A stretch of 64,000 nucleotides of DNA, from contig OX485806.1 in the NCBI GenBank assembly GCA_950295325.1, positions 2,420,001-2,484,000 of the forward strand, given 5' to 3'. This DNA is from Polytrichum commune. Its lineage: Eukaryota; Streptophyta; Polytrichopsida; Polytrichales; Polytrichaceae. Below are positions 1 through 64,000 of the stretch, piece after piece (the first letter of the stretch is position 1; each line of letters begins with the position of its first letter). Both the position numbers and the translations under genes were made by a program. The notes below the pieces were generated by a model. The model saw nothing but the letters and a program-made list of their open reading frames with translations. It did no database searches and was not told the origin of the DNA.

Positions 1-19
1 TTAGGTAAGGAGTCAATAA

Positions 20-140
20 ACATGCACATGTACTAACCGTAACTAAATCATGGGAGGTCCGATTTTTTCTATGTTGAACATAGATTTGCTAATGCAACAC
101 GTTTCCTTGTGTAAATCTAATCGGTAGGAGTTTGAGAACA
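20..140. repeat. dispersed repeat, inverted relative to 24.75-24.9 kb
   Basis: This stretch reappears as its reverse complement near 24750-24890. Shared pieces include AGATTTGCT.ATGCAACACG, TGTGTAAATCTAAT and GGTAGGAGTT, in the same order and spacing apart from small indels. It is therefore an old dispersed repeat. No coding potential is seen, and the family cannot be named. Confidence 0.55.
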
Positions 141-1627
141 TCAAAAAGAATCTAAGTAATTCTTTGAAGGTGTGTGACACCCACGCGCCTTACTTAAAGT
201 CAACAAATGAATGAACTATGAGTTTATGTGACAATCACATCTGGCTTTTCTATTAGGGACGCGTCATGTGACATCCCGAGTCCCAAGGCTTGGCATTATC
301 TACCCGTAATAGTGTTAGAAATCTTGTAGAACCTTCACGCAAGATCTTTGGAACAACGTCCCAAGATATCCAAAAATGACATGGATGTCTACTTGGCAAC
401 ACTTTTGGCACCCACTTTTAAAAGCACTTATCTCCTTGCTATCCATTGGATCAAAGTGTCTGTTTAGAAAGTGTCGCGTGACTTTGCATTGGGATGTGAC
501 TTGGGACTTTGGCCTTCACACAAGAGTTGGATAAAGAGAGGTTAATTAAGAAGAAGAAGAAAAAAAAGGAAATGATTGGGCCAAATGCCTTGGGACTTTA
601 AACTTCATATCCAAGAGTCCGATGTACACATACATTTGTAGTTCCCAAACTCTTGGACTCGCCTTGTCATTGGGACGGACGATTCTTGGGCTTGGGATGC
701 CGTGTAAAGTGTTCCTTTTAGTGAGGAGTGTGAACCACATTATATTCTTTTAAGAACCCACCCCATTCCTCATTTTGGAGGGATGAACGATTTGCCACAC
801 ATAGGTTTGGAGAGGATATGTGTGAAATGACGAATCCACGTGCTACCACATGGTCGATTTGAAAACTTCCTTCTCCATTCATAAATATATATTTGGCATT
901 CTCCAAGCTCAAACTATGTTTTGTGGAGGTTGGGGAGTCCGTATGTTGGTACCACTAATGAAACACTTGTGATACAACAAATGCATTTATTTCTGTAGGT
1001 TTCAAGGACAACTACACTCTAGCATCACACAATAAAAGGGTTTTTCATTCTTCTTAACTACAATTTTTACAATATTTAATTACACCTACAACTTGGAGTT
1101 ACATAGAGGCATAAGCTTCTACTAAAGTGTAAGTAAACTAAAATTGTTAATTTTTTAATTATCTCCAAACCAACTTAGCTTAACCTAGATTTATGCTCGA
1201 TATTTGTTGGTAACGAAGTATATATATATATATAGTGAAGAGTTATAGGATTGTCCAAATAATAAATGACACTCATGAAGTAATAATTTTAAATTTTAAA
1301 ATAACAAATTGCAATTTTCAAACTAATTATGTGGTGTCTATATATATATATAATCAATGTATGAATAGCTCACACTAACAACTTGGTGTTGGGGCTCTGT
1401 CTCTTCTTTGGAGTTGACTTGCAAAGGAACGTTGTGAAGGGAGTTACATTTCAATTGCAACCTTGTTGCCAATCTACATAAAATTAATATAGATACACCT
1501 TGTTGATTAGCCTCATCATCAATGGTAACTTAGGATATGGAGGTGAGGAAAGTAACTACCTTAACTCATGATGTAATAAACTAAATCCCTTCTAGAACTT
1601 GCTAATTCTTCCTTTGAATGCAAGACA
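141..1627. other. AT-rich intergenic DNA, no gene seen
   Basis: No conserved protein or RNA was recognised. Open frames here are short and lack familiar motifs. There are TA-dinucleotide runs at about 1217-1234 and 1338-1350. Confidence 0.5.
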
Positions 1628-1879
1628 CACTACACTAAATAATCCTATTAGTGTGGGTTATCATTTGGAGTTACATCATGCTATAACTATGTACTAAGAT
1701 TATCATTTCTTTGTCAAGCAAGTTATCTTGATCATTTCTTCAACATGTGTTCTAGTTTTAATTTCTTGTTTTTTAGTATGCATGACAAACAATAACCTTA
1801 AAAAAAAAACAAAAAAACTCTTATGGCAACATGTAACTCCAAATGATAACCCACACTACTAAGAGTATTTAGTGTAGTT
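1628..1879. mobile_element. short palindromic MITE, CACTA-like ends
   Basis: The left end reads CACTACACTAAAT and the right end ATTTAGTGTAGT. Just inside, GTGTGGGTTATCATTTGG and its complement CCAAATGATAACCCACAC face each other, followed on both sides by AGTTACAT and its complement. The element is about 250 bp, has no coding capacity and could fold into a long hairpin. The terminal CACTA suggests En/Spm-type mobilisation. No clean 3-bp TSD was found. It shares end sequence with the elements near 18.95-20.0 kb and 61.1-61.4 kb. Confidence 0.65.
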
Positions 1880-2725
1880 TGAGCTTGTTAACCTTTTTTT
1901 CCTTTTTCTAATGTCTTGTGTGAATGCATGCACTTGATGATAGCTTACCCTTTAATCTAAATATTTCGCACAGTCGTAGCTTACCTCCAATGATAAGAGT
2001 GCTTTTGACAATGGACATCAAATATAACACTATGCAATCACTCGTCTTTAGTCTCTTTTATACTACAAGTTGGTTGGACTAAGCAAACCATTCCTCGTTC
2101 AAACTCCTGCAACCACCCAATATTCAACTTTGAATACGAGTTTGAATATCAAAATTGGAAGGTTTATCCTTGAACTATTTTTCAACGGTATTTGGGCCCA
2201 TCAAACTCGCTCCTCGGCTCAAATGTTATTACATGACCCCACCTTGGTTGGAAAGGCTAACACTCTTTTCAAGGTATTTGCATGCAACGTCGAGTAAATA
2301 ATGCACATTATAAGTTTACCCCTATGGTGAACTTTGTTCAATAAGAATGAATCATAATACTATCCATTCACTTATTGTTGGTTCTCTATTACAAGACATA
2401 TCATTTGAGCTAAGGACATTAATCCTCGTTCAAGACCCATGAAAGCATTGAGATTCAACTTTAATATGAGTTTGAATGCCAAGACCCTCTACTTTATACT
2501 AAGACCATTCCTGAACAATATCATTTTAGGTTGACAGGACTCACACCTTGCATTGAGCAATATTATGTGATACCTATGCACCAAATTTTTAAGATCCTAT
2601 TGCGTGCAAACCCCGTTGATAAGGTAACTTGACCTAATACCAACATCAAAGCTATGATTATAAGAATGAAAAGGAAGCACCTCATTTTGGATATCCAAGG
2701 GTCTCTCGTTGATGAGAAAACTTAT

Positions 2726-2746
2726 GAGAGAGAGAGAGAGAGAGAG
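2726..2746. repeat. (AG)n microsatellite
   Basis: An uninterrupted AG dinucleotide run of about 20 bp inside the degenerate tandem array. Confidence 0.9.
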
Positions 2747-2964
2747 ATTTGGAGGTCCTAGACTTATGTTCCAAAATGAAGCCCGAGCCTTTCATTCATT
2801 TGGATGGTCGTGGGTTTGGTGGTGGTGTTAGATCAAGCGACTGAGGTTGGAATGATATTATGGACCCTTTTTGTGTAATGTTGTGTGTTACCTATGCAAC
2901 CATATTTTAGTAATCCATTGTGTGCGAACTCGAGGAGGCTAAACACTCTTTCGAAGTTGCAGTA

Positions 2965-3110
2965 GAGGGCTCTCTATTCCAACAAAAAATAGCTACTTGT
3001 CCCCTTAAATTTTGCCACGTGTCATGGTCACATTCGCTAAGACTTGTTTGTTTCTCGCATAAAAACTACATTGGACCAACAAAGATGAAGATGAAATAGA
3101 GAGAGCCCTC
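2965..3110. mobile_element. 146-bp MITE with TA target duplication
   Basis: The inverted ends are GAGGGCTCTCTATT on the left and AATAGAGAGAGCCCTC on the right, identical apart from one extra dinucleotide. Both are flanked by TA (2963-2964 and 3111-3112), the TSD expected of Tc1/mariner-type (Stowaway-like) MITEs. It interrupts one unit of the surrounding array between 'acactctttcgaag' and 'taattgaatgcaatg', so it is younger than that array. No coding capacity. Confidence 0.6.
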
Positions 3111-4959
3111 TACGGTAATTGAATGCAATGCTCAATTAGTAGTGCACATTATAACTTACCATCCTATGGTTTTATGATGGGGCAACTCTTGAACAAGATT
3201 TTGGGGCCCACCAAGCTTGGACTTAGTAACGTTATGTGATTCCTATGCAACCAAAATCTTAGATTCCTTCATGTGCAAGCTTGGGAAGGCTTAACACTCT
3301 TTCTAAGGTGATTGGATGCAATGTTGAACAAGTAGTGGTGTGATGGTAGTTCATTCATTGGTTGAAATTCTCTACGTGAATACGGGGTTGGCTTAACTTA
3401 GCCATTCAAGACGCATGTGATAAACCATACCGAACTTTGAATATGAATTTGAATGTGAGTACCCTTTGGGTTTATGTTGGAACACTTCTTGGATACCGTA
3501 GCACCTTTACCACTATTGCTATTTATAAGGTACTAATTAGCATATTTTTAATATTCTTAGATCCGGCAATCCCAAGTTTATAGGAAAAACCATATTAATT
3601 AAGAAACTAAATATGATTTCCCAAAAAAACCGGTTCCCGAAAAAATAGTTTAATTAGCGTTGGAGTGGTAGAGGCACTACAGTAATATTCCAGGCCCACA
3701 TAACTTGTCCCTTGGATTGTGTAATGTTATGTGATATGCATTATAAGGATCTCATCATGTGCAAGCTTGGGTGCGCTTAACACGCTTTGTTAGGTACTAC
3801 CGAATTGGATACGATGTTGAACAAGTAGTAGTAGTAGTGTGGCAATGGTTGGGATGCCTATGGGTTAGTATTGAATTAGCTCAAGCCTCAACTCCTAGAA
3901 TCACCCACATTCAACCATCGGTACGAGTTTGAATGTCAATATCTTATGCTCTATGCTAGAACAATTCTCGAAGAATAATCTTGGACCACGTTACCGAGGC
4001 TTGTTTATGCGAGTGATCAATGTCGAGTGACCATGACCACAACCACTAGTTTCTAAAAATCTCTCATTGGTTGAGAAATGAGTGGCGGAGCCACTTTGTT
4101 TACACAATGTCGCCATAATTATTAAAGTGGTCATGGGTGAGCATGTCGTAATATCAATGAGGAGCGAAATGAGATCCTACGTGTCTAGAAATGGGTAATG
4201 TTTGGTGGTCACCCGGCTTTCGTGGGCGAGAGTACCCGAATAAGTTAACTCAACAAAAACTAAAGGTGACCATGTCAAAGAAATAAAAATTAGCAAATTT
4301 CATTCCATTCACGACGTGAAGTTGGTGATGGTTTACGTCCTTTGCAATGAGCTCCGAAGTGCTCAATCATCAAAGCTTCATCCACCATTGTTGACCATGT
4401 TCAATACAAGTACATTTCAAATTCAAATTCTGACACTAGGGTTGAATTGTACATGTTCTCCACATTTGCGATAGTTGTCCTGGGATATGTGCATGGTGTA
4501 GAAATAGATAAAGTGAAGAGGAGGAGTCGAATCGTTCATATGCACATGGGTTGGGCTGCTACTATAGGTTATCTCCAGCCTCAAACATATTTTCTACACC
4601 TGCACACATCCCGCCACAACTACCTAAATCATATATCATCGTCAACGATTGAGTGGAGCATCGTGAAACTGTTAATGTATAAAAATGACTAATTTTGATG
4701 CAAATTTATTTTAAATAAAATTTTAAAATTGATATTGTCATGAACTAACACTACGCCCTACTTGTTCACTTTTTACTTGCCCCTTGGACCGAGCAATGTG
4801 ATACGACCCCTATACTCCAAACAACTTGTAGACTAAAGGTACCCATCATTTGCGAGCTTGAGAAGGATAAACACTCTTTCTAAGGTAATTGGATACAATG
4901 TTGAATAAGTAGCGGAGCAAGGGGGGTGGTGATGCCAATGCGTTTAGTATTAAGTTAGC

Positions 4960-5239
4960 TTAAGCTTTAAGCTCCCCCGCCACACACACTCTCTCTCTTC
5001 TCTCTCTCTCTCTTCTCTCTCTCCCCTACCATAGCAGCAGCAGCCCTAGGGTTTACTTTTGAACTTCCCTCCCCGGGAGCAGCTCCGCAGCTCCACGTCT
5101 TTCTTTTCATCGCCATCGCCAACCTCCTCAAACCGCCAACGTCTCTCTCTGTCTCTCTCTTTCTCCCCCGCCTGCTGTCCCGCTTTCCGGCACCCCGCGC
5201 GAGCTCCTCGACGGGAGCGTTCTTTTGAGCCCCGCCACG
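4960..5239 (+). promoter_or_regulatory. CT-rich leader / promoter-proximal region of SUMO
   Basis: Pyrimidine runs of CT repeats (about 4989-5023 and 5143-5165), an AGC repeat and a CCCTAGGGTTT box precede the start codon at 5240. CT-rich leaders and AGGGTTT (telo-box-like) motifs are common just downstream of plant transcription starts. The start site itself cannot be read, and no clear TATA box is seen. Confidence 0.5.
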
Positions 5240-7347
5240 ATGGCTGGAGTGGAAGATAGCAGCAACCCAGGCACGCAGAATCAGGAAGAGGAGAAGAAAC
5301 CTCTTGATGGCGCAGGCCAGCATATCAACCTCAAGGTCAAGGGACAGGTTGGTTCCTACTCTCTCCCCCCTCCCGCGCGTCTTTTGTGACGGATCTCAAA
5401 TGTGCAAATCTGCCGTAGGTGGATTCAGAGCTCGCCCTTTTTTTTGGGGGTCGTTTTGAATTTGGAGATAGTTTGTAGGAAGTCGATGTTTCTTTCAATT
5501 TGGAGACATTTGGCGAATCCTACTGTGATTTATGTCGGACTTCGAGGTGTTCTTGCTTTCTCGTTCGAGGACTTGAAGTGGAGCCTTGGACTTTTTGTTT
5601 TTGTGGTTCTTCCCCCTCCTTTTTCGCTATTGTCGGTTTCTTCATAGTTCTTTGAGGTTTTTTGATATGCTCAGACAACATATCTACTTAGGGCCTGGTC
5701 TGTAGTCGCTCTCGCATTGTTGATTTTCAAATGTGCAAAGGTGCCGTAGAGAGATTTAGCCCAGGATTCTCGTTTTTCTTTGTGTTTTTTTGATTTGGAG
5801 ATTGTTTGTAGAAGTTGTTTTCTTTTAGTTTTGTAAACAGTTGATAAATCCTGCTGCATGTCTGCCTTCGATGGTGTTCCTTCTTCCTTGTTCAATAACT
5901 TGAAGTGGAGCTCGGACTTGTTTTTGCTCTTCCCCGTGGTCAAATTTTATTGTCGGTGTGTTCATAGTTCGTTTGAATTTTTTTAGTGTTGTTATTTTCA
6001 AATGTTAACTGGTGTCGTAGAGTGATTTAGCCCCCGATCCTCGGTTATTGATTTCTAGATGGTTTGTAGAAGTTGTTGTTTTTGGAGACAGTTAGTGAAT
6101 CCTGCTGTGATGTCGGACTTCGGCTGTGTTCTTTCTTTCTCGTTCGAGGAGTTGAAGTGGAGCTCGGGCATTTTTTTAAACCTTCCCGCTGCCTTTGGTT
6201 ATTGTGTGTTTCCTCATGGTTACTTCATAGTTCTTTGAGATTCTCTTAAAATGTTTATTAACTTGGACATTAGTAGCATGTGATTCGTCTTCCTGTAAAG
6301 ATTCTTACTCAAATTGTTCACTCCAGAAAAGCTACCATGGCCGTTTTTCAAATGACTTGGATGGAAATTTCGGAAGAACATTCCAAAGTACCTCTAGAAT
6401 GTATGAAAAGTGGCTTGACCTCTTTTTCATCTTACTGGAACCTGCATGCACACCCTGTTGGTTTGAATTTCCAAGTAAACAGTGAAGGCCTGGGATACTG
6501 AAATCAGCAATATCTAAATCTGGTGTCTTGTTGGAAGCATACCTATTTGGAGTGGATTTTGTGTCTGCTGCGATAGGTTGTCAGTCCCGCAGGATATGTT
6601 TCTATGTTTATGCAGTCAAAGTGAGAGCTAATTGAGATTTGGGTGGTGTAGGATGGAGGTGAGGTTTTCTTCCGAATCAAGAGCACAGCCACCTTGCGGA
6701 AGCTGATGAATGCTTATTGTGATCGCCAGTCGGTGGATCCCCATTCCATCGCTTTTCTCTTCGATGGCCGACGTCTTCGAGCTGAACAGACTCCTGCAGA
6801 GGTTTGTCTTCACTGACGCAATAACCGTGACATACCCATTTGGTGCCTGAGGTGGCATTCCAGGATTGGGGAAGAGGATTGACTTACCTGGAACATAATC
6901 TTTGTCCTCCTCTGCCCTCCATCTAAGCCATAGACCTCTATGATTGGAGAGATGGCCTCCAAATGGTTATTTGCAGTAACCCCCTCGGATTGGGAGCCCT
7001 GGCCTGAGGGGGTTAACTAGTTCTTGAATGTGTGAGATCGTTCTCTGCTTGTGTTTTGTTCTGGTGCACTTTCCTTGGTATAATGTCATAGATGTAAGTA
7101 TGATGTAGGTAGTCAACTTCTGTTGCTTTTGATGTGCTTTGACCTACTTGCTTGCTTTTGTAGTAAGTGATGTCAGTTGCTGGTACTATGAAGAGTAACA
7201 TCTGAACCTACTGTTTTTCTCTGACTTGAGTGATGATGTTTGGAGCTCATTTTGATTCTTCATGATTGTCATTATTCACAGCTTGACATGGAGGATGGGG
7301 ATGAGATTGATGCCATGCTTCATCAAACGGGTGGGTGGGTCTGCTGA
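5240..7347 (+). CDS. SUMO: SUMO (small ubiquitin-like modifier) precursor
   Basis: Three exons, 5240-5347, 6652-6801 and 7282-7347, encode 107 residues, the usual plant SUMO size. The variable N-tail (about 1-27) leads into the ubiquitin fold, beginning HINLKVKGQ at the end of exon 1. Exon 2 gives [20 protein letters not shown] and [16 protein letters not shown], and exon 3 gives [18 protein letters not shown]. The diglycine at 103-104 is followed by a three-residue tail, WVC, that a SUMO protease would remove before the SAE1/SAE2 (E1) and SCE1 (E2) steps attach the mature form to lysines of mostly nuclear targets. All junctions have GT-AG ends and keep frame. The ATG at 5240 is the first that reads into the domain. 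Intron 1 (1304 bp) carries a triplicated segment. Nothing suggests decay. Confidence 0.96.
5396..6245 (+). repeat. three degenerate tandem copies inside SUMO intron 1
   Basis: Units start near 5396, 5727 and 5998, each about 250-270 bp. Each contains, in order, 'caaatgt', a 'gccgtag' or 'gtcgtag' box, a 'tttgtagaagt' box, 'gaatcctgctgtgat', 'gtcggacttcg', 'ttctttctcgttcgagga', 'cttgaagtggagct' and a terminal 'ttcatagttctttgag'. The units differ by many substitutions and indels, so the triplication is old. It lies in the first intron close to the start codon, where plant introns often enhance expression; that role is an inference. Confidence 0.7.
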
Positions 7348-9572
7348 ATTGCGTCCTCAGATGATATGGTACTGAACATGCTTGTACATTAAACGGCACC
7401 ATTTTTTGGACCAGAATTTAGTTGCTTCAGCCGCATCTATCAAGTCTCTCTCTTTGTTACGGATGTTCTAAACGTCTTTGCTTGTCCAGCTACCTGCTGG
7501 ACTGGAATCTAGAAGCAAGGGTAGTCAGTATAGTGGAGGTCAGTCTGATTTATGCTCTTGGCAGTGAAGAATCAGCGTGTATGATGTTGGAGGTGCATCT
7601 CAAACCCTCACTCTTTTAGACTGCCAGTGACCTCTTCTGCTTAGTTTTTTGGGACTCGGGTACAGGAGGGAACTCTTAACACTCTTTACTTTAGGCAGTT
7701 GTTTGGCCTCTCATTCACTGGATTGGGAGCCTTGGGCCTTGAAAAGCAGAGTCTGATCCTAATCACTTGCATACACAAATGTCTGGAGTAAAAGGTGATA
7801 TGTTTCTGTTACTTGATGTATGATGTTTCTTCAATGTAAATGTATCTAGTATCAATATGTGTGCTGTACACACATCTAGTACTCATGTTTTTCTCATGTT
7901 GGACGGGCTTGTGGACTAATTTCCTTGGAACCTTGGAATATGATGTGTAACACACAAATAGATGATAGCTTGCAGTCACTTCCTAAAACTGACTGTAAAT
8001 TAATTTTATCTGCATCGTTGTTGCAAAATTAAAATTAGATAAACGTTTCTGCAGTATTAATTTGAGAATTTTCTATACATAATGAGTGTTGGAATCATCT
8101 ACACCTAAACCCTGTGCATGTCATGATCAGAGAGTCCTTTGGAACCTGACCTACTTGATTATGTTGTAGCAAGAATCAGTTGAACGTAGAATCTGATGAA
8201 GTGAGGTGTACAGTAAAGTGGATTTGACAAACCAGGTTACCCTCTTTCTCCAGCGATTTCAATGCTCACAGAAAGTTGTTCGCACATCATATCGTCTGCA
8301 GCTCTGTTGTCCCTTCACTTGCGAGGTAAATGAGGTCAAGTACTCTCGTTGCATGAACATCAGGGACTATTGCTAACAGCTTTTTGGACTATTGTCATCA
8401 TAGTAGATTACTGTGGCGTCATCATAGCATCATCATGTTATTCTTACAAAGTGATTGATGGGGCAACTGTAATTTGTCACTGTTGGAACAGACTCGATTA
8501 AGCTGCTAGCAATAATTGTTATTAAGCTGCTTGACACTTTCTACATAACATACACAAACATACCATGTAATAAAGAAGGCTTCTGTTATGAAGGAGGGCA
8601 TGTTGGATTATATCTGCTTGAGCTAAGTTATGTTAAGGTGTTATTATGGTCAATACTTCGATTCCCACATTAGGCACTCGATTCTGAGAGTTGGTCCTCA
8701 TATTGAGGATGTCAAACATTTCCCACTCTGAAAAATTGCCAGAAATTATTGTTTGTGTCTTATCTTCATTTTTGATCGCCTTCCTTCTTCCCCCACATTT
8801 GCATGGGAGGGATTTCTTTTGAGAACCGTAGGTACTTAGTGTGTGGAATGAAAACTAGCTTCTCGTTAGATTCAACCAAACAAAATGAACCACCCTACAA
8901 GGCAATGCAAACAGATGGCCAAAAAGACATTTGTATCATTTCTTGATTCGAGTGTCATCCTTGTGGAGGGGCCATGCCTAATCCTCTCTATCAATTACTT
9001 CCTCTCCGCATGGACTATAACTTCTCTGTGGCTTCCATCAACAATGCTGGTGCCATGCTTGTCCCTCTAATCCTCAACTTCACAGGTAAGGTACGGGAGC
9101 CTAGAATGGATACTTTTCTTAAACGATTATCAATCCGCGAGACTCCTAGATTCCCATCAAAAACAGAACAGGCTTGGTAAATTAGATTCTAGAAGAATTT
9201 GACCACTTCTACAATCAGTGTTTGTTCTTGGCTCATCAATATTATGTAGCGGTTCCACAACTGCTTCAATTTTGGATCAATTTTCGCATCGCTTGTGCAA
9301 ATCATTCCTTTACATGCATAGCGTTTTACTCAATGTTAGACAGTAACTATAGTTGGTAGAGGTAAGAAACATTCCAGCTGCAAATGAAGTCTTGTTGAAT
9401 CAGCATCCTATCCCAAATGAGGAAAGGAAAGGAAAACAGAATTGGGAAAAAAAATGTACTACATCTAAGCTTGCCAAACCTCTTCCTGGCGTTCGAATCT
9501 TGAAGCATTACGTCAAGGTATCAATGTTGAATGGAAATAAGTATTTAGTGGTTCAGCACAGGACATCGACTT
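7348..9572. other. SUMO 3' flank and intergenic DNA
   Basis: The first few hundred bases must include the SUMO 3' untranslated region, but no canonical AATAAA was found near the stop codon. Two overlapping short frames around 8885-9180 show no recognisable domain. No other gene was identified up to the tRNA. Confidence 0.45.
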
Positions 9573-9644
9573 GGTCCCGTAGTCTAGTGGTCAGGACATT
9601 GGACTCTGAATCCAGTAACGCGAGTTCAAATCTCGCCGGGACCT
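9573..9644 (+). tRNA. trnQ-CUG: tRNA-Gln (anticodon CUG)
   Basis: A 72-nt intronless cloverleaf. The acceptor stem GGTCCCG pairs with CGGGACC, followed by discriminator T. The D-arm is within TAGTCTAGTGGTCAGGAC (A box). The anticodon stem-loop is TTGGA-CTCTGAA-TCCAG with CTG at its centre, reading CAG codons. The variable loop is TAAC, and the T-arm GCGAG-TTCAAAT-CTCGC supplies the B box. Every stem pairs, allowing G-T, and CCA is not encoded, as in nuclear genes. It lies alone, in the direction of SUMO, and should be transcribed by RNA polymerase III. Confidence 0.96.
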
Positions 9645-9680
9645 TCCTTCCACCAGTGCACTTGTTATTGGGTGCAAAGA

Positions 9681-9685
9681 TTTTT
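9681..9685 (+). terminator. probable Pol III T-run terminator of tRNA-Gln
   Basis: The first run of five T residues downstream of the tRNA on the sense strand, 37 nt after its end. Runs of four or more T terminate RNA polymerase III. Confidence 0.6.
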
Positions 9686-9689
9686 CTTC

Positions 9690-11011
9690 CCAATCTTTCT
9701 TGGTCATCTAGAGCTATTCTACAATTCGAATAGATTTCGAATCAATGGCATTTGGTTTAGGTGTTGGTTGTTTTGCATACACCACCTTTCATATTTGGTA
9801 ATTTTCGAGGAGGAGGCTTATAGTCCTTTCCCGAAATGCTGCCCTTTGAGGCGGCCATAAATGTCACCTACTAGGGTTAGGGTTACAAACCGACGAAGTG
9901 ATGAAATTGCTTGTGCATTATATTTTAAGCATTAAGAAAACTTGTTTCAGTGCATGTTGTGGATGATTGAGTGAAGAGTACTTTATATTGGTTAATTGAG
10001 GGTCAAACCCATTTCTTGTTTTGACATGTCAGGAGGTGCTAAACTAAGTTAGGCCCTCAGTGAATTGAAATACATTGCTTCTTATGCAAATTCGAACAAT
10101 TACCTTTGAGCGTGTACCACGAGTAGGAGGGATGTATTGGTGTTGTAAGCAAACAACCAATGGAAAATTAGAGGGGTCTAACCCCCAACGAAAGTCTTGT
10201 TGAGTTTAAGGATAATGCTATTGATTGATGTTCTTCAATTTCTTGAGATATTAATGGAAGACAGTCATCAAGTAGCGTTGTCACCACAACACATAAATGC
10301 TTGAGAAATGGAATGCGGTTTTGTGCACACTCAAGCCATGTGACCCAGAAGATAATCATTTTTTAATTTTTTTCTTGATGTGCATTCATTGTTTTGATGT
10401 TTTGGCATGGAAGTGAGTTGGTATTATTGCTAATGAATGGTTTGATATGGGACCCAACAAACATAATTTTAGGGATAAGGTAACATGGGTTGCCTAAATG
10501 GACAATGCCCTAGACATATAAGATGTTTTTCCCCTTGCATGTTGAAACTCAATGGCTAGGATGGAGTTGGCTCCCATGACGGTCACAAATGACATTGTTT
10601 CCAATGAAAATGTCATGAAACTTGCCCTCATAAAAAATTAACATAATGATATTAATGCAATCTTTGGATCCTAGGGAGGAGATGAAGATATAAGGCAATT
10701 TAAGGAGTGACATGTGGATTACGTAGGTATCAAGGAACAAAGGGACTTTATATTCTACTTCAATTACTATGTGCAACGAGAGTAATCACCAAATGCACCT
10801 AGCTTGGTTGCCAATCTTGCAAGAAAATTGTAATCATTATTGACCAAAACAAATGGTGTGAGGTATGTGTGCCCAAATGCAACACAAGGCTTAAAGTGAC
10901 AACCTATATTTCATTCTTCAATTGTCAATGAGTGAGTGTAATGGTGCATTAAGCCAAAAATAAATGTCATGTTAAGTATATGATTGGCACCACTTTGGCG
11001 AATCATAGTGG
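9690..11011. other. intergenic DNA, no gene seen
   Basis: Nothing recognised. Short frames such as 10168-10359 and 10549-10776 (minus) carry no known motif. Confidence 0.5.
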
Positions 11012-11019
11012 CAATGTAG

Positions 11020-11046
11020 CAGAGCCCTACATTGGATGCCCATACC

Positions 11047-11078
<32 letters not shown>

Positions 11079-11804
11079 CCCATGACCATGGGTTTTGGGT
11101 GGGCATGGGTGGGCATGGATGCGATATTATTGTTCATGGGTGGGCATGGGTGGGCATGGTTGCGATATTATTATTCATGGGTGGGCATGGGTTCGATATT
11201 ATAATGGGTGGGCGTGGGCATAACGATGAGTTTGAGGATGAGTTAGAAGAGATTCATGACAATGGGGTTGAGATAGTAGTTGTTAGCAACTTCGACGCAC
11301 GTATGGAGCTTGAGTTCAGTATGTATGGGACATACAAGGTCACTGATCTCGAAAAAAAATGAGATCATTGCAGCGGTGAGCTTAGCATTGCCAATGAATC
11401 GGGATACCACTGCTAAATTCAATATTCTCTTGTGGTGGAAGCTGAAAGGAGCCCCCACATTCCCCATCATGTCGCGCGTGGCACGTTCGGTTTTGAGCAT
11501 CCCTGCATCCAACTCCAAATCGGAGTCAAACTTCTCGGATGCAGGGAATACACTAACCAAGAAGCACTCCGGGCTGAAGCCAGCGATAGTGAACAACCTT
11601 TTATTTGTCCAATCCAACCAAGACTTGGTGTAGGCGGGTAATGCACATTACACAATTTCTTAATACATGGGCGCAATTTGAATAGCATGGGTGGGCATGG
11701 GTGCACACATGTCATGCTATGGGTGGGCATGGGTGGGCATAGGTCGCTGCTGATGGGCATGGTCTGGGTATAGGTGCAATTTAACGGAAAAATGTTGGGC
11801 TCTG
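11020..11804 (+). mobile_element. 785-bp internally deleted hAT transposon
   Basis: The ends CAGAGCCC and GGGCTCTG are perfect 8-bp inverted repeats. An exact 8-bp TSD, CAATGTAG, flanks them at 11012-11019 and 11805-11812, as expected for hAT. Both subterminal zones are packed with CCCATG / CATGGG hexamers: about seven CCATGCC-type copies at 11040-11095, then GGGTGGGCATGG clusters at 11095-11220 and 11685-11765. Between them lies only the C-terminal end of a transposase gene. Dense subterminal motifs are where hAT transposases bind, so this looks like a short derivative that could be moved in trans. The TSD is still perfect, so insertion is fairly recent. Confidence 0.9.
11222..11633 (+). pseudogene. 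hAT transposase C-terminal fragment, frameshifted
   Basis: Two frames on the plus strand together give the end of an hAT transposase. The first (to a stop at 11360) is acidic and ends KVTDLEKK. The second resumes at once with NEIIAAVSLALPM and carries the dimerisation region: LLWWKLKGAP, FPIMSRVARSVLSIPAS, then SESNFSDAGNTLT and LKPAIVNNLLFVQSN, ending at 11633. The WW-K, IPAS and S-FS-AG pattern is the signature of the hAT dimerisation domain. The frames change at a run of eight A (11352-11359), so a homopolymer slip is the likely break. The catalytic core is absent. Confidence 0.85.
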
Positions 11805-11812
11805 CAATGTAG

Positions 11813-13852
11813 GAAGGATGTAATCACGATTTCAAAAGACCATCGACTTTGGATCTACCCATTTATCAAGGCAATGTAAGAAGTGTTCCACAAAAGGTAA
11901 ACAATACACTCATTTAATAGAAAACTCTTCTTATATATATAAGGATGATTTTGAGGTGGTTTTCACCTAACAACCCAACAATAGTGGAACCCCCTATGTG
12001 CCACCAAAAGACCCAATGTTGCAATGCACTTTGATGATTTATAGGAGTCAAACACACACCCAAAACATAAATAATCTCATGATGGGTATGTTTCCAATAT
12101 GGGAGTGGATTCTTCATACCACATACAAACTAACATGATTGTAGATAGGGGTATTATTTCAAGCATTAGCATACATAATATACATAAGGGAGAGGTATTA
12201 TTTTTCTCTAATGTGTACATTAAAATAAAAATTTAAAGTAAAAATTGAAGTAAAGGTAGATGAACAAAAGGGGACCCTAAGGTTTAGACAAACATTGACA
12301 ATAAATGTGCTAGTTTCATGCAAGTTACTTTATTTCACTCAAATGACGTGTGTTTTAGGGTCAGATTATTATTAGTTATATCTTATGGATGAAAAAAAAT
12401 TAAGAGACTCTCATTGGAAAGTGAAAGTGGAGCATATACATAATAAAGGCCTATATATGTTTTGTGTGTGGATGCATTCATCACATTGAATTGAGAAGCT
12501 TAGTATAAACACAAGAGTTCATTTTCTAGCCTACTATTAGTACATATACATTTATTTTTCTCTAGATTTCTCGTGTATAGAGAGTTTATTTCATAGTCAA
12601 CCATGCATGTCCTTCAGGTTTCCAAAGAAGAGGCCACCCCCTGGGATTCCAACCCGTTTGCTAGCTTCAGTTGATTTTCATGAAATTTCTAAAAATGGTA
12701 AGAAACCCAAAATCAACAAAAATCATGAGGGTGTCACTTCAAGGCCACTTACCTTAGTTCTATTCCAAATTTGATAATATCAAAGCCTCTCTTCCGTCCA
12801 CCAAAAATTTGTCAACTTGTAGCTTGTGCTTAGCCTCTATGGCCACATAGAGATGCCTTCTTTGGATTGGGATCCTACCAATATTACCCGAGGTGAAAAT
12901 GTAGTCAAATGTATCATAACATGTAGATTAACTAAATGAGCATCAAAGGCTCCAAATTAGTCCAAGGTTCCACTCAAGATAATTAAGCACAAACATATGG
13001 GGGTCAATTTTTTACCTTTTACTTTGGTGACACTAGTGTGTGCCTACTCAAAGAATAGTGCATCTAACCCTAGCCAAACCCTATAGATTTGTTATTTAAA
13101 TCCATTGTTATATTTTAAAGATTTTGACCTCAATTGACTGGTTACTTTGGTCGGGAAATGAAATCCATGGGGCTCCACAATGGTAATTGGTGTGTTCACC
13201 CTCCCCTCCCTCACTTCACCCTCCCTATCACAAAAAGTTTAATCCATGCATGAGACTTGTTTTTACTAGAGCCCCTTCATCAATGATAGATCTAGAGTCT
13301 AAACCTTAGGCTGAAATGCAAATTTGGCTCATGCTCCACCCATGGATGTCATTTTATAGGTTAAGTTAAGGTTATTGTAAAAGCAAGGCCCAGCTTCTCA
13401 CGAAATTGGACTATAACATATGTGTAATAGTATCACTTACCCTATTTGAGGCGTATGCGAGGTTATGTTGGTGATTAACAACTTCACCATAAGTGTCACC
13501 TCATGACACTTGGCATTCAATTGCGCTTATTAATATCTTGGCATGAGTATGTTTAATAATGTTATGAGGTCCATGCTTATGCTACACAATGGTCTACAAA
13601 GTTGACTAAAGTGTATACAAAGGACACTTGCCATTAGTATGCTCAAAAATGTTTTTCCATTGCATACTAAAACGCAAGACTATGATCTAAAATATCCCAA
13701 TGTGCTACTCTAACTATCTAAATTTAGATTTTCACTCTAAAAAATCACTTATGTTTGATGAATAAACTCATATTGGCAATTAGCGGAAATGACACTTTCA
13801 GACCTCTAGGCGTGTAGTTTAGTCCCTATGCAAATAGTATACATGACACTAA
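11813..13852. other. AT-rich intergenic DNA, no gene seen
   Basis: No protein family, RNA gene or clear terminal inverted repeat was recognised in these two kilobases. Confidence 0.5.
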
Positions 13853-14551
13853 GGGGTTGTTTACACCATGGACCATGAAGTTGTCCCAAGGCCCTATAAA
13901 ACTTTGTGATTGGCATTTGAACTCGTCCCATGACCACTTTAGTTTACACCAAGGAAAACAATGTCGGAGTGACCATGGAGTTCAAGGTCCCAAAGGGACA
14001 TATTTTAAGGCCTACATTACCCATTGACACCTAGTGAGGGACCCAAAGGTTTTGTAATTTTTTTTTTTTAAATCGGGCCATGGAAGTTGGACCATGGAAA
14101 AATGCCATCTTCCATGGTTCAACTTCATGGTCTATGGTGTAAACCGGTGTTCAAGATTGAAGTCTTCAATGCTCTTCAAACGCGATTTCGCCCTTCAAAA
14201 TATACTTGTCTCAAAACAACCCTTCAAAACACAACCCCAAATTGAAAATGAAGACGTCACTTGAAGTGCTGGATATAATCTACTTGCCACAAGAACCAAC
14301 AAGTGTAGGGCTTTGTCACTACAAGAAGTGGATGTTAGATGGTTGATTCTCAATCCTTCGCACTGTACTAGGAACATGTACCATGTAATTCATGCACAAG
14401 TTTAATATGAGTTTTTTCTTTCATTTCTATAATATTGGATTGACGACTTGGATTTAAACTAGCCCTTCAACTGAAGGGATTAAATTTGAGAGCCCTTCAA
14501 AATGAAAACCATATAAGGGCTCCAATCTTGAACACTGGTGTAAACGGGCTC
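13853..14551. mobile_element. MITE interrupted by a second MITE
   Basis: The left part begins GGGGTTGTTTACACCATGG and continues ACCATGAAGTTG; the right part holds CAACTTCATGGT, CTATGGTGTAAAC and, beyond the insertion, GTGTAAACGGGCTC. These ends are inverted repeats of about 30 bp. The hAT-type element at 14145-14537 has inserted into the right terminal repeat. Without it the host element is about 300 bp. TAA precedes the left end, but the right flank does not match it, so the TSD is lost or the end is slightly misplaced. No coding capacity. Confidence 0.6.
14145..14537. mobile_element. 393-bp hAT-type MITE nested in another MITE
   Basis: The ends are CGGTGTTCAAGATTG and CAATCTTGAACACTG, 14 of 15 bases inverted. 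The flanks are an exact 8-bp TSD, GTGTAAAC, at 14137-14144 and 14538-14545. That length and the CAGTGTTC end are typical of hAT. CCCTTCAA motifs recur near both ends (for example around 14191, 14220, 14462 and 14503), resembling subterminal transposase sites. There is no protein. Confidence 0.85.
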
Positions 14552-14786
14552 ACATTCACGTTAGTGGACAAACCAAACCCCGACGTTACTTTTATTTTGT
14601 TTATAAATCGGCCCTCAATACCATAAATGGTATACCACAAAGGCCGTGTGGGCCCCCAATGGACAAGCCGTTGCAATGTGTCATTGGGACTGGGTCCCTA
14701 GTAGATCAAAAGCAAAGTGGGCACACGTCTTGTGTGAGTGACTCCATCCAAATTTGGTCCACATATTATGATGGGCCTAAATCATG

Positions 14787-14801
14787 CCCCCCCCCCCCCC
14801 C
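14787..14801. repeat. poly-C tract
   Basis: Fifteen consecutive C residues, a likely site of length variation or sequencing error. Confidence 0.9.
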
Positions 14802-14893
14802 ACCATATGCAGCCCGGCACCTAGCTTGTGTGCTATGTACACTATTAATGGTATTAAGTGTCACTTAAGTTACTACACCAATTATCCCAATTA

Positions 14894-15314
14894 AGGTAGA
14901 AATACCATAACCCGTGAAAATAAGGTGATTTGCATTGAAGATCTGGTCTAACAATCATGAGATAATTTTCCAAGATAGATGAGAAGGATTCATGAAGAAT
15001 GCAAGTTGTTTCATGTTTTTCTGCCCTATACAAAAAATGCTACAATTTTCCAAAGTGGAAAGTTGTCCAACCCCCTACTTGTTCACTAGATTATGCCTAC
15101 ACCAAACACGGTAATCCACGTTTCCATATAGAACATCGCCTAAATCAGTTACCTCATGAGTATATTAACACTTGACTCCCATTGGCTACACTAAGTGTAC
15201 ACGCATTGAAGTTGCTGCCAAGCCATGATCGGTTTTCGAAATGGCACTTCACCATTATGACGGCGGTCTAGTGCACAGCTAGAGGATGGTGAACGGGTTA
15301 TGGTATTTCTACCT
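14894..15314. mobile_element. 421-bp MITE with perfect 22-bp inverted repeats
   Basis: AGGTAGAAATACCATAACCC at the left end faces its exact complement GGGTTATGGTATTTCTACCT at the right; two further bases extend the match to 22. TA flanks both sides (14892-14893 and 15315-15316), consistent with a Tc1/mariner-type TSD. The ends are undiverged, so the insertion may be recent. No open frame matters inside. Confidence 0.7.
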
Positions 15315-15316
15315 TA

Positions 15317-17042
15317 GTATGTGTTACTATTTGGAGTTACGCAGTGCAAGAATGTCTTACTCCAGAGTTCAATTTTTAATTCATGAAAGTTCAATAGGTT
15401 GTTTGGACATTATAGAATATAAATGACATTTCTTGGTAGAACATTACATTCTCATTAACTAGTTTTAACGTTGCATAACTCTATATAGTAATATGCACTA
15501 ATTGGGATAATCAATGTAGTTGGGATTACACAGTGCCATGACTTTCAATTATAGAATTTTAATGTAGAAGTAAACTACAAATGTGTAGTTTGAGCACATC
15601 AATATTTGTGCATTTTGAGTAAGAGCATGATCACACGTTGTACACCAAACACAAACATCACGGGGTGCAAAAACATTTAACATTACTCTCTCGTTATATG
15701 TCCCACATGTTTAAACGACCTCCATAAATGTGTGGGTCCCATGACCAAAATTAACATCTTACAATACATAAGGCTTTACATAGGAATAGTTGAAGTTAAG
15801 ATTTTATTTAATCAAAGATTAAGAGGTATTGATAGTTGATGAAGGGGTTGAAAATATGGGCCACAACACGGGCATGCTATTCCAGCTAGGGAGGGTTTTT
15901 TAATTCCAACCAACGCTATAATAGTGGTTGGGGCCAACGCACGGGTGCCCCATTTTGGCTATACCCGGAATAGAACCGTTCCGGCTAGCTCTAAGGAGCA
16001 TGGTTGGGCATGCTCTAATTATTTCTTGTATTGCATGGCTCCAAACATCAAATGAAATTAAATATCATAAATATTTTGTGATCCAATGGACTCATTCACA
16101 AAATGAGAATAATTCCATAAGGTTACCAAACCCCTAAAGTTCAGATTTTTTTTCATGTCTTGCTCTTTCAATTAAACATGTGGTGCTTACTGTCGGTTGA
16201 TAGCTGGTCTGGAGCAAGATAGCTTTAAGACTAAATGTTGGATTATTTTGAAAATGATAGACACAATTTCTCAGAAATACATTAATTTTTCTTACATTTT
16301 TTTTCAGAATACGGTAAATTCTCACTCTACACAAGCTTATGTAATAATAGTAATCCACTCTAGGTTAGCGCATAGAGGAGGAGTTCACATTATATTCCAT
16401 GTCGTCCTTAGTCATCACAAAGAATATGGGTTAGTTTGAAATTGCAAGACTATGTACTAAGAGCTTGGTCTATGTCCTTCACAAATTACTACATCCAAGA
16501 ATAACTTTATGATTTTAATTAATTGCAAAAGACATGAACGAATTTCAGCAAGCATTTTCAAGAAGTGAGGAAATTTGAAGAGAAAATTTGTGATGAAATT
16601 TTTTTGGAAGCTTGATCGTGCTAAGAAGAATTTTTTTGGGGGGTTGTCTTAGACAATCAAACATTTTATCACCTCCAATAACAACAAAAAGTGCATTTTG
16701 AAGTTGTTATACAAAAGATACAAACAAATACATACAAGAGGACTATTTGGGCTTCATCTCTCAAGTTTACATTTCCCCCATAGATTGTGGATACCTCATG
16801 GGGAGGAGTTGTATACTAAAACGTCCTTTAGATGTAATATGTAATGTGAATGCCTTATACCTATTAAATGGATATTTGTGAGTTGACCAAAATTGTCGAA
16901 GTTATATAGAAATGTAAAAAAAAAAATTGATTTTTTTTGTTTTGAATTTCCTGACTGACTTTCGGCACTTTGAATAATTTTTTCGACACAACCAGCTATC
17001 AACCTACAATAACCCATAGTCAAATCGATTGAAGAAAATAAA
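15317..17042. other. intergenic DNA, no gene seen
   Basis: Nothing recognised. The overlapping frames at 16134-16439 run on both strands through an AT-rich stretch and lack domains. Confidence 0.5.
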
Positions 17043-17380
17043 GGTGGGTTTACATTAAGGTCCACGTCCAAGAAATTCGGAGTCAAAAGCACCCCTCGAT
17101 GGACCTTACTTTTGAGCTCGAGATTAGACCCAAGCTCAAGGATCAGACCCAAGCTCAAAGATCAGTTTCTCAAACTTGAAGGAGTATTCTCTTGGGTAGG
17201 ACTACCAGACTTTGGCAAGAAAGTGAAGTTCAATTATAGCCACTTCATTTTTTTCACACCTTGGACTTTGGACCCTAGTGTAAATGCCTTAGGTCCAAAA
17301 GGTTATATCGACCAAAAAGATTGGTCAATTTTGGAGTTTCTTTCGGTCTTGGATCCTAGGTACCTAGTGTAAAGCCGCCC
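17043..17380. mobile_element. small MITE, TTTACA-type ends
   Basis: The left end GGTGGGTTTACATTAAGGTC faces the complement of the right end, GGGCGGCTTTACACTAGGTA, and both continue into CCAAG. It is about 340 bp and non-coding. The TTTACA-plus-TAGG core is shared with the elements near 13.85, 28.55 and 36.3 kb. The TSD is not clear. Confidence 0.5.
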
Positions 17381-18946
17381 TACTTCCCATGTTGCAACAT
17401 AGTTGACCGTGCTTCCATGTTGAGTTACCTAAGGAACATTTATGGGGCCAAGCTTGATCCATCAACCTTTTTTTTGTTGGCTACTAGTAGCCACTTTGCT
17501 ATAGTGAAGTGAATTGATTTACACACCCATGTTGTTTTTTAAAGGATTCTTGTATTGTAAGATGCCACCTCCACTCTTTGTGGGTAAGAGGTGGCGCCGA
17601 CTAGCTTCACATGGGTGGAGTGCAGTCGCCTAAAATTAGGACCTGCCATTAAGCTTCATTATTGGGAGTAGCTAATGAGCTCCATTGTGAGCTGTGGATG
17701 GAGCCGATCTTCCCATCCAAGGAGTCATGTCACCGAGAGTTTAGTTGAGTAGGTTGAGTGGTGTCACCACTTTCTCCTCCATTCTCCACCCCTGCGGGCG
17801 CCATCCTCTTGCTCTCTCAGCTTGTACCTTGTAGCCTCTTTGCTCATGTAGTGTTGATTAATGGCACCACCTTTTGATTGTAATGGAGTTTGAGAATTTT
17901 GGGTACCAAATCTCAAGTTTGGGAGTGGTGCTTGAAGGTAGCTTGTGGACTCATATTCTCATTTGGGGCTTGTGGTGGGTGTGTGATCCTATTCCGACTT
18001 GCCAATTTCTCTTATGTTGAGGTTTTTGATTCATGGATGGGAGGAATGGAATTCCGATGATATGAACTTGAGAGGTGAGTTTGAATAGTAGGAGATTTTG
18101 ATACTTACTAGTAGCATCTATTATATAACCACAATTACATGTTTTAATGCAAAGGCCAATCTCCTCACCTACTTATTTGTAATTACATGTGATTGTATGA
18201 GTGGTTTTTTATAGCAATGATGATCATTTTGGGTGTATTTTCTTGTTTAAGTAGGTTCCTCCAATCTTTTTGGGTGTAGAAATGCATTAGGTACTTTACT
18301 TTACAACACTTAGCATCTTATATGTGTGCAAACTAGTTCACTTTGGACGCACATTGATGTTTAAGAGGGTTGGTGGCCTAAGATATTTCTTGAAATGTAT
18401 GATATGTACATGTTGATCCTTTCATACATTTGCAAACTAGTTGAACTTGGAAGCCTCTAGAGGTTTAAGGGGCTAGTGCAACAACAAACATAAATTCAGG
18501 GCCACTTATTCGCTTACTATTCTATATGTGGAGCCTTCCGTATACAATTAGCAATCGCCACCCATAATGACACATATGTTTTGTGCATTCGCCAAACACC
18601 CCCTTTGATCCATCTAAATGTAGCCACCCTAAACTCCAAAAAAAATCTCAAGCTCACCACCTTGGTTGCTTATGAACTCAACATGTAGCCAAACCTACTA
18701 CGTTTTAAAAAAAACAAATAATAAGGGTTGCGATCGATAGCTTTAATTGGAGTGTATGGGCCCATAATATCTTGAAATGTGTGCACTATGTACAAAGTAG
18801 AGGTGAGTGGTGTCAACACATCCCATGCTAGCACTTAACTTATTAGCTTCATACCAATGAACAGGATGAACCAACCACTATGCTACATATGAATCAGTTG
18901 AGTTTGAGAAATAACCGGTTGAAGTTCAAGACTTCAGGAAAACTAC
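17381..18946. other. intergenic DNA, no gene seen
   Basis: No gene, RNA or transposon end was recognised. Confidence 0.5.
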
Positions 18947-20007
18947 ACTAAATTTTATATTTAGTGTCTCCAATTATAATCGCTTTGCTCAAATACTAAT
19001 CGTAAACCCCGGTGTAGTGTGACCAACACTAAATGTTAACCTAACATCAGTTGTCATTCCTTGTAAATTATATATTATTACAGTGTTGTTACTGTCACTT
19101 ACTAAGTGTTTTTCCATCTAAATTTCAATAATCCGTGACAATGTTTCATCACAGATTTGTTAGGATGCAAAGTATACCAAACTTTGTTTCAACTAATTGG
19201 CATTTGAATCAACTGCAAATAAGTGGGGATGACAGTACTTGTAAACTTATTCAGAGAAAGTGTCACTAAAGTGACATGAAACACCATATGACACTAAATA
19301 CAATTATGTTAGAGGAGTCTATAATATATGCCTCGAATTAACAAAGAAAAACCGAAAGATCACAACATGTGGCCGGTTGGACTTGAAAGCACTCGGATCT
19401 TGACCAATTATGCCCAAAAATCTCCCCGGACATTGCTTCATATAAAAGCCGGTACTTAAAGTGGGTGCTTCGCGTGAAGGATGGACCACAAGGACCATGT
19501 GGCAAGAGGATAGAATTATGTATCTCCAAGATACCTAACTTATGGAACATGAAAACTGTTTTCGGTTTGTAGTGTTGAGTTGAGTGACAACAACCTCTTA
19601 GAATCTGCACTCCACATCACCAATAGGTAACCGTATCTTGATTACACTCAATATTGTATTTAGTGTCGTATGATATTTTATGTCATTTTGGTCATTTATA
19701 TAATGACAACTTCTTATAAATAAGTTTACAAGTACTATCATCCCAATCTACTTTTAGTTCGTTCACTGCCCAATCGTGCATCCCACCATTTTTGTAATGA
19801 AATATTGTCATGGATGATTCAAATTTGGATGAAAAGAAACTTAATAAGCAACAGTATTTGCAACACTGAAATTCTATAATGTGCGAAAACAATTACAATG
19901 TTACATTTAGATTTAGTATTAGTGATGCTACATGGGTGGTTTACAATTAGTATTGAGCAAGATACATAGAATTAGTGACACTAAATACAAAGCTTAGTGT
20001 GTAGTGA
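18947..20007. mobile_element. CACTA-like non-autonomous element, ~1.06 kb
   Basis: The left end ACTACACTAAATTTTATA and right end AAGCTTAGTGTGTAGTG form an imperfect inverted repeat. ACACTAAAT / ATTTAGTGT motifs recur inside, notably at about 18957-18970, 19022-19035, 19284-19297, 19655-19665, 19905-19915 and 19978-19990. Repeated short motifs near the ends and a terminal CACTA are features of En/Spm (CACTA) elements. No transposase is present. A segment around 19250-19310 recurs near 60.6 kb. Confidence 0.5.
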
Positions 20008-20009
20008 TT

Positions 20010-22319
20010 TCCTTAATTTTCTCTAGCAGGAGGGTGAGAGATGTGGAAAAAGGCACCTTTTCATTGATGGGGACCTGTTCCGCATGGTTCTTACATGATT
20101 TCAGCTCATGACACCTACCATGAGGGGTGCAATAGGAACTTAGCCCTCCCCAGTGTATTGTTAATCAGATTCAATTGGGTCCCACTACACTAAATCATGG
20201 TACTGTAGTTGGTTCCAAATTATGAGTCAATATGACTTTAAATGGTACAACCTTGTTTATACAAGGGTGATCTATCTGTCCACCATTCCTCACAAAAACT
20301 TTGTTTGTTATTAAACTGACCTTTAAACTAAGTTGAGAGCTTGAATATATTTCCAAACTTACAATACTTGATGGTCCCACAAGTTTTCAAGCAATCACAA
20401 GATTGCTTAGGAATGTTGGTCCCCAGCCAATAGGCTTTCAAGCACCCTTTGCCTTGTCAGGAATTCTCCTCTGTTTAGTATCACTTCCCCCCCTGGATCT
20501 AAGGTCTCTTTGAGCATTGTCACTTCAAACTTGCCCAACCCATTGAGAGCTTGAGAATTGGTCAAGCTCTCAGGAGTATGAGCATTTGATGACAGCTTGT
20601 AAAATCCAAGTACCAAACTCCTGGAAATTGCAATTTCAAACTCTCCAACTAGAGCTCTAGTGTAAAGGGAGCATTAAAGGGTAGCTGTTAAAATCTACTG
20701 CAGCCTTTTGGGAGTTTGGTGCCTTGAGGAAATGCAAGGGAAAACAATCTGCCAACGTAGCAAGAGCAAAAGAAACCTTCATTTCCTCCAATTTACAGTT
20801 AGAAACTGCAATAAATATCATTCATTGAAGTTTATGGGTAATCAATCAGCACAATTGCTCAGCAAGGGAGCTCTATGTTATCTAGGACACCATCCCAGAA
20901 TTAAAGAATCACCCTCAATTCCTCACCTTCCATCTGTACCACAAATTCAAGATTGTTTTGTAATGATGTGTAGAACAATCTGAATGCACGGAAACCCAAT
21001 TTCACATATCAGTACTTCATATGTGTAAATCACCAGCATGTCCACGCACTTGAGAATGCAATAGTACCTATACAACATTTCATATTGCGACTGGGACATA
21101 CTTGAACACTATGCATATCTTTACCCATACATAGTGAATCCCATGCCTCTACTCGGGACGCAGGAAGAGTTTCAGATACTCAAACCGGATCCAGAATAAA
21201 TATGCAGTTGGAGAACATGTCGCATAAAGATGTGCATCCTGCAAATGTGCACAAAATTAGTATATGGCATTGATGCAAGTGCTTGCTTGAACTCTTAAGA
21301 GAAGTAGACTCTTAGTTTGTGTTTAGAAATGTGGCTGTGCTGGCTACCAATTAAGAAAAATTAGAATGTGTACACGGAACTCTGTCACGCATACATCAGT
21401 GACACTACAAGAAATAACCACCATAGAAGCACCAGATCATTACACTTGAAACACTTGGTTTGAAATCCTGTAAGCTGCAACCAAACACATGAACCGCAAA
21501 TTTTGAAACGCTCAAATAAACATGTATACGAGTTTGCAGTAACAACAAGCAAGAACATTTTACTGTAAGGGCGTTCATGTAGGTAAGCATGCAGACATGT
21601 CATGTCATACAAGATAGAAGTAAAGTACACATAGACCATACATCTGGGGAGAGAAACCAAAAAAGACATTGCACATTAAAGCAAGATTATAGCATATCTA
21701 AAGAAAACCTGCAACGTTCATGTATGTACAGATTGATAGTTGGTCTACATAGAGGTTTAACTTGGACACGTCTGTCAGAACAAACTGACTCTGATGAGTC
21801 AAGAACATCATCGTAATGCCCTCCATGAGATGCCAAAAAGTGGGCCTAGCTTTTAAGGCCACACAAAAGTGTGAAGCTAGGTTACCCTTTTCAAGGGAGC
21901 ATGCTTACCAAACCAGCTCTGACAGGCAAATTCCTGGCCAGCTTGCCTTAAAGGAATGGGAGGTGGTTTGGAGCCGCAGGCCTGTGTAACAACCACAAAG
22001 CCTCTCTCTCATTAGTGGGAAAGGACCAAGGTAATGTGTAACTTGTTTCCTATCTCACATGTACTACACATGCTGTCTTGTTACATGATTGCATAGACCA
22101 GTGACGGACACTGACCAAATTAGGCATGGAGAGCGGATGCGAGCTCGTGGAGTCTACCCGAGGGGGTCTCCAAAGCTTGTGCTTCCATCCGTGCACTGGT
22201 AATCCACTCTAGCTGCAATAATAAGCCCCTCTTTCCCATCAGCCTTCTTTAAAAACAAGACACCACTCGTCTTGGAGCCACTCCTCCAATATCTTACACA
22301 CACTTTTCACATTCACGTC
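20010..22319. other. intergenic DNA; right part may hold the 3' end of the HEXIM-like gene
   Basis: No second gene was recognised. The HEXIM-like gene reads leftward and stops at 22620, so part of this stretch is probably its 3' untranslated region. Short frames on both strands have no known motif. Confidence 0.4.
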
Positions 22320-22627
22320 GCTTCAACTCCCAAGGCAATTGACATGTCTACACATAGAGCTAGAGCAACTCTTCCTACCATATGTTACACATCGTGCAAT
22401 ACTTCCTAAGAGGCACACTTCTTCTATGAGACATTTCGCCAACTCCCTCCTACGTTGTTGTTCAGTCGATGATTCCTATCTCTCAAATCGCAAGACAATT
22501 GACATGTGTACTACACATAGAGCTACTCTTTCTATCAGATGTTATTAAACTTTGTACATTTATCCTAAAAGGCACACTTCTATGAAACTTTTTGCCAACT
22601 CCCACTGCGTTGTTATATCTCAAGTCG
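22320..22627. repeat. tandem duplication overlapping the end of the HEXIM-like CDS
   Basis: Two adjacent copies share, in order, CAATTGACATGT, CACATAGAGCTA, AGGCACACTTCT, GCCAACTCCC, GTTGTT and CTCAA.TCGC. The copies start near 22320 and 22482. The last shared piece in the right copy contains the complement of the stop codon and final codons (22619-22627); its partner is at 22482-22490. The duplication therefore took the last bases of the coding sequence with it. Confidence 0.65.
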
Positions 22628-23393
22628 CTAGGCTCTCGTCAGAGACAGCCTCCGGCTCGGCCTCGTCACCGAGGCGGCGTCGCAGGTGAGAAAGCTCTTG
22701 TGACATGGCCCAAAGGCGGTGTTGCAGACATAAATTCTCTTCCTCCAAGTGCTGGATATGCATCTCTTGATCGGCTACTACCAAGCCATTCTGTCCAAGA
22801 GGAGAATCATCTACATTGAACAACATCTCGAAGCGCTGCAAGCCGTGATCGATTCGTTCTTCCACTTGTTGAACGGAATCAAGAAGAGGATGAGGATGAG
22901 CACAGTGTTCAGTATCAGACTCTCCACAAGATGATAGCCCTGAGTCACGCTCCACGTCATCATCGGCTCGGAGACGGATACATCCATTCATGGAGCCGTA
23001 AGCGTTGACGCCAAGCTCGTTAGCAACCTGACCATTCCCTAGGCTTTTTGTAGGCCACGGAGATGGCGAGATAACAGGTGTAGCAAGAACAGGTGTTTCA
23101 GGTGACAATAATGGCGCGTTTATGCCAAGCTTGCCAGCTCTGATTAGGTAGGAGCTCGTGTTGTAAGGAGCGCGAGGGACTCCTCGGTTCATGAGCGTCT
23201 TCTTATTCTTTCTTCGAGGCTTGTGTCGCCGTGGCAGAAGTGGACGCTTTGCATAACGATGAGGATAAAATCTCGTAGGAACCTGCCACTCTAACGAGGA
23301 GCTCACCCCCCACGGGCTTTGCTGCTTCTTGTTATTACACGGAGGAGGGAGTGGCACCGTCAACCAGTCTCGTTGCTTCGAGGGAAATTCCAT
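22620..23393 (-). CDS. HEXIM-like protein (putative 7SK-dependent P-TEFb inhibitor)
   Basis: An uninterrupted 257-residue frame; the ATG directly follows an in-frame TAG, which fixes the start. Seen: a basic cluster at about 46-65 (RYAKRPLLPRRHKPRRKNKK), then GVPRAPYNTSSYLI at 71-84, an acidic patch at 143-163 (ADDDVERD, ESDTEH), a helical stretch at 170-190 and a leucine-rich coiled coil at about 205-242 (HIQHLEEENLCLQHRL). In animal HEXIM1/2 a basic region binds 7SK RNA, the PYNT motif with a nearby Phe contacts and inhibits CDK9/cyclin T, and a C-terminal coiled coil dimerises. The order here is the same, with Tyr82 in place of the Phe. Animal HEXIM1 is also intronless, but larger (about 360 residues). 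Function is inferred from motif order. It is alone, and transposons lie on both sides. Confidence 0.75.
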   Translation of the reverse strand: MEFPSKQRDWLTVPLPPPCNNKKQQSPWGVSSSLEWQVPTRFYPHRYAKRPLLPRRHKPRRKNKKTLMNRGVPRAPYNTSSYLIRAGKLGINAPLLSPETPVLATPVISPSPWPTKSLGNGQVANELGVNAYGSMNGCIRLRADDDVERDSGLSSCGESDTEHCAHPHPLLDSVQQVEERIDHGLQRFEMLFNVDDSPLGQNGLVVADQEMHIQHLEEENLCLQHRLWAMSQELSHLRRRLGDEAEPEAVSDESLAT

Positions 23394-24340
23394 CTAAACT
23401 ATGGCCGATTTTTTCACCCGTTCTCAAACACTTGCTTACGAGTAAGTAACGGCAGGGGATACACACACAGCAAGCAGAGTAGCAAGAACCAGCTATTATC
23501 CAGTTCGCTTGCTGCCTTCACCTCTAGAATCTCCACACACACACAAGCTACAGAAACCGCGCCAGATTTGCTTCAACCAAGTTAACACAACCTTAATGCT
23601 CGCCTCCTAAGCCTCAAACACACACTCAACCACGAAAGAGGCACGTCTACAAGACTCAAGCACCACCTCAACCTCCAAAAAGGCAACAAAAAACTTGAAC
23701 TCGCAAATCTTAAGCAAACAAAATCAAGGAACTCTCAATCGAAGCCACGGCACAGCACTCCACGATGCCCGCTGCTCCACCACGCCTCCACAGCCTCTAG
23801 TTGTGCAAGAAAAACTCCCCGAGGCGCCTACAGAAGCAATACTGGACGATTTTTCGAAGTGATTTGTTCGCAAAAAAGAGAGTAGAGTGCAAGACCAGGT
23901 TGATGAGGTCGCAGGAGAGGAGATGTTCAGCCAAATGGCGCTCTGGATCGACGAGAAGGTTGAGAAATACGCAAGAGCGAGAGGCCAGACAGAAGCACAG
24001 GCCAAAAGGTACTGACTGAACTCGGAGGGGGATCGGGAGAGACGCTATAACTACCTGTCGTCCCCCATGTCGCACTCCCGTTGGATGGCACTATGCCACG
24101 CCAGAATGGGTCGTGGCCAATGAGCGCGCCTCCTTCAAACCCCCCTTACGGATTCCCTAGATTACATACTACTTTCTAAGCTCTAATGCATAATGCACTT
24201 AATCCCATTGCAAGCCGAGGAGAGGAAGGATTGCCCTACCCTAAGTTAACACACCTCTCTAAAACCCCATCAACCTTTTAGTGCATTCTAAACGCTTTAT
24301 TATAATGTCTCGAAGGCTAACACTAAACGTCTTGTTTAGT
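23394..24340 (-). promoter_or_regulatory. upstream region of the HEXIM-like gene
   Basis: Upstream of the minus-strand start lie CA-rich tracts (about 23461-23470 and 23533-23545) and a relatively GC-rich zone up to about 24150, unlike the AT-rich DNA beyond. This suggests that leader and promoter lie here. No TATA box or transcription start was assigned. Frames inside it are not convincing genes. Confidence 0.35.
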
Positions 24341-24699
24341 ATGGTTCACACTAATCATCAACAATATATATAAATTTTCTTGCAATTTATCGGGTGGCAA
24401 CGACTTAGAGAGGATATCATATGACACTACATGTTGCATCACAAGTCACCAATTTGAATGCAACATGTAATCGGATTTTTGGTTGTGTAAGAAGCTTACA
24501 CTATACACAAGTCAATCAATGCAAGGACCCGGACTAATGAGCACGCTTCTTTCAAACTTGTTTATAAGTTTATGAGGCAAGATACTATTTGATGTATCTA
24601 TTGCATTCGATGCAATGTAATGTCCTAGCACACCTCTCAAAAGCCCCGTAGTGTATTCTAATTCATGATTTTACCACTTTCCATATCTCAAAGACCGGT

Positions 24700-24900
24700 G
24701 AGCTATGTGAGGAGCCTATAACCTATGTGTGTGTCATTTGGTTTGTTCTTCATGTTCGCTAACTCCTACCCATTAGATTTACACAACAAAACTCGTGTTG
24801 CATCAGCAAATCTACAATAAAACGTATACAAAACCGGATTGAAAATCGGAAATTTCTTGATTTAGTTATGATTATCATAAGTGCATGTCTCCTTCTTTAT
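24700..24900. repeat. dispersed repeat, inverted copy of 20-140
   Basis: Contains AACTCCTACCCATTAGATTT, TGTTGCATCAGCAAATCTAC and AACTAAAT-type pieces as complements of the repeat at the left edge of the window, in reversed order. The neighbouring DNA also holds two similar pieces, 'cacctctctaaaaccccat' near 24250 and 'cacctctcaaaagccccgt' near 24631, so the repeat may be longer. Confidence 0.5.
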
Positions 24901-27877
24901 AACTAAATATATAGGTCCTCGCAATTGTGTTCATTGTTGAGTTTAGAGAAGTTGTTAATATTTGAAAATGTAGTCCAATATCTTTTAAAAATGTGTCTTT
25001 ATGATGTTTGCTCTTTCATCCTCACCAAACTACATACCAATCGAATATAGAAATATGATTAAGAAAATGAGCCACTTAAGGATCCATCTACCTTTAAGTT
25101 ACTCCGTGTGGTGGAGTTAAAGAGTGCTTCAAACCATGGTGTATATAAGAAGGCTATATGGCAATGAGAGAGCCATGGCATGGCTTCCACAAAGCAAGTT
25201 GAGAATGGGGATGTGTTGTATATGTTGCCGTATCTTGGTTGATAGGTCCCAATCAATAACTGAATCCTTTCACAATATCTATAATGGGTCCAACTTTAAG
25301 CGTTCCCATGTCTCCTATAGTGATGAGTTAGGTGGGAACCGGTTATGAAAGTCATATAGTGAGAGGTTGTTTGGTGGGCTTGGTCATAATAAGGCTTCGG
25401 TGTATAATGAGCTATGGCATTTATGAAACATGTGATAATAAAGATCCATGGCACCAACCTTTTTGGGGTCCACAACCAAAGAATATTCACTATTGAGCAA
25501 TCGTATTGGTCAAGAGCATAATATTGGACTAAAGATTCTTCTCACTGGTAAGTGAAGAAACAAATCCTCTTAATTCAAGCTTTAATTATGTCCACCAAGG
25601 AGTCTTTGGATCCAAAGTTCTCTGGCCCTAAAGTGCTACTTTACATTTTGACATGCTAACCCGAATTCCTAAACTCCCGTATTTATTTTTAACTCTTGAC
25701 CACCAAATTGCTCGAGTTTGAAGTTTTCACTACCAACATATGAATCCTAGACAATTGACATGCATCACTCGAAGAAACATGCAAATCTAATATTACGGTT
25801 GATTAATAAAATTTCTAGTGATGCATGATAATTTTTCAGTGACACGTGTCAATTGCATGTTACGCATATGCTTGTAGTAATTTTCTTTGGACTTGGAATT
25901 GACACACAATTGACAAAGAGTGTGCTTCCTCCGTTACAAGGCTGACCTTGCTGGGTTTCAAGCTTATGCCATGTCCACTACATTGTGGAGTCCAAATTTG
26001 GATGCAAAGAGGGTCCAAATCCAAATATAAATCTCCCTATGCAAATTGAACACCTTGGGTTGAACAACTATGTATCTTGTTTCACATTGCTTGTACTTTT
26101 ACGGGCGGCCTGATGTGCTTTTAGTCCATTAGCATTTTCAACTTCTTGGACTTTAAAATCAATTTCATTTCATCCAAGGCACATAATTTTAGTGGATGTG
26201 TTTCTCTTAACATGACGAGGCCCACTTTTGTGGTTAGGGGTTGAACACATGCAACCAATCTTGAGTTGCCTTAGGGCCACATTGTATGTAGTGGTTCCTA
26301 AACCCCATAGAACAATAGCTAGCCTTGTTAACCCCGTCAAAACTTTATCTCTTGTTAAAGTTTATGTTTGCTCACATTGTTCATGTTCGCTATCACATAC
26401 AAGGGGTTGAGGTCTACTTGGTCCCACCCATGCTTCCGTTGTTCCCTCTTAATCCGCCCTTGTTTATCTGAAACTCTCAATTCAACATTTCATATGAAAA
26501 ATCGGTTCATAACAATGTAATGTGGCACATGATAGAAAAATATTGTTATGTGATTAATGTGAACATTCAGATTGATAGAAATATCAAGTTTACAAGTCCT
26601 ACCTATAAGTGTAAATTAGTGATTGTAGTGCAAAGAATAACACCTCTTGAAGGTTCTTGTGCTATTATATGTATGCACACAATTTCCCTCCATTTCTCAA
26701 GCATCTTAGTGTTGCAGTGATTGACCTACTTGGGAGTCAATTTTTTATACTTGTCCTAGGCAACTATCGACATGCCAATTCATGTCTTGTTCATGTTCAC
26801 ATGCAAGTTTGCTTCCTCCACATGTTCTACATGATCATATGAACCAATGACCAATAGACTTTTTCTTTCCCCTCCGCTTCTAACGTTCTCATTCCCCAAA
26901 CCCCATCTCACATTGGGTGACATTTAGCCCCAATTTAGCCAAAAGTACGAGATGGATAACATGTTAGTCAAAGGTGCATGAAATGCCCTTTAAAGATGAT
27001 GGACATGTTTAGACCCTGTCTCTTTAGCCATGCTACCCCTATAAAAGTTGCCAAGTCAAGCTATTTGTGGCCATAATGAATATTAAATAAAATGTGGAAA
27101 AAAAATGTTAGACACCCTTCTCCCAAATTCAAAACATTTAGCGCAATTGAAATAATTACTTAATATATGGAATGAAGTAATAATCTACAACAATATGTGT
27201 AGTTAGGTTGTCCCATGCTAATTTATTGACATTCCACACTATTTTGAATTATTAATATCATGATAACAAAATACATGAAGTGTTTTTAGATCATGGTTGC
27301 TATATAGATGAACAAACCGCTACTCACAACAGTGTTTTGCCCTATTATTATATGTGGCCAATTCTAGTTGGATGTCCAACCAAGGCTAGACTTTGGCTCA
27401 TTTAAGAGACCACTTTAGATCAACACTCACTTACAATTGGATTCCACTTGAAGAGCAAGTTACTAATACCATAGAATCACAACACATATGTGAGTGGATC
27501 AAGTTGGTTGCCAGACTTTGGCCCATTTCATCGACCACCCTAGGTCTCTTCCCTCATGGTAGAGCCAATAAAACAAACTTATGAGTTTTTTGTAATATGA
27601 TTTTGACCCAAGGCCATGTTCACGAGTAAGAGGCAACCCGTTTGTGAAGGCGGCCTAATTCGCACATATTAGTATAGTGATTTGTTCTTTTTTTCTTCCC
27701 CGAGTGGTGAGAGTTTGATACCTTGTAGATTTTAGCTTGCATATGTTAGAATTAATCAATCTATGACACATCACTTGCATTCTTTGAATTTCCAAAAGCC
27801 AACCTTGAAATCCCCCCACCATATTCTCAATTCTCTATTTAGGGTTCGGATTGGGGCTAGGATTGGTTGTGTTCTTA
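24901..27877. other. intergenic DNA, no gene seen
   Basis: No gene was recognised. The segment near 27215-27285 (from 'ccatgctaatttattgacat' to 'aacaaaatacatgaagtg') has a diverged copy near 59625-59695. Two similar pieces near 27385 and 27508 ('agactttggc.catttcatc') suggest an old local duplication. Confidence 0.4.
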
Positions 27878-28373
27878 GGGCCGCTTTACACACAAGACCG
27901 AGGACCCATGACCATTGCACTTCAAGCACTCTCATTGGTGGAAAGGGTAGAGCTAGTCCAAGTTCACTTCACACTATGCTTGAGGGACCAATATTGTAAG
28001 TGAATGCAAGATGGTTGTAAAGTCTACATGGATTCCTACATGGCATTGAATGGACCATGTTACATGGTCACTTGGACTATTTTAAAAACTACCTCTTGGA
28101 GGTAGGCCTACAATAAAAACCAGTTGACCATGATACTCCAAAATTCTCACAACCATTGGTTTATTATATTTTATCATGTGTGAGGACCCCACATGGATAG
28201 ATTCATTGAAATAGCATTTGGCTGAGGACCTAGTCACATACGACCTCACGCCACACTTGAAGGCCCATGACCACACTACATGATTTTGGAAGTGTCTTGG
28301 ACGGCCTTTGGACAATTCTTATGGGCTCTCTCGATTTCATGGTCATGGCTCTTGGCTTGTGTGTGAAATGGCC
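27878..28373. mobile_element. PIF/Harbinger-like MITE, family 1, copy A
   Basis: About 496 bp. The left end GGGCCGCTTTACACACAAGA and right end CTTGTGTGTGAAATGGCC are inverted. It is alignable along its length with copies at 43901-44401 and 61653-62150, for example CTCATTGGTGGAAA, TCCAAGTTCACTTCACAC, ATGGATTCCTACATGGCAT and CCTCTTGGAGGTAGGCCTA. TTA lies before the left end and TTC after the right, so the TSD has decayed. This is the most diverged copy. Confidence 0.8.
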
Positions 28374-28552
28374 TTCGACCAATTATGTAGCTTCCTTTAG
28401 ACACCTTTTAATGTACCACTCCTTTTAGGTTCCCCTCCCAACCAATGAGTGAGCTTCGATTCCATAAGAATTCTCTTACTCGTTCCTTTAGGTTCCCATG
28501 TTGTTGAGGAAGAGACGAGTGCCAGGAGCTTATGCTTGAGGCTTGAACCTTA

Positions 28553-28931
28553 GGGCATGTTTACACTAAACATATTAGGCCATGGCTCAAGAAAATCCTT
28601 GAGTTCTCATTGGTTGAGAGTGTCATGGGTCCCTGCTTTAGGTTTACATAAGGGCGCTTTTGGACTACAACCCTAAGCATTTTCAATGGGTGAGATGTTT
28701 TACATGGAATCTCACACAACAAGTATGGATAATATATGTTTGCCAATTGTTATAAGGGGTTTTTTTGGGACCACTCTCGAAGCTAGGCTCGGTGGAATAT
28801 GTGGTGGGAAGTCGGGTTTACATGAAGGCTTTTGACTTCCAAAAGACTTTGGGCTATAGTCCATGGACTTCTCTATGCTCTCGTCCAAAAAGTGGGGTGC
28901 CATGACCTAATGCCTTTAGTGTGACATGCCC
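28553..28931. mobile_element. 379-bp MITE, GGGCATG ends
   Basis: The left end GGGCATGTTTACACTAAACA continues to TTAGGCCATGG; the right end reads CCATGACCTAATGCC and TTTAGTGTGACATGCCC. These are inverted repeats of about 34 bp with a few mismatches. TTA flanks the left and TCA the right, consistent with a decayed 3-bp PIF/Harbinger TSD. Non-coding. Core TTTACACTA is shared with other elements in the window. Confidence 0.65.
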
Positions 28932-29189
28932 TCAATAAGAATGTACGTTGAAATGTGTACATTGAGATGTGCAATTAGGTTGCCTTTGCGAATAGGCTGC
29001 CTCGTTACCTATGCAAATTACCTTGGGCTAAAATCATATTTTAAAAACTTATAAATTTGTTTATTCATCCATAAAGTGGTCATATTCTATAGACAATTTA
29101 TGTATATTGTTGGGAAGTTTTCATGCTTTACCTTCTCCCCTTCTTCTCGCCCACAATAACGTTTGGCCAATTATATATATATAGTTGGT

Positions 29190-30265
29190 TTTTCAAAACT
29201 TTTACAAAGTTTGAACTTCCTCTTTTCAGAGGCCAAATCCTTCAATTTCTTCTTCTTTGTAATACAAGGGTGGGTGGGTGGGAATATCCACAAGATTCTT
29301 TCTACGTCTCTTGCATCTTTCTATTTGATAGCATAGTACCACATTGCATAATAGAGTCATTTGCATAATGTCTCATTGTATGTGTTGTACCACATATACA
29401 CTTTGTACCATAACCTAGTTTGCCTTGCAAGAATATATATCTTATTTGGGATTTTTGCTATCATATGGTATTCAACACCCAATGTTTGATTTTGACTATC
29501 CCATGCTTTGGAAGTTAATTGCCAACCTTCTTGCCTCTCTATCAAGAACGTCTAACTAGATCACCACGTGTATATTGTACTTACTAAGGAGATGTACCTA
29601 GTAACCTCAACCAATATTTGTGCATAAAATGTCATGATCACAATACATCACTGCATTGAATGTGTGAAGGGCTTGCCTCACTTGTGCCCATGCAACCAAC
29701 CAACAAATAATTGAGGATTAGTTACGTACACGAGGTAAATAATAACAGGTCCCAATTGTTATCCATGTCGCACACACTTAGTCCATTTCAAATGCACCAA
29801 AATATTTCAAAATACATCACTCATTATAAAACAACATATGGGTGTTCAAACGTGTTCCTTGGCCATGATTGGGTTACTCCAAGTAGAATACTCCTCTTGG
29901 TGATGAGCCATAGTTACTCTTCCTTCTAGCACGTATCTATTACCCTAATGTGTATACACAAAGCGCGCTGCACCTCACTTGCGTGAATGGAAAAAGTGTT
30001 ATTTTTAGGGTTAAGGGTTTATATTGGAGTAGTTACATATGGTAAGTTCTCGTAACCCTGTTTTTACTTCATTCATCTATATCTTTGTTACATGTATCCA
30101 ATCCATGATAAGTATGATTTCTTTCCATGTATGTAGACATAGTATCATTTGAGTTTATATCATCTATTTTATATAGATGACCTTTGCTAGGTTTATTAAT
30201 GTAAGAGTTTAAACTTGATTTTTTTATGTAACATGGCATTGAGAGAGAGAGAGAGAGAGAGAGAG
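29190..30265 (+). repeat. ~1.1-kb dispersed repeat, copy 1 of a tandem pair
   Basis: Starts at TTTTCAAAACTTTTACAAAG and ends in a (GA)n run at 30241-30265. It aligns over its whole length with the next copy: TTTGAACTTCCT, TACAAGGG.GGGTGGGTGGG, TTTGATTTTGACT, CACAATACATCA, CAACCAACAAA, CTTGGCCATG.TTGGGT, GTAGAATACTCCTCTTGGTG and CTTGCGTGAATGG. No protein was recognised, so the class is unknown. Confidence 0.7.
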
Positions 30266-31355
30266 CGTTGACTTTTCAAAACTTTTACACAGTTTGAACT
30301 TCCTATTTTCATAGGCCAAATCCTTTAGTTTCTTCATCATTGTAATACAAGGGCGGGTGGGTGGGAATTTCCACTAGACTCTTTGTATTTCTTTTGCATC
30401 TTCATATTTGGTAACACAATAACATTTTGCATAGTAGATGTTTGCAATTATGCCTAACTGGAAGTGTTGTACAACATAGACAATTTGTATCTTAACCTAA
30501 TTTGCTTTGCAAGAATATGTACCTTACTTAGGTATATGCTATCAAACGGTATCCAACAACAAATGTTTGATTTTGACTGCCCCAAACATTGGAAGTTTAA
30601 TCACCTATCTTCTTGCATCATCCCAAAGCATATATAGCTAATCCACCACATGTATGTAGTACTTACAATGGAAATGTTCCTAGTAACTTCAACCACTAGA
30701 TATGCGTAAAATGTCAAAATCACAATACATCATTGTATTGAAGGTGTGAAGGGCATGCCTCACCTATGCCCATGCATCCAACCAACAAACATTTGAGGAT
30801 TAGTTACATACACGATGTAAATAACAACATGACCCAGTTGTTATCCATGTCATACACGTTTAAACTACATCAAATGCATTGTAATAATTCAAATTACAAT
30901 ACTCATAGTACCATGACATATGAGTGTTCAAACTTGTGCCTTGGCCATGGTTGGGTCACTACAAGTAGAATACTCCTCTTGGTGATTAGCCCTAATTTCT
31001 CTCACTTTTACCACATATCTACTACTCCAGTGAGTACACACAAAGCCACCCTCACCTCACACTTGCGTGAATGGTAAAAAAAGAGGTTTCTTTTAGGGTT
31101 ATGGGTTTATCTTGGAGTTCTTACCTATAGTAAGTTTCTTCAAACCCTATTTTTATCATGGGTGAGAGACGTGGGTCACGATTGTAACTATGGTTATTTT
31201 GCTTCATTCATCTACATCCTTGTTACATTTCCATCATGGTAAGTATGACCACTTTCCATGTATTTATATTTAGGATCCCCTAAGTATATAATCATCTTTT
31301 TTTGTAAAGAAGACAATTGCTAGGTATATTAATGTAAGAGTTGACAACCAAATGT

Positions 31356-31392
<37 letters not shown>
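30266..31392 (+). repeat. ~1.1-kb dispersed repeat, copy 2 of a tandem pair
   Basis: Begins right after the (GA)n run of copy 1, with TTGACTTTTCAAAACTTTTA, and ends in its own (AG)n run at 31357-31392. Copies 1 and 2 are in the same orientation and have diverged by many substitutions and short indels. Inverted relatives occupy about 41240-43380. Confidence 0.7.
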
Positions 31393-31393
<1 letters not shown>

Positions 31394-33199
31394 ACTTTTA
31401 TTTTATCATTCAACTTTTTGGAAAATGTCAGCCGCCCAACACATTGAGAACGTTGTTCCTCGTATCAAAAGTGTTCAAGAAGAAAAAGAAAAAAAGAACG
31501 TCAAAATCTTTTACCTTGACATGTGATGTCCTTTCACGGCTTCCTCTCATGTCCGCGTGAATATGAAAGTGTATCAAAAGTGTTCACATGCTTCCACCAA
31601 CTTCCGAGTCCACTAAAATCTATGTCACAATCTTCCACTTCCATACCTATGGAGTGTGCCATAGTTTAGCTCCATTTTCAAAACATTATTCTAGTACCAC
31701 ATGCTTGGTTAGGTACTTGAAAACACAAGGTTAGGTTTTGAACGCATTGTGAAATTTGGGTTAACACTTATGATCATGTGGTCTTACCACTATGTTGCCT
31801 ATGGCAATTAGTGTGGGCACATGTATTGTGTGTCACCCCAAATTACCTAGTAGTGTGGCTCACATTATACAACAACACATGTGAAAATAGAGTGCAATTC
31901 AACTAGTTATATATGTCATGTCTTCATGATATATCCACCTCCATCCCATAGGTTGGAAGTCTTTCAAGCAATGGTTTTTAATTTTTTTTAATTTTTAATT
32001 ATCATAAAAACTTAAGCCTAGGATTGTGGCCTCTGATGTTAAATATTTTGCGTTGGCAACTAATATGCACCCCCATTACTATTCCCAATGTTTTCAGTGG
32101 GGAAATAAGCTCGAAAGTGTGACCCACAATATTATCATAATCAAGTTAGTTCTCTTCCTCTGTATGTTTTTATGATCTATTGTGACGATGGACTTATCCA
32201 AGTTTATGATTTGAGAACCATCTAGTGGAAGAGAACCAACAATGCCATCACACAAATCTTGTACTGCAAGTAAAGTTGGGCATGTCCATACCATCATTCA
32301 ACAACTTGTGTTTGTTATCTTTGGTGGAATGTAATTGCAAATGAGAAGCCACAATCTCATCAACAAAGAAAGTATGCAACCCAATTGTGGGTACCTCCAA
32401 CTCCATAACACGATTGTATTTGTTGGATTGGCTCAGGAATTGTCTCATTCAACTAGCAATTGTGAAACGTAATGACTACCATTTCGAATTTCAAAATCAA
32501 TGTTGAGATGCACAAGCTATGAAAGGTCTAGTGAAGACCGATTGTCTCTTCTAGACGGTCTTATAGACACTCCCAATTGTGTTAACTATCAAACCTAGAA
32601 AGGTGTCTACATTTGGAGCACATAGTTCAATCACATCATTACACGTGTATGTTTAGTGTATGGTCTTAACTATGAGCCTTGCCACATACCACCCAAATAT
32701 AGGTTCCCAATTGAGAAGAGTGACCACAAAATTCCCATGTCATACCTTAGCACAAATGTTTGCACCAATATCATATTAGTATTAAAATTTAATCATGGAA
32801 CCCTCATGTATATACAACAAGGAAAATACTTCTCCTAATTTTGGTAGGACAAGGAAGTTTGAGGGTGTTTTAAATTTTGATACAATTTACTTCTATATAC
32901 CAGACAAGAACCTTTATATACAAGTAAATTTACCTTAATATTAATATGGTATTAGAATGGTATGGACCAAAATAATAACATGTGTATATATTGATAATGT
33001 CATCAAGTTATACCCACCAAATATCAGTTATTGACCGGTGTTACAAATCGATGTCAATCATGCAAGTTCTTTGTAAGTTTGTTGATTTCGCATTAATAGT
33101 GTATATCCCATCGGTATTGTGCACCCGTGAAGATATTCCAACATAAATGGGCATATCTAGTAAGGCTTATCATAAGCAATGTTGTCTCGTGGAAGGAAT
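31393..33199. other. AT-rich intergenic DNA, unrecognised open frames
   Basis: Two overlapping minus-strand frames (32094-32297 and 32248-32448) could be one broken frame, sharing 'DGMDMPN' and 'DLCDGIVGS' segments, but no family was recognised. Nothing else was identified. Confidence 0.35.
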
Positions 33200-33824
33200 G
33201 GGTGCAAGCACGGTAAAGTGGACAACTCCTGATCCATGCCTAGTGTTAAGTGAAAGTGATTCAATTTTATGTACTAACTTTGAATCTTGTGAAGAAAAAA
33301 ATCATTGACATCTTAAAAACATATTGATGTGCAAAGCCAAGCAATTTATGATGACAAAGAAAAATTCCAAGAAAAGTCTACATGTTTTAGAAGACATTGC
33401 AAGTGGTGTGCAAGTAGGTGATATTGAACAAGTGATTGTTTAAAGTTTGTTTAAAATATGATAAAATTACATTAAATTTATGGTTTTTTACAAAGGCTTG
33501 TGATGATGCCCTCGAGTAGACAATGAATTCAAGGCATATATAAAAAATTCCAACTTCATAATAGTTAAGGTCATGAAATGTACATCCAAAACTAGACTCA
33601 ATCATTTGCTTCTGAGCATCACTTTTGACGCTAAGTATTGAAGATCTCAACTTAATATTCTACATTTGAGTATTTAACACAACAATAAAGGTCGTCATAA
33701 GAAAAGAAAAAAATTCAATTTAAATAATGATTTGATACTACTTTACGCCTTTGACAAAAAAAAAGAAGGGATGGTTTTAGTATATTGGAGCATTCTTTTG
33801 GTCCACTTTACCATGCTTGCACCC
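33200..33824. mobile_element. possible 625-bp element with 24-bp inverted ends
   Basis: GGGTGCAAGCACGGTAAAGT plus GGAC at 33200-33223 faces its complement at 33801-33824 with one mismatch in 24. Between them is AT-rich DNA with one 87-residue minus-strand frame (33387-33650) of unknown nature. AAT precedes the left end and AAA follows the right, so a TSD is not proved. Confidence 0.5.
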
Positions 33825-33908
33825 AAATACTAAAGTGGAATGGGCACAAAACTAAGATTCTAGTCAACATGAACAAAATACTCACACCAAACCAAAAACA
33901 AAAAAACA

Positions 33909-33934
33909 AAACACACACACACACACACACACAC
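33909..33934. repeat. (AC)n microsatellite
   Basis: A run of about 13 AC dinucleotides. Confidence 0.9.
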
Positions 33935-36321
33935 TTGTAAGAGTAGTTTTTTATATTCTCAAGACACGCATATTGCAAAACACATTATTTTGAAAGGGAT
34001 TCTAAAAGAATATAATGGAAACCCTAAAACATTTATAGTTATACACACTTTGAGAAGTAATATGGTCAACTAATGATTTTAGATGTTTATTTCTCACAAA
34101 TAACGTAGTGGGTACTGTAGTTAGTTTTTTGGTTGCAAACAAAACCCAGGGAAACACTCAGGGAAGACTTAAAAGGTGACTTGTATATCATCTAGGTGTC
34201 TTAGATAAGTTTTATTAGGGAAAACACAAGGTTATATCTCTTCGTTTTGGGTTATGACTGGCGATTGATTTACGGGTAAGGGATAAAAACTCTGAAAAAC
34301 CACTCCATGTCAGTACATGCAAATGTGACAGTCTCACACCTCACTCTAATTTCCCAGGCAATTGTTTGGCAGTGAGTTCATTTTAATTTGGACCACGTGC
34401 GGTGCACAAGCATAGGCGCAACCTTCGTCAATAGCCTTTCACAAGTTATCCATTCAGTCTGATTACCAAAGCCAAGGGCACTTTGATATATTCAATAGTC
34501 TCTTGTTAGTTAACTTCCTTTTTAGTGTAACTTGAAAAGTCTGTGCGGTCTTCATTTACCAAGTTATGGTCTTAAATTATGAGATTACATGATTTTGGAT
34601 ACATACCAGTACATCACAAGGCCTCAAGGTAGGTCCGCATACATTCTGACAATTTCTCTGTTCAGCCACGTTGCCATAGGAATCACTCTTGTCAATGGTT
34701 AGAATCATATACAGCAAAGGTTCTTTCCTGGTTAAAGGCGATTGACTGTGTAATTCCCCGGGAATGAGTAAACTTGTCAAGACTATGGTCAGTGCACTCA
34801 ATTTGTATGAACATAGACAATTAAACTCATCTCCTCTCAAGAGCACTCTCATAACAATGATGGATAAGTGATGATGAATATCAGAATTTCCCCATGGATC
34901 CTCCTAATTCCGCAATCTTTCAATTATCCCTCATTAAGACATAGAATCATGCTTGGGGTTTCCCACTCAATCCACACATAGAGAAAGATATATCATTGCA
35001 TTCATTCACTTATGAATTCACAATTCCACACAACTACAAGAGAATTGGATAATATGAGGAACTCTAACCTCTTCAGTCTATAGACTTAAAATAATTATAT
35101 GCATAATTTCACATTATGCAATTACAGTTGCTCAATCAAAATTTATTTCCCTTCCTTCTCTCAGGGAATTTACATCCTTAAAAGCAGCAATGCTCTTTAA
35201 TCATAAGCATCAACTTACCACATAATAGATCATTACTCAAATGCATGCTTAAAACATACACCAATTTTCAACTACACACCCAAAGATTTCATACCATAAT
35301 GGAGGACATTCACACTCTTCTCTCAGAACTGAAAGTAACATAAACTTGACATTTCATAAGCATCAATCAGACTATAGACTCGCTAACACAGAGACTATAG
35401 ACTGTGAGAAATTCGACTTCATCTCAACTGCAGTCATCCAATTTCTTCTTCAAAGTTATATGGCATTACAATTTCACTCACACAGGAATCACACAAAGCA
35501 TGTAATGAAGAGTTCTTCCAATACAATCACCCTGGAATTGCTCACTTTACTCTCAAGTCTATCAAATTTACCAAGACATATATCAATCACCAAAAGTTTG
35601 CTTCACAATACTAGGGTTTTTACTTGTGGGCTATCCCAGCCTCCTCCTTCCTTTCTTGACCAGCCTTTTATATGGGCCAGCCTCAGGGCTGTGACTTCTC
35701 CTATCAGACCATAGTCTTTCCAAATCACCATTCTTCAAATCTCCTAGACTATGGCCCTCTCCTAACACACCCTAACATAATACTAGTTATATTTTACCCC
35801 TATTTACACTTATTTTTCCTTAGGCTTCAAAAAAGTCCAAAAATTAGTTCCACAGGTACACAACTCAAGCGTATATGGAATTTGTCTACAAGAAAAAATG
35901 GACTTTGCATACAGAAACATTTTTCTTGCCAATTATATAAAATATCTGCATTGAAAGAAATGCTCATACACAATTTCTTCTTCTTCTTCTTCTGGCACAA
36001 ATTGAAAAAATCAATTGCAAAGGTAACCCAAAATACAACCAACCCATACACACTTTCATTATGTCCAATTCATGCATGAGTCTAGATGTACTCAAATCTA
36101 ATTACAAATACCATGTTTTTATCTCAATTAACTAATTTGATGAAACAAATTTTAACCATTTTAGGTTGGTGACATTAGCCTATACAAGTTTAATGATGAC
36201 CCTATTCATGGTTTCTTGACTGTTGAGTGTTATAGGTGATATGATTTGAAACATTAACCTTCCAAGTCAAAGAATCTCCGACATCAACCCATCCTATTGG
36301 TCAAGAGTAAAATTTTGACTC
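33935..36321. other. intergenic DNA, no gene seen
   Basis: No domain, RNA or transposon end was recognised. Frames at 35346-35714 and 35672-36079 have no family resemblance and include low-complexity tracts, for example (TTC)n near 35970-35990. Confidence 0.45.
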
Positions 36322-36561
36322 AAGGAGTTTACACTAGGGTTTGGATCCAAAGTATGAAAATATGAAGTGGCACTAATGTGGACCCATTTCCCATCATATC
36401 TTGTGAGTCCATCTCAAGCAAATTACCACTCCACCCAATTTGAGTTTTCAAACTTGAATGCTTGGGGTCCAATCTTGCACTTGACAATAAAATTCATGAA
36501 GGGATGTTTTGGACGACAAGTTTCTTGGACTTCGAACCCTCGTGATGTAAACAAACCCTCA
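36322..36561. mobile_element. possible small MITE, TTTACA-type ends
   Basis: GGAGTTTACACTAGGGTTTG on the left faces the complement of the right end, GGGTTTGTTTACATCACGAG, then GGATCCAAAG-type and GGACTTCGAA-type pieces. About 240 bp and non-coding. The TTTACAC core resembles the elements near 13.85, 17.04 and 28.55 kb. TSD not found. Confidence 0.4.
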
Positions 36562-37590
36562 AAACATAGTATTCACCTTTCTATGAAACCTAGACATGAT
36601 TTCCTCGTCAAGTGTCATTGGTTTTGCTCATGAAAATGAAGTTATGGCAATCTTATCCTTTGTAAAATATAGAACAAGTTGACTCAAGTAACTTAAAGAA
36701 GTCAATTGAAGAGATATAGGCTTTAATCTCCATTTTTTTGGGTGAAATCACGAAGTGACGGGAGGCCTCGAATATTTACGCACCAAATAGGAACATTGTA
36801 TGTAACACTTTACTTTCAACTCCCAATTGACTAAATGTTGGTCACTCAGTGTTGTGAGAATCCTTCTAACTTACCGTACTTGCCACATTGTTCTTTCCTT
36901 CGTTTTATACATCAGAGAGAGAGAAACTCCGGTCTACAAGGGGCCGGCGTGAATAAAGTGTCCGTTTTTTATACATCATTCTTTTCTCGAGCATTTTCAC
37001 TCAAGATTTTGTCACAGAGAGACCTATCTTCTCACCTAAACACGTGATACTATATGGTCTTAATTTTTTTATGTTCTATTGTAGCTTATTACACATGTGC
37101 ATATGAATTGATGTCATGAGCCAGCCTACACACATCCATGCCCACCATGTTGCCCTCCCATCATGCATAGTGGCAACAATTTCTCCCTTGGAATGGTGAG
37201 CAACATTGGGATGATGCACTCACCATTGCCACCATTCCTCATGCTCCAATGTATATTATAGCGTTATCGTTTAAGAATGTCTCATATTTCTTTTTTTAGA
37301 GAATTAGGACAGTGACAAGATTAAAGGTAATATAATATATGTCATTCTTTACCACCTTGTGCAATTGACGATTTTCAATCCAATGCAGTTAAAATACAAA
37401 TATTGAATAATTGGTCCCATCCAATGAAGTTAATTTTTTTGGGAAATTTTAAAACTATCGCATAGAAAATATACATATTAATTCAATATTAAGGTAAATA
37501 ATAATTTGATAGTTTGATGCCGTAGTGAGTCTTACACCATTTTTTAGCAGTGACCATAATTAAATAAGCTTCACCCCTGTATAGATGTTT
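36562..37590. other. intergenic DNA, no gene seen
   Basis: Nothing recognised. The left edge of the Gypsy remnant is uncertain and may extend into the last part of this stretch. Confidence 0.4.
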
Positions 37591-37599
37591 TTTTCCTGA

Positions 37600-38260
37600 C
37601 ACTTTCATTGTGGCATGTAAAAATTGTTCATCTCTTGAATGTTCCTCACCGGATATTTGCAAAAGTAAACCCACTTAAATTGGGAGAATAGTTTCTTGAC
37701 GGTAAACCAATTGGGAAGGGTAAATTGTAGTAGTGACTTTGTAAGATATTACCATAGCGCATCTAGTAACTTATTGTCCCAATCACTCATAGATCCATGG
37801 ATAGTAGAAGTATTTTGTTATCACAATATCCCATTAGTCTTTCCAAATTGACCATTAGCTTGTGGATGACATGAGGAAATAAAACGGTGTCTGATTTTAT
37901 ACATTGTAGTCATTTCTTTAATTACATTGTCAACAAAATGTGTCCCTCAAGCATGATTGACATATTACTTTCCACTTCTAGAAAACACATTTTGAGGAAT
38001 TTAGCTACGACATGTTTATCATCATTCATGATAGCTTTAGCCTCAACCCATTTAGTGACATAATCGGTGGCCACAAATACAATATTTGTTGATATTTCCA
38101 TTACAATTAGGGGGATTTGTTGGACTACCAAAGTCAACACCCCATTTCTCAAAAGGTGCAATAGTCAATAGAGGAGTAAGTAGCATTGTAGACAAATTAT
38201 TTGGGTTTCCTACCCTCATGTACATCACATTATCGCACACACACACTTACTTTAAAGATT
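37600..38260 (-). pseudogene. Ty3/Gypsy integrase remnant
   Basis: Reading the minus strand from about 38220 downward, successive broken frames give the integrase core of a plant Ty3/Gypsy element: TIAPFEKWGVDF, then FVATDYVTKWVEAKA with DDKHVVAKFL, then GTHFVDNVI, HPQANGQFGKTN and finally SMSDWDNKLLDALW. The frame changes at least twice, near 38150 and 37970, and stops interrupt it near 37825. ATDYVTKW-EAKA and HPQANGQ are strongly characteristic of this integrase. Reverse transcriptase, protease and long terminal repeats were not found. This is an old, dead fragment. Confidence 0.85.
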
Positions 38261-38699
38261 GTACCATGGTTCACCAAGAATTTTGACAATGGGAGTAAAA
38301 ATATGTGAAGATTCTTGCAATTAGGTCAACATAGAGAGTTGTGAGGCCAAACCGCCCACCCTTAAGCGTCCTAGTCCGGGTGAGGGAATGGGTATCACAT
38401 TCATGTTTCCATACTTCATTTTTACCAAATTCGTGAGACTACATTACACTTCCCATCAATCATTGCACACCAATCCATTCCACGATAATATTACAAGCGT
38501 TGACAAACGCTCTTCTATATTATCCCAATCATAACATTCTCTATTGCTACCCAATATCACTCACACCCTACATTTGATCGTTAATCCTACCATCCACTCC
38601 TTCTTGTTCTCCTAGCTTCCTAATGACTACTTAGGCAACCTAATATTGAGTTACCGTCTAATTGACTATATAGTCCTTAGTCTAATGTGGCCGCGACTC
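38261..38699. other. intergenic DNA between Gypsy remnant and minisatellite
   Basis: No gene seen. The segment near 38350-38395 ('cacccttaagcgtcctagtc') has a diverged copy near 39655-39700 ('cacccttatgcgtcgtaatc'). Confidence 0.4.
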
Positions 38700-39020
38700 C
38701 CTCCTTTATATCACGGCAGAACCTCCCATCCAGCTTATACTCAACCCCCTTGAACTGCCCAGCAGAATCTCCTATCCAGTGTATACTCAGCCCCTTAGAC
38801 TGCCAGCAGAACCTCATATCCATCTTATACTCAGTCCTTAAACTGCCTAGCATAACCTCTTGTCCAGTGTATACTTTGCCCCTTAGACTGCCTAGCAAAA
38901 CCTCCTATCCAGCTTATACTCAGTCCTTAGACTGTCTAGCTGAACCTCCTGTCCAGTGTATACTCTGCCCCTTAGACTGCCCAGCAGAACCTCATATCCA
39001 GCTGATACTCTGCCCCTTAA
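38700..39020 (+). repeat. minisatellite, ~45-bp unit, about seven copies
   Basis: The unit is built of AGCAGAACCTCCTATCCAG, then (C/G)TTATACTCAG or TGTATACTCTG, then CCCCTTAGACTGCC. Starts fall near 38711, 38759, 38804, 38849, 38892, 38937 and 38982, a spacing of 43-48 bp. Alternate units differ consistently (ATCCAGCTTATACTCAGTCC versus GTCCAGTGTATACTCTGCCC), so the array grew as ~90-bp dimers. The length is a multiple of three in most units, which keeps frames open on both strands; these frames are not genes. Confidence 0.85.
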
Positions 39021-41080
39021 TTTCCCAAAGTTCCCTAACTAATTCTCTTACCTATTTCTAATAAGTCCACTAAATCCCCTACTAATTGCCCTACTTAATC
39101 CCACTAATTCCACTATATTCCCTACCTAATTACCACACATTTCCCTAGCTCTAAGAGCTCAAAGATCATAGAGGGGAGGGAGAGAGAGAGAGAGAGGAAG
39201 AAGAGAGAGTGAAGAGAGAAGAGGAGGAGGGGGAGAGGGCACCCAAGACCACAAACCCCTTTTTCATTCTCCTACTTAGTAGGACCTTATCCTATCCACT
39301 AAACCTTCACCCTTTAAACCAACAAGAGTATGTTCTAATTCAAACATTTAAATCCAAGGACCTTCCTCTTGCTTCATCAACCACTACTCACTTTATCACA
39401 ACACTCCCTAATATCACTAAGCTTCTACTTAACCACACAAAATAGGCTTAAGGCCTAAAACATAAACCACACCAAGCCTCACTCTTTTTATACTTTTGAT
39501 TGTTTCAATAACACTCCAAATGCAATTCTAAATAAATTCTAAACATAAAACAAATATGAGCACTCATTTTGGGCTCATAAGAGTTTAGGAGCAAGAGGCA
39601 ACACACTCAATAATCAACATAATTGGGCTCTCTCTCTCTCTCAGCCACAAACCCCCACCCTTATGCGTCGTAATCCGGATGGGAGCCCATGGCTGACACT
39701 CACTCACCACTATTCACTGGTCCTCTGGTAGTTGTGCAATTGTTCCTTGTGTCACACAACCTAATAACTTTCATTCATAACACTTGGTACAAGCATTAAA
39801 AAATGTTGTTCCTAATCCCAAAGCCCCTCCAACCTAATTACCTAATTGGTCAGGCTCACCCAACTTAACCTAAAAATGCAATTAATCCAGAAGTGCTAAG
39901 TGTTATAGCCACAATCCTTCACTCCTCTAGGAGTCCAATCACCCAATCATCTCTAAAAATCCTACTTAACCTAATCTAATCTTCTAGTTGATACCACCAG
40001 CCTATGCGCCATCCCAATCAGTTCGGTAAACACCCGGGCCCCAAGTCTCAGTCAACTCTGGCTACCCACAAATTTGCGTTGTTCGGGATGGCGGTCAACC
40101 CGTCATCGCCCGTCATTTTGGCCCTTGGCCAGAAGGCTGCTCCAGCAGCTCCCGTGCAGATCTGCAGAGAGCACCGAATCACTCTGTTTCTCCGCCCTTG
40201 CTAAGTCCTGCCCAACTTCCTTAGGTGCAAACTGCCGCTCACCTCCCCACTATGTCCACACGCCATGACCACATTCTGTTTTTTTCCTCCCCAATGTTGG
40301 ACCCTGTTACCTTATGTGGGTCACATTCCACCCTCAATGTCCTGGACTCCGCATTTTTGAGTCAGTTTGTGAATCTGCACATCCAAGGTTGAATCTAGCT
40401 CTCGTTTTGTAATTTAGGTAAATCGGTGACCGTGTGTGTATCCCTGGATTGGTACTTGGCAGCTTTGGCCTTTCAATCGCAGCTGACCATCTCGAATTCC
40501 TCCTCCGGCACTCTTCAATTTCCAACCCTTACCCGAATCCTCCTCCTGGTTCGGTGTTTTTCCCAGCCTCTCACCTGGAATCATGCACACCAGCGCCTTT
40601 GCCTTCGCCTAATCCTTTGTTCTTCGAGCCAGGCCATTCCCGTTGCCCTCCGCCGAACCATACCGAGAGAGAGTCTCTGCTTCCCCTTGCTGCCTTCCTC
40701 ATTCGAGGCCCCTGGACCTTCCCCGGATTCCCAGCTGGGGTAGAGGTTTGACCCCTTGCAAGGCTAGGCCCTTAAATGGATAGTAAGGATACCAAGTCCG
40801 ACTCTTAAACCCCCCCTGTGGTCCATTGCCCACTGCTGTATTTCACCCTAGTTAATTTCATATTCAATAAACCCAAAAGTCCAAACCCCTATCAACTTGA
40901 AATCCTTACTTAATTCTATCTTAATCCTATCATAATGTCATAACATCAACAACACTCTTTTTTCACTTTTAATTATTTGAAGACAATACCCAAGGCTAAT
41001 TTAATCAGCGTGTAGCACCTAAAACACATGTGAGTCCACTATTTAGGCTCATACACTCTCTCTCTCTCTCTCTCCCTCCT
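39021..41080. other. repeat-rich region with a GC-richer core, no gene identified
   Basis: GA and CT runs lie at about 39179-39195, 39628-39642 and 41055-41073. The stretch before the second CT run (about 39480-39627) resembles the stretch before the third (about 40930-41054), suggesting a repeated segment. About 40010-40760 is richer in GC than its surroundings and holds overlapping frames in several phases without recognisable domains, so it is more probably part of a repeat than a gene. Confidence 0.4.
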
Positions 41081-41239
41081 TTAAACTATATAAATAATAA
41101 AATGTGATTAAAACCTCCTACAAAGCTTGGAATACTTAGTAGGATCTACACCAAAGTCAGAACATTACACTATAATAAACCATGAGCTAAGTAACCATGG
41201 TCAAGGAAATTACCACGCTCCACGTTTTAGGGTTTCAGT

Positions 41240-42280
41240 GACCTAAAGCAACCACTATACCTTACTAAACCAATACTTAAACCCTAGACTCTTCCATGTG
41301 AAGACTCTATTACATGCTTGGAGGAGGAAACACGTGGCTTGGATTGTTCAAGAAGGCTAAGTAGATCCGTGACAAGTGTGGAAGTGCACGGTGTTTGGTG
41401 TACAAAAGGTTGTTACTATTCGAGAAAGTTACACAATATGACAAAAGAGCAAGTTTGTATACTCATTATTTTGTATTGAGTATAAGTGTTTGCAAACATT
41501 CAATGGACTTGATAGGTGAGGTAAATGTGTGACATGAATAGCAAGTGAGCTTAGTTGAAGACACGTGACACACGCCTTTCTAACACACAAATGTATGTTT
41601 GGGTTGGCACGGGTCCAAGTGAGGTTAGCTCTTCACATTTTCAACACCAACAATAGTGCATTACTCATGTGGGATGCTCTTTCACTCTTGAAATATTACA
41701 CTTGTGAAAGTTATTATGTTACTTTGAATTAGTATTTGAGGTATACACAAATTCCAGAAAGTAGTTGAGACATTGAGAATACCTCCAAATGAGGTATGTA
41801 AGTTTACATATCACATCTTTGCTTTAAAAACTCGGTCGTAACAATAATCATCGAGCACAATGCAATCATATATTAGACTTTATTTTGAACTCAACTGCCA
41901 CATGTGATGGATATTTGTTACCATGACATATATCATAACATTTTGGTAATTTATGCCTTTATGACAACCCATGTTATTAAACTTTGATTCGAAAGCAAAG
42001 AAACATGGCGGAGTATCTAACTACTTTGATAAGCATACATATTCATAGTTGAAAGTTCAATCAACTTACTATGTTGTAAAACATAACACTAAATCCATAG
42101 TTACAATATTGGATGCTATGTTTAGGGAGGCAATAGACTTGTGATAAAAGAGAATCCCACTAACCCACCCTTGCTTCATTTTAATGAAGAATAGAAAGGA
42201 AAAGGCCTCTAAAAGAGGAAGCTTTGATTTTGAAAAGCTTTGAAAAATGTCAACTCTATCTCTCTCTCTCTCTCTCTCTC
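41240..42280 (-). repeat. ~1.1-kb dispersed repeat, inverted relative to 29-31 kb, diverged copy
   Basis: Seen in reverse complement, it ends in a CT run at about 42255-42280 next to AAGCTTTGAAAAATGTCAAC, matching the GA run and 'gttgacttttcaaaac' start of the copies at 29-31 kb. Further matches are near 41600 ('gggttggcacgggtcc') and 41640 ('cacattttcaacacc'). Divergence is high. Confidence 0.5.
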
Positions 42281-43380
42281 ATCATTTAATAAAAGACTCT
42301 TAATATACCTAGCAATTGCTTTTTTTGAATAAGGATTCATGATAAAAAAGATTGTAAATCTACACACGTGGAAGGATATCACACTTACCATGGAACAAAT
42401 GTACCATGATAGTAGACGAACAAGATAACGTAACCAATGTTAATGACGTAACTCACTTCGCTAAATCATAGTCAAAGTATAGGGTTTTTTGGGAAGTTAC
42501 CATGGCTAAGGTCTCCAATATAAACCCCAAACCTTAAAAGAGCCTCCTTTTTAACCATTCAAGCAAGTGAGAGGAACTACTCACATTGTTTATACTTATT
42601 GAGACAATAGATACATGCTAAACGTGGGAGGAGTTAGGGTAACATTTGAAGAGGAGTATTTTACTTGGAGTAACCCAATCTTGGCGTAGGAACAAGTTTG
42701 AACACTCATTCATGAGTGAAGTAGTTTGAAACAATACATTGCATTTGAATTATGTTATGAGTGTGTGACATGGATGACAATTGGGTCTTGTTGCTATTTA
42801 CCGCGTGTACGCGATTGATCCTCAAATGGTTGTTGGTTGGTTGTATGGGCACATGTGAGGCATGCCCTTTACACTTTCAACATGTGCAATGATGTATTGT
42901 GATCAAGATTTTTTACACAATTTTATTGGCTAAAGTACTAGGAAGTTGTACCCTAGTAAGTACTCCATAATTGTTATGGTTTTATTACATATAACTTGTA
43001 GTGAAGGAGAGTGGTGGTTGATTGAACTTCCAAGGTATGAGACATTCATACTCAAACTCTTATCGTTGGTTATTTGAAAATAGAAACCCTATGTAATGTA
43101 CATATTCTTGCAATGCAAATCTCTCCAATGCACAATATGTTTATATATCAACTTGCAGATACTTAGTCATATTTGCAAACAAATATACTTCATTGTGCAA
43201 GGATTTAGTTGCTACAAGTTAAATTGATGAGATAGAAATTGAAAGAATCTATGAAAATTTCCCACCCACCCACCTTGCATTGCAATGAGGTCGAATTTGA
43301 GGAGTTTGGCCTTTGCAAAGAGGAAGTTTGAGCTTTGAGAAAAGTTTTGAAAAGTCAACTCTCTCCCTCCCTCCTTGGAC
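42281..43380 (-). repeat. ~1.1-kb dispersed repeat, inverted relative to 29-31 kb, closer copy
   Basis: Complementary matches to the 29-31 kb units run in order. They include GAGGAGTATTTTACTTGGAG, TAACCCAATCTTGGC, GAACACTCAT, GGTTGTTGGTTGG, GTGAGGCATGCCCTT, GATGTATTGTGATC, CCCACCCACCCACCTTG and TTTTGAAAAGTCAACTCTC. Two tandem copies in one orientation at 29-31 kb thus face two tandem copies in the other orientation here. Confidence 0.65.
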
Positions 43381-43479
43381 ATATTCCATTGTGCCTACAA
43401 TAATCTCAACAAGTTTAGTGTGTTGAGGCGAGTTTTGGCATCTCAATGATCATCGCATTTCTTTCTTCAAATTTTGACA

Positions 43480-43835
43480 CCTCAATCTCTACCAATTTTA
43501 TTTGAGGCAACGGTGAGTGAAAGAGGCAATCAATCCCTGTTGAGATAACGATAGTCCTTAGTATGGCAATTAACCTCGCTGCCTTCTGAATATGAGAATC
43601 GCAAGCCGCTATCACCTGCCAACACCCAAAATAACACTGTCAGCAACTCCCCCCCCTTCTCTACCAAATTTCTTGGAGGTAATGGTAAGTGAAGAGATAA
43701 TCAACCCCTATTAAGATAACGACAATCATTAGTCTGGTCGTCACCCTTGATGCATTTTGAATACTAGATCCGCAAGCCGCTGCCACTTGGCAACACTCAA
43801 AATAACAATGTAGGTAAAGTCCCCCCACCCACCAA
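43480..43835. repeat. tandem duplication, ~175-bp unit
   Basis: Two adjacent units starting near 43483 and 43658 share CTCTACCAA, GGTGAGTGAA-type and GATAACGA pieces, CGCAAGCCGCT, CAACAC.CAAAATAACA and a C-rich end (cccccc). The second unit lies 66 bp from the left end of the MITE at 43901. Confidence 0.65.
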
Positions 43836-43900
43836 CACTACGTCACCCATAATATCCATGGTGGCATTTTCACTCAATGCTCGCCTCAACACACTACTTA

Positions 43901-44401
43901 GGGCCACTTCACACACGAGACTGAGAGCCCGTGACCATTGCACTCCTAGCACTCTCATTGGTGGAAAAGGCGGAGCCAATCCAAGTTCGCTTCACACTAC
44001 GCTTGAGGGACCAACGGAGTATATGAATGCAAGATGGATGTTAAGTCTACATGGATTCCTACATGGCATCAAATGGATCATGTTTCATGGTCACTTGGAC
44101 TATTTTCAAAAAACGACCTCTTGGAGGTAGGCCTAACACAAAACCGGGAGACCATGGCGATCCGAACGCTCACAACCGTTGATTTATTCTATTTTTATCA
44201 TGTGTGAGGAACCGCATGAATAAGAATTCATTGAAATAACATTTGGTTGAGGGCCCGGTCACATATGACTTCACACTACACTTGAGGATCCGTGACCACA
44301 CCACATGATTTTGAAGGTGTGTTGGGATGGCCTTTGGACACTTTCTTTTGGGCTCTCACAATTTCATGGTCACGGCTCTTGGCTCGTGTGTGAAGTGGCC
44401 C
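43901..44401. mobile_element. PIF/Harbinger-like MITE, family 1, copy B
   Basis: 501 bp with ends GGGCCACTTCACACACGAGA and CTCGTGTGTGAAGTGGCCC. The inverted repeat continues inward as GAGCCCGTGACC versus GGTCACGGCTC, about 38 bp in all. TTA flanks both sides (43898-43900 and 44402-44404), an exact 3-bp TSD of the type made by PIF/Harbinger (Tourist) elements. It ends about 370 bp before the MYST start codon, so it may sit in or beside that promoter. No transposase. Confidence 0.92.
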
Positions 44402-44630
44402 TTATTGTTGGGGCCTCTGACTCTATTCCCAGGGTCAAACCATGTAAAATAATTTATAGTATAATTTAATGCATTTTCTCCTTCACAATGGATGAGTATA
44501 CGTAGACACGCATGAATCCCTTGCCGTCCTTCAGGGGTTAAACGAATCTACAATCTTCAGGATGTATTATTGATGGATGAATGAATGTTGCGATGAAGCC
44601 CCTGGTCATAAATACGCTGGAAACTCAGAA

Positions 44631-44769
44631 ATACGATACGGATACGATACGATATCCGTATCCCATAGCGTATGTTACTTAGGGTTTGGGGGTTTGGGGG
44701 TTTGGAGGGAGAGGGTTTGAATGGCGCGGGCGTTTGAATGTTGAATGTGGGAGTTGCAGCGATGAATCG
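44631..44769 (+). promoter_or_regulatory. MYST gene leader: GATAC repeats and AGGGTTT boxes
   Basis: A pentanucleotide cluster of GATAC / GGATAC units at about 44631-44663 ends in a short palindrome, GGATACGATACGATATCC. It is followed by CTTAGGGTTTGGGGG and further GGGTTTGG repeats at 44678-44720. AGGGTTT matches the plant telo-box class found near transcription starts of housekeeping and chromatin genes. The start site was not assigned. Confidence 0.5.
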
Positions 44770-51657
<6,888 letters not shown>

Positions 51658-52879
51658 AGAACATACGTATGTGTATTTTCTCCAGCATTCAGGGCAGAAA
51701 TAACCATCGTGTGTTGTAATTTGTTGTGCATATATCTGTTTTCTTTTGATTGTAGAAGATTGGTACCATTCAGCTATACAACAAGCTCAGGTGTGCACTG
51801 ATCAATTGTGAAGTTGATGCCTACGTGAATTGGACATTTGCATCTAGTAGGTAGTCAAAAAACAATTGTAAAAGAGTAGAACTTTCTCAGCCTGGAAGGT
51901 GTTTTAAAGATAATAGTCCTTGATTTTCTTGTCCCTGAGAACTGTGATCCTGTATTGAATTTGTACGCATGGTATAAGTCTGGCTTGGTTACCGTCTACA
52001 ATTTATGAACTTAGAATTACCAGCACCTGTCATGACGTTTTGGGGATATGCTAAATTTTGGGGAACAAAATGTCTTGATAGGTAAGATTTGTTTTGATTG
52101 ACTAAAACACGAGTCCCATGAGATGATGGAAAATAGCAAAGAATATGTATCAGTAGCTTAGTTTCAATCTTTATGCGGAACTTTCAAAGAAAAATATTAG
52201 TTGTGAAGTGTTGGATCACTTGCTTAGGTGGAGAAATAACCTTCCATGTGTAGGAAACTTGAATGACAACCTGTAGAAAGAAGAAAAATAAATGGGAAAG
52301 ACCATGACAAGTAGATGATATTTTGTATGTGAAAGTTATGAGGGTTCAAAGTTTTATCGGTAGATTACTAAAAACCTAATGTTAAGGTGGTGGGCATTCT
52401 CATAAAAAATATTTATTTATAGTGCAAGGTTTTAGAGTCACTACAAGTACACAAATCATGTGTAATTGCCATGTTTGAGAACTTTGTAAATCTATTACCG
52501 TGATAGATTTTCATATTTCTTCACTGATGCATGACAAATGCCTGAGGCCCATGCTAATAGTTAGTCTTAATTTTTGGGTCGGGTGCTGGGTATAGCACCA
52601 TCTATGTTAACCCCTAAAGGCTGATGCAACATCGTCCCAAAATTGCCTGAACAATTCAATCCAATTTAGAAGTTCATCAAAGAATCAACACCTCTTATGA
52701 TAAATATGACCATGTGGATGGAAGTTTTGTAGAGATAAATAGTTCACATGGATTTCCGATTGTCCATGTGTTCAAACTTGGAAGATTGTAATGCAAACAT
52801 GTATGTTGGTTCTGTCAGGTAGTGGTGATTGTATGGACAAAAGCATCCACTGTGGCCTTTAGGGATTGACAATTTTTTA
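51658..52879. other. MYST 3' flank and intergenic DNA
   Basis: The MYST 3' untranslated region must begin here; no unambiguous polyadenylation signal was assigned. No other gene was recognised before the MITE at 52880. Confidence 0.4.
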
Positions 52880-54001
52880 GGGCCATTTCACACAATGGTT
52901 GAAAGTTGAGAGGCCGTCGATTTCCACCAATCACATTACAAGAAACCAGGAATTCGGCCTCTCGACCCTTCACACTGGAGGCCAAAGTCCAAAGGCCGTC
53001 GCTCTTTGAAATGTCTACATGGCAGTACTTTTTGACCAAAGCGATGGTCTCTCAAAGGAAGTTTGGGTTGGACATGAATGGAAATGCAAACTACGGTCGA
53101 AAGGTTGTTGATTTTTTTCATTAAAAAAATCCAAAAATTGACAATATCTTGGCTGTTATATTGGAGGAACTATTTTCTGCTGCAAATAAAGTGGGATGCT
53201 CCTTCTTCCTCCTTTAAACTTTGGGCTTGGCCTTTGGAGGCTTCACACTATGGCTGCCCAAGTCGAGAGGCCGTAGGAGTTCATGGCCAAAGGTTTGGAC
53301 TTCGAGCTTGGCCTTTGGAGGCTTCACATTATGCCCGACTAAAGGCTCCAATTCCTATATTTTATTGACTATCTTCAGCCGATTTCTTTGGATTGTCAAC
53401 AAAGTTTGGCCATTCAATCCCACGACCTCTCGACTTGAACAACCATAGTGTGATGCGGCCCATACTGCAACCCCTGTGATAAAAAGTCATGAACCGAAAT
53501 CCCAAAGTACATCCAAGGTACTAGATGTGTTGAGAGCATCCATTTGCGTTGCGACAAGTGAATAGCTGTTGGTTTGGACTTCGAGCTTGGCCTTTGGAAG
53601 CTTCACATTATGCCCAACCGAAGACTCCCATTCCTATATTTTATTGACTACCTTTAGCCCATTTCTTTGGACTGTCAACAAAGTTTGGCCATTCAATCCC
53701 ATGGCCTCTCGACTTGACCGGCCAGTGTGAAGCGGCCCTTACTACATCCCTTGTGGTAAATGTCATGAACCGAAATCCCAAAGTACATATAAGGTACTAG
53801 ATGTATTGAGAGCATCCATTTGTGTTGCAACATGTGAATAACTACCGGTTTGGACTTTGAGCTTGGCCTTTGGAGACTTCACACTATGCCCAGCCAAAGG
53901 CTCCCATTCCATTCCTATATTTTATTGACTATCTTCAGCCGATTTTGGCCATTCAATCCCACAAGCCTCTCGACTTGGACGGCCATAGTGTGAAGCGGCC
54001 C
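52880..54001. mobile_element. PIF/Harbinger-like MITE, family 2, expanded copy
   Basis: The left end GGGCCATTTCACACAATGG and right end CCATAGTGTGAAGCGGCCC are inverted, with TTA on both sides (52877-52879 and 54002-54004). Normal members are about 480 bp (see 58851-59328). This one is 1122 bp because its right end is triplicated. It carries the family marks GGCCGTCGATTTCCACCAAT, GAATTCGGCCTCTCGACCC and GCTTGGCCTTTGGAGGCTTC. No transposase. Confidence 0.85.
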
Positions 54002-54111
54002 TTACTGCATCCCCTGTGGTAAATGTCATGAACCAAAATCCCAAAGTACATCCAAGGTACTGGATGTATTGAGAGCATCCATTTGCGTTGCGACAGGTGA
54101 ATAACTGCCAG
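53292..54111 (+). repeat. three tandem units spanning a MITE end and its flank
   Basis: Units 53292-53570 (279 bp), 53571-53846 (276 bp) and 53847 to about 54111 each start at GGTTTGGACTT. Each contains the last ~170 bp of the MITE up to CGGCCC and then ~105 bp of outside sequence (CCCTGTGGTAAATGTCATG, AAATCCCAAAGTACATCCAA, AGAGCATCCATTTG). The duplicated block therefore crosses the boundary between the transposon and host DNA. The third unit lacks about 20 bp near 53943. Confidence 0.9.
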
Positions 54112-55468
54112 GTAAGGGAAAAGCAGATAAGTATGAGATGTCAGCCTGTGTAGGGCCAGTTGAATTCGTGCTTGGAGTCTATCCAACTTTCTGACGAGCG
54201 AGGGATTTGATCCTCTGACCTCATTCACTTTGATCTGCATCATTAAGTGGTAAGGCGTCGTGGCCAATGGGAGGTGGGTAGGAGACCGTCCCACCCCCCC
54301 ATGTTGACTCTATAATTATTAAGGGCCGGTTCACATGGGGTCCCAAGTCCCAAGTCTCGCTCATTAAGTTAGCGAGTCCCAACACGGAGGCGAAGTCCCA
54401 ACTTTTGAGTATTGATTGGTTGGTTTTAGGCAATTGTAGATTGTTGCATATGTGGCTACGACAAACATGTTTATTTAGTATATGTTGATGGAAATAACTT
54501 AATGATTTTCACACATTGGCTATATATAGTGGCATTTGTTTGGGGAAGGGTGGAGCACTCAAGTTTAGAAATCTTGCCTTTGACTCACGAGCGAAGCGAA
54601 CATACTTGCAAACATAGGACAAATCCAAAGGCTCTAGAGCTTACGAAATTTAGTTTGAGGGCAGTGTTGCGCTTCAACTTAGCCCCCTTTGACATGATTG
54701 TGATTGACACAAATTCAAGATTCACATTTAAGGTCAATCATGGAGGGGGAGTTGGTTGCACAATTGCCAAGAGAACCAAATTACCAAGAGAGTAGTTTAT
54801 CATAGGACTACATTGAGAACCAAATTACCAAGAGAGCTAAATTGTGGAGGGAGCAAATCGTCAAGAAAATGAGATTCATCTCACATTCAACCACATCCCA
54901 CACCATGCCAATAACATTCATAAGAGCAACCACAAATCACATCAAAATAGGCACAAGATAAAACATAAACAAGGGAGGGTTTGAGCTTCCATGTTTGGTT
55001 GAGGCAGTCGTGTGCAATCAGGGTATCAACCCTTGTATCCATCCCCCACAATCACACAAGTTCCAACAACTTTAATCATGACTAACACAAGACATGTGCT
55101 CACCACTCCCACTATAGTGAAGTGCGCAAATACAACTCCCCATCAAGGAACGAAAACTTGGCAAGTTGGAACCAGGGAGTAATCAACAAAGAGACTGGTC
55201 ATTGGTCACTACAATTACCACCACTAAGCACTAGCAACCAATGCACATTCATCTTGGGTGATGAAACCAAACACAAGGTTGCTACCAAAGGCAATGGCGG
55301 ACCAACAATATGTGACTGCTATGGCAATGAAGAGCTGAGGGAGGGGGGAAATGGACATGGGAGATCTCACAAGCGACAATGAGACTAAAATACTTTGGCA
55401 AGGGTGTTGTGTCACTGGCTACATGTAGTGGAGGATGGAAAATTAGAGAAGATGGGCATGGCCTCTAG
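54112..55468. other. intergenic DNA; one possible solo MITE end
   Basis: At 54319 TTAAGGGCCGGTTCACATGG resembles the GGGCC..TTCACA ends of the Harbinger-like families, but no partner was found, so it may be a fragment. The frames at 54502-54795 and 55122-55382 show no recognisable domain. Confidence 0.4.
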
Positions 55469-55681
55469 GTTATACCCCCGCCACACTGGGGGGTCCAGTT
55501 GGGGTCTAGCCAGCCCGGCCAGTGCCCCCCCCCCGGCAGCTCGGGCCGCCCATCCAGGGTGCTAGGGACAAGATCCCAAAGAGTCCCGGCTTATTGGTTG
55601 CATGGTTGGATGCTTTTTGGTCCCTCACTTGATTCCGGAACGGGGCTCTTTGGGACTCGGAAGTTATACCCCGGGGTATTA
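55469..55681. other. GC-rich island with internal inverted repeats
   Basis: TTATACCCCCG near the left faces GGGGTATTA at the right, and inside CCCAAAGAGTCCCGG (near 55575) faces CCGGAACGGGGCTCTTTGGG (near 55635). The block is much richer in G and C than its surroundings and includes a run of ten C. It could be a small transposon; no TSD was found. The open frames over it are low in confidence. Confidence 0.4.
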
Positions 55682-56231
55682 GTGGAGGGTGGCACTCATG
55701 GAGGATTGTGGCTCTAGACATGTGGAGGCCATAGTAATGATGGCCCTTGCCACTATGCAAACCTAGATAATTCAACACATGTTTTTCGTGGTCCCCAAAT
55801 TGTTTCACTATTTGGCCCCTTTCAACCTTAAAAAAAGGTTGCTCAAGACACTATTAAAATAAGGGATTGTTATATCAACTACAAATTGGTTGAATGATCA
55901 CATAGACGCATACACAAGCATTGGATAAGTTGTTTAATTTATTTAGTTGCCCAAGTTTATCAATTCACATAATTAACACCTTTTCTCTTTGTGTGTCATA
56001 TGAAAAAACAAACTTTGATAGGTCATATGACCGTGTGACGCATCTCTATGGTTGTTTCAACAAACCCCTTAAGACATGGTTTATATTCATTAAAATCAAA
56101 TATTGATTATTTTATGCAAAAATATTCACGGGATTTCAGTTGCAAGTGCATATGCATGAATGTTGACCATGGTCAAGTGGCATCTCATTAGTTGGCATCT
56201 CATTGTTGCCTATATTCAAACATGAAGGTTT

Positions 56232-56669
56232 TCCCCCTCCAAAGGCCAAGCCCAAAGTCCAAACCTTTGGCCATGAACTCCCACGGCCTCTCGACTTGGA
56301 TAGCCATCGTGTGAAGCCTCCAAAGGCCAATCCCAAAGTCCAAAGAAAGAAGGAGCATCCCACTTTATTCCTTGCCCAAAACAACCCCTCCAATCTAACA
56401 GCCAAGATCTTGTCAACATTTGATTGATTTATTTATTTTAAGAATTTTTTTTGACAGCCGTTCGACCATAGTTTGGGTTTCCATCCCCATTTCTTTGAGA
56501 GTCCGTCGCCTTGGTCAAAACGTACTTTGATATAGGCATTGTAAATTACGATGGCCTTTGGACTGTGGCCTCCAGTGTGAAGGGTCGAGAGGCCGAATTC
56601 TTGGTTTCTTGCAATCTACCAATGGAAATTGACGGCCTCTCAACCTTTGGCCATAGTGTGAAGCGGCCC
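56232..56669 (-). mobile_element. PIF/Harbinger-like MITE, family 2, inverted and truncated copy
   Basis: Reads as the reverse complement of the copies at 52880 and 58851: TCCAAAGGCCAAGCCCAAAG, then GGCCTCTCGACTTGGA, AGGAGCATCCCACTTTATTC, GGCCGAATTCTTGGTTTCTT, and ends CCATAGTGTGAAGCGGCC. The left side stops within the family sequence, before the expected GGGCC end, so it is truncated. Confidence 0.8.
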
Positions 56670-58113
56670 CAAGAGTAGGTAGGCCACTACAAAGAAGTGT
56701 GGTCCAAATGCTAAGCTTTCAACACTTGGCAATACCATGCTACTAAGGGCATGGCCTATGCTTGTCCGCACCTGTAGTTGCAACTGAAGTGTGGGGATAG
56801 AAGTCTCAAGTGCCATGGCAAAAAGAAGATGCCGTAAGATAACAAAATGCCGAGAGCAAAAGTACTCACATAATTCGTGTATGGATCATGGTACTAAAGT
56901 ATACGGACCTATAACGGACACTTCTAACTTCACATGCACTTTTGGTTGCCTCATTCGGTTAGTAATTGTGGAACATGAAGGTTGTCATTTCAAGTGTTGA
57001 AATCGGAGTTGAGATGGAAAAGTTGTAAGAAGTTAAAGTGAAGATTTTTTTTAATTTTTTTCTTGGCAATCACGCATGTTAATTATTGATCCTATGATTG
57101 ATGCTCTTATTTTCACCACAATAGTTCAATCTTAATGTAACACGTGTCTTTTTGGTGTATGATTTTAATATTTTGTCATATACCACTCAAATAAAGGAGT
57201 ATGCAACGTAGCAGTGTTTGTGGGACGATTCAACCATATACCCCTATAAGGAGAAGATTTTTACTAGACCCCCTAACATGGCTGCCATGATGACCACGTT
57301 AGAGGTTGGTACTTGCTTCAAACTGGAGATAACATGAATGATAGCTTATTATGTCTGCCAATATTTAGGTACAAAACTTACTTATCAATATTAACATAGA
57401 AAGGATATAAGTTTTTTGATAAAAAAATAATATTGAATACACATAACTTAGTAGATAACACTACTCAATGTTGCCCCAATAGTATGTGGGCAAAGGAATC
57501 AATGTTCCATTGTCATCCTATTATTTGTAAGATGCCTTTTTTTTTGGGTGTACTTAGGTTGAGTACTGTACCAAAGGCAAGGCCATGACACCAACAATTG
57601 TGGATGTAGAGTCAAAGGTCTACTGGCTAGAATGACAACTCTGATGTTGTCATTCATGTAAATTATGGTGTTGCTTCATTTTCAAGTTGTGATAGGTCTA
57701 CTGGCTCTCCATGATCCCTCGTTCATGGTGAGCATGCTCATAGGGTGAGGTGGCCTAGCAACTACATTGTTTATGGTAATTAGTGTCAAATACTATTAAG
57801 AGTTATGGAATGCTATACTCTTTTGCTACAAATGTAAGTTTTTACCAAGTAAAGTTATTCACGTTGTATAATGTCCATACAACCTATCTAACCTTTGTTG
57901 CGTGAAAAAATCAAAATTTGTAGTAAGAAGTTAGAGTATTGCATAATTTCATTTAGCAAGTGGCATTAAATATCACAAATGTTGTACCAACCATGTAGAT
58001 ATCAATTAAAAGTCTTTACTAGACCTTGGCTTGGCTTGGCTTCGCAGAGACCCTCTCTTAATTCTCGGCTCTCAAAATTCAGCAAGGGTGCAACATAGGG
58101 TTGCTTAATAATC

Positions 58114-58119
<6 letters not shown>
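56670..58119. other. intergenic DNA, no gene seen
   Basis: No domain, RNA or intact element was recognised. Confidence 0.45.

Positions 58120-58155
<36 letters not shown>
58120..58155. repeat. (GA)n microsatellite
   Basis: About 18 uninterrupted GA dinucleotides. Confidence 0.9.
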
Positions 58156-58160
<5 letters not shown>

Positions 58161-58200
58161 ATGGGATCAGCATGATTGAAATGCCCGTTCGACCCACCCT

Positions 58201-58229
58201 TGATATTATGTCCACTGGACATAATATCA
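58201..58229. repeat. perfect 13-bp hairpin
   Basis: TGATATTATGTCC and GGACATAATATCA are exact complements separated by ACT. It lies 46 bp after the GA run. It could be a transposon trace or a cruciform-forming site. Confidence 0.85.
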
Positions 58230-58274
58230 GTGGTGCCGCTTAATAATCATATGTAGTCGTTATACACTTCTACA

Positions 58275-58389
58275 TAACATTATTCATATCCATAACAATG
58301 TTATGTGGGACTAACACTATTCCATTCCCATATTCAATATGAATGTGGGGAATATTCATGGAATATTGTTATGGATCTGAATAATGTTA
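58275..58389. repeat. 25-bp fold-back repeat, 115 bp overall
   Basis: The arms TAACATTATTCATATCCATA and TATGGATCTGAATAATGTTA, each continued by five further paired bases, match at 24 of 25 positions. The loop carries a second imperfect inversion (ATTCCAT..CCCATATTC against GAATGTGGGGAATATTC and ATGGAAT). It resembles a tiny fold-back MITE; no TSD was identified. Confidence 0.7.
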
Positions 58390-58850
58390 AGCTAATGTGA
58401 TTGATAATAATTTGTCATAAGTTATGAAATAATAATGGTTAATCATCAATTGGGATTGGTTTCCTAACACCAACCCAAAAGGTATTAATAAAAACATGCC
58501 CCCCTTAGATTGGTTGGTTGTTGTTTCATTACAAATCAAGCTCACTAAATTTAGTTGGGATTTATGACCCCAATTTCAAGGTTATATTTTATTGAAATAA
58601 CAATACCCGGACTCTATAATAGTAATCAACGTTTTCATCTCATCCCCTCCCCGGGTTCGCCCTTAGACCCCCTCAGTAGAGGTGTTGTGAACATTCATTC
58701 ACCCTTGGTGATAAAGGTTGATAGTGAACCAGGAAAGAAGGCACATGATAATGCTTTCCAAGTCAGCATGGAAGGGGAAAGGGTAGGTCCAATGAGAAAG
58801 CTCCACCTGTTCTACTCTGCGTTAGATGTGCTTGCCTAGTGCATGCCTAA
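58390..58850. other. intergenic DNA with an unrecognised open frame
   Basis: The frame 58555-58839 (plus, 94 codons) has no resemblance to a family I know and ends at the left edge of the MITE. Nothing else seen. Confidence 0.35.
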
Positions 58851-59328
58851 GGAGCACTTCACATTATGGCCGAATGTCGAGAGGCTGTCGATTTCCACCA
58901 ATCATATTGCAAGAAACCCAGAGTTCGGTCTCTCGACCCTTCACACTAAGTCCAGAGGCCGTCGCAATTTAAAATGCTTACTAATTGAAGAAGGCAATGG
59001 ACTCTTGAAGGAAGTTTGGGTCGGATGGGAATGGAAACTCAAACTATGGTCGAGAGGCCGTTGGTTTTTTTTCATTAAAAGATTAATCATTGACAAGATC
59101 TTGGCCGTTAGATGAGAGGGGTTGTTTTGGGCAAGGAATGAAGTGGGATGCTCCTTTGCATTTGGACTTTGGGCTTGGCCTTTGGAGGCTTCTCACTATG
59201 CCTGGCCGAAGGCTTCAATTCTTATATTTTGTTGGCTATTTTCAGCCCATTTCTTTGGACTCTCAACAAAGTTTGGCCACTCAATCCCACGGCCTCTTGA
59301 CTTCGACGGCCATAGTGTGAAGCAGCCT
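58851..59328 (+). mobile_element. PIF/Harbinger-like MITE, family 2, normal-length copy
   Basis: 478 bp. The left end GGAGCACTTCACATTATGG and the right end CCATAGTGTGAAGCAGCC(T) are inverted, with TAA on both sides (58848-58850 and 59329-59331). Inside are AGGCTGTCGATTTCCACCAA, GGTCTCTCGACCCTTCACAC, GGGATGCTCCTTTGCATTTG and GGGCTTGGCCTTTGGAGGCT, all shared with the copies at 52880 and 56232. Confidence 0.88.
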
Positions 59329-59331
59329 TAA

Positions 59332-61089
59332 GTACTTGGGTTTGGCTATAATGCATGAAGATGTAGCACCAAGTGTTGTATTACACCCTCTCCAATTGTG
59401 ACCCGTGGTTGTGAGGCAAAAAATGTGGGTTGATGTTGAATAGTGTGGAGAACATTAAACACAATGTTAGGGTATTGGATGTGTGTGTTGCATCTCAACA
59501 TTCACCGAGGTTTTCGCGAACCATAGCTAGGACATTATGTAAGAAAGGTGATCAAACATTGAGTTTCATTTCAAAGAATCAAATCAATCTAATGAAACCT
59601 ACATTGATATCTCCAATTATGTTTCTCCATGCTATTTTATCAACATTCCACACCGTTTTTAGTTCTTATGATCATAGTAACAAAATACATGAGGACCAAA
59701 GTATGGTAAATTGAACGAGAAAAATGGTATGTCCTTCAACTGTGATTCTCTCTTCATATATAGTAAGGGAAGTAGGCTCAATATTATACAAAATGTCATT
59801 ATGAGACCGTCAAGGCCTCCAATGGGTTTGAACCAAATATAGCACAATTTTTGTGCCTTGTCAGTGTAATGGAGAGTACGTATGAAGTAGATCCTAAACC
59901 GAGTGATGGATTTGAGCTAAAACCTACTTATTTCAAAAGTTGTTATGAACTTGTGTATTAATTGAAGTATTTGACAAGATCACATTGTATGTTAGCTTGC
60001 CACAAATTTTGAACTAAAATACATTTTTCTTGAGGTCTACTTCACTTTCTCTTTTTTTAAACTAAAAATTATGGAAGTAGACTCTACACACTTTTGAAAC
60101 TACTTTATGGATGTGAATCATGCGGTTTGCAAAAATATTTTTGAAAACATCATGATTCACCTATTAGCAACCTTAATATGAATCATTGTTGTTTTTTTGA
60201 GTTATATAACTAGGAAATGTGGCTACATGCCCTTCTAAATTGACAGGTTTATTTTTGTTCACTTTACTGTGCTTTGACCCATGAATTCGCTCTTTTATTT
60301 TTATTCAAATTAATATTAATATTAATTTGACATTTAAGTAAATCTGGACAAACCACTTGTCTAAAATTTAATAAGGGATGTGCACTTTATGGGGACAAGA
60401 ACTTCAAACGAAAACAACAAAAGCAATAACACAACAACCACAACTTCAAATAATTGTATTCCATGTTTGCCAACTGCCACATTTGTGTAGTTTTGTGATC
60501 TAGTGTACATCATATTGGCAGTTGAAATTGTCCAAAATTTATGCATAAATTTAAATATACTTAAATCCTAGTTTAAAGTCGAGATGACAATACATGTAAA
60601 CTACTTCATAAGAGGTGTCAATAGACAAATCACCACAAGTGACATAAAACACCATATGACACTAACTACAACATTTAGAGCAATGAACCCACCTTGCAAA
60701 ACATTAGCAAGATGGGTGGCATGCTTGGGTGGGCCAGGGAATCAACAAGCCCAGATGCCCGCATCTGTGCGATTTACCCCGCGTAGTGTGATTCTGTCAA
60801 CATGACACGCTGACGCACAACTCGGGCGAGCCAACCCGTACACTGGGTCCTTGGAGGCAAGGGTTTAGGCATCCAACAAGGAACGAGTGTATGGGTTGGT
60901 TCGCCCTAATCCTGACACACATGGGTAAAGTTGACTGGAGATGACTGTGAGGTTCATGTCTAGGTGATTGTTGGCATAGGGTTTGCCCACGAGTTAAATG
61001 GTCAAATTCTACCAACTTGCACCTGGTCTCATGACCTTATATGTCCCCTATGCATGGTTTGAGGGTTGCCCATAAGTTAAATGGTCAAG
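59332..61089. other. intergenic DNA with repeat fragments
   Basis: About 59625-59695 is a diverged copy of 27215-27285. About 60570-60690 matches part of the CACTA-like element near 19250-19310, sharing ACACCATATGACACTAA. No gene was recognised. The 60797-61015 minus-strand frame has no known domain. Confidence 0.4.
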
Positions 61090-61416
61090 CACTACACTAA
61101 ATAGGATATTTAGTGTTTGATACACTAAATATGAACGCATACACTAAATGTCAATAACCTTATGAAAGTAAGTAACACTAAATGCAAACTCAAACACTAA
61201 ACATCGACTATGGTAATACGTGGAAGTTACATATTTGAATTTAGTGTTAGTAAGGATATTAAAAAAGGATATAATAAAGGAGGTGGCAGTAGGGAAGGTA
61301 GCGGCACATTTATGTCTAACACTAATTGTCAAGGAATTGAAAATTAGTGTTGAGCAAGGTAGGGTGATAACAACACTAAACATAATCAAACACTAAATAT
61401 CCTATTTAGTGTACTG
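61090..61416. mobile_element. 327-bp CACTA-type MITE
   Basis: CACTACACTAAATAGGATAT continues to TTTAGTGTTTGAT at the left; ATCAAACACTAAATATCC and TATTTAGTGTACTG close it at the right. The inverted repeat is about 33 bp with few mismatches. ACACTAA or its complement occurs about ten times inside. The CACTA terminus and internal repeats fit En/Spm-type non-autonomous elements. The 3-bp TSD is not evident. Confidence 0.7.
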
Positions 61417-61539
61417 GCTATGGCTGGACTTAGGATCTTATATTACTCCCATGCAGGTTTTGAGTGAATTTCCCAATGCAAGTTACTCCAACACTCCAAG
61501 TGAGACTTACAATGGGTTATGTTAGGGCATGGAAGCCCA

Positions 61540-62215
61540 AATGTAATGTTGACTAATGTTATATGCTTTTTTAATTTTATTATTGCCCTGCTGACTAATG
61601 TTATGTGCTTTGCTAACTAATGTTATGACTAATGCCAAGCCCTGCTGACTAAGGGCCACTTCACACACGAGACTGAGAGTCCGTGACCATTGCACTTCAA
61701 GCACTCTCATTGGTGGAAAAGGCGGAGCCGGTCCAAGTTCACTTCACACTACGCTTGAGGGACCAACGGAGTATGTGAATGCAAGATGGATGTAAAGTCT
61801 ACATGGATTCCTACATGGTATCAAATGGACCATGTTTCATGGTCACTTGGATTATTTTCAAAAACCACCTCTTGGAGGTAGGCCTAACACAAAATTGGGA
61901 GACCAAGGCACTCTGAACGTACACAACCGTTGGTTTACTCTATTTTATCATGTGTGAGGACATGCATGAATAGAAATTCATTGAAATAGCATTTGGTTGA
62001 GGGCCCGGTCACGTATGACTTCACACTACACTTGAGGATCTGTGACCACACTACATGATTGTGAGGTGTGTTGGGACGGTCTTGGGACACTTTCTTTTGG
62101 GCTCTCACAATTTCATGGTCACGGCTCTTGGCTCGTGGGTGAAGTGGCCCTAATGTTATGTGCTTTTTATTCCCTATTATTTAGGGTATGCTGACTAATG
62201 TTATGTGCTTTTTGG
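61540..62215. repeat. short direct repeats split by a MITE
   Basis: TGACTAATGTTATGTGCTTT or close variants occur near 61551, 61590, 61614 and 62191. Another copy is cut in two, TGACTAA at 61646-61652 and TAATGTTATGTGCTTTTT from 62151, by the MITE at 61653-62150. Confidence 0.75.
61653..62150. mobile_element. PIF/Harbinger-like MITE, family 1, copy C
   Basis: 498 bp with ends GGGCCACTTCACACACGAGA and CTCGTGGGTGAAGTGGCCC and an exact TAA TSD (61650-61652 and 62151-62153). It is very close to copy B at 43901-44401 over its whole length, with only scattered changes, so both likely come from one recent burst. No transposase. Confidence 0.93.
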
Positions 62216-62399
62216 TTGCCTATTTGTCTTACCTTTGCACCGTCATTCTCTGGCTCTGCTGACATGGATGGGTCAACTATCTACCTACTACCTACTACCG
62301 CCTTCTTTATCCACTAGGTACCTAGTCGTGGATAAGAGCGCCAGGGTTTCCTACCGCCTCATCGAACCTTTACCTACCTACTAGACTACCTAACTAGAG

Positions 62400-63119
62400 T
62401 TACTTCTACACTTTACCATGGTTAACGCCATAGCCATCCCAAGGTTTCGGAGTCCTCTTCTTTTCTCCATCCCTTCCTTGCGGTGAAGAACTTAACAATG
62501 CGCGACGCCACTCTTTCGTGTCTGTAATCGTTTGATCTGATATCTCTCCTGTTATCCTGACGCCGAGCGCCTCGATTGAAGACAAGCTTCGAGGGAAACT
62601 GTGGTCTGTGGAGTCTTGAAGGAGTTTTTAGAGCATTTTGCCTCGAATATTGCAGGTTTGGAGCTAGTGGTGGCCACGGGACTGCTGCTTGTGCAATCCG
62701 TAGGATTTCTTGAGCTTCGATTTGAGATAATTCTTGTGAGTTCAGTAGCGGGCGAGAGAAGTGCCTTCTTGATATGCTGGTTTGGTAATTTGTTGTTTGA
62801 GGAAACGAGGGCACCGGTCATTTTGGACGCGAGGGAATGTTCTTGACATTTTCTAGCGAACGAAAGAGCGGGCGCAGTAGGTATTGCGTTGGCTGGTAAT
62901 CTTGTAAGCTTTTGAAGAGGCCTCTGAGGGTGTAATTAGTTTTGGATCTTCTTTCCCGGTAGACAGGGCGGTTGATGCTTCGGAGATGGAAGTAGGAAAA
63001 TGATTCAATATCGTTTTCCCCGAATCTTTGCAATTATACGTGCTGATTTTTATTTCTTTGTCACAGATTGCTATCTTCGAAGGATATTTGAATTTTATCG
63101 TAGAAAGAAGTGAGGAAGT
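62400..63119 (+). promoter_or_regulatory. upstream region of the right-edge gene
   Basis: More GC-balanced than the flanking intergenic DNA and free of recognised transposons. It probably holds the promoter, leader and possibly a leader intron of the gene starting at 63120, but no TATA box or splice pair was assigned with confidence. Frames on the minus strand (62422-62814) lack known domains. Confidence 0.4.
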
Positions 63120-63313
63120 ATGGCTGTTTTGAGCGCCAGTGCTGTCGTCTCGACAGCCCCCGGATGCTTCCAGAACGAGGTGTCTTCTCAGGGTGCCGAC
63201 GGTCTGTCTTGCAGAGCTGGACCGTGCTCAGCCTCTTTGCGGAGGAACACAAACGATACCTCGAAGAAGTCGTCCGTACATGCGACATGTCAAAGACTCA
63301 ACAGACTCTCAAG
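63120..63313 (+). CDS. first coding exon of a probable plastid-targeted protein (partial)
   Basis: The ATG at 63120 opens a 64-codon exon plus two bases, ending at a good donor (CAAG|GTGAGG at 63313/63314). The peptide begins MAVLSASAVVSTAPG, is rich in Ser, Ala, Thr and Arg, has few acidic residues and includes CSASLRRNTNDTSKKSS and CQRLNRLSR. This is the composition of a chloroplast transit peptide: Met-Ala start, hydroxylated, net positive. The mature protein lies in later exons, mostly beyond the window, so its function is unknown. A mitochondrial target is possible but less likely. Confidence 0.6.
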
Positions 63314-63907
63314 GTGAGGCTCGTTCATCTGGTTACAGTGGAATGTACTATGTGTGTTCCTCCAGCCGGTTCTACTCAATTGCATGTTCAGAGGAATCTT
63401 CATTGAAGGATTCCGTGGTTCTCTTTTGGAGCAATTTTTGGGTGCTATGAATCGAGCATAGGCGATTACAGTATGCATCTTGCATAAAGAGGATACGGAT
63501 AGTTTAGTCTGGAGTATTGCGCAGGATGGATCGCCGTATGTCTTTTTAGAATTATTGTAGCCGCTGCTTGCAAACAGGGGGCACGATATTCTGTAAAATG
63601 AACTATCCTGTCCAACATGAATGCCTGTCTGTCACGTCTTATATGTTCCTAAGGACACTGACACTGACATGTCATTTGGAATACGTTTACTTATAATTTT
63701 GTAGAGTATTTCATCACCCGAACTTCCTTCTAGAATTCCTGGTCTTATGTTGAGGACCCGGCTGGGGATCTGGTTTTACGTGGAGTTCTGGTAGAGCTGT
63801 GAATGATGAGCAAAGCAATGAGGGGAACTTTTGATAGAGTTGTGCATCACCTGATTAGTAACAATTGGCAGCAGTAGTTCTGCTCTTCGGAAGGCAATGT
63901 ACCATAG

Positions 63908-63995
63908 AAATCTATTATATTGCAAGGAGTTACTGTCGTAAAGGCTGAAATTGTCTCTCTTGAAGACGACAAGACGTGGAGGCTTATTTTTTCCT
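63908..63995 (+). CDS. candidate later exon of the right-edge gene
   Basis: Between an acceptor (CCATAG) and a donor (GTAAG at 63996) one frame reads KSIILQGVTVVKAEIVSL followed by EDDKTWRLIFS. The string looks like real protein and 'TWRLIFS' recalls the start of plastid lipid-associated (fibrillin) domains, but that is a weak hint. Its phase (0 at the acceptor) does not fit the phase-2 end of exon 1, so at least one further exon is needed between them. A possible exon lies near 63708-63770. Confidence 0.3.
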
Positions 63996-64000
63996 GTAAG

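Follow-up and report, generated by a model that had tools for sequence, protein, structure and literature searches.

The stretch of DNA that we analyzed, called the window here (64,000 nucleotides; C4:2420001-2484000), contains a protein-coding gene on its minus strand that reads from an ATG at position 23393 to a stop codon ending at 22620, with no intron and no internal stop (Table 1). Its coding stretch has a G+C fraction of 0.52, compared with 0.40 for the 64-kb window. The original prediction had described one intronless frame with a basic region, a G-x-P-x-A-P-Y-N-T-x-x-Y-L motif, an acidic patch, and a coiled coil in the order known from HEXIM proteins. All of these parts are present, and in translation residues 71 to 83 read G71-V-P-R-A-P-Y-N-T-S-S-Y-L83, but the acidic stretch is weaker than the word "patch" implies. 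The basic stretch could possibly serve in nuclear localization or in RNA binding. An AlphaFold2 model made from the single sequence had low confidence over most of its length (mean pLDDT, 50.4; below 50 at 152 of 257 residues) and placed helices at residues 169 to 192 and 207 to 244, with blocks between residues 221 and 240 averaging a pLDDT of 87 to 88. When the protein was compared with Pfam, no family matched.

Table 1. Features of the gene, numbered from the first nucleotide of the window
Feature	Extent in protein	Sequence	Position	Strand	Basis
Intronless protein-coding frame (P0001)	257 codons plus stop		22620..23393	-	Translation; four full-length paralogues
Basic stretch	About residues 46-65	RYAKRPLLPRRHKPRRKNKK	23199..23258	-	Translation; paralogues basic at same position
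PYNT-like motif	Residues 73-84	PRAPYNTSSYLI	23142..23177	-	Present in all eight members
YGSM block	Residues 131-142	AYGSMNGCIRLR	22968..23003	-	Most conserved 12-residue segment in five long paralogues
Acidic stretch	About residues 144-162		22908..22964	-	Translation; poorly conserved among paralogues
C-terminal helix/coiled coil	Residues 207-244		22662..22775	-	Single-sequence AlphaFold2 model; five-protein profile

Elsewhere in the window are a tRNA-Gln gene with anticodon ctg (9573-9644, plus strand), a U6 snRNA-like fragment that scored 39.9 bits, under the cut-off of 44 (8925-8998, minus strand), and a hAT transposase C-terminal dimerization region (11397-11618, plus strand; E = 2.5e-19).

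The genome comprises 407.8 Mb in 64 contigs, and contigs C1 to C7 (77.9, 70.3, 59.2, 59.1, 52.9, 44.7, and 42.1 Mb) sum to ~406 Mb; we infer a moss with seven chromosomes. That the DNA comes from a plant, as had been proposed, was borne out by four matches to Pfam SAM_LFY, including one LFY gene with YLFDLYEQC. One LEAFY gene of the genome reads KNGLDYLFDLYEQC, and we take its Asp to be position 312 and to mark type II. According to PMC6588583, three sites define the LEAFY types, residue 312 among them; type II is described mainly from mosses and once from a liverwort, and both types have been reported for Polytrichum commune.

A family of five long and three short genes

A protein search of the genome found four full-length paralogues (L002, L003, L004, and L005) that are 30 to 36% identical to the window protein in the alignment. 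Aligned along their whole length, the five long proteins share the start, an RF pair, the PYNT-like motif (P-x-A-P-[FY]-N-x-S-S-[FY]-L-[MI]), the YGSM block (YGSM-x-G-x-I-x-L-R), and the coil, which contains L-E-[DE]-E-N. When 246 12-residue segments of the five long proteins were ranked by conservation, the YGSM block came first and the PYNT-like segment second (counted from residue 72) and sixth (from residue 73); the twelve most conserved segments all lay within the YGSM block, the PYNT-like block, or the coil. The high rank of the PYNT-like segment therefore identifies it as a conserved feature of the family and not a chance string. We calculated dN/dS for six of the ten possible long pairs, in all of which synonymous change is high and the values are rough: p2-p3 gave 0.17, p2-p4 0.30, p3-p4 0.31, and p1-p2 0.30, and p1-p5 and p2-p5 were saturated.

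Three shorter genes carry the same motif. The frame of L006 has 183 residues and includes PPATPFNSTTFLM, after which comes FDQYGSM; L008, its tandem sister, is 69% identical to L006 (dN/dS for the pair, 0.52); and L011 is a distant relative whose 133-residue frame contains PPMAPFNSTGYLM and FNQYGS and could represent a single exon within a longer gene. No coil was seen by eye in these three frames. Across all eight members, the alignment keeps P73, P76, N78, L83, and Y132-G-S, giving the consensus P-x-[AT]-P-[FY]-N-x3-[FY]-L-[MI] plus YGS. With the motif masked, the link between short and long genes was weak (single-comparison E values of 0.0043, 0.0022, and 0.097; 0.0093 for L006 with one further residue masked), so that placing the two groups in one family depends chiefly on the motif and on YGS. 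We know of no HEXIM counterpart of the YGSM block; some seed-plant proteins may contain a similar block.

Adjoining L002 is a partial tandem duplication (C2:61031398-61031565, minus strand) that repeats its C-terminal 57 residues at 71% identity.

Similarity to HEXIM

In human HEXIM1, A201 is followed by 202-PYNTTQFLM-210, a segment that binds and inactivates CDK9 according to PMC12901311; PYNT is also treated in PMC10083321, PMC6245832, and PMC3795367. The corresponding segment reads APYNTSSYLI in the window protein, APFNNSSFLM in three members, APFNDSSFLM in one, TPFNSTTFLM in two, and APFNSTGYLM in one. Counterparts of P202, N204, and L209 are found in all eight members, as is an aromatic residue at 203 and at 208. 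The expectation that PYNT would be kept in relatives thus held for the P, the N, and the aromatic positions and failed for the T, since the counterpart of T205 is T in one member, N in three, D in one, and S in three. Similarly, the substitution of Tyr for the critical Phe describes the window gene but not the family, for six of the eight genes have Phe at the position of Phe208. The variable T is a warning: in a reporter test, a HEXIM1-Tat chimera no longer inhibited once its human PYNT had been changed to PNND (PMC6245832), and L005 carries PFND. The relatives may differ in inhibitory strength, or the motif may serve another role.

A six-frame search of the whole genome with the Pfam HEXIM model (PF15313) reported a single place, L006, which carries both the motif and YGSM (20.8 bits; E = 0.099); one candidate passed the first look in this search, and other weak matches may have been missed. 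Compared as proteins, seven of the eight members matched the model in one register over overlapping profile positions within 12 to 58 of 142, with E values of 3.2e-4 (L006), 0.006 (L011), 0.011 (L004), 0.052 (L008), 0.11 (L002), 0.16 (L003), and 0.94 (L005). The HEXIM profile match that had been anticipated is accordingly lacking in the window protein itself and stays below the cut-off of 29 bits in every relative (best, 21.4 bits for L006), yet HEXIM is the family that recurs most often; the coil model DUF3972 recurs in four of eight members. For the three short members Pfam listed no family other than HEXIM; unrelated models matched the long members equally well or better (E = 0.0099, 0.019, 0.028, and 0.03, for example). 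Because of these unrelated matches, we place weight on the repeated HEXIM register and not on single E values.

Profiles built from the family were scored, by whole sequence unless stated otherwise, against residues 149 to 359 of human HEXIM1, a sequence whose coil agrees with PDB 2gd7 except for two residues at the start and which as a control scored 205.8 bits with Pfam HEXIM. The eight-member profile scored 17.6 bits and that of the three short members 13.6 bits, and in neither case did any of 20,000 shuffles score as high; both results are biased, because the short genes were reached via the HEXIM model. The five long proteins scored 4.1 bits (150 of 20,000 shuffles as high), and the four without the window protein scored 3.4 bits (233 of 20,000). 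Adding L006 to the five long proteins gave 8.0 bits for the whole sequence (15 of 20,000) and 11.2 bits for the best domain (1 of 20,000); with L006 added and the window protein left out, the values were 2.2 bits (743 of 20,000) and 7.8 bits (13 of 20,000), respectively. The long set thus suggests similarity to HEXIM at about the 1% level only, and mainly for this reason and because the strong scores are biased, our confidence is limited.

Other parts of HEXIM were not matched. The 13 PDB hits (E up to 10) of the five-long-protein profile included no HEXIM chain and were mostly designed and natural coils, the HY5 zipper among them; a sequence search of PDB likewise returned coils and a few unrelated chains. 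For the HEXIM1 coil (254 to 359), the best HEXIM1 stretch outside the PYNT region reached -1.8 bits. A tie to HEXIM through the coiled coil was therefore rejected, there being no HEXIM chain in the PDB matches. The RNA-binding basic motif of HEXIM is given as KKKHRRR-PS-KKKRHWK in PMC10083321; inspection of the family alignments by eye found a basic stretch but not this motif. With no Pfam match for the window protein and no HEXIM chain among the PDB hits, the proposal that the gene is a HEXIM was not upheld. The genes, their conservation, the constraint on them, and the similarity of the motif are matters of observation; the sequences point to a conserved gene family of a probable moss with a HEXIM-like, putatively CDK9-binding segment, one that should not be filed as HEXIM.

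Search for 7SK snRNP components

It had also been suggested that 7SK/HEXIM-type control exists in this lineage. A search of the genome with the 7SK model RF00100 at E up to 10 gave no match (19 of 6,140 candidates scored), a threshold at which 3 of 14 control genomes gave sub-cut-off matches. The Pfam model for MePCE/Bin3 (PF06859) matched a single exon at 39.5 bits, against a cut-off of 27, but MePCE/Bin3 is not specific to 7SK, as related enzymes act on other RNAs. The xRRM model also had one match in the genome (33.9 bits; cut-off, 22.9), adjoined by an RRM exon that reads like plant genuine La. Assignment of this match to LARP7 is accordingly doubtful.

Promoters of the snRNA type provided a further route. 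The seed-plant upstream element CCCACATCG occurred with a TATA box at 59 places versus 72 in the reversed control, which is no enrichment. An element of this genome's own (CCCATATNGNYTG), read by eye upstream of the U6 genes L016 to L019 and with variants at L020 and L021, occurred with a TATA box at 619 places versus 5 in the reversed control, a count in which overlapping matches appear twice and some places belong to a dispersed repeat (CCCATATGGGTTGTC...); a narrower form occurred at 78 places versus 1 in the control. The upstream element of U6/snRNA genes in this genome differs from that of seed plants. From ~100 of the 619 places and all 78 of the narrower form, 57 loci were chosen, most obvious repeats being skipped. 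Rfam named 13 of these as U6, U5, U4, U3, U6atac, SRP, and RNase MRP RNAs, and neither Rfam nor inspection by eye recognized a 7SK-like RNA among the 57 loci, which are part of such places in the genome. With no 7SK found among the scored candidates and the chosen loci and an xRRM match that looks more like genuine La, 7SK control in this lineage gained no support.

Several of the 57 loci are of interest in themselves. L034 has an snRNA-type promoter, a long 5' hairpin seen by eye (GGATCTGCATTTGCATCTGGG ... CCCAGAATGCAGATGCAGACCC) with one GATC, and no Rfam match; beyond that hairpin with its GATC, nothing of 7SK was seen in it. Grouping by eye placed 28 of the 57 (L022 to L033, L035 to L037, L039, L041 to L045, L064, L066, L067, and L075 to L078) in one multicopy family of about 150 to 260 nt with no Rfam match. 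Many GGTTACT-like repeats occur in it, AGACTATGG is found in 17 of the 28 loci and the end TAGACTTTT in 18, and eight loci tested had no excess of structure (z = -2.0 to +1.1). The family is possibly a new class of polymerase III RNA or a repeat. L062, L071, and L072 are related small-RNA-like loci (CAGGCTGTGATATGA) with an snRNA-type promoter and no Rfam match and are perhaps C/D snoRNAs.

Possible functions and comparison with known systems

We hypothesize, tentatively and at somewhat less than even odds, that these plant proteins are nuclear, dimerize, and bear a CDK9-binding segment of the HEXIM type, and that they may regulate CDKC kinases independently of 7SK. The long proteins would be mostly disordered and would dimerize through the C-terminal coiled coil, and the basic stretch would direct them to the nucleus. 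There, by analogy with HEXIM1, the exposed P-x-A-P-[FY]-N-x3-[FY]-L-[MI] segment would most likely bind the active-site or substrate side of a CDK9-type kinase, the plant CDKC/cyclin T, so that elongation by RNA polymerase II would be restrained or tuned; no 7SK RNA partner would be needed. The motif is present in all eight members, dN/dS was 0.17 to 0.31 in four of the six long pairs, the order of basic, PYNT-like, acidic, and coil parts is that of HEXIM, and the eight-member profile found human HEXIM1 at a score that no shuffle equaled. Moreover, the single genomic place reported for Pfam HEXIM is a member of this family, seven of whose members match in one register. Weighing against the hypothesis, all of these matches are below the Pfam cut-off, with none for the window protein and with unrelated models doing as well or better in the long members; sets not picked by HEXIM did poorly against human HEXIM1 (their scores were reached by 150 and 233 of 20,000 shuffles); and the score of L006 is biased, since it was the HEXIM model that led to this gene, whose genome-wide E value is 0.099. 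The motif-masked link between short and long genes is weak, one paralogue has D for T, and the coiled coil is not HEXIM-like.

An alternative is a plant nuclear coiled-coil family of unrelated function in which a conserved 12-residue block resembles PYNT by convergence or chance, a reading that we put close to an even chance and regard as at least as likely as regulation of CDKC. The likeness does not extend beyond one short segment, we know of nothing in HEXIM that corresponds to the family's most conserved block, YGSM..G.I.LR, the coil and basic motif are not those of HEXIM, and the HEXIM-independent sets are only weakly similar. Against this reading stand the shared register of seven members, the model's one reported place in the genome, and the agreeing order of parts. 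Another possibility is that the gene is a genuine HEXIM orthologue acting within a 7SK snRNP, its basic region binding a 7SK-like RNA, its PYNT-like segment inhibiting CDKC, and its coil binding cyclin T; this draws on what favors the CDKC hypothesis and on the MePCE/Bin3 exon. We nevertheless consider it improbable, given the failure of RF00100 to match the genome and of the 57 promoter loci to yield anything 7SK-like (both weak negatives), an xRRM match that looks like genuine La, and a family that lacks KKKHRRR-PS-KKKRHWK and has an unmatched coil. Finally, the window frame might be a copy in decay or have stayed open by chance, as its want of any Pfam match and its standing as the sole long member with PYNT and with Tyr at the Phe208 position would allow, but this is very hard to reconcile with 257 open codons, a start and tail that align to the paralogues, the high G+C, and a p1-p2 dN/dS of 0.30 with synonymous sites near saturation.

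Returning to the CDKC hypothesis, a broader and more speculative extension, which we consider rather unlikely, is that HEXIM-type CDK9 inhibitors predate the plant-animal split and that in land plants a divergent multigene family with the PYNT segment and a dimerizing coil, from which the 7SK-binding part was lost or was always absent, restrains CDKC without 7SK. The HEXIM-like motif hints at a similar brake on expression in plants. A plant family with the CDK9-binding segment would be a candidate for restraining transcription elongation in plants, and through it the age of HEXIM-type control would become testable by kinase assay. Among the titles and abstract openings seen in the open full-text literature, none reports a plant HEXIM or plant 7SK; an earlier report may exist.

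Like animal HEXIM1 and HEXIM2, the window protein has A-P-Y-N-T-x-x-[FY]-L-[MI] after a basic stretch, followed by some acidic residues, poorly conserved among its paralogues, and a C-terminal coil. The family differs in scoring below the Pfam cut-off, in lacking KKKHRRR-PS-KKKRHWK, in the YGSM block, and in the variable T of PYNT among relatives; moreover, its coil is ~38 residues long and does not match the HEXIM 254-359 domain, and no 7SK was found in the genome. The family shares a leucine-rich coil with plant zippers of the bZIP type, HY5 (PDB 2oqq; E = 0.063) for example, but Pfam lists no bZIP domain for it. The "HEXIM-like" sequences that Chivu et al. describe from a few nonanimal eukaryotes (PMC11482795) resemble this family in that they too lie outside animals and often have changed key residues.
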